A DNA stretch of 64,000 nt, taken from Owenia fusiformis (lineage: Eukaryota; Annelida; Polychaeta; Sabellida; Oweniidae). Both the position numbers and the translations under genes were made by a program. Location of the stretch: the NCBI GenBank assembly GCA_903813345.2, contig CAIIXF020000009.1, forward strand, positions 4,768,030 through 4,832,029, written 5' to 3'. Positions 1 to 64,000 of the stretch are shown piece by piece. Under the pieces are notes generated by a model, which worked only from the letters and a program-made list of their open reading frames with translations, was not told where the DNA came from and did not search any database. How positions within the stretch are numbered: position 1 is the first letter of the stretch; every line of letters begins with the position of its first letter.

Positions 1-232
1 GACACCGAGGGATCTTTCAACATATTAAGTCTTCTAGCATGTTTTAGGGGGTTAGTAAATGACTCTCGAATTATTTGTGAGAAAATAACGAGCGTTTGCA
101 CAATTCAAAAAGAAGCAAGAATGTCTGGTTCCTCACCTTTATTACCGATCGAAAATACGGCCAACACCTGGTCAAGAACTACTCTTCTCAACTTCTGAAA
201 CGCTCGCACGTTTTCTTTCCTGCTCCGAGATA

Positions 233-310
233 CTGAATTTTGACCAAACTGAGCTTAGATCGATGGCTAGCGAGAGATTTCTCTGTTATGTTGAGAAATA
301 ACATATGTAA
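233..310 (+). repeat. Dispersed repeat, copy 1 of 2
   Basis: A roughly 75-bp segment containing GAGCTTAGATCGATGG is repeated in the same orientation with moderate divergence at about 3731-3806, just downstream of the H1 gene. No termini are visible, so the family is unknown. Confidence 0.6.
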
Positions 311-707
311 CAAAGAAAGTAATTTAGTCTTGCTTAAAGACCCTGGAGATAAGGGGGACCCCGAGAACGAGACCCTCCCGGGAGACTACCACTTATGATG
401 ACAACAATTCGAGAATTGTTTTGGTCTGAACGTGCCGACGACTGTGAACCCCATCCCCCCACCCACCGCTTTCAAATCACCACTAGTACACACAGCATTA
501 CCACAAAGTGGTGGGAAAGTAGATAAGGGAGGGGGGTCCCAGAAGCTAGTTCAACAAGTTCCTAGTCTGGGCCTTATCTGTTATCTGACATATCTTGTGG
601 CCCGTCCTTTAACGTCCGTGCCTATTCGGCCCATGATGCAAAACATTTAATGGTGGCCTATGACAACGCAATTCATGCGCGTTTGATACTGATAGTGAAA
701 ATTTGCA

Positions 708-815
708 ACAAATGAAAGCATAGCACGGAAGTTAAACTCAATCACGGCAACAAGAACATTCAGATTAATAAATACAAGCCGTGGTATTGGTTTTAACTTG
801 AACTACCCAGATAGG
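708..815 (+). repeat. Dispersed repeat, inverted relative to 1478-1585
   Basis: About 105 bp containing GTTAAACTCAATCACGGCAA recurs almost perfectly in inverted orientation at 1478-1585. A more diverged copy in the same orientation lies at about 18024-18075. A second block (about 390-438, AATTGTTTTGGTCTGAACGT) also has an inverted partner at about 1420-1470. The block order differs between the two sides, so this is not a simple palindrome. Confidence 0.65.
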
Positions 816-1477
816 GAAACAGCGAATTATGCAACTCATCCTCCGATCACAGGGCTTCAAAATCCAGAATATGTACATGTTCTTTCTTTTTACCCCCTGG
901 GAAGAATGAGGTACGGATTCTGGATACCTGCTTAGGAGGATGATGCAACTCTTTTTTGGACCACTCTGAATAATAACCTACTGATGATAAGTGAATTTTC
1001 AAGGAATTAAAGAGAGAATCAGATATAGCGAACAGGCTAAACAAAAAAATGTTTCAATTTTAGAATATTTTTGGTTCATGTCATTCCTTGTCATGTCTAT
1101 TTTCTAAAAATCACAAAAGTGCTTACTTTATTCCAGGAAAACTAAAGATTTTTACAATAATGTATTATTTTTCTATAAGAATGGTTACCATCCTTATTAT
1201 TTGGGAGAATTTAAACATTTTTCACTCATTTTTGCACTTTGAATCATTAATTACTTCACCAATTCATAATATATTGTGAATCTTTTGGGAGATATTGTAT
1301 TTGATGTTATAAGGAATAGATTGGTAGGTCAATTATACATGTTGCTTGTAATTTTGTCACCCCCTATAGATCAGATTCTGCCTTTAATATACGCCTACGC
1401 ATTTGTTGAGTGTACTTGTTCCGGGCACGTTCAGGCCAAAACAATTTTCTAAAGTGTTGTCATAAAGAGTAGTCTTG

Positions 1478-1585
1478 TTTCTGGGTAGTTCAAGTTAAAC
1501 CCAATACCACGGCTTGTATTTATTAATCTGAATGTTCTTGTTGCCGTGATTGAGTTTAACTTCCGTGCTATGCTTTCATTCTCAA
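1478..1585 (-). repeat. Dispersed repeat, inverted copy of 708-815
   Basis: Reverse-complement copy of the 708-815 repeat, over 90 percent identical by eye. It is followed on the reverse strand by the AATTGTTTTGGCCTGAACGT block, giving a longer contiguous version of the family than the left copy has. Confidence 0.65.
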
Positions 1586-2949
1586 TATTCACTATTAATT
1601 CAAAACCATAGGAATGTCCGTTTATCCCGTGTGAAATTATTACCCAGCAAACATTGAACAATAAGATAAAATTAGATTTTGATAAAACAAAAACGTTTTG
1701 CAGAATTAATAAAAAATCGAAATCATCGATTATCATACACTGTCATATTTGAAACCAAAATATATCACTTTTTAGAAGTGATTATGCTTTTTGCTAGATG
1801 TCATGGGCTTTCGATCCATCCATGGGCTTTCGATCCATCCGTGGGCTTTCACCTGGAGCCCATGATCCATCTGGTTGATCTTATTAAGGACGATTGTATT
1901 TACTTGCCGATTTCGCAACCCGCCAATCGTTCATGTCAGCTGGTTATGATTTAATTGTAACTAAATTTATATTTTTATTAATCTTTATTGTAAATCAATT
2001 CTACCAAAACTGGGAGAGATTTAATTATTACACTCTCAGAAGGTACACGTATTCCGGTCGTGCACTTTGTTTTTCAAATACAACACGAAGCACAACCAAA
2101 CATTAAAACACAATCGCTACCCAAAATACCAGAATTACCAAGAAATGTTAATTTGAAAATCATAAGAATGATTTAGAATACATCACACTGCTATACTCAA
2201 TCAGTCAAATTTCAGAATCGACTATGGAAATGGTATCAATTCGTAAATTGTCTCAAACAGTTAGCTTTCACTCACGTTCTCTTTTTAACCTAGATTTTCC
2301 GATAATGGATTTCAATGAAGGAAAAGTTGTCTCGTATTTTGAGCGTTTCCCTGCATAGTAATCTATAATTTCAAACAGTTTTTAAAGCTTTGATATATTT
2401 CTATTGTTTAACTATAAGTTTGTCATCTTATTCAATGTAATTTGACAACATTGAACAGGAAAACGTAAAGTATTTTTTCGATCTTCGTTAGACCAATATG
2501 GCGGCCGATCGAAATAGAGTGTGTTTGTTACCCAAATTCAATAATTAATTTCGGCCCGTAATTTAAATATATGGTTTGTGAATTTGATTCTATCTTGTAA
2601 TATATATGTCTAAATTATTATTTATGAATAAAGATTAATGTCCTTCTGTCAATTATGATGAGATAAACACTTGTGAACGTAGAATTTCGAAGATTTTTAA
2701 TCAACAAATTACATTCAAACAGTAAAATTCGTATTAAGCAATCAACGCAGTGCATTAACTGTAATTTTGTGATAAAATATAGTACCATAGCTTTCTATAT
2801 AGTTCAATATATCATATATATTTTGGATAGCTAGTATAGAAATTAATATTTGAAATATATCGACAAGCACACTTTGAAAATCACATCAGACATTTTGATT
2901 CTCATGCAGTGAAAACCGGAAGTTTGTTCTCTAACGTCCGCGCGATTTG

Positions 2950-2956
2950 TATAAAT
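2950..2956 (+). promoter_or_regulatory. TATA box of histone H1 gene
   Basis: TATAAAT lies 97 bp upstream of the H1 ATG, which would place transcription start near 2980 and give a short leader as in other replication-dependent histone genes. I did not find an exact H1-specific AAACACA box or a nearby CCAAT box. Confidence 0.65.
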
Positions 2957-3046
2957 CAACAACACATTCGTCAAAGTTTTATACACTCCGTTTTATCTGG
3001 CTAGAGGACATCGTAGACAATCTACAGCAACCAACAAACTCGTGCA

Positions 3047-3595
3047 ATGGCAGACACAGCAGCAAAGAAGGCAGCAAAGCCAAAGAAGCCAGCCAATCAT
3101 CCCAAATACAGCGAGATGATCCAGCAAGCAATCACTTCATTGAAAGATCGTACAGGATCCAGCCGAGTTGCCATCCTGAAGTACATCCAGGCTAACTTCA
3201 AGGACCTTGGTGGCGATGCATCCGTCAACTCTCACTTGAAGATGGCTCTTCGTGCTGGTGTCAAGAATGGTGCTCTCAAGCAAACGAAAGGAACTGGTGC
3301 ATCCGGCTCCTTCAAAATTGGCAAGGTAGAGAAGCCAAAGAAGGTCAAGGTAGTGAAGAAGAAACCAGCTGCCAAGAAACCCAAAGCAAAGAAACCAGTG
3401 GCCAAGAAAGAGAAGAAAGTAAAAACCCCAAAGAAGGCAGAAAAGAAACCAAAAACACCCAAGAAGGCTGCCAAGAAACCAGCAGCTAAGAAGGCCGTCA
3501 AAAAGACTCCAACCAAGAAAGCTGCCAAGCCAAAGAAGCCAGCTGCAAAGAAAACACCCAAGAAGAAAGCCGCAAAGAAACCAGCCAAGAAATAA
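3047..3595 (+). CDS. Histone H1 (linker histone), replication-dependent
   Basis: An intronless 182-residue linker histone, which binds the nucleosome dyad and linker DNA to compact chromatin. A short Lys/Ala/Pro N-terminal arm (1-16) leads into a winged-helix globular domain at about 17-92, with the family landmarks [20 protein letters not shown], the [11 protein letters not shown] helix and the [10 protein letters not shown] wing. Residues 93-182 form a Lys/Ala/Pro-rich tail of KKPAAKK-type repeats. The length is slightly below the usual 190-220 residues. The ATG is the first in frame after the TATA box at 2950. The stop is followed 32 bp later by a canonical histone stem-loop, so this is a cell-cycle-regulated, non-polyadenylated histone mRNA rather than a replacement variant. 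No core histone genes lie nearby. Other open frames over this locus are shadows of the Lys-rich tail. Confidence 0.96.
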
Positions 3596-3626
3596 ATGCT
3601 GAAACGTAAACCACCACAAACCCAAA

Positions 3627-3642
3627 GGCCCTTTTCAGGGCC
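3627..3642 (+). terminator. Histone mRNA 3' stem-loop
   Basis: GGCCCTTTTCAGGGCC forms a 6-bp stem with a 4-nt loop. It is flanked by CCCAAA upstream and ACCCA downstream and matches the metazoan SLBP-binding stem-loop. It directs cleavage of the H1 pre-mRNA without polyadenylation. Confidence 0.95.
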
Positions 3643-3653
3643 ACCCATTACTT

Positions 3654-3664
3654 ACAAAAGAGTA
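3654..3664 (+). promoter_or_regulatory. Histone downstream element
   Basis: The purine-rich ACAAAAGAGTA begins 12 bp past the stem-loop. This is the position and composition expected of the element that pairs with U7 snRNA during histone pre-mRNA 3' cleavage. The exact boundaries are approximate. Confidence 0.6.
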
Positions 3665-3730
3665 CTAGATTTATGAATCTTGAGTGGTCGAAGTTCAACA
3701 TGAAGTAAATCCTACTTGTCTCGCAAAAAA

Positions 3731-3806
3731 GTGAATTTTGATGACCAAAATGAGCTTAGATCGATGGAAAGCGAGGGTTTACTCTATGGAGAAATAATAT
3801 ATGGGG
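3731..3806 (+). repeat. Dispersed repeat, copy 2 of 2
   Basis: Direct-orientation diverged copy of the segment at 233-310, containing GAGCTTAGATCGATGG. It starts about 65 bp beyond the H1 downstream element and runs up to the fold-back repeat at 3852. Confidence 0.6.
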
Positions 3807-3851
3807 AACAAAAGAGCAAATTCAGCTTTCCCTCGATAAAAATTGGTACAT

Positions 3852-4830
3852 TAGCTTGCATTCGCGAATGCAACTTTCAGCTGTCGGCTACTGGATTACC
3901 TATTACCCGTCAAATAGCGAATTGGTGGATCAGCTACCGGGATACATGGCAGGTTATTCATATTTCAATGTGTTCAGGCCTCCTAGACTTCCAACAACGC
4001 GAACATCAGTTCTGATGCCGCGAACTACGTTCCTTGCACTCGAACCACGAATCTCATATCGCGAACGTGAAATCTTATGTCGCGCACCACCATTTCCTTG
4101 TTTCCGAACATATTTCTTGTTTCGCGCACAGAGATCCGTAACCGCGAACAATTTGTAAATAATACATCCGGGTGTTTGGGATTCCATTCATTCATTCACT
4201 GAACAGAATCTCTTGAATTTTTCAGAAAATGTGCCTAATATATTGCTCTCAGTGATACAATCTTGGGAAATTTGATATCATTCGTTGAAAAGAAAAAGAT
4301 GAAAAAAACTGAATTGAAAAGCGATCTTTTTTCCTTTTTATGACCGCCATTTTTTCAGACAAGTTTCTAAAATTTCAAAGATTGTATCATTTGGAGCAAT
4401 ATATGGGGCACATTTTGTGAAAATTCAAAAGATTCTGTTCATTGACCTTTCCTATGCTCCTACTTAAAGCTATTTACAGTTATTTCATCATGCCTAGGGT
4501 CATTCTGACCATGGTCAGTGTGATCCTGGTCGTGTAAATGGTATGTGGAACTAGTTAAACTGGAGGTCAAAACAGAACTCTGATATCTTGGTTCAAAAAA
4601 TGTTTGAAATCAAGCATGGTTTTGTCATTTCCTGTTTAGCATCATGCGACCTTAGGTGCGCGACATAAGATTTCACGTTCGCGATATGAGATTCGTGGTT
4701 CGAGTGCAAGGAACGTAGTTCGCGGCATCAGAACTGATGTTCGCGTTGTTGGAAGTCTAGGAGGCCTGGTGTTGGCCATCCTCCGGGATTCCGATCAAGC
4801 CGATAGCTGTTATTTGCATTCGCGAATACA
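3852..4830. repeat. Fold-back (inverted-repeat) element
   Basis: Two nested pairs of inverted arms are visible. Outer: 3972-4090 pairs with 4655-4768 (about 113 bp, nearly perfect, rich in CGCGAAC motifs). Inner: 4197-4273 pairs with 4360-4441. Each side also has a copy of TTGCATTCGCGAAT (3855 and 4814). No transposase frame lies between the arms, suggesting a non-autonomous fold-back transposon. Target duplications were not resolved. Confidence 0.7.
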
Positions 4831-5342
4831 AACTAAATTAAAGATTTGTAAAACGTGGTATGTTGCGGTATAACAGAAAAGAAGCAAAAATACATTTAAA
4901 CAAAGCACTTCTAAAAGGCGTTTTTATTCCTAAGATCCAGTAAAAATACTAAGCAATGTAAATTGTGAACGTTACATACAGACCTTATGAAACATATCGA
5001 GTACTGATAACTGTTAAGATTCATGTTATGGAATAAGCAGTTTTAATATGCAGATCAAGGAGGATTGGCTCCCAGAATCGAAAATGTAAATGTAAAGTGT
5101 AAATGCATAGATTCCAAACCAGGAAGTATTTTTATGCTTATCAAAATCCATTTTCATCCTACGCATCCCTACATCTTATCCAAATGAAATATGTTACTAA
5201 ATAATGAAATATAATAGTATCATCTTTGGTTTTACAAACTTGTATGATATTTGATGAGTGTAAAAGTTGTTTTTTGGAGCATTTTTCTAGAGCCATTTTG
5301 TAGGGAAAAAATGATGAAAAATGTACAATCTTTTAATCTAAA

Positions 5343-5454
5343 GTATGACCTGAATCGATTACAAACTTCATATTTGCACATTTGATGAGATAAACGATAA
5401 TCCATTTGTGTCATATTGTGAAATTATCAAGTTTGCAATCGATTCAGGTCATAG
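5343..5454. repeat. Short palindrome
   Basis: ATGACCTGAATCGATTACAAACTT near 5344-5367 is inverted at 5429-5453 (AAGTTTGCAATCGATTCAGGTCAT), leaving a loop of about 60 bp. This is a small fold-back sequence of unknown origin. Confidence 0.6.
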
Positions 5455-5845
5455 TGTATTTTTGTGATAATCAATGGAAACCAATGGCCTCTATTGGGAT
5501 CTGCTGATATCCTCATGTTAAGTCAATGATGTAAAGCCCCATGTAAGTCAATACAACCTTACTGAACTAAATGGATCCGGTCTTAGTCTATGTGTGCCCG
5601 AGCACTTTAATATTTTCCAAAGAGTTAAATGACATTCTATTCTTCATGTTACACCTAAGAATTATTCATTTTGACCATAGGGGTATTTGCCAATAAACGC
5701 ACCTCTTCTTTGTAGCATCGATGTTGCACTCTGGGAGCCAATCCTCCTTGTATGCCGCAGATCGTGATTTTTGATCTTATTTTTAACGAGAAATTTCAAA
5801 ACTCACAATTAATGATCATGATATTGGTTCGAATCTTTTGGACTG

Positions 5846-5851
5846 TTTATT
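5846..5851 (-). terminator. Candidate poly(A) signal of Kir gene
   Basis: TTTATT on the plus strand reads AATAAA on the minus strand, about 220 nt beyond the Kir stop codon. It is the nearest canonical hexamer noticed downstream. The assignment is positional only. Confidence 0.35.
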
Positions 5852-6070
5852 TTGAATTTATAGTCGGTTATTAATTTTTTATTAACGTTTTCATTCTTGG
5901 AAAATATCGAGTTTCCATCCTGGGAGCCAATCCTCCTTGATGCAGATTTAACAATATTAAAAGCTACCATACTGTTAGTCATTTTCATTATTTCAGCATT
6001 TTCCTCAACCAACTCATCTGCTAATTGAGCTCTGTTCTCCAATGTAATCTACCTATAAGGTTCGAAGCCT

Positions 6071-7494
6071 TTATGACCCGCGCCTGTTTTTGTCAAAATC
6101 TTTGCCTTTGACTTGTGTCAATTCATCAACCATTGGATCGTCATCAGTTAGTTCATTCGTGGTTGTCTTATTGTGCTCTACTAGAGGCGTTGTTTCAAGT
6201 GCATTTGTTTGTTTATTCTTTCCATTGATTTTTGACACTGAGTCAGCCTCGTTGGCCTCATGGACTATTTGCTCTTTGAAGCTCACCCCTCTGTTAAAGT
6301 TATGGACACTGATTGATGAATGTCGCCGTGGGGTTGTCTCGCAGTCGGACTGATATGCCATCAAATTGAAGGGACTATTGGGATCTTCAGTCAGCTCCCT
6401 TGCACTACAAGAAGGAGTATCAACAGGAACCGAAGAATGAAAATTGTTGTATCCTATCTGGTACTTGCCTGTGTCTCTTTGGTACATGGTAAGGCGTCTG
6501 AAACGGTGTCCCCAAAGTATCTCAGAGGGAAGGTATGATGTTCTGACCTGGGTAGTCATTCCTGTAGATTCAATGATTCCTTCCATGATGACAACAAGCT
6601 CGAATCTATCACGTTTAAGATCCTCCTTAGAGATGTGATAGAACGGACTGTTCTTGTCGATAATATGACAGGCCATCGTAGGCCACACAAGGAAAAGGTT
6701 ACCATTGAGTGGTACATGGAAAGCAACATCCTGTTCAAATAACGGGAGGACCTCACCCTCTTTTGTGACGCTTCCTTTACTTTTATTGCTCTGATTTTTG
6801 TCTCAATCATATGCTCGCGCCTCATATCACCGACACGAAAGAGTAAACTCAAGATTCCCTCGCGCATGCAGACTACGGCGTTCTTGCTGAAGATTAATGT
6901 ATGACAACGTCGCTTTGGACGCTGAATTTTGGAGAAGACAATCCCGGTAAGAATAGCCGTCATAAGTGTCCCTCCAACCGACTGAAGCATCATGAGAATA
7001 ATTGCCTCAGGGCATTTAGATGTAGTCGCCCTGCTTCCATACCCAATAGTATGTTGAGTCTCAATACTGAATAGGAGAGCTGTCGGGAAATCAACAACCT
7101 CGTCCACACATGGAGTCCAGTCATTATCACCAATGTGGTTAAAGTCACCACGAGCCAGCAGAATAAGCCACCACAATAGCGCAAATATCAACCATGATAA
7201 TATGAATCCACCAAGAAACATAAGGAGTATAAACCTCCATCTTGTATCTACCAAAGTAACGAAAATGTCCGCAATGTAACCACGTCCTCGACGGTGGATT
7301 TCCGTCTGTATGATATTGCGATCCCCATTCTTTTCAATCAATCGGCGTTTTGCGTTAAATGCATCATCATCACTCATTGATATGCGTCTCCATGTCATTC
7401 CAATGTATTCCGAGAAAGATCGCTTCCTTTCCCTGAATGCATTCGGACAGCACGAAATCTTGGATTCGTTGTCATAGCAACTCGAGTCCATCAT
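6071..7494 (-). CDS. Inward-rectifier potassium channel (Kir), frame interrupted once
   Basis: About 474 residues once a one-base frame break is allowed for: 7494 down to about 6785 in one frame, then to the stop at 6071 in the next. Kir channels are tetrameric K+ channels that set resting potential. Visible in order: cytosolic N-terminus; M1 at about 86-111; pore loop with selectivity filter TIGYG (149-153); M2 at about 164-190; the basic KIQRPKRR segment (189-196) that binds PIP2 in this family; then the cytosolic immunoglobulin-like domain with VTKEGEVLPL, a HIIDKNSPFY segment and a polar tail. The frame break falls at an A4 run (6781-6784). One more A restores RAIKSKG followed by SVTKEGE, matching the family pattern R-A-x5-[IV]-T-x-E-G-E. 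A sequencing error is likely, though a true null allele is possible. The residue at the Kir2.1 Asp172 position is Thr179. The start is ATG 7494 or 7491. The coding region appears intronless. Confidence 0.88.
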
Positions 7495-8074
7495 GATCAA
7501 ATGAAGTACAAATCACTGTAGCTTATCTATTCTACTCAAATTGATTTTGAGACAACATACGTTAATAACTTAAAATCATGTGTGTATACTTATTTGGAGA
7601 TGTCTACTGTACCAATGCAACATAAAGAGGGTGTTTGCCCTATTTGTACTGCTCAGTCTCTACAGGGCGTTTCACTAAAATATCCTTTCACACATTGATA
7701 ATTTAATAGACTTCACAAAAGGTTTTAAACTGTACAGAAAATCTATATGGAATATCATAATTGAATATACTAAAAATACACTATTTATATTGAAGATGTA
7801 AAATCCGTATTATTATATGATTATGGTCGTCATTTAGTCAGCATAATCCATCTTTAAACAGCAATACAATGTAATGTGACCAGACCTTATGGGAAAGGGG
7901 TTTATGTTTATTGGGTTAACTTAGCATTTTCATTTTTCTACAAAGGTTGCTATGGCTGTGAGTGCAGGTATGGTGAAGTATGTTTATTGCGTTACATTGT
8001 CCATTTGGTGCTCACGTGTAAAAACATGTGATTGGAATTCCAATAATAAATAAATTATATAAAATGTGCATGTA

Positions 8075-9046
8075 CAGGGTGTCCAAAAAAACAGGACCAT
8101 AAGAAAGTTGGATTACTCGGTCAATTTTGCATATTTTGCCTTGAAAGTTTAGAATTATTTAGTTCATTCAATGTGAATTTTGTTCTGAAAGTTTGATGAG
8201 AATCTGTTTATTGTGTCAAAAACTTAAGTAATTTACAAAACATGCTCAAAGTGGGCACTTCTCCTCTCTATGCACAAATGAATCCTGTGAACAAAGTTGT
8301 TAATGACCCTGACCTATACACATCAATGTGGATGGTACAAATTGGGGTAGTTATTGCTCTCTTAAGATTGTTAAGGGCCTGTCAGTATACACATTGGCTT
8401 TGAGAAATCCTCAAAGATAAAAATTTGGGGATTTAGATCTGGAGAATGAGCTGCCCATAGGGTTTGCGTTCTGCAACTGATGAGCTGACCACCAAAGCAT
8501 TCCCTAAACCATTTCAGCATATAATTTGCAGTGTTGGGGTGGTATTGGCTTGTTGAAACCACTGCTTAGATGTCTCCTTAGATGTCACTTCTGGTGCTTA
8601 GTGACCTCCAAAACTTGGTGAGAACTTACTGGTCCTTGTTCATGGTGATAACACGTCCCCAGTCACATTAGAACCAAAAAGGACTGACGATTCCATATTT
8701 CCTCATTGCCACCCATGCAGTGCATTGTTCAGAATGCAATGGATGCTGTAACACTTCATCAGGAGCAATTGTTCTTGGAACAAACTTGTCAATTCAGAAA
8801 GACAGGTGTGTAGGAGGATCATCAACAACTTTGTTCGCTGGATTGAATTCTGCATAGTGAGGAGAGAGGCACATTTGGGGCATGTTTCGTAAGGAGCTTA
8901 GTTTTCGACTCAATTGGTAGATTATTATTAAACTTTCACAACAAAATTCTCACTGAATGAACTAAATAATTCTGAAATGTCAAGGAAAGATATGCAAAAT
9001 GGACGAGTTATTCAACTTTCTTACGGTCCTGTTTTTGGACACCCTG
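8075..9046 (-). mobile_element. Decayed mariner/Tc1-type DNA transposon
   Basis: The 972-bp element begins CAGGGTGTCCAAAAA and ends with the inverted TTTTTGGACACCCTG. It is bounded by TA dinucleotides (8073-8074 and 9047-9048), the target duplication typical of the IS630-Tc1-mariner superfamily. The inverted termini extend about 60 bp with some divergence. The interior carries minus-strand transposase remnants broken by stops and frameshifts, so the copy is not autonomous. Confidence 0.8.
8371..8562 (-). pseudogene. Mariner-like transposase fragment
   Basis: About 63 residues in the reverse strand inside the element at 8075-9046. The segment WAAHSPDLNPQIFIFEDFSK matches the conserved W-x-x-x-S-P-D-L-x-P block preceding the last catalytic Asp of mariner transposases. 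The preceding HPNTANYMLKWFRE resembles the usual H-x-A-x-x-x-x-x-W helix. The catalytic domain upstream is too degraded to read in one frame. Confidence 0.7.
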
Positions 9047-9809
9047 TATATCATTTTTCGTGCTTTTTACACTAAATGGTGAACAACAGAAACAAACAGA
9101 ACAAAGTGTTGAATTTGCTAAAAGTTATACATAAAAACAAAATCAATGACACCAACTTTTTTGTTTGATTATGAAGCATAAGTCATCAGTCATGGACATA
9201 TAAACATAAATTAAAAAATATATTGCCTATGTTAAGTAACGTACCCGTATTATATGTACACTCAATTGTAAAGTTATTTATAGGCCTCTGGGTAAACAAC
9301 CAAAATATACAAGCATTCCAATTAGTATTTTATAGAAATGGGATAAACAAATGAATTTAATATTGGTAAAATGCTTAATGAGAATCTCCTTGATTGTGGC
9401 AATTATTGAGAAAATTCATATGGAAAATGACATCAGGATCAGCTGCCATATCGTTTCTAAGAAAGATTTGTTATCATTTCTCCCAGTTCCTGACAATATA
9501 AAGGTCAAATAGACTTGAAACTTTGACAATGTACACCTTTTACAAAATAAAGGCAATATATTCTACAATTAAATGAAATCATAGAATTTAAACATGGTCA
9601 TATTTGCAACAACTAAGAAGCAATAACAATGTATAAATATCCCACAAATGGGATCAAGTGCCCGAAATAAAATCTTATAACATTTATCATGGCTTTCCGT
9701 GCAATAAATGATATTAGACACTAAAATCTTCCACTTACAGTTTACATCTTTGTATATTTTTTATTCATTACATGTTACAGTAATATTTCATCATGCCAAT
9801 AATAATGTA

Positions 9810-10186
9810 CTGTAGATTGGGTTAATGTGGTGCTACTTAATTTGGCGATTTTGCCATTTTTGCATATTGCCTTGGCGGCTATTTAATTTGGCGGACACTA
9901 GGGCTTGGACATTGCTCTGACACCATAACTTCCATATATACTGGAATAAAATACAAAATATCACACCTTCAATTCAACTACTTAATCTAGCCATTTATTA
10001 TTGAAAGAATTCCCAGTGGAAATGCTCAATCATTTTGATGTTTGTTCATTTTATCCATTTCAGATTTTGACAAAGTTCAAAAAAAATTCCTGGTGATCCG
10101 TTCGAAATGTTGGCGAAGATGAGCATTTTTTCCATTTCACCAAATTCGCCAAATTAAAGCAGGTGCCAAATTAACATAATCAACAG
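9810..10186. mobile_element. MITE with TA target duplication
   Basis: Inverted termini CTGTAGATTGGGTTAATGTG and the reverse complement of AATTAACATAATCAACAG enclose 377 bp, flanked by TA on both sides. The ends are followed by inverted TTAATTTGGCGA-type subterminal repeats. No coding frame. Confidence 0.7.
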
Positions 10187-10406
10187 TATTCTTAACAGTC
10201 AACAGTATCTCAGTAGAGGTCAACAGTACATGAGAAGCAGTCAACAGATCAAAACCATTCAACTGGTTAACTGGATAACCGATTCACTTTATCCTTAATA
10301 AACTTCGCATATAGCATAGTTTTATTGGTGAAACAGCAGAGTATAAACTTAATACTATTGAATGCTAGTTTTGCTTCAAGATCTGTGAGAGGGACTGATT
10401 CAAATA

Positions 10407-10906
10407 TCATTGTATGGGTAAATCTGCATATTTTAATGCATCAAACTCACTGGGATTGATATTTAAAGCATGGTCTGTGATAAAATGAGTACTCAACTCC
10501 CCCTCAGTATTATACAACGTATTACACTCTCCACATGAGAAGTACACATCATTTTCCATATTATCGGGCTGATTAATAACACTATATTCACCATCAAGCT
10601 CAACATTTTGAAGATTAGATGCCTCCTTTGCTTCGATGCCATCCTTTTGAGCAGGATACATCTCAAATGTATCAGTATTTTCATCCTTTTCTTCATGGAG
10701 AGATGTGTCGTGTGTCTCGGCATTATCATTGTTCTTATCATGTGTTTTCTGGTGTTCATACAGTTCAAGCTTAGTCTCTTTTGCTATGGTGCATATCTTA
10801 CAATAGAATGCATTCTTATATCCATGTTTCTTTAACATGTGAGTTTTCCACATATCCTTTTTGATGCAGGCCCATTTACAGATGTTACATTTGAAAGGTT
10901 TCATAC
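10407..10906 (-). CDS. Zinc-finger gene exon 5 (fingers 9-11, stop)
   Basis: Acceptor TTTTCCAG then GTATGAAACC continues the linker as TG-MKPFKC. It encodes fingers 9 and 10, an acidic spacer and finger 11 (YFSCGEC), and ends at the TGA at 10407-10409. Confidence 0.9.
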
Positions 10907-13900
10907 CTGGAAAATATTATGAATGAAAGCTACATTTATGTAAGATACTGTAGAACATTTCATTATAGACAAAAGATTGGATTCCCTTGAAGAATGTCAA
11001 AAGATTGGATAAAACAGCCATATACGGGTCACTTACTTTAGGCAGGGCTCTCGCCAGGATTTTAGACTGTGGTGCAGCACCACACTCTATTTAGCTCCCT
11101 CCACACCCTATTTGCAAATCATGACTGTTTCCACAGTTCAAACTTGACCGAATATACAATAATAGCATGTAAAAAGGATAAAACATAACATAAGTATGAT
11201 TTATCACGATTGACAGTTATTCTGAAGATGTTATAGCACCACACCCTAAATATTTCCTGGTGAGAGCCCTGTAAGGTATTACAATATTATGTATGACAGC
11301 CTCATTTCATTCAAGACAACAGATTTAAAATTTAATGAATTAAAACATACATAATTTTTTGAGGTATTATCCCTCATGAATGGTCAATCATTGTTTAAAA
11401 GTGGTCACACTTAGAATAAAACAAAAAATAGCTTGCCTCGATGAAAGTGTTATTTTATTGAGCTTTGTGACCATGATGTGATCAACGTCATATAGACTGG
11501 AATGATGTATTTATAAGTAATGACAATTTCAAAAAAGGAAGACAAAAGAGGAAATAATGATCGATCAACTAGCTCCAGGTATAAGATGGGACAACGGGGA
11601 GCACTTGGATCAAATATATCATCAGCCTTTGAGATGACCCCCCTCCCCCCTCCCCCAAGCTGAAATTTCAAGCATCAGTTACAAAAATATTTCCCACTAT
11701 TAAGTATTATCATTGGCTTTCAAATCTCTTGATGGCCTATATATGATCAATGAGACAGAATCTTTTACATATTAAAGCTTCACCTAAAAATATGTGTGAT
11801 AAAGAAACTTTTAGTTGAATATGTCTATCAGAAAAATGAACATTCACTCTCAAATTGAAAACTTTTTTATTTATGAAACTATAATAAAGACTTGATTTGT
11901 GGAACCAAAGTTCTTGATCGATGCAATATTTCAGTTAACAATGACCAGAAAACATCAATAGAACAATATTTAATGTTCTCTACTTGATTTATATTACAGA
12001 CCAACATTAAAACCTGTTTATTAATATAAGATTGGCAGGTTTCACATTTTGAGGTATTTCAACATGGGAGTCTATGGTAAAATGGGATATGATATGGTTC
12101 AAATTGAGAGGTGTTCAGATTAGAGAGGTGTATTCTTACCTGTATGGATCATTGCATGGTTCATTAAAGACACCTTCCTATGAGTGGAAAATGGACATCT
12201 GTTGCATACAAATTCTTTAGGCTTCATTCCATGGACCCTTGCAATGTGTCGTTCCAAATCAGTATTACGATTACCACAGTAAGGACAAACTTCCCTTTCT
12301 TTTATGTGCACACTTCTGTAAATGGACATTTAAATCTGATTATTTATAATCTTCAAGCTTTCTTGGGATTGAAAGAATTGGAGGAAATAAAGTTTATTTG
12401 AGAAGAGGGGAGAAATATGATTTTCATTCTGAGAGAATGGTAATGATAAAGTTTATACAGAATGTGACTTGCACCAGCATTTTTCACCAAGAAATATAAA
12501 GGAACTTTTGTTTTTCAAAAGCAATTGATAAAATCTAGATTTTTGAGACAGGGTTACAACAAAGTTGAATTGAATTTTATTTTTCTATTTAACATTTGAT
12601 TTTTGGACATTACATCCCCATCCGCATCATCATCTAACAACGTTGTTAACAACGCTGTACAATACCGTTTCTAAAACAGCGTTGTACAACACCATTTAAC
12701 AACACTGTACAGTACCGTTTCTGAAACAACGTTGTAGGCCTACAGTGTTGTTTGAGATTGGCTGTGTATTAGTATGACAAGGGATACTTACTTCATATGG
12801 CGATTAAGGTTTCCTTTCGAAGTAAATCCCTGTTTACAGTCAGGGAATGGACATGGAAGCAGACTCTCTCCATCGTGTTCACACTCTATGTGAATCCTCA
12901 GTTCTTTATGTTTGTCATATTTTTTACCACACACAGGGCAGACGGCATATCTTTTACGATGCCTGGTACCTTTATGAGTGTACAGTTTCAATATCGTATT
13001 AAATAATTCTCCACATTTATCACAAACGAAAGTTGACTTTTTCGGCCCATGTTTTTCTTGCAAGTGGCTTTTAAGGTGCACATAACTAGCACGATCAAAC
13101 TTGCATTTTGGACACTTGTATTTTTTCTCTTCATGATGAAGCATATGTTTCTTTAATCTTTTCTCAACATCTGGCAGATCTTTTGTAGTTTTAAATCTTG
13201 CAGTCCATTTACACAAACCACACATGTATTTCTTATCTCCAACTTCATTGATTGTTATTTCATATTTACCAGCACAACGTTCTAAAATACGATCCCTCTT
13301 TTGAGCAAGATTTTCCCTTATCTTCCTTTTTATTGCACTTCTCCGCTGTCTATCCTCTCTATTCTTTTGTCTTTTGGCTTCTAGAAGTTGCTCTTCTTCA
13401 ATAGTGAGAGGTGCTGAGCAAATTAATTCTGGCTTTGCAGAACTTACTGTTTCTAATTCATTCCCTGGTTCACTTAATTCATCATCTTCTTCTCCTGTCA
13501 TGTCAACAATATCATCTTGTGCTAATTCACTTTTATTTTCATCAACAACTGCATCAGATGTACTCCTTGTTTCAATTAATTTGTTATGATCATTTTCATC
13601 GATTCCATCATTAAACTGAATGTTATCTATTGCTCCTTCACTTTCAGTTTCTCTGTGGCTTAAGATTCTGTCTAATGTGTCATTTACTGCAACTGCTTTG
13701 TCTGTTGCACCAACAGATATACCTGTCTTATCAAAGGATCCCAAACTCTTTTGAACATTTTCTTTGTTGCCCTGGTTGCCCTTGACCTTATTTTTATGTT
13801 TTGGTCCATTAGCTTTAGATCTCTTTGGATCTGTAGTGTTACACTCTGAATATATTGGTTGAAAGTGATCTTTTCCAGGATGACAACCCTGCTCTTTATG

Positions 13901-16440
13901 TAGTCTCAGTTCAACAGCCGACAGAAAGCCTCCACTACATGTGATACAGATAGTTATAGCCACCTTGAAATCCACCTCTGAAAATACATGTGATACATAT
14001 TACATATGATTATAGCCACTTTGAAATCAAACTCTGAAAATACATGTTAAACATATGGTTATAGCCACCTTGAAATCCACCTCTGAAAATAAATGTGATA
14101 CATATTACATATGATAATAGCTATTTTGAAATCCAGCTATGAAAATACAAGTGATACACAAAACTATAGCCACCTTAAAATCCAGCTCTGAAAATACAAC
14201 TGATACACAAAACTAAAGCCACCATAAAATCCAGCTCTGAAAATACAACTGATAAGCAAAACTATGGCCACCTTGGAATCCAGCTCTGAAAATACAACTG
14301 ATAAGCAAAACTATAGCCACTTTGAAATCGAGCTCTGAAAATACAAGCGATACGCAAACTATACCCACCTTGAAATCCAGCTCTGAAAATACAAGCGACA
14401 CACAAAACTATAGCCACTTTGAAATCCAGCTCCAAAATACAAGGGATACACAAAATTATAGCCACCTTGAAATCCAGCTCTGAAAATACAATATAGCTAC
14501 TTTGAAATCCAGCTTTGAAAACAAATGTGATACAGTCACCTTGCAGCCACTTTTCAAGTGCAATTATTTTACTCTATTCATTCAAGACACATACAGCAGT
14601 CCTGGTGAGTCAATAATTAGGCATCTCACTGACATAAACCCCTTTTCCTGGGTTCATTTAACATGTAAAAGGCAACCATATTTACCTGATTTTACTGTGA
14701 ATATTTTGTTTGGATTCAGCAGGAAGTCTGGGATGACTGTCATTTCTCTATGACTGATTCCTGGTTTTGCTAGATTGTTAGGGTAGTAACTAGTTATATT
14801 CTTCATACTTTGTTCAAAGTCATACCGAGATGGCATTTCATGGCCTGTTCTTGATGGAATCGGAGACAAATCTGGTCTGCAAAATAATAATTATGATAAC
14901 TTAAATTGTGTGCATGGTAAACATGATCATTGATGTACAATGTGCCTAGAGAAAACAATTCGACAGAAATGTTGATCTGTATGCAAATATTAGCCTGTTT
15001 TCATACACCTTCAACTTTTATCATAAAATCAGGTACCTTTATACATGTACATGTATATTTATTACCTTAGGCTTTAAAAATTAGAGTTGATAACAAAAAA
15101 TGACTCAGTCAGCTAAAGTGGTTCATCCTTCCATAGACATATATTAAAAAGGACAGAAGCTTATTCATCTTGCCAATGGGCTGTCCCCTCAGTTTTATGC
15201 GATTACGCACCCGCAGCATAATTCCGCATATTTTACCTTTGCCCGCATAATCCACAAACAAGCGCATAAAGTTGCATAAAAGACAAAAATCCCCACTAAC
15301 TTGCAAAAAATGCCAACTCGGCCATTGATTCATAGATTAACCTGGAATGAATATGTGTTACTTGAACAGTTTCTTATCAAAATAATGACCAAATTAAAAG
15401 AAATCATAGTTCTACATTCAAAACTTTTTAGCGGAGGTTCAGTGATGGGGTGTATTTTGCGGACAACGACCAGGATCCGGCAGTTTATCTCACTGCATGT
15501 ATATCATTTCGAAACAACAGCTATTAACGGTAGCTTTATTTTTAATCTATGATACTGATCCTAACTGTTTTTTCTGACTACGAATTCAACTGCCACATTC
15601 GTCAACTATCCGCCCTTTGCCCTTTTCACAACATACTTCCGGTCACGAAATTCGAAAAGGACGAGGTTTAGGAAGTGAGGCTCTGAATCTGACTCTGAAA
15701 TGACACTACTTTAGATGTGTTTCATTAAATATTTGGAATAAAAAGTATTATGAAGCACTGAAGCCTTCATTTCATTCAATTTCTTGTGTTAAATCGATCG
15801 CATATTTTTGCATAATTCAACAAAATGAAAATCGCATCAATTTGCATAATATCAAGAATTTTAAAAATTGCATCGCATAATTTGAGATTTTTTTTTGTGC
15901 ATAAAACTGAGGGGACAGAATGGGTTGGAACATCAAAATGACTGAATGGAAGAAGACCTAAGATTTGAAATACGAATACTGCATTTATGGACAAGGCATT
16001 AACATGAAAAATGTCACTACCTGCCATTTGTTACAGGTTCCAAATGCAGAACACTGAACACTAACTGCCGAATGCTGAAAACAAACTGGTGAACACTGTC
16101 TACAAAAAAAATCGAGACTATAGCAATATGTCATCATTTGTTGTGGTGACATAACAATATGCAAAAATTTTACATGTCTATAATCTGATAAGAAAAATAC
16201 AAATTTAACCTACTCAATTTTGATTTGTGGTATTTCAGATACAGATGGATTAGAGATGACCACTTTGAGTGTTGTTGTGTCTATTGGCTCTAGTTTAACT
16301 CGTGGGTTGAGATCTAAGCCTTCTACACATGCAGGATACTGCAACATAGCTTTCTTCTTTTGAGGTGTCCAATCAAAGAGGAACTCCTCCCGTAATTTGG
16401 GCATGGGCTTTCGCCGACTCTTTCGAACTGATTGTTCCAT
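10407..16440 (-). CDS. C2H2 zinc-finger protein, 5 exons, 759 aa
   Basis: Joining 16440-16214, 14876-14686, 13977-12792, 12315-12140 and 10906-10407 gives 2280 nt in one frame, with GT/AG at every intron. The product is a probable nuclear DNA-binding protein. Its N-terminus is basic (KSRRKP) and contains the sumoylation-type motifs VKLE and IKIE. There is one N-terminal finger (C-I-T-C, about 149-172), a long acidic linker rich in Asp/Glu, then fingers 2-10 in a block from about 390 to 640 and an isolated last finger (about 716-740). Finger 6 is completed across the exon 3/4 junction, and the TGMKPFKC linker across the exon 4/5 junction, which strongly supports the splice sites. Finger 7 is short (9 rather than 12 residues between Cys and His). 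No KRAB, BTB or SET domain was seen. The ortholog is not recognised. Confidence 0.88.
11044..11272. mobile_element. MITE in zinc-finger intron 4
   Basis: Termini CAGGGCTCTCGCCAGGA and TCCTGGTGAGAGCCCTG are inverted. The GTGGTGC / GCACCAC subterminal motif is inverted too. Length 229 bp, non-coding. The CAGGG ends resemble hAT elements, but a clean 8-bp target duplication was not seen. Confidence 0.65.
12020..12130. repeat. Pogo/Tigger-like element fragment
   Basis: Shares AACATGGGAGTC, AAAATGGGA and GAGGTGTTCAGATTAGAGAG-type sequence with the right end of the TIR element at 50513-52143, so it is a truncated relative. It abuts the donor site of zinc-finger exon 4. Confidence 0.6.
12140..12315 (-). 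CDS. Zinc-finger gene exon 4 (fingers 7-8)
   Basis: Acceptor TTTACAG then AAGTGTGCAC; donor ATACAG then GTAAGA. It completes finger 6 (SVH), then encodes the short finger 7 and finger 8, ending in MIHTG. A pogo-like repeat fragment ends only about 10 bp beyond its donor. Confidence 0.88.
12645..12745. repeat. Tandem pair of about 50-bp palindromic units
   Basis: Two copies of AACAACGCTGTACAATACCG, then TTTCTAAAACAGCGTTGT (second copy with a few changes). Each unit contains an inverted AACGCTGT / ACAGCGTT pair. It lies in zinc-finger intron 3. Confidence 0.6.
12792..13977 (-). CDS. Zinc-finger gene exon 3 (acidic linker and fingers 1-6)
   Basis: Acceptor TTTTCAG then AGGTGGATTTC; donor ATGAA then GTAAGT. 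It encodes residues 140-535: finger 1, an acidic low-complexity linker, a basic stretch (AIKRKIREN) and fingers 2-6. The acceptor lies at the edge of a 49-bp tandem array whose units copy the first 45 or so bases of this exon. Confidence 0.9.
13955..14530 (-). repeat. 49-bp tandem array spanning the exon 3 acceptor
   Basis: About 12 units of 48-56 bp. Each reads on the minus strand TTTTCAG-AG-CTGGATTTCAAGGTGG followed by TATAG and a CACTTGTA-type stretch. The first unit contains the real acceptor and the first codons of exon 3 (VDFKVAI...CITC). The others lie in intron 2 and keep TTTCAG, giving a series of potential acceptors. Since 49 mod 3 is 1, only every third unit would preserve the frame. 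Confidence 0.85.
14686..14876 (-). CDS. Zinc-finger gene exon 2
   Basis: Acceptor TTTTGCAG then ACCAGATTTG; donor TCAG then GTAAAT. It codes for residues 77-139 (PDLSPIPSRT onward), a linker without recognisable domain. Confidence 0.78.
15181..15918. mobile_element. TIR element with 6-bp target duplication
   Basis: Starts CTGTCCCCTCAGTTTTATGC and ends GCATAAAACTGAGGGGACAG, a perfect 20-bp inverted pair, flanked by AATGGG on both sides (15175-15180 and 15919-15924). The subterminal regions are rich in GCATAAT. The 738-bp interior has no recognisable transposase. It lies in zinc-finger intron 1. Confidence 0.85.
15991..16154 (+). mobile_element. Helentron-like (HINE/pearl-type) element, copy 1
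   Basis: Begins ACAAGGCATTAACATG then AAATGTCACTACCTGCC and ends with a hairpin-like TGTCATCA...GTGGTGACATAA. This is one of eight related copies in the window sharing both ends. It lies in intron 1 of the zinc-finger gene. Confidence 0.7.
16214..16440 (-). CDS. Zinc-finger gene exon 1
   Basis: ATG at 16440 opens residues 1-75 plus two bases of codon 76. The donor reads GA then GTAGGT. It encodes a basic start and the two psi-K-x-E motifs (VKLE, IKIE). Confidence 0.82.
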
Positions 16441-16916
16441 TTTGAAGTAGCTTTATTCACTTATCAATGTTCATTGCTTTCCTGAAAATAAATGAATGTG
16501 AATAAAATCCAAAAAGTTTGATTTATAATATCATTCAATCTTTCAAAAATATAAATTAATGTTTTGGTAAATACATGGTTGAATTTGAAATAATCTCATT
16601 GAGTTGCCCTAAAATTTCCAATACTGGACCAGATCCCCAAGTCTTAGAATAACTCTGTTTAAATGTGGTAGAAATGTATCCTGTGCATTGAATATTACAT
16701 TGAAAGAAATATATAGTGCTTCAAGACACTGAAACCCCTCTATCTAATTCAAGAATTGGCTGTTAAACTGGTTGTTATCTTGAAACAAGACTAAAATAAG
16801 TATGTTTTAAAAAGATATGACAACTTTTTTCATTTTTTATGCTTTGGTGAATGTAAACAAAAAAGGTTACTAGTAGTTCACTATACATGGCTTTTTAACT
16901 CTTTTATCCACAGGTA

Positions 16917-17415
16917 CTGTAAAACGGGTAATTTTGACACCGGGAAATTTTAGCGATTTTTCAATTTTAGGGGGTTTAGCGCGGGAAATTTTAGCGAAAT
17001 GAAGATTAATCTTTAAAAAATCAAATTAGCGAAATGCATTAGAAATTTTATCATTTATGGCAGAAGAATGAATAACGGACATGACAGAGGAATTATCAAA
17101 ATGTAAGACTTCTAACGCACATGGTATTGGTCCAAACTACTGTAATCTCATCTGACTAATCACAAAATCACGGTAGCATTTAAAATCGTTGATTTTTCGG
17201 TCCTAACTAATCTCATCTGACTCACCGGAAGTCGAGCACTGAACGAAAAGCTCCTTGAATACTAGTATTCATGTAGTTTCCCGGGAATTGGCAAATTTTA
17301 ACGCCTGGTTTATTTTAACGCCGGTTTATTTTAGCGAACTGAATTTTTAGCGAAACTATAGCGATCGCTAACAATCGCTAACAATTACCCCTCGCTAACA
17401 ATTCCCGTTTTACAG
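16917..17415. mobile_element. MITE with TA target duplication
   Basis: CTGTAAAACGGGTAATTTT at the left and AATTCCCGTTTTACAG at the right are inverted and flanked by TA. Repeated TTTTAGCG / CGCTAA motifs fill the arms. 499 bp, non-coding. Confidence 0.78.
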
Positions 17416-17634
17416 TATACAATATTTTTCCTGTACAAAGTACAATCAATTCCCTAGAGACTGTACTGCAATATCACATGCAGAACTAGGCTAGCTGTGA
17501 AACATCTCCATTTCCGTAGGGTAAAATTACCATTTTTACTGAAATGTGTGTAGTTATATTCTGTAGTAATGTCAACAAACCCAGTGCCAGACTCGTGGTC
17601 GGGGCTCTTATGTTTTTTCTTATTTCTGACATTG

Positions 17635-17758
17635 TTTAAGCAAATCAGGCTCACACCAATTCTTTAAGCAAATCAGGCTCACACCAATTCTTTAAGCAAA
17701 TCAGGCTCACACCAATTCTTTAAGCAAATCAGGCTCACACCAATTCTTTAAGTAAATC
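17635..17758. repeat. 28-bp tandem repeat
   Basis: Just over four copies of a 28-bp unit beginning TTTAAGCAAATCAGGCTCAC, nearly identical to each other. Confidence 0.9.
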
Positions 17759-18370
17759 TTGCGCATGGAATACGTTTAAAACAAAGTTGAATTTTTATCA
17801 AAATAATTACAGATTACTCATGATTTTACAATTTTCATCATACGACACCATTAGTACTTTAGTAGACTTAAGGGTGTTCTATTTACTCTTGTCATGAAAT
17901 TACAAGAGTAAACAGGTAAAGCTTTTTACTTGGTGTATTCAACTCAATCTTTTTTATACATGTTCCCTTCCCGGGCCTATATCACTGATTGTCCCAGGGT
18001 AGAAACCCAAGCCGTATTCTACCGTTAAACTCAATCACGACTCCAAGAAAATTCAGATTTAATAAAGAAAGCAGCATATTGAGCTTAACTTGCTGAACTA
18101 GCCTACACTTCTCAGCTCCAGTCCATGACTAAGTTTGGAACATAAATAAGGTCTATCGCTATGAAAAAGACATTCTGTCGCACATGTAATAAATTCTTAC
18201 CCCAGTGAATTAAGTGCTCTACTTTCTCCGTCCTGGAAAGTACAAATATAGTGGAATTTGTGTCTATAATGACCATTGGGAACTTAAAAATTTGAAGTGA
18301 TTTTCACATGTTATGCCGACCCTTCAAATGTTGAGGTGATTTTGGAGCCCAATTACATCGGCTGCAAGTG

Positions 18371-18390
18371 CAAGGAGGATTAGCTCCCAA
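18371..18390 (+). repeat. Isolated copy of the GGAGGATTGGCTCCCA motif
   Basis: CAAGGAGGATTAGCTCCCAA differs from the 5.05-5.94 kb copies by one internal base. It lies 80 bp left of the fold-back at 18470. Confidence 0.55.
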
Positions 18391-18469
18391 AATGCAACAT
18401 GACACGTGACAGCTTTCAAAATACAGTTCGGCCAGGGTATGAACTATGAAGCCTTGGATTCATTTATCA

Positions 18470-18871
18470 CGCGGTACAAACTTCGACCGTTAATTCAAAT
18501 TTTTGACCTACCAGGTGTTTGAAAATCAAGGATTGCGAGTCTCATACTGCACCGTTTTTCTTCAAACTTGTTCCATTCAAAGCAAAACAAAATTGCCTTT
18601 CTGTTGGTACATTGCTTTATTGAAGAGTCGATCGTTTTAGCAGTGTTTTGGTCCCCAGTTGTGAGAAGCCCTTCTCACAGCTGTGGACGTAAATGCCGCT
18701 GAAAGTAGGGACTCTGTATTGCAGAATAATGTACCAACAGAAAGGCATTTTTGTTATGCTTTGAATGGAACAAGTTTGAAGAAAAACGGTGCAGTATGAG
18801 ACATGCAATCCTTGATTTTCAAACACCTGGTAGGTCAAAAATTTAAATTAATGGTCGAAGTTTGTACCGCG
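18470..18871. mobile_element. Fold-back element, relative of 59370-62128
   Basis: Left arm from CGCGGTACAAACTTCGACCG pairs with right arm ending CGAAGTTTGTACCGCG. Arms are about 190 bp each around a short centre near 18665. The arms contain GTGTTTGAAAATCAAGGATT and CCGTTTTTCTTCAAACTTGT, both also present in the large element at 59.4-62.1 kb. It is a deleted member of that family. Confidence 0.8.
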
Positions 18872-19037
18872 TGTTTACATGTATGTGCTCTTAGAGTGAA
18901 CAGGAATTATTTTTCTACCATATTTGGGAGAGTTTGAGACATAAAACTTAGAATTTAGCTCATTGAGACCACAGGAACTTGTAGCACTATGATATGAAAT
19001 GCTTATATCTCATATCATAGTGAGCCATAGACATAGT

Positions 19038-20530
19038 CATGGGCGTAGCGCTATTTTTCTAAGTAGTACGCCACCACCACGGGAACAAGAGTTGAGTGAA
19101 TCAAAAAACGAGCATTCAGGTGGGTCTGCATCATTCACTCATCCTAGTATTCCGTGATTCCGCGTCGCCGCAGAAAAACCGCAGAAATTTGCATTTTCAT
19201 TTTTTTTGCAGAATTTTTGTTTTGGCACGAAATTTCGCGGAAAACATGATTTTTCCAGTCAACCATCCCATCTCATATTTGTCACTCACCTAAACACCCA
19301 AAGACTCCGCTCGTTTGTTGTCAGATACTTGTGTTTTGTCAGATTTTCAAGAGGAAATCTGAAATCTGTTTTAAATTCTCGAACTTCCGCCTTTGCACTT
19401 AGAGGTAAGACTGCGTCTAACATAATCACGAAATTTGAAACCGATGACTGTCCCTCGTAATTGTTTTGCAATAATATGTCTAATATTGTATTCTTTTGTA
19501 TTCTAACGCAATAAATCATGCTTCTTCTTCCGTTTTACTTCGTCATATATAAATAAACGACATCTGAATTCCCTGCATATTGATCTGGAATTTCGTGATA
19601 CTTCGAATTTCGTGATAGTTCACAAGTGAGCATTTGGTAAGTTTTGTCGCTAATTGATTAAAATTGCATCTGGTGTTATTACTGCAGTTGTCCATTATCG
19701 CTGAAGAAAGCAGCATGAGTGGAGTTCAAGAATTTTGAATTATTAATTTTTTGGAAAAAATTATTGATTTTAGCAAGAATTTCATTTTTTGCACATACTT
19801 GAACCGCAAAATTTCACTTTTCCCCGTGCAGAATTTGGTGCAGAATTTTAGATTTCATGCAGAATTTGGTGCAGAATTTGGCTTTTTCATGCAGAATTTC
19901 TGCGCAGAATTTGCATTTTTCTCATGCAGAAAACTAGGATGTGTGATCATGATAAACCATGCCATCTCAAATCTTCTCAGCCCTGAGATGCCATGATATA
20001 ATGAGCTTGATTTGGCGATCCAGGAGAGCCCAAAATTGAGGATTTTTTAGATCTTTCATCCCAGCTCATATTTCATCTAATTGGGGTCATTAAACTTGTG
20101 TACTGTGCCTGTTGTAATATCTGCTGTTAAATACAATGCCTATTATGTAATGTATTGACATTAAGGTAAATGATTACATGATAACAATCACACTTATTGA
20201 CAGTTATAACTTTTCCCATCTGATTTGCTCAGATCACAGAATATGCCTCATAATATCAGAGCATGTTTCAGGTTAGGTGCATTCATGCACCCTCTGGGTC
20301 TCTGAGGATCGTGTTGGCCCCTCTAATGCAAGTCCTTACGACAATCCAACGCATTAGAGGCGGTGTTCACCGTCTAGTTTCAGGTGAAACAGAAAGATGC
20401 TAGGAGTATCAGAATGGTGGGTCTGGGGGTTCTCCCCCAGGAAAATTTTGAAATTTGGTTGTATTTGGAGCGAATATGCAACCATCTGGTACGCCTGTGC
20501 GTACCCAGCGTACCGGGCGCTACGCCCATG
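19038..20530. mobile_element. MITE split by a nested insertion
   Basis: The outer ends CATGGGCGTAGCGC and GCGCTACGCCCATG, flanked by ATAGT on both sides, match the intact 193-bp MITE at 24358-24550. The two halves (19038-19128 and 20416-20530) are separated by about 1.3 kb of foreign sequence. Confidence 0.8.
19129..20415. mobile_element. Insertion nested inside the 19038-20530 MITE
   Basis: The junctions show the 10-bp direct repeat GGTGGGTCTG (19119-19128 and 20416-20425), which is single in the intact relative, so it is the likely target duplication. The insert contains many TGCAGAATTT repeats (19820-19930), an inverted ATCCTAGT / ACTAGGAT pair (19141 and 19940) and a small palindrome near 20315-20360. 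No transposase was recognised. Confidence 0.6.
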
Positions 20531-23500
20531 ATAGTGCTTCAAAAAAATACAAGTTTTGATGGGTGAAAACTAAGTTTCCCAGTGTAAAGAAATGTTATGC
20601 CAAAAGGAGCTCGACCTAGCTTATTGCCCATTATACAGGCAGAGATCTTTTGAAATATATGCTAAAAGTTACGCAAGTATATACAAGCTTTATATCTCTT
20701 ACATGTTCTCATACTTACAGATTTTGCTAAAATAACTTGGGTGCTTCGAATTATTTTTACTTTTTTCACAACCAACAAGGAGTGAAGTGATACAACTATT
20801 TCATTGGCCAAATGATCTGTGACACGCCACTAACAAATAATTCGTCTGCTAGGACAAAGGCTACCGTGCCTCTCTACCGTATCTCCTCAATATAGCGCAC
20901 CACAATTTCAAGTATAAAGTTTTGAATGGTCATGGCATCAAATTAGTCAGGTTTTACTGAATATTGAAGACATTGTACATTGTAGTAATTATAATAGGAC
21001 ATGTTTGTTTGTTTATATCCAATGTTTTGAGGACAAAAATCTTGCGGGTAGTCTATATCACAAATAGGTGATGAAGTTTGAGTGCAAGAGATATACAGGG
21101 TGTCAAGTTAAGTTACACAGACTTTGTATTGTAATGTAGACTTTAACAAAAACTGTCCCAATAAAGAATATTGGCCCAGTCCAACAATTATCTAAAAAAC
21201 AATGCAAATGGGAGGCACTTCGCAAGAGTTACTATATTTCCCTAAGAATATATACCCTCGACCCCCTAAACCTTGCAACATACCACTCATTTATCCAAAT
21301 GACTAACAAATTGATTATTCAATCTGCTAACTGCTGAGTGATGATAGATGTAAATAGCCTAGTGATAACGGAACATGATAGTATTTTCATGTATCTATAG
21401 GGAAGCAGAATCCTGCATTCTCATTCTGATATTGAGCATTTTGTAACTATATGATTTTCTGAGGAATGACAATTAAAAATAAAAATTTGATACAACTGTT
21501 TTAGATTTCTTAGTTCTTATTCTTTCATAGAAGCAGCATTGTAAGATTTATAGATTGGATGACATCAGTTTATGCCTGGATCTATCATGTCTATAGATAA
21601 GGCTTTGCAGTATTTTCATATGATATATTGCAGTACTATCATAGGATTAACAAGGCATTAACATGACAAAATGTCACCACCTAGTTGCTCACAATATTAA
21701 GTTCAATCTTCAGATCTAAATACCTTTTTGACCTCGAGAAGGTCCATTGAAGGTCAAATCTCAAATTTAAAGTCAGATTTTAGCTTTTAAGAACTTGTAG
21801 ATGATTTTGTTACAGACGCCAGATGCCAACCACCAACCCCAGTCAAAAAACGGAGACCATAACAATATGTCACCAAATAAAAAAAATCCAAATTGGTTTC
21901 TGTTTTACCCAGTGTGATTTAGATAGGACATGGGACATGTGGGATATAATAATTGAATCAGTTTCAGTTGTTTGAACAACATTTTGGGGACACTTTTGGG
22001 GAGATAATCTTTTGCCTCCAAGAAGTCTGGGTACCTCTTGCTTTCTACAATTTCCTCCTGGGAGAACCCCCACTTGGTGGAAATTCTGCTATCTTCAAAA
22101 GCTTCATTTTTTCAAGAGATGACAAGCAATATAATTCTGATAATAATGAATAAATTTAAAATGAATTTACACAGAAATGTAATTCTGTTTTATATAAAAT
22201 ATCTTTATTTATCTACAATTTACATTAATATAATGCATAATATACAAGTACATATTATTATGTTATTACACAAGTCCTATTCCACACTTCATTAAATATA
22301 CTCCACTGGCAAATTGAGACTATGGAGGTTGCACAAAACATGGCATCCCTTGAGCCAAGTGCGCCATCCGGTGAAATGAGAGGGTGCCATGATTTGTGAT
22401 ATACCCTTGTTAAGATTGAATACATACATTAATATTATTTCGTTTTAATGTAGGATAAATGTACTTCCATGTTGTAGATAACATTGATATACACTTTTTT
22501 TGATTCAATATTGCCCAAAGGCAAACATAAATAAATGTCGCCTTTTTATACATCACTACCATGTTTGTTCAGAAAAAACAAAAAATAACAAAAAATAAAA
22601 TAAAACCTCACTCCCTCCTTCCACCAAAAACTCAGCAAAATAAAAAACATGAACTTTATTTAAGTAATTTGGACCTATAGACCCCATGGTTGTCCTTATA
22701 CACATAGTAGTTACTATGTATAGACCCTCTATGGAAAATTGGAAATACAGTAAGAAATGAACTGAAATACAGGCTCCAAAATTCCATCACATTTGTGGTT
22801 ATTCCAAAATGAGTGTGTAACACTTTTGGGTCACCCTGTAAAAAGTAAATATCCCAATTTAAAACAGAGAATAATTATCATCAGCCATCACTAACATGGC
22901 ACAGGCTACACAAGAATCAATAGATATTATACTACACATATAAAATCATTCATTCAACAGAGGCTCAACCAGTATTATGAATTAATTAATTTTGGCTCAC
23001 TTGTAATATTATATATGAGGCTTATAAGTTATAATAACATTCAATATTTAAAATTTGTAATTGATTTACTCATATTTGAAACCTGAATATACATCATGTT
23101 CATGACACCATACAGTTTTCAAATAACCATGAACATTTACATTATAATAATCATGATGAATTGTACAGGTATTTTGATGAATTTCAAAGTGCGAGACTGT
23201 GCCAAAATAACCATGGTTACCGTATATTAGATAATTTTTAGCATTTCAAAGATGTTACTTTTCTAAATGGTATTTACATAAATACATTTTGATACCAGTG
23301 TCATACTGTAATGTTTTAAAATAAAGCCCAGACCAGAATTCTTAATATTTCATACAGTCATTGTAATTACAGACCCGTGCTTCACTTAAAAAAGTAAACT
23401 TTTCAATGTGTTGAAAATCTGGTCATTTAACGTCACACAAAATTAACAAACAATGGTAAACCCAGTCTTATTTCTTTTTCTCAAAGTCAATAACAGAATT

Positions 23501-24357
23501 CACCCTGTTTCACAGGAGCTACAGTATCAATATGCAGAAGTAGAAAATAGAAGAAACAGATATGAAACTTTATTCATTTAATTTGAACAATAGAAGAAAG
23601 ATTGAGAATGATTCGCTAAATTTCTTCTTTTGAATTTCAATAAAATTTTTGGTCAGTTGGCTTTTTACCTTTTTTTCGAAAGTTGAGTTTGGTTCTAAAC
23701 TTTCATTCAAACTTCATTTTGAGATACTAAAACTCTGCATACTGAACTATAACATCCAATCCAAGAATCTACCCGTTTTATCCGCCAAACTAAATGCCCA
23801 TCCTCTGGTATGCAATCTGGGGTGCACCCTGGATACCAGGCTCCCCAGCTCCATCTTTATAAAACAGCCAATATGGCCGATACTTAAACAAACCACCACC
23901 AGGTGTCACCCTATATTGAAAGGAAAATAGTGGAGCTAGCAAGGACTAAACGAAACAAATTGGAAGTTAAGACTATAAACTGCATGGGAAAACAACAAAA
24001 TCAAGTGAGGAATTAATGGAATTAAAGAATTCCCCATGTATACAGCTTTCAAATGGTACAATTATGAATTTTGAGGAAAGTTAACAAATCATATATTCTT
24101 ATTAATGATTGAGTATCCACAGCAGGATTCTCACATGAAAATTTCAGAAAAAATTCAGAATCCAGAAAAACATGCATCCAGTGATTTCAAATATTGCGGC
24201 ATTGGGTGGCATCACCACTCCCATGTGTGGTAATTCTTCAGTTTTTACATTCTTGTTGAGAACAAAAACGATTGACTTCCTGGTAGTAGAGAATTCAACT
24301 CTCTACATGTACATTTATACTAATATACACTAGGGGTCCCGCGATACATTACGAAAT
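20531..24357. other. Gene-free stretch
   Basis: No supported gene. It holds one Helentron-like copy (21650-21877), isolated transposon-end motifs TACAGGGTGTC (21094) and GGGTCACCCTGTA (about 22830), and AT-rich unique sequence. Open frames are below 95 codons and featureless. Confidence 0.5.
21650..21877 (+). mobile_element. Helentron-like element, copy 2
   Basis: Starts ACAAGGCATTAACATGACAA and contains one unit of the GACCTCGAGAAGGTCCATTG-type core repeat, then GTTACAGACGCC and AACAATATGTCACCA. The 3' hairpin is truncated. It links the short copies to the long copy at 57084-58667, which has many core units. Confidence 0.7.
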
Positions 24358-24550
24358 CATGGGCGTAGCGCCCGGTACGCTAGGTACGCACAGGCGTACC
24401 AGATGGTTGCAAATTCGCTCCAAATACAACCAAATTTCTAAATTTTCCTGGGGGAGACCCCAGACCCCCCGAATGCTCTTTTCTTTATTCACTCAACTCT
24501 TGTTCCTGTGGTGGTGGCGTACTACTTAGAAAAATAGCGCTACGCCCATG
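24358..24550. mobile_element. Intact 193-bp MITE
   Basis: CATGGGCGTAGCGC and GCGCTACGCCCATG form the inverted ends. The flanks carry a 5-bp direct repeat GAAAT. It is the reference copy for the disrupted one at 19038-20530 and the fragment at 48455-48550. Confidence 0.8.
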
Positions 24551-25138
24551 GAAATGATAAGATACAATGATTCGATATATTTTAATGTCATTCTGTTAAA
24601 ATTGTCGAATGTTCAGCTTAACATTACGTCTATAATTATAGATAAACGCTCGTAACGTAACCAAACGAGCCAATGGATGAATCGCAGGACTCCTAATATA
24701 CACATGTGATATTTTTGTTTTTTTACAAAATTATGCAATTGTATTCTACTCTATGCTACACTGTCCTAGACTAAATAATTCAGTTTATGCTAATTACATT
24801 AATAAAAATACTTAGTAAAATTTGATTTTTATAAAATACTGGTACTTATGATCTTGGTTCATTACTCAAAGTAACCTTGAATCAAATCTGTATGTGGCAC
24901 CTATCCTTCCAAATCCCTTGCCAGCACTGTATTTAATTTGTTTTCTGCTTATTGCCTAAACACCCCAGACAGAAAACCTGACACCACCCTTTAGTTTTTT
25001 GTTTTTTATAATTTTACTATGTTTGTTAAATAAAAAACTGCCACCAATGTTTTTCAACTTCGGCAGTCACTACATGTGTAATTTGTATGTACTAAAATTG
25101 AATAAAGAAGAATAAAAAAATAAAAAACTGTCGTGGGG

Positions 25139-25298
25139 CAGGCCTGTAGCCAGGGGGGAGAGGAGGGAGAAGCCGCAGAATCATGCAGTTTTTCACCATT
25201 CTGAGCACTTTTCGCATGAATGAACTTTGAATGAATGAATGAAACTCCACCCTTGGTAAAACCGCTCTCCCCCTAGTAAATCCTGGCTACGAGCCTGT
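25139..25298. mobile_element. MITE, GTAGCCAG family
   Basis: Ends CAGGCCTGTAGCCAGG and CCTGGCTACGAGCCTG are inverted. The interior has ATCATGCAGTTTTTCACCAT, also found in the 30370 copy on the other strand. Similar elements lie at 30370-30534, 26698-26815 and 55697-55870. Confidence 0.65.
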
Positions 25299-26034
25299 AG
25301 GGGGTACACTGTGAACACTGTATTCAATTGGCAATTTTGCATTGCTATCTTTATGTCAGCTAACACATATAGGCGCATATAGCTTGGGGAAAGTCATGAT
25401 GCTCTCTCAAAAATTTCAGTTGTTTTTGAAAGGTACAGAGTTAACTTGAAAAAGGCTTAAAATATAAATAATGACTACATAGTCCAATGTAAGATAATAT
25501 ACATCTAAGTTTAAGCAAATGTAAGACCAATAATATCATTAATAAATAAATACATGTACATGCTCTCATAACTGTTTTATTTAAATCAAATTTATTGTTA
25601 AAATAATTGTTAAAGAATCAAAAATGCTTCAAAGCAAGATTCCCCCATTGATTTCAATGGGTCAGCTTGAGTCAACCTTTAAATGCATTTAAACTGAGAT
25701 ATTTAATGAACATCCATTTCTGATACCATGTGATCTTTAAAAATACTCCGATGAATCGGAGCTTATGTAATCGAGACATAAAGGGGTGGTAAGAAAACCT
25801 ACTAGTTCATCCCAATAGGAATTCAATGAACACTTGTTAGATTGTTGATTGAATGCAGCAGTACTACTTATTGAAGCCAGTCTCTGTTTGTAACAGTTAA
25901 AGGACTTTACACTTAAAAAATGCAAAGTTAAGACTGTTCTACAGTCAGTTAGGCCCTACTACAGATCACCACCTTCAAGCAAGAAATAGCATTTTCACCT
26001 TTCCTGAATTGGTCGTAAGACCAGTCATTATTCT

Positions 26035-26160
26035 TCAGATTGATGTCAGTATTCATTGGATTGATGTCAATATTTCTTTGATCCATGTCATGATTCCTGG
26101 AAGTGATGTCAGGATTCCTTGAACTGATGCCATTATTCCTCGGATTGGCTTGATGTCAGA
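26035..26160. repeat. 27-bp degenerate tandem repeat in NDST 3' flank
   Basis: About five units of roughly 27 bp around the core GATTGATGTCA(G/A)TATTC. It starts about 250 bp past the NDST stop and may be in the 3' untranslated region. It can be read as a 9-residue NxDI-type periodic peptide on the minus strand, but there is no evidence of translation. Confidence 0.6.
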
Positions 26161-26412
26161 CCTCAGGGTCAGTTGCCCCACCAATGGAGTGGATCCACAT
26201 TGATGGTGCCTTGGAGCAGTGCTTCGCGTGTATCAGGATCTATCAAGTGAAGACCATCCCTGGGATTCACATAATATGTTGTTTATCCGCGGTTTAATAC
26301 ACTACAATACTAGATAGTACACCTGAGATAACACTCCGATCAGGAGATGTTTCAATACTGCTTCCAACGCTATCACAGCCTCATTTTGATCTTACATTAA
26401 CAGACTGACCAA

Positions 26413-26638
26413 TCATAAAAATTCACTCAGCTCCTCTTGTAGCCAATCAGGTATTGGCGTGGTGCCAAGTCTCAGCAGTAGCTTGGATAACGCCACCAGG
26501 TGGCGCCTATAAAATAATTTCAAGAACTTTTCAGCTTTAAGTTCCATAGGGGGATATACCCGTCCTTTACTGCGTCCAAGACACTTTGTTCTGTCTCCTT
26601 GTACTAGTTGACAATAGAAACCCTTCTTGGGGTTGTAC
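26413..26638 (-). CDS. NDST: NDST exon 12 (terminal)
   Basis: Acceptor ATATTCCAG then GTACAACCC. It encodes [11 protein letters not shown], the CLGRSKGR motif and a C-terminal helix ending [14 protein letters not shown], then TGA at 26413-26415. Confidence 0.93.
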
Positions 26639-29600
26639 CTGGAATATAGCGTAATAGAAATGAATTGTCAGATGTATCCTAAATAACTATATCCTATCAG
26701 GGGTGTAGCCGGCTTTCAGTCAGGGTGATGCGATCGCCAAATAAAATTTGGCATTGTGTCATAAACAAGCCAAAAATCCCACCCATCGCACCGCCCCCCT
26801 GGCTACGCCTATGTCTATAATGCATTCATTATACCTATTCCATGTAGGATCCACACAATAATCATATTGTGTGATCTTCATTTTAACTAATATTGATCTT
26901 TATACTAGTATTAGGAGAAAATGCCAATGAAACTAGACTTTGAGTAAAAAGTAGTTCCCAAGGATTTCAGTATATACCTGAACCTTATCTTTCAGTTATA
27001 TGTAATGTAACCTTAAAAATGTAACCCTATTAACTGAAAATTCACTTTCTCAACCATGCCGGTATACTATTGAATTTTCTCATGTATCTAGTATTGTACT
27101 TATGGGATTGAGAGATATCATAATATCACTCTGTTCATTTTTTGGGTCACCCTGTGGTTTCCTACCTGAGTGATTGGTTGTAATCAAAGCGAGGTTCGAT
27201 GTGTATGAATTTCTCAACCTTGCTCATGAGGCTTACTGGATCCCCCTTGAGGGCCTCACCATCTAAGATCATCAGCTGAAAGAAGAAACAAAACATAATA
27301 TACTTCACAATTCCCCACGTGAGCCTCATCAAGCAGCATAAGCTGAAAGGATAAGAACATGACTTTGTTTTCATTCACAATTTCCCTAAGGAGCCTCACC
27401 GTGAAATCTGAAGGGAAAAATGTAACCATCTGGATCATAAGCTGAAAAAAAAACCATATTTCATAACCCCTCATGCAGCTCTGATTCTATTGGTTATGTT
27501 TATTTTACTTGTTTTGGTTACATTTTTAACAGGGCTAAGTACTAATGAGAACCCCCATCCCCTCGCAGTCTATAAATAAACACAAAAGTATTAATATGAG
27601 CCAAAAACAATGATATGGCAGAAATCAAAATTAATATTCTGAATGTCAGTAACCACCACAAAAATATAAGATTTTTGTTCGGTGGGATAACAAAGTATTA
27701 ACATACAAAATGTCACCACCTGCCATTTGTTACAGATGTCAACCACTGACCACCATCAACAAAAAAAGTTGGAGACTATAAAACTATGTGACCACTTTTG
27801 GTGGTGCCATAAAAATGAACAAAAATTATGACGCTTTACCTGTTTAGGCTTGTAGAACTCTAGCCAACGCTCCAGGTGGGTGGAGTAAAGACCTGGCTTC
27901 AGACAGCGCTCTCTCAGTTCTTGAAGGTTACGTGGCGCATCTTGCCCAGCAGTCACTACTTCATAGAATGTGTATGTCATTGCTGTTTGGTCGCCATGGG
28001 CTCGCATGTGCTGGAAAATGGACAGGGACATACATGGCTTATGTAATGCATACATAGTACTATGTAACATGAAAAAAGCATCAATTTTTGATAACCCAGC
28101 ATGCACAAAACCTTATAAGATATTGATACTAGAACTTATTGCATCTGTAATATATCATGTTTAACCGATGAACAGTTTTCTTGCTGTTTTGAAGACAACA
28201 TTGTGTCGCACGCCCATTACATCAACTCAAAACCACTATGACCTAGCACCTTTCAAGTGTGAAAAATAAAAGTGTCACACGTATTTACCTGGTACCATGA
28301 GTACGCTCTCTTGGCTGGGTGGATGATTATACAGATCAGTTTTGCCTGAGGTAGGAGGGCATAGGCCCTCATGGGAGCCAACTCACTGTCAAAATAGTTG
28401 GCGCTCTTCTCGAACAGGAAGTTGCTGGTCGTGTTGGGAGGTAGAGGGAAGAATTCCATGTACCTGTTGGGAATTTAAATTTTGTATATGATACGTGATG
28501 GCACAATAACTAGATCAATTGATTTTCTGGTCTATAATCGAGTATATATGATTACTTTTTTATAAATCCAAATATTAGTAGTTGTTTTTCAGGTTTGTTT
28601 ATCATATTTGAATTGTAACAAAGATCTCGTTTTGACATGATTTCAGTGTTTTAATAATGAACAGAATTAACCTTTTGGTCATATATTGTGGCATAAATCT
28701 TAGAATCTTGGTCTTTATTCCTTAAATTGATCAAAATACTTTTTAAAGAAAAAACGGATTTGAACCAAATGAAGCTACTGTATATCAATGTGTATAGTGT
28801 ATACCAAATGGATTTTATACAGTGCATTATCAACTTCGCTTTGATCGTTTCAATCTTCTCAATTACTTACCAGTCCAAGCCCTTGTAGTAATTGTTTCCA
28901 TTGAAGAACTGGACCTCCTCAAAGGTTGTCTTACTCTGGTAATTGCTCAGTATTGCTGGGTGCATTGCTAGGAATGTGTACAGGGCAGTTGTACCTACAA
29001 TGTAAAGCCAAGTATAACAAAGTTTGCCCAGTCCAAATAGCTGAAGTAAAAATCGCTAGTTGAGTGAAATTGAATTTAGCGCAATCTCAAACCAATTGAA
29101 CCCCTCGTGCCTCCATGAATGAGATAATTGCCAAGTTGCTTTCTTGAGAAATCAAAATCACAATATTCTTTGATTTCCCAAAAGTGCAATTCGCCATGTT
29201 ATTTATTTATCCTTTACCTTGAACTTCTTAAACTTGGTATTATCCAATTATCTTCGATGAAATGAAATTTCAAGTATACAAAAAATGAAAAAAAATATGT
29301 TTTTCAATCTTGTAGATTTTTCAACATGAAATAAAAAGTGAAGACATATTTTTCAAATTAAATGTTTATGCCATTATCAAAGAATAGGGACACTTTCAGA
29401 TCTATTCATGATAATAATTTGTTTTTTACATACTTATCACACGTAAATCATGTACATCATGTACATGCTAAGAACATGACATCAATTTATCAGCAAAAAC
29501 TGACCTGTCTTCTGGGGACCAATAACAAGGAAGCGAGGTAGTCGATTACAAGTCTTGTTCTTTGACCAGATTGCCAGGTGGCGCTCATCATCACACGGAT

Positions 29601-32600
29601 TCTGCCAGATTGGGTCCTCATCTTCTGGGAACATCTCAAAGTATCTGCAAATCATAATATCCATTTATTTTGAGATTAACCCAAAGAGTGTCCATCTATG
29701 CTTAACATGATAATTTATTACACATAATTATTAGATACATGATACATAGAGTAATGAATTTTTTTACTAACTGCCCCAAGGGTACAATAAAAATTACAAC
29801 ACAATAGAATTGTGCAAACCAAACAAGGCATCAACATGATAAAATGTCACCACCTGTTAATGGATTGCAAATAGCTATGGAAATACAAAATATTGTTAAA
29901 GATGTTGACCACTGAAGCCGAATGCAAAAACTCCAAACTCCAATTAGAAGAACAATAATGTGTAACAGTATGTTACAACTTCTTGGTGGTTACATAAATA
30001 CTCACAAATAATCTGAAAGCTTACTTGTTTGCAAACTGCATTGGGGGAAGACTTTGTAAGTCAAGATTGGTCCAGCATTGAGTGAACTTCACTGCACTCT
30101 CAAATGTGTACAACGCAAGGCGGTCATTCCCATAATTCGACAAATGCGTCATAAAAACACTGAACTGAAACGTATAACAATATTTTTAAAACAGTTTTAA
30201 CCAATTCCAAAGGCCTATCACAGTAGTTAACTGGGAAAACAAATTTAGAACAAAACAAATATGCATAGCCTCACATTGAGCAGGTGAGGCTACAGCCTCG
30301 CCAAAATACTTGCAGGAAATACAACAATTCAGACATTTCTTATATTAATAGAAACCTTGAATATGAAGCTTGCCCGTAGCCAGCTTTTACCAGGAGGGGG
30401 AGCTTTTTTCCAGGGGGGGGAGCTTTTTCACAATTTTGGCTAAAAATCATGCGAAAAATTCTCAGAATGGTGAAAAACTGCATGATTTTGAAAGAATTTC
30501 CGCTCCCCCAGCTCCCCCTCTGGCTACGGGCCTGTGAAGTCATATGAAAGTGTTATTTCACTTTTACATAAAATTTGTGACATCAAATGTACTGTCAAAA
30601 AAATGTGAACAATATATTTTTCAAATGTTGATGATTCTAAGTTTCTTGAGAAAATTATTTAGGGGTGATACTCACTGGATTGAACAGCAGTGTCTGGAAG
30701 AGCTCTCCTCCCCGTATACTATTCTCAAGTCGACTTCGACCTCCTGGGTACTTATCAATGAAGATGGTATGTGTGAAAAGACCACAGGTCTGACGCGGTA
30801 GCACCTAAAATATATTAATTTAAACATATCAAATATATTAACAGAACAAGACATACAGTGCTAAATATCACTTTTCTATCTAGAAATTCAAAATAGCCAC
30901 CAAGTAATTTACCCAGAATGCCCAAAATCTAATGCACAAGTGACAAAGAGCTGACCTCCAGATTGCTAAAATAAACAAATGAACAAGAAGCATTCGAAGT
31001 TAACCCCAAATAGTCAAGCAATAATTGTTCTGATCCTAACAGCAAAATTGAGGTAGAAACCTGTTGTGGCTTTTGTGAAATTTTAGACACACAGACAAAT
31101 AGACAAGCCATAGACGAGCCTGACCTTTCAATGTAATGAGCAGATAATGATGGGGACCTAAAACTATTTTCTACCTTGATTCCTCGATGTATAAAGCCTC
31201 GTCTATACCGTGCAGGACGTAGATGAGGATATTCCTCTGTGCTTGTCACCTTGACGCCCCAAACTTTCTTCCAGGCATCGTAAAGCTCCTCGTGTACAGG
31301 GTACACCCCGCTATGATGTGGGGCCACGGCATACCCAGTGAATGCTTTTATACCTTTCTCCTACAAAATCAACAGACATGTTTATATACAAACTCGTTAG
31401 TAATATTACATTATCATTATGTATTCAAAATATTCCTTCTTGTTGTGTTTTTATTTTATACTAAAAAGCTATGTCTTAAAAATATACTCCAAGATGTTTC
31501 CAAATTCATGGCATTAACCAGAATGATAAACATTCATGAAATAATTTTTTACAGAGAACTCCAGATGCTTTCAAATGCACTTTCAAATCTTTATTTTTTT
31601 TCAATTTTAAAAACAGAGAAGTTTAAATGTACATATAATGTATATATTTTACAGAACTTATATTTGTAAAATTATTTCATAATGAGAAACTTAATTGTAC
31701 AAATGAACAACAATATACCAAAGCATGCACTACAGTACATACATATGTAGACAGTATTCTCCCCAGGATTTTTTCAAGTTAGTGCAAAATTTGTACAATC
31801 TTGACTAAAATTAGTCAAAATAGGCTTACTTTTTCATGGTTTTTCTTAATTTCATGTGGGTGAAAAAGAGTTTTCAAGTGGGCGCAAATGAGCCTTCAAG
31901 TGGGTGCAAATTAGCTTCCAATTGGATGCAAATGAGATTTCATCTTAGTTCAGGCCTATTTCCAAAACCCTAACCCTACAGTGCCCACTTGCTTTAACAT
32001 TGAGGAGAGTACCGTTCTACCAGTATATACCAAACTAATTGTCAAAGTTTCCCTTAATCTATGCTTGTATCATACTTCAAATTGTGACGGTTCAGATCAG
32101 AGAGATAACTATGATAACGGTTCGGATCAATATATGTCAATGAAATGTGCTACTTGTTAGCAAAGATCACAGAGCCATACTTGATCAAGTTCTATAGTTT
32201 TTTAATACATTTAATGTGATGGCCAATCACCCTTGTTAATAAATGACTGTTGCTAAATATGTTAAGTGTGACAGTTATAACTTACCTTTTGTTATCAAAA
32301 TGTGACATTTGAGTAAAGGACCCCCAAACTCATTCACCAGTTTGATTTTCAATTATGAAAATGTCATAACTTGGTAATCTAAGATGAAGGACCCAAGTAA
32401 AATGTTTTACTTAACATGTAAAACAAAATTACTTCCAAATGCTCTTCAATTGTTAAGTGCAAATTTGTGATTCTTATTTTGAAGGTGTGACATACTATAG
32501 GAGCCTGGATGATAATAACCTACTGCCCAAGTGTGACATATTAAAATAGAACTAGAAGAGTACCACCTGCCCTTCAATTAATAAGTGTGACAAATTCTTG

Positions 32601-35600
32601 ATTCTTTTCTCAAAAGTGTGACACATACCTACCACCAAAAAGAAACAAGTCTGACATAATGCGATGGCAAAATGTGACATTAATACAAGTTAGCAAAGTG
32701 TGACATAAATTCCTTGGCAAAGAGTGACATAAATACCTTTGGGAAAGTGTGACATAAATACCTTAGCAAACTTGACATTTTCGGTCATCTCTCGATGAAG
32801 CTGAGTTTGGTTTAACTTTGCTGCCTGTTCATGGGAGTACATGTGTCCAAACCACCAGAATGCATCCTTATACGCTGTGTATTACATAATAATTGAATTT
32901 GAAATGGATAAACTAGACATTTCATTATCATACAGGGGGAGGGGCAATCCTCATTTAAAGGAATCGCCCTTGGGGAAAGCAGTCAGACTGGATGGACATA
33001 TCACTATGGGAACCCCTATCGTTATTGTGACTATCGCTCAACTACACTACAGCATGCATAAATGACTATAAGATAGCAAGCATCAAAGGTAATCAAATAA
33101 TGTGTTATTATAAAAACATTATTAAATCACACATCTAAGAATTGTACAAGTGCGGTATTGTGAATTTGTTCTCATGCAAATAGCAATTTATAATCAATCT
33201 GATAATAAACAACAAAATAGGCCATGAAGAAACAAAAAGTAACAATCAATATGCAAAATATTTACAATGAAAATTCACAATATGTGCAAATATACAATAT
33301 TTATTATACAATACTCTAGCTATACCAGAAAGTTGGTAAATCCCATGAGCTTTTTAACCTAACAGAAACACATTGCATTATGGGATTGACCTTGACTTCC
33401 TGGTGCAAGTACCTAGAATTAATCTACCAATGTAACTTAACCCCAGCACTCCTATATTCATTTAATTTTCAGACAATGTTCACATATGGTACAATCTTAG
33501 TGATAATTTGATTATATGACAGGGTAATACATATGAAAGTATTTTTTCATGTATTTTTTACAAGTTGGCAAAAAATCAAAGAGGTTTCAAATTCTTAGTA
33601 ATATTTTTATACCTTAGCACCAGATTTTATCATTAACTGTTTTAATTTTACTTTGCCATGGCATTTTTAAATTACTTTAATATTTAAAAAATCTGCTGGG
33701 GTTAGGTTCTTGGGCAAAGTCCCTTGTCACCATCCATAAACCCCATTTTCCTACCCATATCTGTGAATATTCACAACTAGTAATGAAAGATGGCATTACT
33801 AGTCTTGAGACCTGGGTGTCCAGACCCATGAGAAGGTTTGTATGTTAGGAGATAAGGGTTACAAATGGGTTTAAGGGTGGTTACATATATTATACACAGC
33901 AAGGGTTACACATATGCACCACAACGATATTGTGCAATGTGGACGATTTGTCTTATACCTGAGCGAAGTTCACATTGATGCTCATATCCTGATAAAGGCG
34001 TGTCAGGTTCGTGATTTTATGAGGCTGCGTATGCCCCCACATATGTGGGAACCACCAGAATCTATCCTGGTATTCTGAAGATTCAGTAAGCATATTAGTA
34101 ATAAAATGGAATGGATAAATAAACAAGGCATTAACATGCAAAATGTCACCACCTGCCATTTGTTACAGACACCAAACGCCAGACACTGGACGCCGACCAC
34201 TGTCAATGGAGACAATAACAGTATGTCACCACATTTGGTGGTGACATAAAAATGGTAAACACATATAGGAAGATCTATAGTCTTGCGTCAAGTATCTCGA
34301 CCCTCTAACCCCCACAAACAATCACTGACCTTCCAAAAAGAAGATGTGTAGGGGGCACAAGTATTTGATGTAAGGTTATAGGATCTGGATCTAGAGGCTC
34401 TTAGTCTTGTTCTGGATCAAATCCCTCTATCATCAAAATTTTTTTATTGCTTCCACCAAACTGCATGTGGATGTAAAACTGGCTTAATATTTGCTCTACT
34501 GAAACGTATTTACTTTCCATATGCCCCCTTTCACTTAGCAAAAATCGGGGATACTCATTGATTCAACTCAACACGATATTGACAATACTTGTACAGTACT
34601 AGTATACTCTTATAATATATTGGTTCAAATAAACTGTAAGCCAATAATAGCATAAAATGAAGCTGAACTGAAAATTAGAATACCATGCATTATCTTGGTA
34701 GAAAATTGAGTAACACTGTCACATCTATCATTTCTATTATTAGCTTTTCTATTAAAGATAATACATGACAGACTTCAGTACAAAAGCAAAAAGCAAAAAC
34801 TTGGGGACCTGTCCAATATGCAAATTGTAAAAGATTTTTAGTTAAACAGTATATATAATATATGCACATGTATATGTGAATTGAAATATTTTTGTATTCC
34901 AAAATTTTAGAAAGCATGTATATATTAAAATGCAAGGCATTAACATGGAAAATGTCACTACCTGCCATTAGTTACAGACACCAAACTCCAAATGCCAAAC
35001 TCTGAACACCAATCACCGAACCCCTTCCACAAAAAAGTTGGAGACTATAACAATATATCACCCTCTTGTGGTGGTGACATAATATCAACGCCTTAATGTA
35101 GCCAAACTTTTATGATAGTTAATAGTCATGTATCAGGTCCCTGTTCTGCCTCAATTTTTCCAATCAGTGAGTGATAATGGACAATACATATAAAGGGGCT
35201 TAATACAAGACTACCTCAGAACTTGGGTTTCTTATAAAATCATTGGACGAAAAATAAATAACTGGATTGGGAATAGCCTTCAGGCTTTATTCATCTATAA
35301 TATCAAGATATCCACTCTTATAATAAAATAAAATATTATTGGCAAATTGATTTCTAGATCCCAGTAATCTGATTTAGTGATGCATATGAAAGTCAGATCC
35401 AATTCCCTAATACTTTTCTATTGACTATAAGGGATTACTGGTTACTTTAATATGTTACAAATTAACGTCAATTCCTCCATAGATATTTGTTATCTGTTAA
35501 AACACTAATGAATCTTTTTCTAATTTACTAATGATGTTAGAGGGGAACCGATACATCAAAGGACAACTGGCATTTTTATTGAGATATATTACTCTCAAAT

Positions 35601-38600
35601 GTTTTTGTTCCTTTTTTAAATGATAACTTCTAAAGCTTTGCTTGGAGAAAAAAAGCTGTTGATGATAGTTCATTGATTTTTAATCTCGCATTAAGCCCTT
35701 ACACCCCCTCTCACAGACATCACATTCTGGGGGTTGAAGTAGATAAGGAGGGGGGGGGGCTCTAGGGACGTGATGAAAGATTTCCTGATGTTAGAAAAAA
35801 CAATAATTTAGGCCATTGCATTATTCCTAAGAGAAGTACATAACATGCATAAAATAACAACAAGTTCATTACAAATGTACGTTGTCATGGAAATAATTAA
35901 AAATAAGTCAGTTACAAATGTGAGTTGGCTGGACCTTGAGCATTTTGAAAACACATTCTATATTTAAACATATTCAACTAGTGGTATAAACTGTGATAAA
36001 AAAATTCTTCACAGAAGATGCAAGCAATTTCCATCTCCACATTAATATATAACACTTCTTTATTCATCTATCGAGAATAACACGAGTTGTACCCTTTGCA
36101 TTCGTTTGACTTCACTTCTTAAAAGAGAGCTTCGTCTTCACTCTTTCAAACTAAAATAAACCTGTGAACTCACCGCGCCAATCAGTGTTCGTCGACCAAA
36201 TTTGACCGACGTTCTATATATGGTCATTCCTTCTGACGTCATCGTTGACCCCGGAATTGACCAATGACACGCGCATATTTAATTAGAACGCATTTGGCGT
36301 ATGTTTCTTCAAGTTCGCTGATTGGTGGAAGAAAGGTCAGTGCGTAGTAGGTCAGAAGTGATTTATTGCCAAACTGTCACCGGTATCCGTCGTGGGGGCG
36401 GGGCTACTAAACTGTAATATGGTCTCTACTAGGCAGAGTGTAGTTTAACTAGACTCTGCACGCAGGGTACACGAGTTGATAATTTCTGATTATAAATGAA
36501 GATTGAAGAAGTTTATATAAACTAATCATAATTATTGTTACCTAGCAACATGTCATCTCCGGCATCCTCCTCATCGTTACCACGGTGATAGTATTTCCCA
36601 GAGAATCCTAGATTGAAGTGGAAACCTGGGATTGATCTCCGTAACCGATCCTGGGAATCTATCAAGGCCTGAAATAATGTATTTTCATTATTTATTAAAG
36701 TAATGCTTAAAGATCTAATAGCAAAGGTTTTGCAAAAATGAATCAATGTAGTATAAAACAAATGTATGTATAATGAAGAAATAAATATACAATGAAAAAA
36801 ATAGATACGTGCTTGTAATATTGGTATTAACTTATGATTAAAAAGTGTCACTATCTCTTTCATTTTTCAACAAATATAGGCTCACGTGACATGTGACGCG
36901 GGGCAGGCAATTTTGATCTATCGTAGACCATATCAGTATCAAATTGCCGATATTTCAACCTCGTCTTGCGAGGCCATTTTGATTTGAAACATCTTGAATT
37001 TGGTGTCAAAATAAAGCTGGTCACGCCCACTTTCATAGTTATCAATGAATCATTTACTACGACTACTATATTCATTTAGGAGGCGTGTAAAGTTAACCAA
37101 TCAGAAAGACAATTGTTCCATATATGGCAGTTCATTCACATATTCAGTGCTTACTACTGTTTTTCGCGTCATGACAACATGAGGGAACGTGAGTAGTAAC
37201 CAATCAAGATGCCGTATTTTATCACGTGATTTCAGAGTGAAAAGTACACGCGTACGACAACGACATGTAGTCTGAGCTGATCGCGATGTTGAACAATTTC
37301 TTCTCGGAATTTGTCCAGAGAAATTAGCGATTCTAAATTAAGATAGGATCTGCCATTTCTTCCTGTACAAGTTTTAACTTATCTCTAATGAATACTAAAA
37401 TTTTGGATGAAGATATTAAGCATACGTTTAAATACGAAGCGATTAATTTGACGATCTGATTTTGCAATTTGCAATGGCCAATTTACAGCAAGTCTGCGTG
37501 TATTTGACAAGAGATAGCCAAGTCTTGTATCTAAATGCTTGTTAAGCCTTACTCAAAAACATTAAGATCCATATTTTCTAAAGTTGATAACTTTGCAGAA
37601 AACCTGTTTTCATAACCTGATTTCCGCGTCAAAAATTCAAACTGAGTAATAGGAATGGATCGGTGGGATCCTCAGTCTCCTCGGGTCTTCATTCCAGAAC
37701 TCACATTTTTAGTTGATTCTCCGACCGTCATAGTACTTGTCTAAAGTATCCATATTTGCTCTCTTACTGGTATACTTGGACACATTTTCCCCTGTATTTT
37801 CCCCAGTCAAATTACACCCTCTCGCCGATTTATAAAAGCCATTTCTCAGAACCCGGGAATCAGAATCGCTGATGTTTGCCATATTGAACATGTTGAAATA
37901 TGTACTGTAATATCTGTATTGCCTACTACGCGTAATGGTCACGTGACTAGCGCGATACAGGAAAAATGGGGAATTTCGAAACAACAATTTTTGGGCACTT
38001 TTATTGCAAATTTCAGGTATCTATAAGTGTTTGTGGTATAAAATATCATCCCCAGACATAAATGAACATCCAAACTACATATTTTATTAAGTTTTGGAGC
38101 CTTTTTTACTCTTAAATCAACATCTTTAATTAATTTGTAAATGCATGCATCAATAGTTACTAGTAAATCCCATAATTTTTATCCCATTTTTATCCCATAA
38201 TCTGATATATGAGTTCCTTGAAAAATAGTTTTGAAATATGCTCAAAATTAATGTTAATATAATTAAATAATGCTAATAATGCTATGGGTTTGAATGTTGA
38301 ATTTGAGAATATACAAATAGGATGTAATACAAAATGGTATTTTTGATCAAAGAAAAAGTCATTAAGGTTTTATAATGTATATACATGTATACTTTAACAC
38401 AATAAGTGATTCTCTTCTTAAACAAGTAGCATAATCTCCAGCCAAACAAGGTACACTACCTGAAGTCCTGTATGAAGCCCCCCCCCAGGATACATTTACA
38501 GACTAAAGTAGTAAAACCAATTAGAAACCTAAACAAGGCATTATACCATCCACAAAAAGTTCAGAATATAACAATGTCACCACTTCTGGTTTTGATATAA

Positions 38601-40066
38601 AAACTAGTTTCAAAATAGCCAAGCCCCCATTTCCTCCTTTATTCTCTCTTAAAAAGAAACAAGGAAGAAGCAAACCAGTAGTTTTGCTTCAAGTCATACC
38701 CCAACCCAATCAAGTTTCTCCATTTAGATGTATCATAAAAAGGGCTCCAATCAAGACTACCAATCAGAGACTTCAGATCCGACTCCCTATATCCGACTCC
38801 CTATATACTTTATGTCTAGTTATATACAACTAGGCACAAGGGCTCCAAGCAAGACTACCTATATCAGAGACTATAGCAATATCAGAGAGATCTTTTATTA
38901 ATTAAGTCCTTGGATCTTAATCCCTTTATCTACTTTATGTCTAGGCATATACAGCAGGGCACAAGAAGGGCTTGAATGAAGACTAATTTTCTAAGAGAAA
39001 TATTTCAAGTATTGTTTACCTTGACATCTGCTGGCTTCATCCTAGTGCCGACCTTGCCAACGAAGATATCATCGATATCAATGAGGATGTTCCTCTCAAG
39101 AGTAATGCTGAACTTTCCATGGGAGAGGAACGACAAGGCATCCAGGAAAAGTAATATATGAACCCAGCACTGGAACCCATTTCCAAAAAGCACACGATTG
39201 ATGTCATCATATTTTCCAGTGTCGTGAATCACGGTGGTGTAAGCATGTTCTTGATAACCATCTGTGATGTTCTGGAAGCGTTTAGCAGTTTGTGTTTTCG
39301 CGTAAGCAAGGGGTCGATAGGTGGCATGTTCAGGTTCGAAAACCGTCCAATCATCCCCTGGGATGTCTCCATAAAGGATTTCCCCGGCACGAGTCACCCG
39401 CAGAATTTCAGATTGTGGGTTCAATTCATAATCCTTAACTGCTAAATTGTTGTAGAGTTTCAACGGGAAACCCTGAACCTCCGTGACGTAGGGGACGTCA
39501 GGTTCCCCGCCAGAGAAGGCGATTATCCCGACATTATATTCTCTACAATATTTATCCAATAGCTGCCTATTCCATTTATCCAAGGAGGTATATGATTTTA
39601 ATCTCTCGAAAATAATTACTCCAAATTTCCCTTTGTCTAAATGTGTGAGATATGGTAAACTTTTACCGGCAATGTCCATTTTGTATTGTATTCTGTTTGC
39701 TTCTAAGATACCAATAATTGATTGTCCTAGTTTACTGTACTGCGTTTCGACGAGAAGTAGAACTTTGTTGTCGATTCTGAGGCTTGCGCTGGAAACATGA
39801 TTATGAGGGGTGTGATTTATATTTGATTTATGTACTGTATTGTGTAACCGGCACTTTATCGTTGGTTCCGGAGGATTTCGGGCCACCGTGTTAAAATGAG
39901 TCGTTGAGACATAATATGAAAAGCAACATAGAGAGATAATACAACATATCAATGCAAACAACAGGGTCTTTATTATGGTACCCTGACGCACATAAAATAT
40001 CCGTCTTATTCTATTGAAACATGTGACCTCTTTCTGAGGTCCACCTAACAGTGTTGTTTTCGCCAT
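26413..40066 (-). CDS. NDST: Heparan sulfate N-deacetylase/N-sulfotransferase, 12 exons, 896 aa
   Basis: A bifunctional type II Golgi enzyme that removes acetyl from GlcNAc of nascent heparan sulfate and adds sulfate from PAPS to the freed amine, the first modification step. With exon 3a the 12 exons sum to 2691 nt with no stop, all introns GT/AG and every phase matching; the family is about 870-890 residues. Visible: cytosolic arm 1-30; membrane anchor 31-53; deacetylase domain with DIDD (330-333) before [10 protein letters not shown], the FWWF...HMWGH pair of His (402, 406), APHHSGVYP and RYRRGFIH; then the sulfotransferase with 5'-phosphosulfate loop GPQKTGTTA (Lys627, equivalent to the catalytic Lys of human NDST1) and 3'-phosphate segment [10 protein letters not shown]. 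The C-terminal CLGRSKGR motif is present. The start ATGG has AAA upstream. One exon exists in two alternative copies (3a/3b). Paralog number cannot be assigned; invertebrates often have one gene. Confidence 0.95.
26698..26815. mobile_element. MITE, GTAGCCAG family, in NDST intron 11
   Basis: GGGTGTAGCCGG at the left and CTGGCTACGCCTAT at the right are inverted. Interior non-coding, about 118 bp. Confidence 0.5.
27166..27275 (-). CDS. NDST: NDST exon 11
   Basis: Acceptor CTTTCAG then CTGATGATC; donor CTCAG then GTAGGA. It encodes [13 protein letters not shown] through [17 protein letters not shown]. Two degenerate copies of its acceptor and first codons lie directly upstream. Confidence 0.92.
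27276..27460 (-). repeat. Degenerate copies of the NDST exon 11 acceptor
   Basis: Reading the minus strand toward exon 11, TTTCAG-CTTATGATCCAGATGG and TTTCAG-CTTATGCTGCTTGATG precede the true TTTCAG-CTGATGATCTTAGATG. Each copy spans the pyrimidine tract, AG and the first 12-20 bases of the exon, 65-100 bp apart. Confidence 0.65.
27690..27812 (+). mobile_element. Helentron-like element, copy 3
   Basis: TAACAAAGTATTAACATACA at the left, then AAATGTCACCACCTGCCATT and GTTACAGATG; it ends CACTTTTGGTGGTGCCATAA. It is in NDST intron 10. Confidence 0.7.
27840..28010 (-). CDS. NDST: NDST exon 10
   Basis: Acceptor TTTTCCAG then CACATGCG; donor AAACAG then GTAAAG. It encodes HMRAHGD through [29 protein letters not shown] and YKPKQ: 57 codons, phase 0. 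A Helentron-like copy ends about 28 bp from its donor. Confidence 0.92.
28289..28463 (-). CDS. NDST: NDST exon 9 (3'-phosphate-binding segment)
   Basis: Acceptor CCCAACAG then GTACATGG; donor TACCAG then GTAAAT. It encodes [27 protein letters not shown] and [11 protein letters not shown]. Confidence 0.94.
28871..28994 (-). CDS. NDST: NDST exon 8
   Basis: Acceptor CATTGTAG then GTACAACT; donor GACTG then GTAAGT. It encodes [28 protein letters not shown] and LDW. Confidence 0.92.
29505..29644 (-). CDS. NDST: NDST exon 7 (PAPS-binding loop)
   Basis: Acceptor ATTTGCAG then ATACTTTG; donor AGACAG then GTCAGT. It encodes [22 protein letters not shown] and [11 protein letters not shown], carrying the catalytic Lys627 of the 5'-phosphosulfate-binding loop. 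Confidence 0.94.
29823..29997 (+). mobile_element. Helentron-like element, copy 4
   Basis: ACAAGGCATCAACATGATAA then AATGTCACCACCTG at the left; it ends TTCTTGGTGGTTACATAAA. More diverged than the others. It is in NDST intron 6. Confidence 0.65.
30025..30164 (-). CDS. NDST: NDST exon 6
   Basis: Acceptor CGTTTCAG then TTCAGTG; donor AACAA then GTAAGC. It encodes [20 protein letters not shown] through LPPMQFAN, the junction between the deacetylase and sulfotransferase domains. Confidence 0.92.
30370..30534. mobile_element. MITE, GTAGCCAG family, in NDST intron 5
   Basis: GCCCGTAGCCAGCTTTT at the left and CTGGCTACGGGCC at the right. It shares the ATCATGCGAAAA and GGTGAAAAACTGCATGATTT segments with 25139-25298 on the opposite strand. 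Confidence 0.65.
30676..30804 (-). CDS. NDST: NDST exon 5
   Basis: Acceptor ATATTTTAG then GTGCTACC; donor AATCCA then GTGAGT. It encodes [19 protein letters not shown] and [12 protein letters not shown]: 43 codons, phase 0. Confidence 0.92.
31175..31360 (-). CDS. NDST: NDST exon 4
   Basis: Acceptor TTTTGTAG then GAGAAAGG; donor ATCAAG then GTAGAA. It encodes [43 protein letters not shown] and [12 protein letters not shown]: 62 codons, phase 0 at both ends. Confidence 0.93.
31752..32016. mobile_element. Possible MITE in NDST intron 3
   Basis: AGTATTCTCCCCAGGAT near the left and the loosely inverted TTGAGGAGAGTACC near the right. The interior has 20-23 bp repeats of TTCAAGTGGG(C/T)GCAAAT. 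The termini are diverged, so the call is weak. Confidence 0.45.
32670..32770 (-). repeat. Tandem copies of the exon 3b donor
   Basis: Four units of 23-28 bp. On the minus strand: TTGCTAAG-GTATTTATGTCAC (the real donor), then CCCAAAG-GTATTTATGTCAC, GCCAAGGAATTTATGTCAC and TTGCTAACTTGTATTAATGTCA. The second unit keeps a usable GT donor. A looser GTGTGACA-rich extension continues to about 32265. Confidence 0.75.
32762..32874 (-). CDS. NDST: NDST exon 3b (alternative duplicate exon)
   Basis: Acceptor ATACACAG then CGTATAAGG; donor GCTAAG then GTATTT. 113 nt, phase 1 in and 0 out, 38 residues reading [20 protein letters not shown] and on to NVKFAK. It aligns along its whole length with exon 3a: FWWF, the two His of HM-x-x-H and the FA[QK] end are kept, while P-H-M-W becomes G-H-M-Y and Q-P-H becomes Q-A-A. 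No stops, intact splice sites. It replaces exon 3a rather than adding to it, because joining 3a to 3b runs into a stop within about 20 codons. Confidence 0.85.
33959..34074 (-). CDS. NDST: NDST exon 3a (canonical version)
   Basis: Acceptor ATCTTCAG then AATACCAGG; donor CTCAG then GTATAA. 116 nt, phase 1 in and 0 out, 39 residues reading [20 protein letters not shown] and on to NVNFAQ. It keeps the F-W-W-F-P-H-M-W-x-H-x-Q-P-H motif of vertebrate NDSTs. A Helentron-like element starts about 60 bp upstream of its acceptor. Confidence 0.92.
34132..34249 (+). mobile_element. Helentron-like element, copy 5
   Basis: ACAAGGCATTAACATGCAAA then ATGTCACCACCTGCC at the left; the right end TGTCACCACATTTGGTGGTG followed by ACATAA is a perfect hairpin. 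It lies just upstream of exon 3a and is the best preserved short copy. Confidence 0.75.
34931..35083 (+). mobile_element. Helentron-like element, copy 6
   Basis: GCAAGGCATTAACATGGAAA then ATGTCACTACCTGCC at the left; it ends CTTGTGGTGGTGACATAA. It is in NDST intron 2. Confidence 0.72.
36178..36404. promoter_or_regulatory. Promoter-like cluster in NDST intron 1/2 region
   Basis: Within 230 bp there are CCAAT boxes (36178-36182, 36261-36265 and inverted at 36321-36325), a perfect CRE TGACGTCA (36234-36241), TATATA near 36215 and a GC box GGGGGCGGGGC (36394-36404), in a CpG-richer patch than the surroundings. It lies just downstream (in minus-strand terms) of exon 2, in the intron holding exons 3a/3b. 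It could be an internal NDST promoter or carried by a transposable element. Confidence 0.35.
36542..36668 (-). CDS. NDST: NDST exon 2
   Basis: Acceptor ATTTCAG then GCCTTGATAG; donor CTAG then GTAACA. It encodes ALIDSQ..., the [13 protein letters not shown] block and the acidic [10 protein letters not shown], ending in phase 1. Confidence 0.93.
38532..38600 (+). mobile_element. Helentron-like element, copy 7 (deleted)
   Basis: ACAAGGCATTATACCATCCA then AAAAAGTTCAGAATATAACA and ATGTCACCACTTCTGG. Only the ends remain. It is in NDST intron 1. Confidence 0.55.
38744..38985. repeat. Direct repeat pair beside the NDST exon 1 donor
   Basis: Two imperfect copies of about 110-130 bp, each holding GGGCTCCAATCAAGACTACC-type sequence, a TCCGACTCCCTA / TTAATCCCTTTA stretch and ACTTTATGTCTAGNNATATA. 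The right copy ends about 35 bp from the exon 1 donor. Confidence 0.55.
39020..40066 (-). CDS. NDST: NDST exon 1
   Basis: Encodes residues 1-349: cytosolic arm, membrane anchor, stem and most of the N-deacetylase domain up to [10 protein letters not shown]. The donor is AAG then GTAAAC. This large first coding exon is typical of NDST genes. Confidence 0.93.
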
Positions 40067-40583
40067 TTTAGACCTTGATTCCTTTATTGGTCAATCCTCG
40101 GGAATATATCGTTAAAATAAGCTCCTTAGTGTGTATCCAAAATCAGTAATTCTTGTACAATTGTGCGCTGTATTTAGCACCTTTTTAGTACTTCCTAGTA
40201 GTATATACAGTCTTTTTACTAAAACAAAAACGGATCCAAAATATGTGAATCAAACTTCGACTGTTTGTCTTATCTGATAGACCCCCACTGTAGAATTGTA
40301 GAAATTCTCACAACAATTGGCGACTGTTATGTCTTCCTGACTTGTTATATAAATTGTCTGAGGTCAGAATAACTATTTTTCCCATTTGTTTAATAGCTAA
40401 TAAAGTGCCACATAGATATCTTTCACTTTAGATTGTTCCAAATAATTTCATTTGATATATTCAATTCACATTTGATGGCATATAGGTATTATTAAATACT
40501 TAACCAGCGTCAGTTTTAATCTCGCTGAAAGACAGATGCTATGTTTGAAGATCTTCTAATCTATTCTGATCACTCGTATTAAT

Positions 40584-40589
40584 TTTATT
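40584..40589 (-). terminator. Poly(A) signal of the 40612-40741 exon
   Basis: AATAAA on the minus strand, 22 nt beyond the TGA of the putative terminal exon. This spacing is consistent with a very short 3' untranslated region. Confidence 0.45.
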
Positions 40590-40611
40590 TAAACACAGGT
40601 TTTGTTGTTTA

Positions 40612-40741
40612 TCACAAATTAAGATCTTCAGAATAATCTTCTCTTCCGTCTTCTGAATTTGAATCCAAACTGGGGGCGGCTATCCATGATGCTGATGGTG
40701 CTTGTAAGGGGTCTCTGTGCATAGATCGGCCATTATACAAT
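40612..40741 (-). CDS. Probable terminal exon of an unidentified minus-strand gene
   Basis: A textbook acceptor (CCTGTGTTTCAG) is followed by 43 open codons after one carried base: LYNGRSMHRDPLQAPS, then SWIAAPSLDSNSEDG and REDYSEDLNL, then TGA at 40612-40614 and AATAAA 22 nt later. The acidic Ser/Glu/Asp C-terminus looks like a genuine protein end, and the other two frames stop early. The rest of the gene would lie to the right. I found no upstream exon down to 64000, so the preceding intron would exceed 23 kb, or it joins a short exon I missed. It lies 545 bp upstream of the NDST start. It could instead be a chance open frame or an alternative 5' NDST exon. The protein family is not recognised. 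Confidence 0.45.
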
Positions 40742-40835
40742 CTGAAACACAGGAAAACAGAAGTTGTACATTATATTTATAAACTAATTGTGGTCGGGTA
40801 ACAACATGAGATTATGTACACTCAAAAAAAGGGGG

Positions 40836-40897
40836 AAATAGTCCAGAATTCATAGATGAACAAAGGAAATATCCCAGAATTCATAGATGAACAAAGG
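40836..40897. repeat. 31-bp minisatellite, left part
   Basis: About two units of GAACAAAGGAAATATCCCAG then AATTCATAGAT, in register with the 13 further units at 41321-41727. The array is interrupted by the TIR element at 40898-41320. Confidence 0.9.
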
Positions 40898-41320
40898 CGA
40901 ACTCCCGTGCAGTGATATATCACTGCGGCGGGCAGGTTTCTCACCGTAAGCATGGTAACATCATAATAAACAACTGACGTGATTGGTTCTAGCCCCATGC
41001 TCAGGTCGCGTGATTGTAAAATTTAGACAATTTCAGTGGTTGAATTGCGCGTATTAACTAATAAACAACACGTGCGGTAAACTTTTATCAACACAACCTT
41101 TACTCAGATTTCCTTCCGCGGGGATTTCCTCTTATATTTCATTGATTTTGGAATATTTTGACAAAATAATTATTGGTGAACATAAAAGAACATATATTTT
41201 ATAAGTTGTGTGAAAAACAAGTACATCTGTGACAAAAAGGGGGACTATCTTCCCCAAATTTTGGGGATTCCATAATCTGCCCGCCGCAGTGTCTATACCG
41301 AGCCACTGCATAGGAGTTCG
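40898..41320. mobile_element. 423-bp TIR element inserted in the minisatellite
   Basis: Ends CGAACTCC and GGAGTTCG are inverted. The inversion continues with gaps through CACTGCGGCGGGCAG / CTGCCCGCCGCAGTG. Both sides carry the 9-bp direct repeat GAACAAAGG (40889-40897 and 41321-41329), as expected for a Mutator-like (9-bp duplication) non-autonomous element. A short minus-strand open frame across it is not a gene. Confidence 0.82.
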
Positions 41321-41727
41321 GAACAAAGGAAATATCCCAGAATTCATTGATGAACAAAGGAAATATCCAAGAATTCATAGATGAACGAAGGAAATATCCC
41401 AGAATTCATAGATGAACAAAGGAAATATGCCAGAATTCATAGATGAACAAAGGAAATATCCCAGAATTCATAGATGAACAAAGGGAACATCGCAGAATTC
41501 ATAGATGATCAAAGGAAATATCCCAGAATTCATAGATGAACAAAGGAAATATCCCAGAATTCATAGATGAACAAAGGAAATATCCCAGAATTCAAAGATG
41601 AACAAAGGACATATCCCAGAATTCATAGATGAACAAAGAAAATATCCCAGAATTCATAGATGATCAAAGGAAATATCCCAGAATTCATAGATGAACAAAG
41701 GAAATATCCCAGAATTCATAGATGAAC
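41321..41727. repeat. 31-bp minisatellite, right part
   Basis: Thirteen consecutive 31-bp units, most identical or with one or two changes, ending at about 41723 before unique sequence. Confidence 0.95.
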
Positions 41728-41729
41728 TT

Positions 41730-44160
41730 ATCTCCATATTAAGAACCTCCATGGTTTGTATACAGATAGGTTAATCAATGAATAATGTCATACTCCCTTA
41801 CAAGTCTGATTTTCAATGAAAACTTACACCATAGTAAACCAAGATGGAATAATGTGGAAACTCAAACATTTCTTCTTGAAATTGATTACAACTTAAACAG
41901 TCTTCTACAAGTATCACATGTTATCATTTCAGAGTAATAGGATCGAACCTATATATTTACACTGATTCTCATTACATAAGACGTGTATAATTTATAAGTA
42001 AATGAGTTTAGAGAGGTTATAAAGCGAACCTGTACTTGGAAATGTAATTAGATATAAATATCATGAACCCAAGGGATCACTGCCCCCCCCCCTTTCAATG
42101 TCAAAATGTCAAAAATAGTTATTCTATTTCCGTCCTTTGTTCTGGACTGTACTGGACTAATAAATAAACCATCAGATGATATATTAACCATCAGAATGGC
42201 TCCATTTCACTCTCAATTTTAGGTTAATTAAGTATAATGAAATTTAGGGACTAGGTCAAAGTGTCAAAAAAGTATTTTGACAGTTGAAAGGATAATTCTC
42301 AAACCATTCTTAGATTATGTTAACAGACATGGAACTGATGTTAATATGAATTAATAGCTTCTACCGTATTCCAATTAAATCTTTTCTAACTAAATAAATG
42401 TAACAAAAATAATATTTTTTTAAACTCACCATAAAAAGTGAGAATTGACAAAGCCCCTAATGAGTCAATTATATCTGCTAATTAGAGAATAATTTGCAAT
42501 TATGCATATAATGACATGTAATGACTTTAATGTTGGCATTGATGATTATATATCAATTCATCAATTGTACTGAATTCATCAAATTAGTGCTTTACATCCA
42601 CAGCTTTCTAATGGTGTCCTAAAACTAGAAAAAAAATTCTCTATAAAGTATAGTAAAACTTGTATAATCTTTCAGATTGGTAGATGTTTACATTTTCAAG
42701 ATGGTCCCAATTCAACAAAATTTATTTTGTATTTCTCATTTTTTCTATCATATCTATATAATTTCGACCATTCGTCTACTTTATTCCCCGTAGATAGCAT
42801 TTCTATTCTAGTTTTGCATTAAAAGCCTAACATTCATGACATTTGCAGAAGGTTTAATCAGATAGAGAGGTTGGTTTATAAAAGATGTCTTCCTCTCTGA
42901 TCTGTCAGTTCCAATCCTTTTCAAGTAAATCCATTTGATCTCCATAACATTTTACATAAAAAATATCATGTCTATGTCCCTTAATGAAAACCAATTGATT
43001 GATTAGACATAATTGTATTTCTGTTATTTTATTGAGAAATAAGATTCTATTGGGTTCTACTTAGAGAATCTACAATACTGACTTCAGAAAATTTACAATT
43101 TTTAAAAGTTTCTATATTAGCTCTGAAGGATTTACACATCTAGAGTCAATACCTTTGGGAGTATATTTTAGCTACTTTTTTCTGTATAACACTATTCAAA
43201 TATGCTCTAGCCAATTATAACTGTCTCCCAAGCTCAAGTCACTTAAAATCATCAATTCTTGGACTTGAAGTTCACCCACAAATTATTTCTATTATTGAAT
43301 ATTGAATACCCTAAGCATATACTAATGTAATATCCTCTGACAAGGACTAAAAATGTTGCTTTACTTTTTTTTTATAAGAATTTATTCATTCAAACTTATT
43401 ATTGTTGCTTTACTTACTGTGTTAGATTTGACTGCTTCGCTTTTCGCTTATGTATTTGCTAATAATGTTCACAATCAGGCACAATTCAAAGGTTAACATG
43501 AGACCCTGTGTGGCCCCAAAGAGGGAATGGCTAGAGATATAAAAATTGGACCTTTAAGTTCCCTATCCTGGGAGCAACCTAGGGAGTCATCTCGTCTCTA
43601 GGAGCAATGATTGCTTGTCAAATATAGATCTTAATTCTGATCATCATATAAAGAACTATGTCAAAATCCAACTTGCTGGTACAATATTGCGTGTCAAATC
43701 CCTGACCCTCCCTCCATGCCTCCATGCATAGGAGGTTTCACACAAATACAGAGAGAACTATCTCATGGGCAGAGTCATAAATGTAGAGTGTCAAACAATC
43801 ACTATTGCCAAGGGTAAACACTGCAGGAAGTATTATATTAAACTAACTGTTGTTTGAAAAATAGATGTTCCATTATAGACAAAAAACCTCTGAATAGAAA
43901 ATAGAGGACCAAGGAAGAGTTTTGGAATGACATTTGAAAATTTATGGTCTGTTTTTAATCAATGATTCATAATGAAAGTACAGTATGGTAGAGGTACGCT
44001 ACATTATAATTTACAGTTGTTTACATAAAAAATGTTTTTTCACATGTGCATCTACAATTGAGAAAAAGATGTAGTCCTAAAGCATTAAACGCCTACACCA
44101 GTCAAAGGAATAATTAGTGTCAATGAATAGGATAAAATATGAATGATTCTGACAGTGTCT
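41730..44160. other. Gene-free AT-rich stretch
   Basis: No open frame above about 60 codons with any recognisable feature; a C9 run near 42082. I see nothing else supportable here. Confidence 0.5.
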
Positions 44161-44171
44161 TTCTTGAAACC

Positions 44172-45222
44172 GTTAAAGGGTATGCATACCCTTTAACCCA
44201 ACCTTATTTCATAACAAGAGTCCAGTGTCTTTCTTGAAAACATTAAGGAATATTCCTTGCCAGACCCTTTCTCTCTTGATATGGTAGCTATAATCATATA
44301 TATAGTTTCCATATTTAGCAAAACATGGTAACATGATGGGAAAATGTTTTAATATGGTCAATATTGATCATTTAAAAATCTAGTGCTTATTTCCAGTGAG
44401 CTGCCATCTTTTAAGATTTCTTGCAGGAAGTGATGTCATCAACTCTCAACTTCTATAACCTTGCCCATAACAGTATAGGAAAGTAGCACAAAATCACTTC
44501 TAAACAAGTGATCATTACTTTCTGTGTAAAAATATTTTCAGGGCTTGTCAACTTAGAATAAAAGAAGAGATTTTCAGAAGGATTAAATAAGATACAAAGT
44601 TGAAAAAGAATATTTAGCTGGTTTTGTAATTCTTAATAGCTCCTCACCTAATGCTATATGCAAAGATGAGAGTCGATGACATCACTTCCTGTGTGAAATT
44701 TTAAAAGATGGCAGCTTACTGGAATTGAGCATCACATTTCTAAGTGATCAAATTTGACCATATCAAAACATTTTTGCGTGTTTTGCTAAACATGGCAAGC
44801 ATATATATGGTTATAGCTACCATATGAGGAGAGAGATGGTTTGGCAAGGAATATTCCTTTAACCCTTTCCCGACGTGAATATAAGAGGAAAATGTTGGCC
44901 CTGGTGACGGATAAGTAAGAGCAGTTTTTAGGGGAAAACTGCAAAATACCTACGCCCTGGGACCTATACCCTGAATTTTATCACTGAAATACAATTTTTA
45001 GTAAGGATTATCACATTAGAACAACTTGTCAAAATTTGCTGTAAAAATACTGAATAGAACTGGAGATATTGTCATTTCATTGATGTATATAGATAAAAAT
45101 AATGGTGCCAAAAGGAGCCTATCGTCCTGAAAGGTATTACATAATAGGGCTCCATATGGAGCCTATCGTCGTGAAAGGGTTAAAGGGTATGTATACCCTT
45201 TAACTCAACCTTATTTCATAAT
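44172..45222. repeat. Composite of fold-back and MITE between direct repeats
   Basis: A 44-bp segment beginning with the palindrome GTTAAAGGGTATGCATACCC-TTTAAC occurs at 44172-44215 and again at 45179-45222. Between them lie inverted arms (44235-44450 with 44668-44856; shared AAGGAATATTCC, ATGATGTCATC / GATGACATCAC, AAGATGGCAGC) and then a TIR element (44858-45184, TTTAACCCTTTC / GAAAGGGTTAAA). Confidence 0.6.
44858..45184. mobile_element. MITE with TTTAACCCTTTC termini
   Basis: TTTAACCCTTTCCCGACG at the left and CGTCGTGAAAGGGTTAAA at the right are inverted, with GGAGCCTATCGTC repeated twice inside the right arm. About 327 bp, non-coding. Confidence 0.65.
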
Positions 45223-46715
45223 AAAAGTCAAAAACTTTACTTTTTACTTGAGGTCACTCTAGACATTTTATACCTAAGTTAACCAAATTATATACTGGAG
45301 AGAAAGAGTATGGAAAAAAGTTTTCAATTCTTGTAAAGGGTGATCTTCTCTCTTAGCATACTGACCCCCTAGTTGGAAACCAATTAGTCCATGGTATCAG
45401 GTTATATATAAACCAACATTTGATCAACAACAAGTCACAAACTGTTATGCCCATCCCAAAATACTCTAAATTAGAGGTACATGTAATTTCAAGTCTTTTC
45501 CATTCCAATCAGAATATGCAGTCCAAAACTTTTTCAACAAGAATTTCACACTTGAGATATACAGGTATTTTTATTACTGAAATTAAAAATCAGTTTTCAA
45601 CCATGCCAAAGTCCCCCTGACCCCCGCCCCCTCCCCTCTCTACTTCACCTCCAGTCTTTATCTGGTCTTTATTGGAGTGAGATATTTAGGAAGTCACATA
45701 TTAGCTTATTAGCTTATTAGCTCCTGGAAATATATAAGAGTTAGCTTTCTAAAGGCAATTCATTTTCTTCATGCCATCATTCATTGTTAATTGTCTCAAG
45801 TTAGAATTATGCAGAGTAAATGGCTCATTTCAGTTGAAAAAATGGTCTGCCCTCATATCTACTGATCGGCCCCCATGGAAACATTTCATGATTAATCGGC
45901 TTATCCTTATCTGCTAGGATATACCAGAAATTGTGAAAAAAGTTCAATCTCTCTACCTTTTACATGTACTAGTATTGCATTACAACCCCCTCCCTCCCAA
46001 CCCAACCCACCCTTCCTTTCTCTTACTCAATCCTGATAAAGTGAGACCTTAGGCATCAATTCTAAACCTGCATTCTCGCTAAGATGTTTTCTAAACTAAA
46101 CACATTTCTCAATTCTGTCTTTCTAGCTGCTTCATTGATGGATGATGCGTTCAGATTTCTTGATAATGTAGTAACAAAGCTAGAAAATCCTGGTTTGCTT
46201 TTGTAAATACAGCCCATCAAAAATAGACCTCAGTTTACTTGCATTCATTTCAAAACAGTTTTAAAAATAAAGTAGCACCACTGAATAAGTCTCAAAATGT
46301 CTGAATCTATGGTGACTGGTGATCGACCAGCTTAACAGATCATAAAGATTGAGAAAATGTAAAGGTAAGAAGAAGTAAATCAACTGCAATACACATAAGG
46401 GATATAAATAAAGCAATGCTAATCCCAGTTTCTCAGTACTCATCACAATCCAAAAATCGTAAAATAATTGCCACTATGTTGATAAATAACAAGATTTAAG
46501 AATAATACAGTCACATTCAATCTTCACTATTGCTAATCTGAATCAAGAACAACACTGTCGTCATTAAAAACACATTTTTCTCATCACAGATCATTAAAAG
46601 GAAATTAATGAAAAAGTCTATTCAAAATTCAGTAAAGACCATTGTAAAACTGATCCCATTGTCTAATAGAGCTTAATGAGAAGCACATCGTCCCATAAAA
46701 GGTTTCTTGCAATTA

Positions 46716-47069
46716 TCAGGCTATTGCTCCACTCTCAGGCCTATTGCTCCACTCTCAAGCCCATTGCTCCACTCTCAGGCCTATTGCTCCACTCTCAGGC
46801 CTATTGCTCTACTCTCAGGCCCATTGCTTCACTCTCAGGCCTACTGCTCCACTCTCAGATCTATTGCTCCACTCTCAGGCCCATTGCTCCACTCTCAGGC
46901 TTATTGCTCCACTTTCAGGCCTATTGCTCCACTCTCAGGCCTATTGCTCCACTCTCAGGCCTATTGATCTACTCTCAGGCCCATTGCTTCACTCTCAGGC
47001 CCATTGCTCCACTTTCAGACCCATTGCTCCACTCTCAGGCCCATTGCTCCACCCTCAGGCTCATTACCC
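46716..47069. repeat. 20-bp minisatellite
   Basis: About 17-18 units of CTATTGCTCCACTCTCAGGC with scattered changes. All three forward frames stay open across the array because 20 is not a multiple of 3 and the unit lacks stop triplets, giving the same 20-residue periodic peptide in each. There is no sign that it is translated. Confidence 0.93.
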
Positions 47070-47136
47070 CACGAAAGGCCTCTACCCCTATCAGTCTGAA
47101 TACTTCTTAGGGTCGGAATGAATAAGCAACAGCATA

Positions 47137-47320
47137 TTTTCTATTGAGAAAATGGAGAGACCAAAGAGCAAAACTGAATACTTACTTGTTACTCTGCAAC
47201 TATTACACCCGCCCCATAAAAGACCTCTTCCTCGGATTCCTCCTTTGGAGGAAAGAAATATAAAAGCTGATTTCTATTGAGAAAATGGAAAGACCAAAGA
47301 GCAAAACTGTATACTTACTC
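47137..47320. repeat. Direct repeat pair of about 55 bp
   Basis: TTTCTATTGAGAAAATGGA(A/G)AGACCAAAGAGCAAAACTG-type sequence occurs at about 47137-47191 and 47271-47322, 80 bp apart, just right of the 20-bp minisatellite. Confidence 0.7.
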
Positions 47321-48454
47321 TGTTATCTTGATTTATGAGTCCAGCCAAAGATTCTAATGAAGTAAGATGTCTGATGAGTTTATACTGAAATCCTTCATGA
47401 TATATCTATACATTATTCATTCTGGCCATTATTGAGCTCATAATAGGCCCTTTCCAGATCAAAACTACAAAATTGATATGCAAATCCCCTTATGGAATCA
47501 GGAATTGCATAATTATAATTGTACCAGATATGCCTAAATCGATTGATTAATATGTCATGAGTCTTTGATTAACTACATTATGTTGGAGACAGTTTGTCTT
47601 GCCCCTGTACCCCCCCCCCCCCCCCCCCATCTAACCAGGGTGTGCCCTAAGGGCCGGTCATCTGGTCTGGTCATCAATACCAGGTTACTTTTAATAATGA
47701 CCAGTTGATTTTTTACAAGGAATAGGAAAACAACACTGCAACTGGTCCATGGTGCATTTTGACCAGCAGCTCTCAGATCCTTAAGGCATACACTGTATGT
47801 AACATATCCTACCTCCAATATGTCAATATGTGACATGAAAACCTTTACAAAATATACAAGCATAGGATGAACTCAGGATACTTACAAAAGTATTCCTATA
47901 TTCATTACCATATAATATTTGATTCTCGTGAGACTTTTATATCTTGGTATTTCATCGCAATTACTGTAATGTATCAATATTGGCTATATGCCTTCATCTC
48001 TCAAAAACATGATTTTTCTTCATTCTAACTGTCTAACAATTGATTAAGCTAAAAGCCTACAAAGCTAACATTCTAATTACAAGTACATTTTTTCTTTTTT
48101 TTTCTTTTTTTTAATTACAACTACTGAATGCAAAATGTTTTTGTACCATCATTATAAGCCATACATTCTCAATCTATGCGATGTACAGTGAGAGAGATAC
48201 TCTGAATATCAGAATTTGTATCGTGATTTGTATATTCTGTTGGCAACTGTTGATCTCTTCACCCCCTATATAATAATTCTCCATTACCAGATATTGCTAC
48301 CATAAACATTAGTCTTATCATGGAATGTGCAGTTATTTTATAAACACAGAAATGTAAGAATCCATTATATTCAACAAAAACAGCACAATGAGAAGTATTA
48401 ATTGCATGTTTGTTTCAACAGACATCTTTGCTGTAACAATTACATAGACAGAGC

Positions 48455-48550
48455 GCCCCGGTACGCCTGGTACACACAGGTGTACCAGATCGCTGCAAAT
48501 ACACTCCAAAAATACAACAACTAAACTTCAAAATTTTCTGGGGGAGAACC
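48455..48550 (+). mobile_element. Fragment of the 24358 MITE family
   Basis: CGCCCCGGTACGCCTGGTAC then ACACAGGTGTACCAGAT and TTTTCTGGGGGAGAACC match the left half of the intact MITE at 24358-24550. The other end is missing. Confidence 0.6.
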
Positions 48551-48689
48551 TAAATTTCAAAAAATAAATCTTCCAAATTTGTTGAGTTTTCTTGCAGAAA
48601 TCACCTACTCCCCCTCCATCTATTTTATACAATCATCAGGCGTGAATATATTTTTTAACTTGAAATTTGCCCCCTCCCCCTTGCTGGTT

Positions 48690-48773
48690 TTCAGAACCAC
48701 CATTGGAAAACACTGGTATAACACATCAGTGGCAATATGGAATGATTTGTCAGAGAGAATGAAACATAAGAAC
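48690..48773 (+). pseudogene. Possible non-LTR reverse transcriptase C-terminal scrap
   Basis: The short frame RTTIGKHWYNTSVAIWNDLS resembles the R-T-x-x-G-x...W-N-x-L-P segment found near the end of many LINE reverse-transcriptase ORFs. About 28 codons only, with no other LINE features nearby, so it may be coincidence. Confidence 0.25.
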
Positions 48774-50512
48774 TGATCAAGGGAATCTATAAGTAATCAA
48801 ACATCTCTATGTAATTCTACAGTAAATGCTACCATATGTTTTGCTTTCAACAACTAAGCCAACTTAATCATTCACACATCACTTAGGCATGAAATACCCT
48901 GAATGGCATGCAAAATAAATGTCATTGTTGTGTTTCGATAGAACTTTCAGTCAAAATGCAAAATTTATAAAACACAAGCCAAAAATACTAACATTGAACA
49001 AAAGGACAGTTTAAGCCTTTTACCATTTTGGCTTACAATTTTTATGTTTACCCCTTATATAAGTATTCTATATGTGGCTAATAATGCTTTAAGCCCAGCC
49101 GCACAGCACTATATTGTACTGTCTATATCATATAAATAAATAAATAAATAAATATATATAAAATAAAAAAAAGGACAATGCATGATGGAGATCATGGAAT
49201 AAATCTGTTATTCACTGCTAAGGATAGATAAATAACAACAAAATTTCAAGTGTTTACTGTAGATAGAATTTTCAGAAAAGAGCCAAAATTCTACATCAGT
49301 TTTTGCATCAGTTCTAGTAAATATGTTTATTCTTGAGATCAGCAGAGAAAGATCTTTATCTCCAGAAAATAAAATTCTCCGATTTAAGCAATCATTCGAA
49401 GTGACAAGTGTGATCCTATGAACAAAAAAGCGCTAATATTTCTCAAGCTATACAACTAGAAAATTCTTTTCATACCTCAGTGCATTATTTTGCGAAAACA
49501 GAATCAATGGTATTCTTCCCCATAGCAAGAATTACTGAGATTTATATCCCTTTGAAGTGGTAAGTAGAAAATACAGTGTATAAATAAGGAAGTTCACTTC
49601 AACTTGGCAAAGTCATACCAGGAATTCAATTTGTTTTCAGTGCAGATATTGCTTATTCTGTAGAAATTATTTATATGGTATGTGACTTAACAGGCCTGTA
49701 CATATGTTAAGACGACCAGAGTTCAAAGTCACCTTGGCTTTTTCTCTCATTTTTTTCGAAATTTCTGTTTTTCACAAATTCTGGTTAAACCCCTGTTATC
49801 TGCCTATAATATAATATATTTCCATCTGCAAATATTCTTAAATTCACTGAGAACTGAACACAGTAAACATTATGATAATCGCATCTCCTTTCTACAACAG
49901 ACAACTCTTACTGAAATTGCCTAGAGTCTAGCTGCAAGCCCTGGTGACCCCCCCCCCCCCCCCGCATAAGACGTACCACCCCCAGTAGATTTGGGGACAA
50001 GGGGTCCAAAGATTGAAATAAGACTAGAAATTGCCAAAGTATACTGGCCCCATAAAGTGTAAAATGAGTCTGTTTATAAAGAACCCCATATTTCCCTTAT
50101 CCATGTCTCCAATGCTCAAAAACTGTAAGTTAATATTTCATAAATCGTCTAACAGCCACATACTTTCAATGTAATTTTCATCATACTTTATACAAAACCT
50201 TATTTCAACCCTTGGAAATCTAAGATATAACAGCCAACTAACCTTCAAAAACAACAGCTCAAGTTGTGTGAATGAATCCCAAATATTATGAAATATTGGC
50301 CCATATTACAAGGATGCCAGATAATGAAAGTGAAAAGAAAGCAAACGATCATATCCCTACCTGAGTTTCGGTTAGGTGAGCCAGTAAATAAACACTTGAC
50401 TGTACTTCAAATACCTTGACCAGAACACTGGCCATATATTACCCTGAGCTTACAAGCTAAAATACTAGCCTCTAACTAAGAAGACTAATCATTTTATTTC
50501 CCAAACCAATTA

Positions 50513-52143
50513 CAGTAAAACCTGTCTAATCCGAACACCCATGGGACCAGCCAAAAGCGTTCCAATTGGCAGGTGTTCAAATTTCGAGGATATTGTTGAT
50601 CGGGGGGGGGGGGGGGATTTTCATTGTTCAGTCCACTAATATTGAACACTTAATACTTAGTCAGAAAACAATACATGTTGTTGATGAGTTTATTCTACAA
50701 TAGGCCTATAGCCTACTTGTATATGCTATGTTTTATTTACATTTTGAACAATTTCATTATTTTTGGAAAAAGCTTTGTAATACACTGAATAAGTATATGA
50801 TAGTCTTGTACAAAATCTTATGCTTATTAAATGACTTATCTCATATTATGGTTACATAGCACTGCTTTACTTTAGCTGTAGGTCGTTCATTGTTGTTTGT
50901 TTCTTGGCACTTTTAGCATTAGCACTATTTGAGTAGATACCCTCTTCAATTAAAAAGAATTTTTCATGAGTGCTCATTCGATCAGTATGTCAGATGTGCC
51001 TTTTTAGGAAGCATTTTAGCGATAGGATATTACGAAGTTGAATTTTTTCTCTTTCTCATGATATAATCTTGTCTGCAAATGTGTCTGTGTTGTCTTTGTG
51101 ATTATAAAACATGTACTGATTGAATCCTAGCTATCATAACAGACCCATGGGATATAAAACAGTTAAGACTTGTTCATAATCCAAATCAAAAACATCCAGT
51201 TAATTTGAAATAAGGATAAACCAATTATCTCCCAGATTCTCACCTTTCTCTTAATCCAAATCAAAAACATCCAGGTAATTTCTAATAATGATAAAACAAT
51301 TATTATCTTGTCTGCAAATGTGTCTGTGTTGTCTCTGTGATTATAAAACATTTACTGATTGAATCCTAGCTATCATAACAGACTCATGGGATATAAAACA
51401 GTTAAGACTTGTTCATAATCCAAATCAAAAACATCCAGTTAATTTGAAATAAGGATAAACCAATTATCTCCCAGATTCTCACCTTTCTCTTAATCCAAAT
51501 CAAAAACATCCAGGTAATTTCTAATAATGATAAAACAATTATTATCTTGTCTGCAAATGTGTCTGTGTTGTCTCTGTGATTATAAAACATTTACTGATTG
51601 AATCCTAGCTATCATAACAGACTCATGGGATATAAAACAGTTAAGACTTGTTCATAATCCAAATCAAAAACATCCAGTTAATTTAAAATAAGGATAAACC
51701 AATTATCTTCTTGATTCACACCTTTCTCTTAATCCAAACATAAAACATTCAGTTCTTTTCTAATAGGATAAACCAATTAACTCCCGTATTCACACCTTTC
51801 CTGTTGTTTTCCACAATTAGGGATGTCATTGAGACTTAAATAAGTTAATTAGGACAATATTGGTTCTTTGATTACATTGCATATGTAAAGATAATAAGAA
51901 CTATAACATTGACTCAACATGTGGCTATTATTGAAATGTCCAGACATTTGATTTCTGATAAAATGTTCAGATTAGACAGGTCAGTTTTTCAAATCTGATT
52001 GTTCACTGTTCAGATTAGGAGGTGTTCAGATTTCAAGGTTTTTTTAACATGGGAGTCAATGGGAGGAAAATGGGACCGAAAAAAAGTGTTCAAATTAGAA
52101 GGTGTTCGGATTAGCCAGGTGTTCAGATATGCAGGTTTTACTG
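50513..52143. mobile_element. Pogo/Tigger-like TIR element
   Basis: Starts CAGTAAAACCTGTCTAATCC and ends CAGATATGCAGGTTTTACTG, flanked by TA on both sides. Subterminal GAACAC / GTGTTC motifs repeat on both arms. The 1.63-kb interior holds a 239-bp tandem repeat and no transposase frame, so it is non-autonomous. Confidence 0.78.
51066..51720. repeat. 239-bp tandem repeat inside the pogo-like element
   Basis: A 239-bp unit beginning near CTTGTCTGCAAATGTGTCTG is repeated about 2.7 times with almost no divergence, so the duplication is recent. Identical 62-codon minus-strand frames at 51163 and 51402 are by-products. Confidence 0.92.
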
Positions 52144-52145
52144 TA

Positions 52146-52301
52146 CAGTAAAACCTGTCTTAGAGAACACTGTGTCTAGTGTACACACCTTCACATATTC
52201 CACTGACTTGTGTATAAAATTGCCTATAGTGAACGAACACCTACCTATAGTGAACACATTTTTGTAGTTCCATGGGTGTTCACTGTACACACATTTTACT
52301 G
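52146..52301. mobile_element. Second small TIR element abutting the first
   Basis: CAGTAAAACCTGTCTTAGAG at the left and ACACACATTTTACTG at the right, with TA flanks. Its left TA is the right TA of the 50513-52143 element. 156 bp, with inverted GTGTACAC / GTGTTCAC motifs. Confidence 0.75.
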
Positions 52302-53636
52302 TATATTTAAACAATATGCACATTTTGTAACAATTGCTTCCAGACTCTGATTGGCTGACTCAAGTGCAAATGTTATCACTCGTTTTAAGAGTTCAGGACA
52401 AAGCATATCAGTATCTGGCAAAGGGTATCCATGTATTTGCCTCAGGAAAAACCTCACTACATGTATATACTTACTCCACACAAACATATATTTTGCTTAT
52501 CTCTGTCCTGAATATGCTACCTGATAAAAACAGTTAAAATGTTTAAACCTTTTGCTTAAGCATTGAATTTTTTCTCATTGAATATCAGCAAAAGGGATGA
52601 ACCTTTTGAAAAAAAAAGATTTTGCCATATTTCTTTCTACTTCAATGAAGAATAATTTGGTCGAAGAACACAACATAACTAACTTAGAACCATAGATGCT
52701 TAGAATTCTAAAAGGTGGAAGGACTTAACAACTCATGTCCTCTCACATGAACCAACGTTCTTAGTCCTGCATTTAAGCACTTAACTAATGGTATAAATGT
52801 TAGTCTTTGCGACCCCAACCATAAAGACCTCACCTGATGGAATAGACAGGGGGAGGGGGGAGGGTGAATCTGACTCCTCCCCTTGAATTTACACAGAAAA
52901 TGAGAGGTGATTGATAATCCAAAAGTTTGGTGAAGAAGTTAACAGTTCATTTTAAAATCATCTAATTCAAACATCACACTGCTGTCATCACAAAAAATGG
53001 AAGATTTATCAAGCTAATGTTCCCTAAGGGATGGTTTCTAAAGCTTGACAATTGTTATAAAAATCATTTCATCTGGGTTTACCATCTATTTAACTACACA
53101 AGAAAATACTATAGATCAATCCAGATGAACATTTTCATCAAAACAAATCGTCATTAACCCAATTCCCGTTCTCCATCAATAAAAAATCAACTTCATTCTA
53201 TCACAATTGATGTCAGAAATCATCCCTAAAACAGTATGCGCCCGGTGTAAACTATGAGATAACAGTGCAGCATATTTGGACAAGGGTCCTGGAAGAAATC
53301 TACAAATTGACTGCTAATGCTTGGCCTTCCCCGTGAAGAACATTTTAAGGAAGTTTTCTAAGAAAACAAAAGATATTTATGTTAGTATAAGGCAGATTAC
53401 CAGACTCTTGGCTTGCACTAGGATTCCATTTATGTTCTAACCTGGTGAGAGTTTACCATAATAGTATATAGGGGTGGTCTACCATACGTCTAATATCTTC
53501 CAAGGCATCCCTCCATAAAAAACTATGAGAATGTTTTCCTAAACAATTCAATACTTATTTTTGTACAAAATGTATTCAATATGAATTATTTTTCAGTTCA
53601 TAAATTGCTGCTTAACTATGTTTCTCAGGCTAGGTA

Positions 53637-53802
53637 CAGTAAAATCTGTAAAGCTGAACATGACACTACTGTAAGTTGAACACCTAATAAGTCGAACATT
53701 TTTAGAGTCCAATGACCAACTGACATTATGTTTCATGAACCTCTGTAAGTAAAACACTTCAAAACTGGAACACTTTTTAAAGATACCAAAGGTGTTTTAC
53801 TA
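53637..53802. mobile_element. Degenerate pogo-like fragment
   Basis: CAGTAAAATCTGTAAAGCTG at the left, several GAACAC / GTCGAAC motifs, and GGTGTTTTACTAA at the right. It resembles the 52146 element but is diverged. Confidence 0.5.
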
Positions 53803-55696
53803 ACTCTGGTCCTACTGTAGTTAGCACACATGAAATTATAATTCAAGTCCTGAACTTTAATCAGAATAAAAAAATGTTTACAAAATAGAAATATAAAATT
53901 AAATAAATAAGGTGTTGAGTGCTTTTAAAAACACTCCAAACCGTTTTTTCCTTATTTATAGTGCACTTGTAATATTCGATTCCCTGGGATGTCACCCAGC
54001 ATCAAACTGTTGAGATTTCAACACTTCCTCTAATGTTTTGACATGTTCCAGTTTCTAAAGTTTCATTGGCAGGATGAAATTTCACTTGTTGTTTTTAACA
54101 AAATACCTCAAGTCTCGTTTTTGAAGATTTCTTCATACTTTCAGTCAAAGTTTGGCTTTTCCAATTTTTTTTATTCAAACTCACGAGAATTCTAATTTAA
54201 AATGGCCTTATATTTATATTCAGAATGTAGATGTGAATATTACTGTAAATTAACATGAAAGAAGTGACGAAGGTCAATGCAACTTTGAAAAAAAAATCTT
54301 AACTTTTTCAGATTGATACCATGGCAGATTTTCTTGGCTAAACTTAAAGTATATGAGTGTCTCTTGCATAATATAAGTACCATATCTGAATAAACCTCCC
54401 AAGGATTATTACATATTTGACCAATTCATATTGAATTGAATTTCCACATCTGGCAAGAACCTGGTAAATCTTATATGCCTTCTGGATAAAATACAGATTG
54501 TTAATCTTGAAAATAAAAATATTAAGCAATAAGAGTTGACCTAGTATTAAAGACTTAAAGATTTGTTTTGATTTATATTGAAGCTTTAGAAACTAGCTGG
54601 CAATTCTTAAATATTGAAACTCCCATTAAAAGCCACGACAGCTACTTTTGAGACTCTTGAGATCTCACCAACATCAAAACTATTGTATATTTGTCTTTTT
54701 AAGAGCCTTGTCACTAGACTCTAGAATCCAGGGTACAAGAATCCTTAAAAACTTGGTTGACAATATACTTCAGATAGAAAATACATGTTTGTGAGTGTCC
54801 AGTTTTTATTTGCCCACCCTGTAGAAGCACATATAATCGGTAATAATCAATGATGAACGAACTACATCTCTTATATTATTTCCTCCTAAGAGACACAAGC
54901 AGGGCATGTGTAGATTGCTATGCCTGCTAACGAACATATTCTGGCCATGTAATTGTTTCAGAAGAGTCGTAATTAACTACAGTACAATCAATAGACACCA
55001 TTTGGATTGGCGTCCCTCTCTGTTTAAATGTCAAATGCATGCAATTAACGAAGAATAGCATCAGCATTTGGAATTTTTATCTTTCTAAATGGCACGATAT
55101 AAAGAATAATTTTATTTATTTATTTTATTCAATGTAGATTCCCTTTAAAATTTGGCTTATTTTGAATCCAATAGTTTACCGTTCTGACATTTATAAAGGG
55201 AAAGGTCTTTAGAATTCACACTTACAATGACTTCATCAAGGGCATAATGCAGAAACATGCAAGAACTTACAAAAAGCATAATGAAATTCATTAGTCAACA
55301 CTAAACCATTTAGCGATCTCAGATTATCATAGCTGTGATAAAAAGACAAAGGAAGAATGATAATCTTAAAGTACAGTTAAAGTACAGTAAAAACAGAATT
55401 GATTGGTTTACAATTATATGCCTCGTCTTTCTCCAGGGGTCTTTTCAAAGGAAGGCGATACAGCTCAGTAGGAAAATGTAGATATTCATTTCTAATTATA
55501 GGATTAAGAATCCAAATATATCCCTATTATAATCCTAGTTCTATTAACTATTGTACAGATGTCAGTATTTTTCGATTTTCAATTACATGGACATCCTGAC
55601 ATATCTTAGTATTAAGTACCCTTAAATTAGATGACTAGTAAAAAGTACTACTCTCTCATTTAGGTAGAGAATGCTGAAAATGTAATGACTGACAGA

Positions 55697-55870
55697 CAGG
55701 CCCATAGCCAGCTTTTGCCAATGGGGGTTCACTGTTCAAAAATTCCAGGGGGGTTGAAATTGATAACTTTGGCCCAAATTCACTTGAAACTGCTCAGAGA
55801 GGTGAAAAACTGCAAGGTTTTGAAAGATTTTTTGGCAGGGGGACTTCACTCAACCCCCTTCCCCTACCCC
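55697..55870. mobile_element. MITE, GTAGCCAG family, diverged
   Basis: CAGGCCCATAGCCAGCTTTT and GGTGAAAAACTGCAAGGTTT relate it to 30370-30534. The right end is degraded in a C-rich stretch. Another relic of the AAACCATGCAGTTTTTCAC type lies near 56535-56575. Confidence 0.5.
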
Positions 55871-56192
55871 TACCCCCACTCCCATTACTGATTGGGTATG
55901 GTTAAATCCCAGGATCATCTCTTATTCAAAGATACTAGAAAATAAAGCTCCTTTTTAAAGATGTAAAATCAAATTGCTGTTTTACTTGCACTGTTTTAGC
56001 TTGAAGCTTGATTTTAAGCTATACATACATATCGCCTATCACATTACAGCTAATAATGCTTCCAAGCATCTGTGATTGCTTATTAACTGTAATGGTTGGA
56101 TCATGAGATATGAGACATTTGATATTAAAAATAAGTAATAAAACTGCATATAATCTTGGGTTTCTTTTGCTCTAGACAAACAGATGATGCAT

Positions 56193-56287
56193 ATAACATT
56201 AGCGATACAACATTAGCGATATAACATTAGCGATATAACATTAGCGATATAACATTAGCGATACAACATTAGCGATATAACATTAGC
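56193..56287. repeat. 14-bp tandem repeat
   Basis: Nearly seven units of ATAACATTAGCGAT with T/C variation at one position. Confidence 0.93.
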
Positions 56288-57083
56288 CTTTGTATTGGGT
56301 TTGACTTTGTGTGTCTAAAATTAATCTTCAACTTCCAAGTTAGAGTGAGGTAAGAGCAACTGAAACCTTGTGAATCAAGATGTCTAAAAGAACGCTTTTT
56401 CAGTTCTATTTTTTATCACTTGGTTTCAGAATATATTTTACCATACTGACTAGCTCCTGGTTTTCAATGTGTATTTAGAGGCTCATAACCAGGGTGAAGG
56501 TTCAAGCAAACCACTCCCTCCCCAGTCAAAAATGCTTTCAAAACCATGCAGTTTTTCACAATTTTGTGAACTTTTAAGCGATTTTGGGCTAAAAGAATCT
56601 AATTTTTTGAAAAGATGAAATCCTTTGGGAAATAGGCTGCTTTTGCTACTGGCTTCCTCCTAATTTGAGGCATACTTTATCACTAGAATCTCTAACCTCT
56701 GGGTTATAGGATATATTTTATTGGGGTCAGTTTAAAAGGCTTCACATTAATGTATCATTCCATGAACACATTTACTGAACAGATATAGATGAAAAGCTTA
56801 CATTTAGCAAAATGGCCCGAAAGAACCTGGAAGATAATGACTCTCTTTAGGCCGATTATCTATGTATTTTCTCATAAAGATTGGTAAATGAGCACCATTA
56901 ATGCTATTGATGTTCCTATATTGCGAGAATCTGCTGCCATTTTACTAACGAGCTAGACATGCAAAATATGTACTGGTGGTATCTAAATATATATCAGACA
57001 ATTACTGGCCAATAATAAATGTTCTACACAATGATTTAAAAATCGTATTTGGACTTGCAATAAGGTATGAATATAACAGATTA

Positions 57084-58667
57084 AACAAGGCATTAACATG
57101 ACAAAATGTCACCACCTAAAACAATTTGGTCAATTTAAAGCAAGTTGGAAAATACCTTTTGACCTTAAGAAGGTTTGATTTGAACTTCTGAGAACATGTA
57201 GATGATTTTGAAAAAAAATTCGTCAATTTGAAGCAAGTTGAAAAAATACCTCTTTGACTTTTTTTGACATTGAGATGGTCATTGAAGGTCAATTGTAAAG
57301 TCAGATTTGAACTTCTGAGAACATGTAGATGATTTTGAAAAAAAAATTAAATAAATAAATAAATTTGAAGCAAGTTGAAAAAAGACCTTTTTGACCTTGA
57401 AAATGTCATTGAAGGTCAAATGTCAAATCTAAAGTCAGATTTGAACTTCTGAGAACATGTAGATGATTTTGAAAAAAAAATTAGTCAATTTGAAGCAAGT
57501 TGAAAAAAGACCTTTTTGACCTTGAGAAGGTCATTGAAGGTCAAAGGTCAAATCTAAAGTCAGATTTGAACTTCTGAGAACTTGTAAAGTCAAATTTGAA
57601 CTTCTGAAAAGATGTAGATGATTTTGGAAAAAGAATTTGGTCAATTTGAAGCAAGTTGAAAACAGACCTTTTTGACCTTTTTTGACCTTGAGAAGGTCAT
57701 TAAAGGTCAAATCTAAAGTCAGATTTGAATTTCTGAGAACATGTAGATGATTTTGAAAAAAAAAATTAGTCAATTTGAAGCAAGTTGAAAAAAGACCTTT
57801 TTGACCTTTTTTGACCTTGAGAAGGTCATTGAAGGTCAAATGTCAAATCTAAAGTCAAATGTAAAGTCATATTTGAATTTCTGAGAACATGTAGATGATT
57901 TTGAAAAAAAAATTTAGTCAATTTGAAGCAAGTTGAAAAAAGACCTTTTTGACCTTTTTTGACTTTGAGAAGGTCATTGAAGGTCAAATGTCAAATCTTA
58001 AGTCAAATCTAAAGTCAGATTTGAATTCCTGAGAACACGTAGATGATTTTGAAAAAAAATTTTAGTCAATTTGAAGCAAGTTGAAAACAGACCTTTTTGA
58101 CCTTTTTTGACCTTGAGAAGGTCATTGTAGGTACGGTCAAATGTCAAATCTTAAGTCAGATTTGAATTTCTGAGAACACGTAGATGATTTTGAAAAAAAA
58201 TTTTAGTCAATTTGAAGCAAGTTGAAAACAGACCTTTTTGACCTTTTTTGACCTTGAGAAGGTCATTGAAGGTCAAATGTCAAATCTAAAGTCAGATTTG
58301 AAGGTCAAATGTCAAATCTAAAGTCAAATCTAAAGTCAGATTTGAATTTCTGAGAACATGTAGATGATTTTGAAAAAAAATTTAGTCGATGTGAAGCAAG
58401 TTGAAAAAAGACCTTTTTGACCTTGAGAAGGTCATTGAAGGTCAAATGTCAAATCTAAAGTCAGATTTGAACTTCTGAGAACATGTAGATGATTTAGAAA
58501 AAAATTGAAGTCAGTCTAAACAGTATTTGTTAAGTTATAGGAAGTTGGGAAGTTGTAAGAAATTGTTACAGACGCCGGACGCCAACCTCCAACCTCCAAC
58601 CGCCGGACGCCGTCGCAAAAAAACGGAGACCATAACAATATGTCACCACTTTTGGTGGTGACATAAT
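57084..58667 (+). mobile_element. Helentron-like element, copy 8, with expanded tandem core
   Basis: Left end ACAAGGCATTAACATGACAA then AATGTCACCACCT; right end GACGCCGGACGCC, ACGGAGACCATAACAATATG and a TCACCACTTTTGGTGGTGAC hairpin then ATAA. Between them about ten degenerate units of 110-150 bp carry TTTGAAGCAAGTTGAAAA, TTTTGACCTTGAGAAGGTCA, GTCAGATTTGAA and GAACATGTAGATGATTTTG. Terminal plus 3' hairpin plus tandem core matches the architecture of HINE/pearl elements. Minus-strand frames here are repeat artefacts. Confidence 0.75.
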
Positions 58668-59369
58668 ATATCATTAATGATGATGGGAGGATGTAAGACA
58701 AACAGTGATAAAAACACACTTTGAAGAGCAATTGTTTACCCAGCATGCCCATAGACCTAATCAGATCTTGGCATAGTGCTCTGCATCTGTTAAGAAAAAA
58801 TTAAAATCCTTATCTGTCAAAAATTCAAATTTAAATATACTCCACACGCAGAGTCTAGTTATAAACTGCAAAGACGAAGCTTTAATAAGAAGCAAAGTCT
58901 GACGAATGCAAAGGGTAATTTAAATATCCAATTATGACTCAATTTAAGTATATAAGAAATAAAATTGAGAAGCAAACAAAAAGCGCACAGGTGTTTAAGT
59001 TATGATGATAGCTAGCCATTCAAAGACATGTTCAAATGACTGAAAACACATTGCCATAAAATGCACAAACATTCACAAGCCACATTAGACTTTTAAAGGA
59101 CTGTATGACAGTGTTCATCTCAATTTCAGGCCAAAATTAGTTTTTAATGAATTGGTACTATACTTGGGAACTTCAATAAAAAATTCTATCAAAATTCAGC
59201 TGTTTGTGTATTTTGATATCAGCCCATTTCTTACCATGATAAAATATACACATTTGTTCATTTATTAATTAATAAACAGTCTCTGACACAACCCTTGGAA
59301 ATAAAAGATTTTTACAAGGGGAAATTGTTAAATCAGCCATGTTTTTGAGGATCTGCTACTAACTGAGTA

Positions 59370-62128
59370 CCGTATTATCGCCTATTGGCGCACAGTGCGC
59401 TTTTGAAATTGAGGTGAAATACCATGGAATTGGAGAGAAATCAACACAATAAAGTCCCAATAAGCACACATATAAGTTATCATTTTGATTGGGCAATAAT
59501 ATGTGAAAATCAGAATTCGAAGCCTGGTTTGAAATGAATATTATCTTACTTACTGTTTTTTCACGCCGAATCATGTCTTGTGTCGTTTATCTACCATAAT
59601 ATTACGTTTTTAAAGGACCAACTAATGTAAACTAAAATAAAGAAATATTGCGATATTTACACGCGGTAGTATCTCTTCGGGACGTATCGAAACCACTCCG
59701 TCCCGAAAAACCGTTAATTTGAATTTCAAACCTACCCCAGTGTTTGAAAATCAAGGATTGTGAGTCTCACACTTCAACGTTTTTCTTCAAACTTGTTCCT
59801 TACAAAGCTTCACAGAAATACCTTCCAGTCGATACATTGTTTTCGTGTACAAAGTACCTCGTTTTAGCGGCGTTTTGGTCCCCAGCTTCGAGATAAAGCA
59901 AATTTTCATAACTTTCAACTGTAAGTCAAGTTATCTCTCCAGTCTTTTACCCATTCTCGCTCATAATTTCAGAATGGACTCCCATTACAACCTTCCATCG
60001 CTACGTTTTGATTTTTGGGCATCAAACGCAGCAGTTTCTAAATCATCCACACATCTCTTAAAATTTTACTAATACGTCCCGTCACCTTCCACTACGCCCC
60101 GCCGAGTCTATGACTACAAACGTAGAGTTGTATTCTAAAACATTTTGTTCATCGTTGTGTAATTTTACATAGGTTTGCCTTGGTCGATTCTTAACACCAG
60201 TCTTAAGTTTAGCATACATACGGAGTATAACTATAACTGATTGCATGAAATTGATAATTTAAATGTTTGTGAAGATGTTGCTTTTTAACTTTAATTATAT
60301 GTAATTGTCCTGTATTTGATTTTGTGAGGTATTCCCAATACCTCCAAATTTTCTTGATGTTTTTCCTCAATTACAATAGATCGGAAATGGATGATAAATC
60401 TGATGAATTTTTGAAAATTGACATTCCCATGTAAACCCATGAGAATTGATATGTTTGTCGCATGTCATACGACAGAATATCCATCAATCTGAGTACTAGC
60501 AAAAAGTACAAGTTAGGTACAGTAGACAGCTGAATTTGCTATCTTTATTTAGCAAAAAGTTGATACGTTTCTTCAGGTTCAACAAAGTTATAGGTTAGGG
60601 TTGTCCAAATCTGCAAAATTTTCCAAAAATCTGTCATCTGATAGATTCTAGTTACAAATTGACTCTTGGTACAAATATTTCCACTCTAGACAACTGGGAA
60701 ATTTTGCCACGCGTCTCACTTGAAGTTTTGGTAATTTTGACAAATATGCCGTTTTCATAAATGGTTTATAACTCAAAATTAAACTGTTGTATTTCATGAA
60801 TATGTATTTTTTCTTCATCATGTATGATTTTCAATAACCCTACAGGCACCACTTTTTTTAGCTAAATCCATCGGGAAACTTTGCCACGCCTAATTTCAAA
60901 ATAACGGAGATGTTATCAAAATTGAGCAATATTGGCACAAAAACGTTTCTAGATTCATATAAAGAATGCATCATCATACAACACTAATTGGTATATAAAC
61001 AACATCTACTGACTTGGTCTGATAATGTAATATAAAGATTTTAACTGTTGTGTGTCAACCTTTCTTCTGTATGATTCCATTGGATTACATTATGAAACGT
61101 GTACCATATAAAATGATACATGTTTCTAACGTTATGCTGAAAATAATATAATTGACATCACCCATCCTTTCGCATTTTAACATTTTTTCAAGGATAGGGC
61201 ACTTTAAACGTTTCTTAAAGATATTTTCAATTGTTCAGTAATTAAAATCTTTATATTGCAATATCGGGAAATCTAAATTTTAGGGAGATTTTGGACCACC
61301 CTATTATAGGTATATTGAAAATGGACAAGAATGGGTAAATCTTAAAACACAATCCGATTGGTATTTAGAATCGACAATGGCAACCTACAAACGGACACAT
61401 CGATGGACATATTGTTTTAGAATGCAACTCTACGTGTATAGTGATAGACTCGGCGGGGCGTAGTGAAAGATGACGGGACGTATTGGTCAAATTTGAAGAG
61501 ATGTGTGGATGATTTAGAAACTGCTGCGTTTGATGCCCAAAAATCAAGACGTAGCGATGGAAGGTTGTAATGGGAGTCCATTCTGAAATTATGGGCGAGA
61601 ATGGGTAAAAGACTGGCGAGATAACTTGACTTACAGTTGAAAGTTATGAAAATTTGCTTTATCTCACAGCTGGGGACCAAAACGCCGCTAAAACGAGGTA
61701 CTTTGTACACGAAAACAATATATCGACTGAAAGGTATTTCTGTGAAGCTTTGTACGGAACAAGTTTGAAGAAAAACGGTGAAGTGTGAGACTCACAATCC
61801 TTGATTTTCAAACACTGGGGTAGGTTTTAAATTCAAACTAACGGGTTTTCGGGACGGAGTGGTTTCGATACGTCCCGGAGAGATACTACCGCGTGATTTA
61901 TCAGGTAAAAGTTTTGACTTTTATTTTATCGTCATAATAACTACCGCGCATCAAAGTTTGCGCAGACCGGAAGTTGGATTTTCCTACCCGGAAATGAAAT
62001 TTGGTGAGTTAAAAAATCGTTATTCTGTAAGTTTTCCTACTCTTTTGCTCTGATCACAAATGTTTGTCATGTTTCCAAAGTCGCATGTGCGCTTATAGGG
62101 GAGTGTGCGCCAATAGGCGATAATACAG
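59370..62128. mobile_element. 2.76-kb element with very long inverted arms
   Basis: Starts CCGTATTATCGCCTATTGGC and ends GCCAATAGGCGATAATACAG, flanked by TA. The left arm (59370-about 60157) and right arm (about 61401-62128) are inverted copies of roughly 730-790 bp with high identity. The loop is about 1.24 kb. Matching frames of 75 and 97 codons in the two arms (both reading MYKVPRFSGVLVPS) are one sequence seen twice and show no known domain. No transposase was recognised. Confidence 0.85.
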
Positions 62129-64000
62129 TATATGCATTAGCATTTTCATATGAAGGATCTTGTACTACAGAGATGATATAAGAATTTTTTTTATTCTTTA
62201 TGTCAAACCATATGAAGCTATGATCAGCATGTCACTCCCTTTTAATACATTATTTTCACAAAAATAAATTGCCAAATTACATATTTATAAAGCCATATTT
62301 TCTGAACCTATCTTTGCATTGTATTTTGCTTTGATTTTTCTTTCAAAGGAATAACTTGTTTGCTGAACAAATGAATATAAAAAGTGCCAAATATGCTCAA
62401 TAGATGTTTCTTTTCAAATCGCAATTAGTTTTCGATCAAATTGTTTGAACCATTTATATGCAGAAGTAAGATGTGAATGAAAGGATAAATGTGCCAAAAT
62501 TTGAGGTATCATCTTTCTCAAATGTGACCCGTCATCCACATGAACATCAAATATTTGTGAATTATAAATCCTATTAATATCACATCTGCTTCAATTAAGT
62601 CCCGCAACATGTGGTCTTGTCGCATCAAAGTTTCTTGTCACTGAACCCAAATTTTTAAACATAGGGGGCGGAAATCTTGCCAACTATTAAAGGTAAACAG
62701 GTTCTATTATAACAAAAAATACAGAGGCGAAATAAGTGATAAAACATGAATTTCAACACTAATTTTGCCAAAAAATCTAAATTTTTACCAAATTTCTATA
62801 GATTCAAGACTTGTTGAATAAATCCAGTTAATCCACCTATTCACAGGAACATGATACATTTATAAGTACTAAAAAGATGATTCAGAAACTCAACGGAAAA
62901 AAATAAGGAAATTATTCTTCTCTCAGAAGTTCTTCAACTCGTAAAACTAAAATCGAATAATACGAACTATCCAACCAGACCTTTTTTAATTGTTTTTCTT
63001 GATTAATTTTTCCTATTGATTAACTTTTTCCTATCGATTAACTTTTTCCTATTGATTAATTTTACCTCATTGAGTAATTTCTCTCATTGACTGTTAAAAT
63101 CAATAGCAAATAGACTTAGGTGATTCCTCTCTTGAGACCAATTGTACCCTGAAAGCTGGAGGCTATCAATAAAATACTAAGCTCTCATATAGACTGAAAC
63201 TGAAATATTTCATTTCATTCATTAATTTACTTTCAGACGTCTGGTGAAAATATACAAATGAGGTGGATGACCCTATTAGGCGTAAAAATCGCCTGTTGCC
63301 TGCTGCTAATGAAACCCCTGGGTGAATAATAACGCTGATTCAGCACTCCCAATTTCCCTCCCTCCACACACCAGATATGACACAGATAAATAAGGTTCAA
63401 AGCACAGGTAACCATCAGGTAACCTGATGTATGAAAAACAGTAGGAAGTACACTGTATGCAAGAACAAATTTACAAGCAAATAGCTACTTACCATGTAAA
63501 CAAAACACTTTCATTTGCAAAGATCAAACAGGCATATACCAATTGCCTACCTCTTTTAAAACACCAGTGCCATGCTTTAACATGCAAAATGAAAACAAAA
63601 CCCCAGAAATTAGCAACAAATGAAAAATACAGCCATGAACCATGCACTGTGAATTATACATGAACATCAGAAAATAAACAATTGTTCAATTGATAAAATA
63701 GAAACTGTGTGAAATAAACAGAATTAGAGTGATATTTGAAGAATTGGTTTTATCTCCTTTTTCCAATAAGCAGTTCTACTTTTGCACCCAATGTATCAAT
63801 GTTAGTGTTTCGTATTGACCCACAAAGATTAGAAGCTTTTAAAATCAAAAAACCAGGATTTTAAAGTACACAATTGTTATTCCATAATGTGTTGAATTTT
63901 GTGCAAGACATCTAAGTTCTTTAAAGTTAATTTATAAACCAAGCTACTTGAATGAAACCTTTATTACATCGTCTAAGAAGAAAACTGTGTCGCCATGGGA
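62129..64000. other. Gene-free stretch at window end
   Basis: AT-rich sequence with no supported gene. It includes an 18-bp tandem repeat (63007-63060, TTTTTCCTATTGATTAAC). Open frames are at most 68 codons and featureless. Confidence 0.5.
63007..63060. repeat. 18-bp tandem repeat
   Basis: Three units of TTTTTCCTATTGATTAAC with one-base changes, with degenerate continuations on both sides. Confidence 0.8.

What the first reader, a model, noticed from the sequence alone, without database searches (positions are those of the whole stretch)
32762..34074. Frame-enforced mutually exclusive exon pair at the NDST deacetylase active site
Exons 3a (33959-34074) and 3b (32762-32874) encode homologous 39- and 38-residue segments, each with FWWF and an HM[WY]xH pair. 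Both have intact acceptors and donors, enter in phase 1 and leave in phase 0. Exon 2 ends in phase 1 and exon 4 starts in phase 0, so skipping both or joining both shifts the frame; 3a-3b hits a stop within about 20 codons. Exactly one must be used. By family knowledge the two His bind the catalytic metal in NDST1. 3b keeps them but changes P-H-M-W to G-H-M-Y and loses the Q-P-H motif, so the two isoforms could differ in deacetylase activity or substrate preference while sharing one sulfotransferase. One gene could then yield two heparan sulfate patterns. I know of no described NDST with this arrangement.
Basis: partly seen in the sequence, partly recalled or inferred. Interest (0 to 1): 0.88.

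Follow-up and report, generated by a model that had tools for sequence, protein, structure and literature searches.

The report
Two alternative catalytic exons in NDST
The only copy found of a heparan-sulfate-modifying enzyme gene in this animal genome carries two alternative versions of the short exon for its metal-binding active site, so splicing could make two enzymes with different active sites, though no RNA data were available to show that both are used.

Summary
The window carries a complete NDST gene on the minus strand (40066-26415), the only HSNSD-CE gene found in the genome. Exons 3a and 3b are homologous (19 of 38 residues identical) with the same phases. Either one alone gives a full-length NDST of 896 or 895 aa; both or neither gives an early stop. 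They cover human NDST1 residues 379-417, including metal ligands H389 and H393 and glycosylation site N401; both exons keep all three (PMC10864358). Among ten internal exons scanned, only 3a has a positive duplicate candidate, which is 3b. Synonymous sites are saturated and replacement sites are not (pS 0.76, pN 0.30), arguing for long selection on 3b. The four residues that 3a shares with human and 3b lacks (P388, W391, P396, H397) all lie in the catalytic loop. 3b has the weaker splice sites by matrix score and is probably the regulated form. Best reading: a tandem-duplicated, mutually exclusive exon pair tuning the deacetylase, a known kind of system in a gene where I found no report of it. 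Splicing, regulation and activity remain untested.

The parts
39020..40066 (-). NDST exon 1 (start codon, N-terminal domain, D319/D320 equivalents)
   Evidence: translated; PF25119; Asp pair in the alignment
36542..36668 (-). NDST exon 2, leaves in phase 1
33959..34074 (-). Exon 3a: 39-residue segment [19 protein letters not shown]..., canonical catalytic loop with both metal-ligand His and the N401 sequon
32762..32874 (-). Exon 3b: 38-residue alternative segment [19 protein letters not shown]..., both metal-ligand His and sequon kept, four catalytic-loop residues changed, one residue fewer
32647..32778 (-). 24-25 nt tandem array resembling the 3' end of exon 3b plus its 5' splice site; carries a second donor with the same nine bases 25 nt downstream (first intron base about 32736), whose use gives a stop at codon 454
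   Evidence: TRF; donor; array listing and translation; only match of a 126-base query in the genome
31175..31360 (-). NDST exon 4, enters in phase 0
30676..30804 (-). NDST exon 5 (LPRQTC motif)
30025..30164 (-). NDST exon 6 (H529 equivalent)
26415..29644 (-). NDST exons 7-12 (29644-29505, 28994-28871, 28463-28289, 28010-27840, 27275-27166, 26638-26415), with the sulfotransferase domain
   Evidence: Sulfotransfer_1

Best explanation
Exons 3a and 3b are an old tandem exon duplication inside the one NDST gene found in this genome, and are used as mutually exclusive alternatives. Each supplies the same piece of the deacetylase domain, the one with the two metal-ligand histidines and the glycosylated asparagine. 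Exon 3a, with the canonical loop and the better-scoring splice sites, is probably the default; exon 3b probably needs an activator and would be the regulated form. mRNAs with both or neither exon shift frame and would be destroyed or make truncated protein. Isoform B keeps the metal ligands and should still bind metal, but its changed loop (P388G, W391Y, P396A, H397A) would alter deacetylation rate or substrate choice while the sulfotransferase half stays identical. Shown: anatomy, frame logic, homology, position in the active site, saturated synonymous and lower replacement divergence. Inferred: splicing of 3b in vivo, regulation, changed activity. The confidence given is for the exon pair being a working alternative pair; the change in activity on top of that is less sure, roughly even odds or a little better.
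For: Full-length isoforms from either exon; stops for both and neither. PF12062, PF25119 and PF00685 over cut-off in both isoforms, PF12062 E 1.2e-107 and 4.8e-103. Of 10 internal exons scanned in their neighbouring introns with WebScipio-type rules, only 3a has a candidate scoring above zero; 3b scores 0.461 of the self score against a maximum of 0.082 in 40 shuffles. pS 0.76 against pN 0.30. With 3b neutral and 3a at omega 0.1, 1500 runs per branch length, runs with pS at least 0.6: 0 of 1173, 0 of 1332 and 0 of 1416 had so low a pN at 0.75, 1.0 and 1.5 substitutions per site per branch. H389, H393 and the N401 sequon kept in both; alanine at either His abolished human NDST1 turnover (PMC10864358, passages). 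The four positions where 3a matches human and 3b does not are 388, 391, 396 and 397; the three where 3b matches and 3a does not are 392, 402 and 414. One HSNSD-CE gene found: 6 of 6 matches lie in this gene.
Against: No RNA evidence of any kind. The 3b acceptor scores lowest of 12 in the gene and ranks 159 of 268 AG sites in the 5.2 kb region; its donor scores second lowest of 12 and ranks 56 of 318 GT sites. By simple match to the U1 consensus 3a and 3b donors are equal, 6 of 9 each, and the 3a acceptor is itself only 9th of 12, so the default/regulated assignment is soft. At 0.5 substitutions per site per branch, 97 of 753 neutral runs reach the observed pN, though mean pS there (0.60) is below the observed 0.76. 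A second donor with the same nine bases 25 nt downstream gives an unproductive product. No convincing competing RNA structure. No animal relatives were on hand to test conservation.
Confidence: 0.8

Rival explanations
1. Exon 3b is a decaying or unused relic of a tandem duplication and only 3a is spliced.
For: Lowest-scoring acceptor and second-lowest donor of the gene; a donor-derived tandem array sits over its 3' end; two family residues at the loop became Ala. A neutral 3b is not excluded at the shortest branch length tried (97 of 753 runs).
Against: No stop, frame intact, both metal-ligand His, FWWF and sequon kept at 62% nucleotide identity. In a one-branch neutral null, 0 of 8000 copies (4000 from each starting exon) kept an open frame, FWWF and both His; an open frame alone was kept by 20% and 17%. 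pN far below pS. A recent loss of use would escape these tests.
Confidence: 0.1
2. Exon 3b acts mainly as a poison exon: joined to 3a it shifts the frame and lowers NDST output, and its protein-coding capacity is secondary.
For: 3a-3b joining gives a stop at codon 451 and the second donor of 3b a stop at codon 454.
Against: A poison exon needs no conserved peptide; 3b keeps the catalytic His pair, sequon and phase.
Confidence: 0.06
3. Both exons are spliced and exclusive but the isoforms are catalytically equivalent; the choice affects folding, glycan or stability only. (Shares the splicing part with the best explanation.)
For: Metal ligands and N401 sequon kept in both; PMC9741552 (section 10 read) reports that ligand residues inside human duplicated exons are mostly conserved between isoforms.
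Against: All four residues shared by 3a and human but lost in 3b lie between 388 and 397, next to the metal ligands; that stretch was chosen after seeing the data.
Confidence: 0.25
4. Assembly artefact, haplotype copy or collapsed paralogue.
For: None found.
Against: Both exons sit in one contiguous locus and are only 50% identical in protein; no other HSNSD-CE place was found in the genome, where gaps or withheld stretches could hide one.
Confidence: 0.02

Closest known systems
[quoted passage not shown] human NDST1, PDB 8cd0, 8ccy, 8chs)
   Same: Same three domains, catalytic Asp pair, H389/H393/H529 equivalents, LPRQTC and GPQK motifs; isoform B aligns from residue 35 to 892 with 8cd0_A at 1111 bits.
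   Different: Two alternative exons for residues 379-417. PMC4359090 (12 of 21 passages seen) states that all invertebrates it investigated have a single Ndst gene; those passages mention no alternative active-site exon.
Tandem-duplicated mutually exclusive exons of enzymes (KHK, ACOX1 in PMC9741552, section 10 read; human MXE atlas PMC5740500, section 7 read)
   Same: Adjacent homologous exons encoding the same part of the protein, ligand residues mostly kept, frame shift on joining in many clusters.
   Different: Here the exon carries two of the three catalytic metal ligands; [quoted passage not shown] NDST occurs 0 times in the main text of PMC9741552 and of PMC5740500; their supplementary gene lists were not seen.
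Vertebrate NDST1-4 paralogues
   Same: Several NDST deacetylase variants per animal; their differing activities are recalled, not looked up.
   Different: Diversity by gene duplication, not by exon choice within one gene.

Membership tests
NDST | HSNSD N-terminal, HSNSD-CE deacetylase and sulfotransferase domains in one protein | tested here: met
   PF25119, PF12062, PF00685 over cut-off in both isoforms
NDST | Catalytic residues D319, D320, H389, H393, H529 (human numbering) | tested here: met
   H389, H393 and H529 mapped on isoform A; 3b keeps both His in the alignment of the same call; Asp pair and H529 of isoform B in the alignment; roles from PMC10864358 (passages)
NDST | N-deacetylase and N-sulfotransferase activity of each isoform | not testable with these tools
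   needs expressed protein
[quoted passage not shown]
   116 and 113 nt, GT-AG, phase 1 in and 0 out, 50% identity
Mutually exclusive exon pair | Joint inclusion or joint skipping does not give a full-length protein | tested here: met
   stops at codons 451 and 408
Mutually exclusive exon pair | Junction reads from each exon bridging the other, and no joining reads unless they shift the frame (PMC5740500, passages) | not testable with these tools
   no RNA-seq on hand
Mutually exclusive exon pair | Mechanism: steric interference, U2/U12 incompatibility or competing RNA structure | tested here: inconclusive
   intervening intron of 1084 nt and GT-AG ends throughout make the first two unlikely, U12 judged by eye only; RNA pairing tests gave no clear signal

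The most novel reading that the evidence does not exclude
One NDST gene makes two enzymes by swapping the exon that holds two of its three metal ligands. Isoform B is a regulated, slow, altered-specificity or nearly deacetylase-dead NDST, so exon choice sets the heparan sulfate N-sulfation pattern by tissue or stage, doing by splicing what vertebrates do with four genes.
Probability: 0.4. Interest if true: 0.8.

Novelty: new member of a known kind. Interest (0 to 1): 0.6.

Why it matters
NDST starts heparan sulfate modification and so sets where later sulfation and epimerisation occur. How cells write tissue-specific heparan sulfate patterns is an old open question. A natural pair of enzymes that differ only in one active-site exon is a clean tool for it: every difference in product must come from about 20 residues. 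It would also be a case of exon duplication at catalytic metal ligands, a kind of place where human duplicated exons tend not to fall (PMC9741552, section 10).

Tried and rejected
Gene model: I set the ends of exons 5, 9 and 10 one base short, so both isoforms showed a false stop at codons 540 and 539; one search corrects this. The stops quoted for 'both' and 'neither' lie upstream of that error.

Third copies of exon 3: tblastn found none below E 0.1 in the window and the genome search none outside this gene. Duplicates of other exons: none of the other nine internal exons scanned had a positive candidate. No animal genomes were on hand, so dating and conservation could not be tested.

Regulation: of 29 inverted-repeat pairs in the region one links the 3b acceptor (32874-32888) with 33886-33900, but targeted pairing of the 3b acceptor was no better than shuffled sequence (29, 31 and 39 of 40 shuffles as good or better). 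Of twelve splice-site pairing tests the best was 3 of 40; of ten intron-pair tests one gave 0 of 30, one 1 of 30 and one 2 of 30. With so many tests I do not rely on these. A TCAC cluster lies downstream of 3b (9 in 300 nt; 0.008% of windows of both strands as rich). The general YCAY motif there is 11 in 300 nt (3.0% of windows as rich) and not enriched over 400 nt (61 of 300 shuffles as many), and the cluster is at least partly explained by the tandem array. I considered a Nova-type enhancer (motif recalled) and keep it only as an idea.

Neutral-decay controls: one search puts all divergence on one neutral copy; one search uses two branches, sets 3a at omega 0.1 and never allows stops. Both rest on 38 or 39 codons. 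At the shortest branch length neutrality is not rejected (97 of 753). Under omega 0.1 to 0.3 for 3b the observed pN is common at most branch lengths tried.

Structure prediction: not run; the isoforms are spliced from separate exons and the tool takes proteins read straight from the DNA. Organism: COX1 and mollusc haemocyanin models found nothing (the latter rang in no control, so it shows no absence). The erythrocruorin linker model gave 3 matches over its cut-off, which (annelid link recalled) suggests an annelid. Species not established.

Full report
What was checked. The finding lies in a complete NDST gene on the minus strand of the window, start codon at 40066 and last coding base at 26415. 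I rebuilt it exon by exon (three exon ends set one base short are corrected): twelve exon positions, one of them with two alternatives, giving 896 aa with exon 3a or 895 aa with exon 3b. Both proteins carry the HSNSD N-terminal domain, the HSNSD-CE deacetylase domain and the sulfotransferase domain above Pfam's cut-offs. Isoform B aligns with human NDST1 from residue 35 to 892 at 1111 bits. The genome search with the deacetylase model found six places, which fall on exons 1, 2, 3a, 3b, 4 and 5 of this gene; gaps or withheld stretches could hide another.

The exon pair. Joining both exons gives a stop at codon 451, skipping both a stop at codon 408. The two peptides share 19 of 38 aligned residues, against a mean of 2 and a maximum of 9 in 20,000 codon shuffles. 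Using rules like those published for predicting mutually exclusive exons (length, phase, splice sites, homology; PMC3228551, passages seen), I scanned the introns beside ten internal exons. Only exon 3a has a candidate that scores above zero; the best is exactly exon 3b at 0.461 of the self score, and the next two are longer versions from the same acceptor. Forty shuffles of the 33958-31361 region gave at most 0.082.

Position in the enzyme. By alignment the exon covers human NDST1 residues 379-417. This includes H389 and H393, which hold the catalytic calcium with D320 and whose alanine mutants are inactive, and N401, a predicted glycosylation site with density for a first sugar (PMC10864358, passages; section 10 read). 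Exons 3a and 3b both keep H389, H393, FWWF and an N-x-T sequon at 401. They are about equally far from human, 19 of 39 and 18 of 38 residues, and both are less conserved than exon 2 (26 of 42) and exon 4 (47 of 62). Four positions match human only in 3a: 388, 391, 396 and 397. Three match human only in 3b: 392, 402 and 414. So the human-like residues that 3a kept and 3b lost are confined to the metal loop. I chose that stretch after seeing the data and give no p-value.

Selection. Synonymous sites are saturated (pS 0.76) while replacement sites are not (pN 0.30); nucleotide identity is 71 of 114. If 3b had drifted freely, simulated pairs at 0.75, 1.0 and 1.5 substitutions per site per branch never gave so low a pN (0 of 1173, 1332 and 1416 runs with pS at least 0.6, out of 1500 each); at 0.5 per branch 97 of 753 did, with a mean pS of 0.60, below the observed value. 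In a harsher one-branch null none of 8000 neutral copies kept an open frame, FWWF and both histidines. Together with the intact frame and splice sites this makes long-term function of 3b likely, not certain.

Splicing signals. With a small matrix from this gene's other sites, the 3b acceptor scores lowest of 12 and its donor second lowest of 12. The 3a donor is 7th of 12 but 5th of 318 GT sites in the region, and the 3a acceptor 9th of 12. A simple count of matches to the U1 consensus does not separate the two donors, 6 of 9 each. The acceptor of exon 9, in the sulfotransferase part, is nearly as weak as that of 3b (-3.38 against -4.72), so weak does not mean unused. At the end of 3b begins a tandem array of about 24 nt units (32647-32778) whose unit resembles the end of exon 3b and its donor, so it was probably seeded there. 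A 126-base query of it has no other match in the genome (that search skips simple repeats). It offers a second donor with the same nine bases 25 nt downstream that leads to a stop at codon 454. The array may matter for regulation of 3b, or may be chance. I found no clear competing RNA structure.

Comparison. Exon lengths that break the frame on joint inclusion are common: 377 human clusters, 60% (PMC5740500, section 7 read). [quoted passage not shown] That fits this pair, and also makes an exon that holds two of three catalytic metal ligands unusual. A study of the zebrafish Ndst family states that all invertebrates it investigated have one Ndst gene (PMC4359090, passages). Nine searches of the open-access library listed no paper whose title or abstract start describes alternative active-site exons in an NDST. 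The listings showed 20 of 70, 17 of 17, 20 of 22, 20 of 26, 15 of 416, 15 of 254, 2 of 2, 2 of 2 and 12 of 59 matching papers; one search was aimed at the structure, not at splicing. Subscription papers and database isoform records were not searched.

Verdict. The anatomy is real and non-random. The best account is a tandem-duplicated, mutually exclusive exon pair at the NDST deacetylase site, with 3a as the probable default and 3b as the probable regulated alternative. That both are spliced, how the choice is made and what isoform B does are inferences to be tested.

Noticed in passing
window 32647-32778 (-): A 24-25 nt tandem array resembling the end of exon 3b and its 5' splice site, with TGTCA-type copies recurring to about 32307; no other match in the genome with a 126-base query.
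   Followed up: partly
window 27682-27767, 34115-34200, 34924-35009: Three copies of an 86-nt dispersed repeat in NDST introns, 66% and 80% identical to the middle one; that one lies 40 nt upstream of exon 3a.
   Followed up: no
window 41321-41727: 31-nt tandem repeat, 13 copies at 93%; similar units reappear near 40850-40905 after an unrelated stretch (by eye). I looked for inverted ends of 20 nt or more around that stretch and found none.
   Followed up: partly
window 3047-3595 (+): Apparently intact linker histone reading frame, PF00538 E 3e-29.
   Followed up: no
window 6071-7500 (-): Inward rectifier potassium channel, PF01007 E 1e-50 on the 314-aa frame; a second frame at 6071-6688 overlaps it and may carry the rest of the channel (not tested).
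   Followed up: no
window 46716-47060: 20-nt tandem repeat, 17 copies, inside an open reading frame of 144 aa that is probably not a gene.
   Followed up: no
G000:C6:27033687-27048438: Three matches to the erythrocruorin linker family, suggesting that the genome is from an annelid (link recalled).
   Followed up: no
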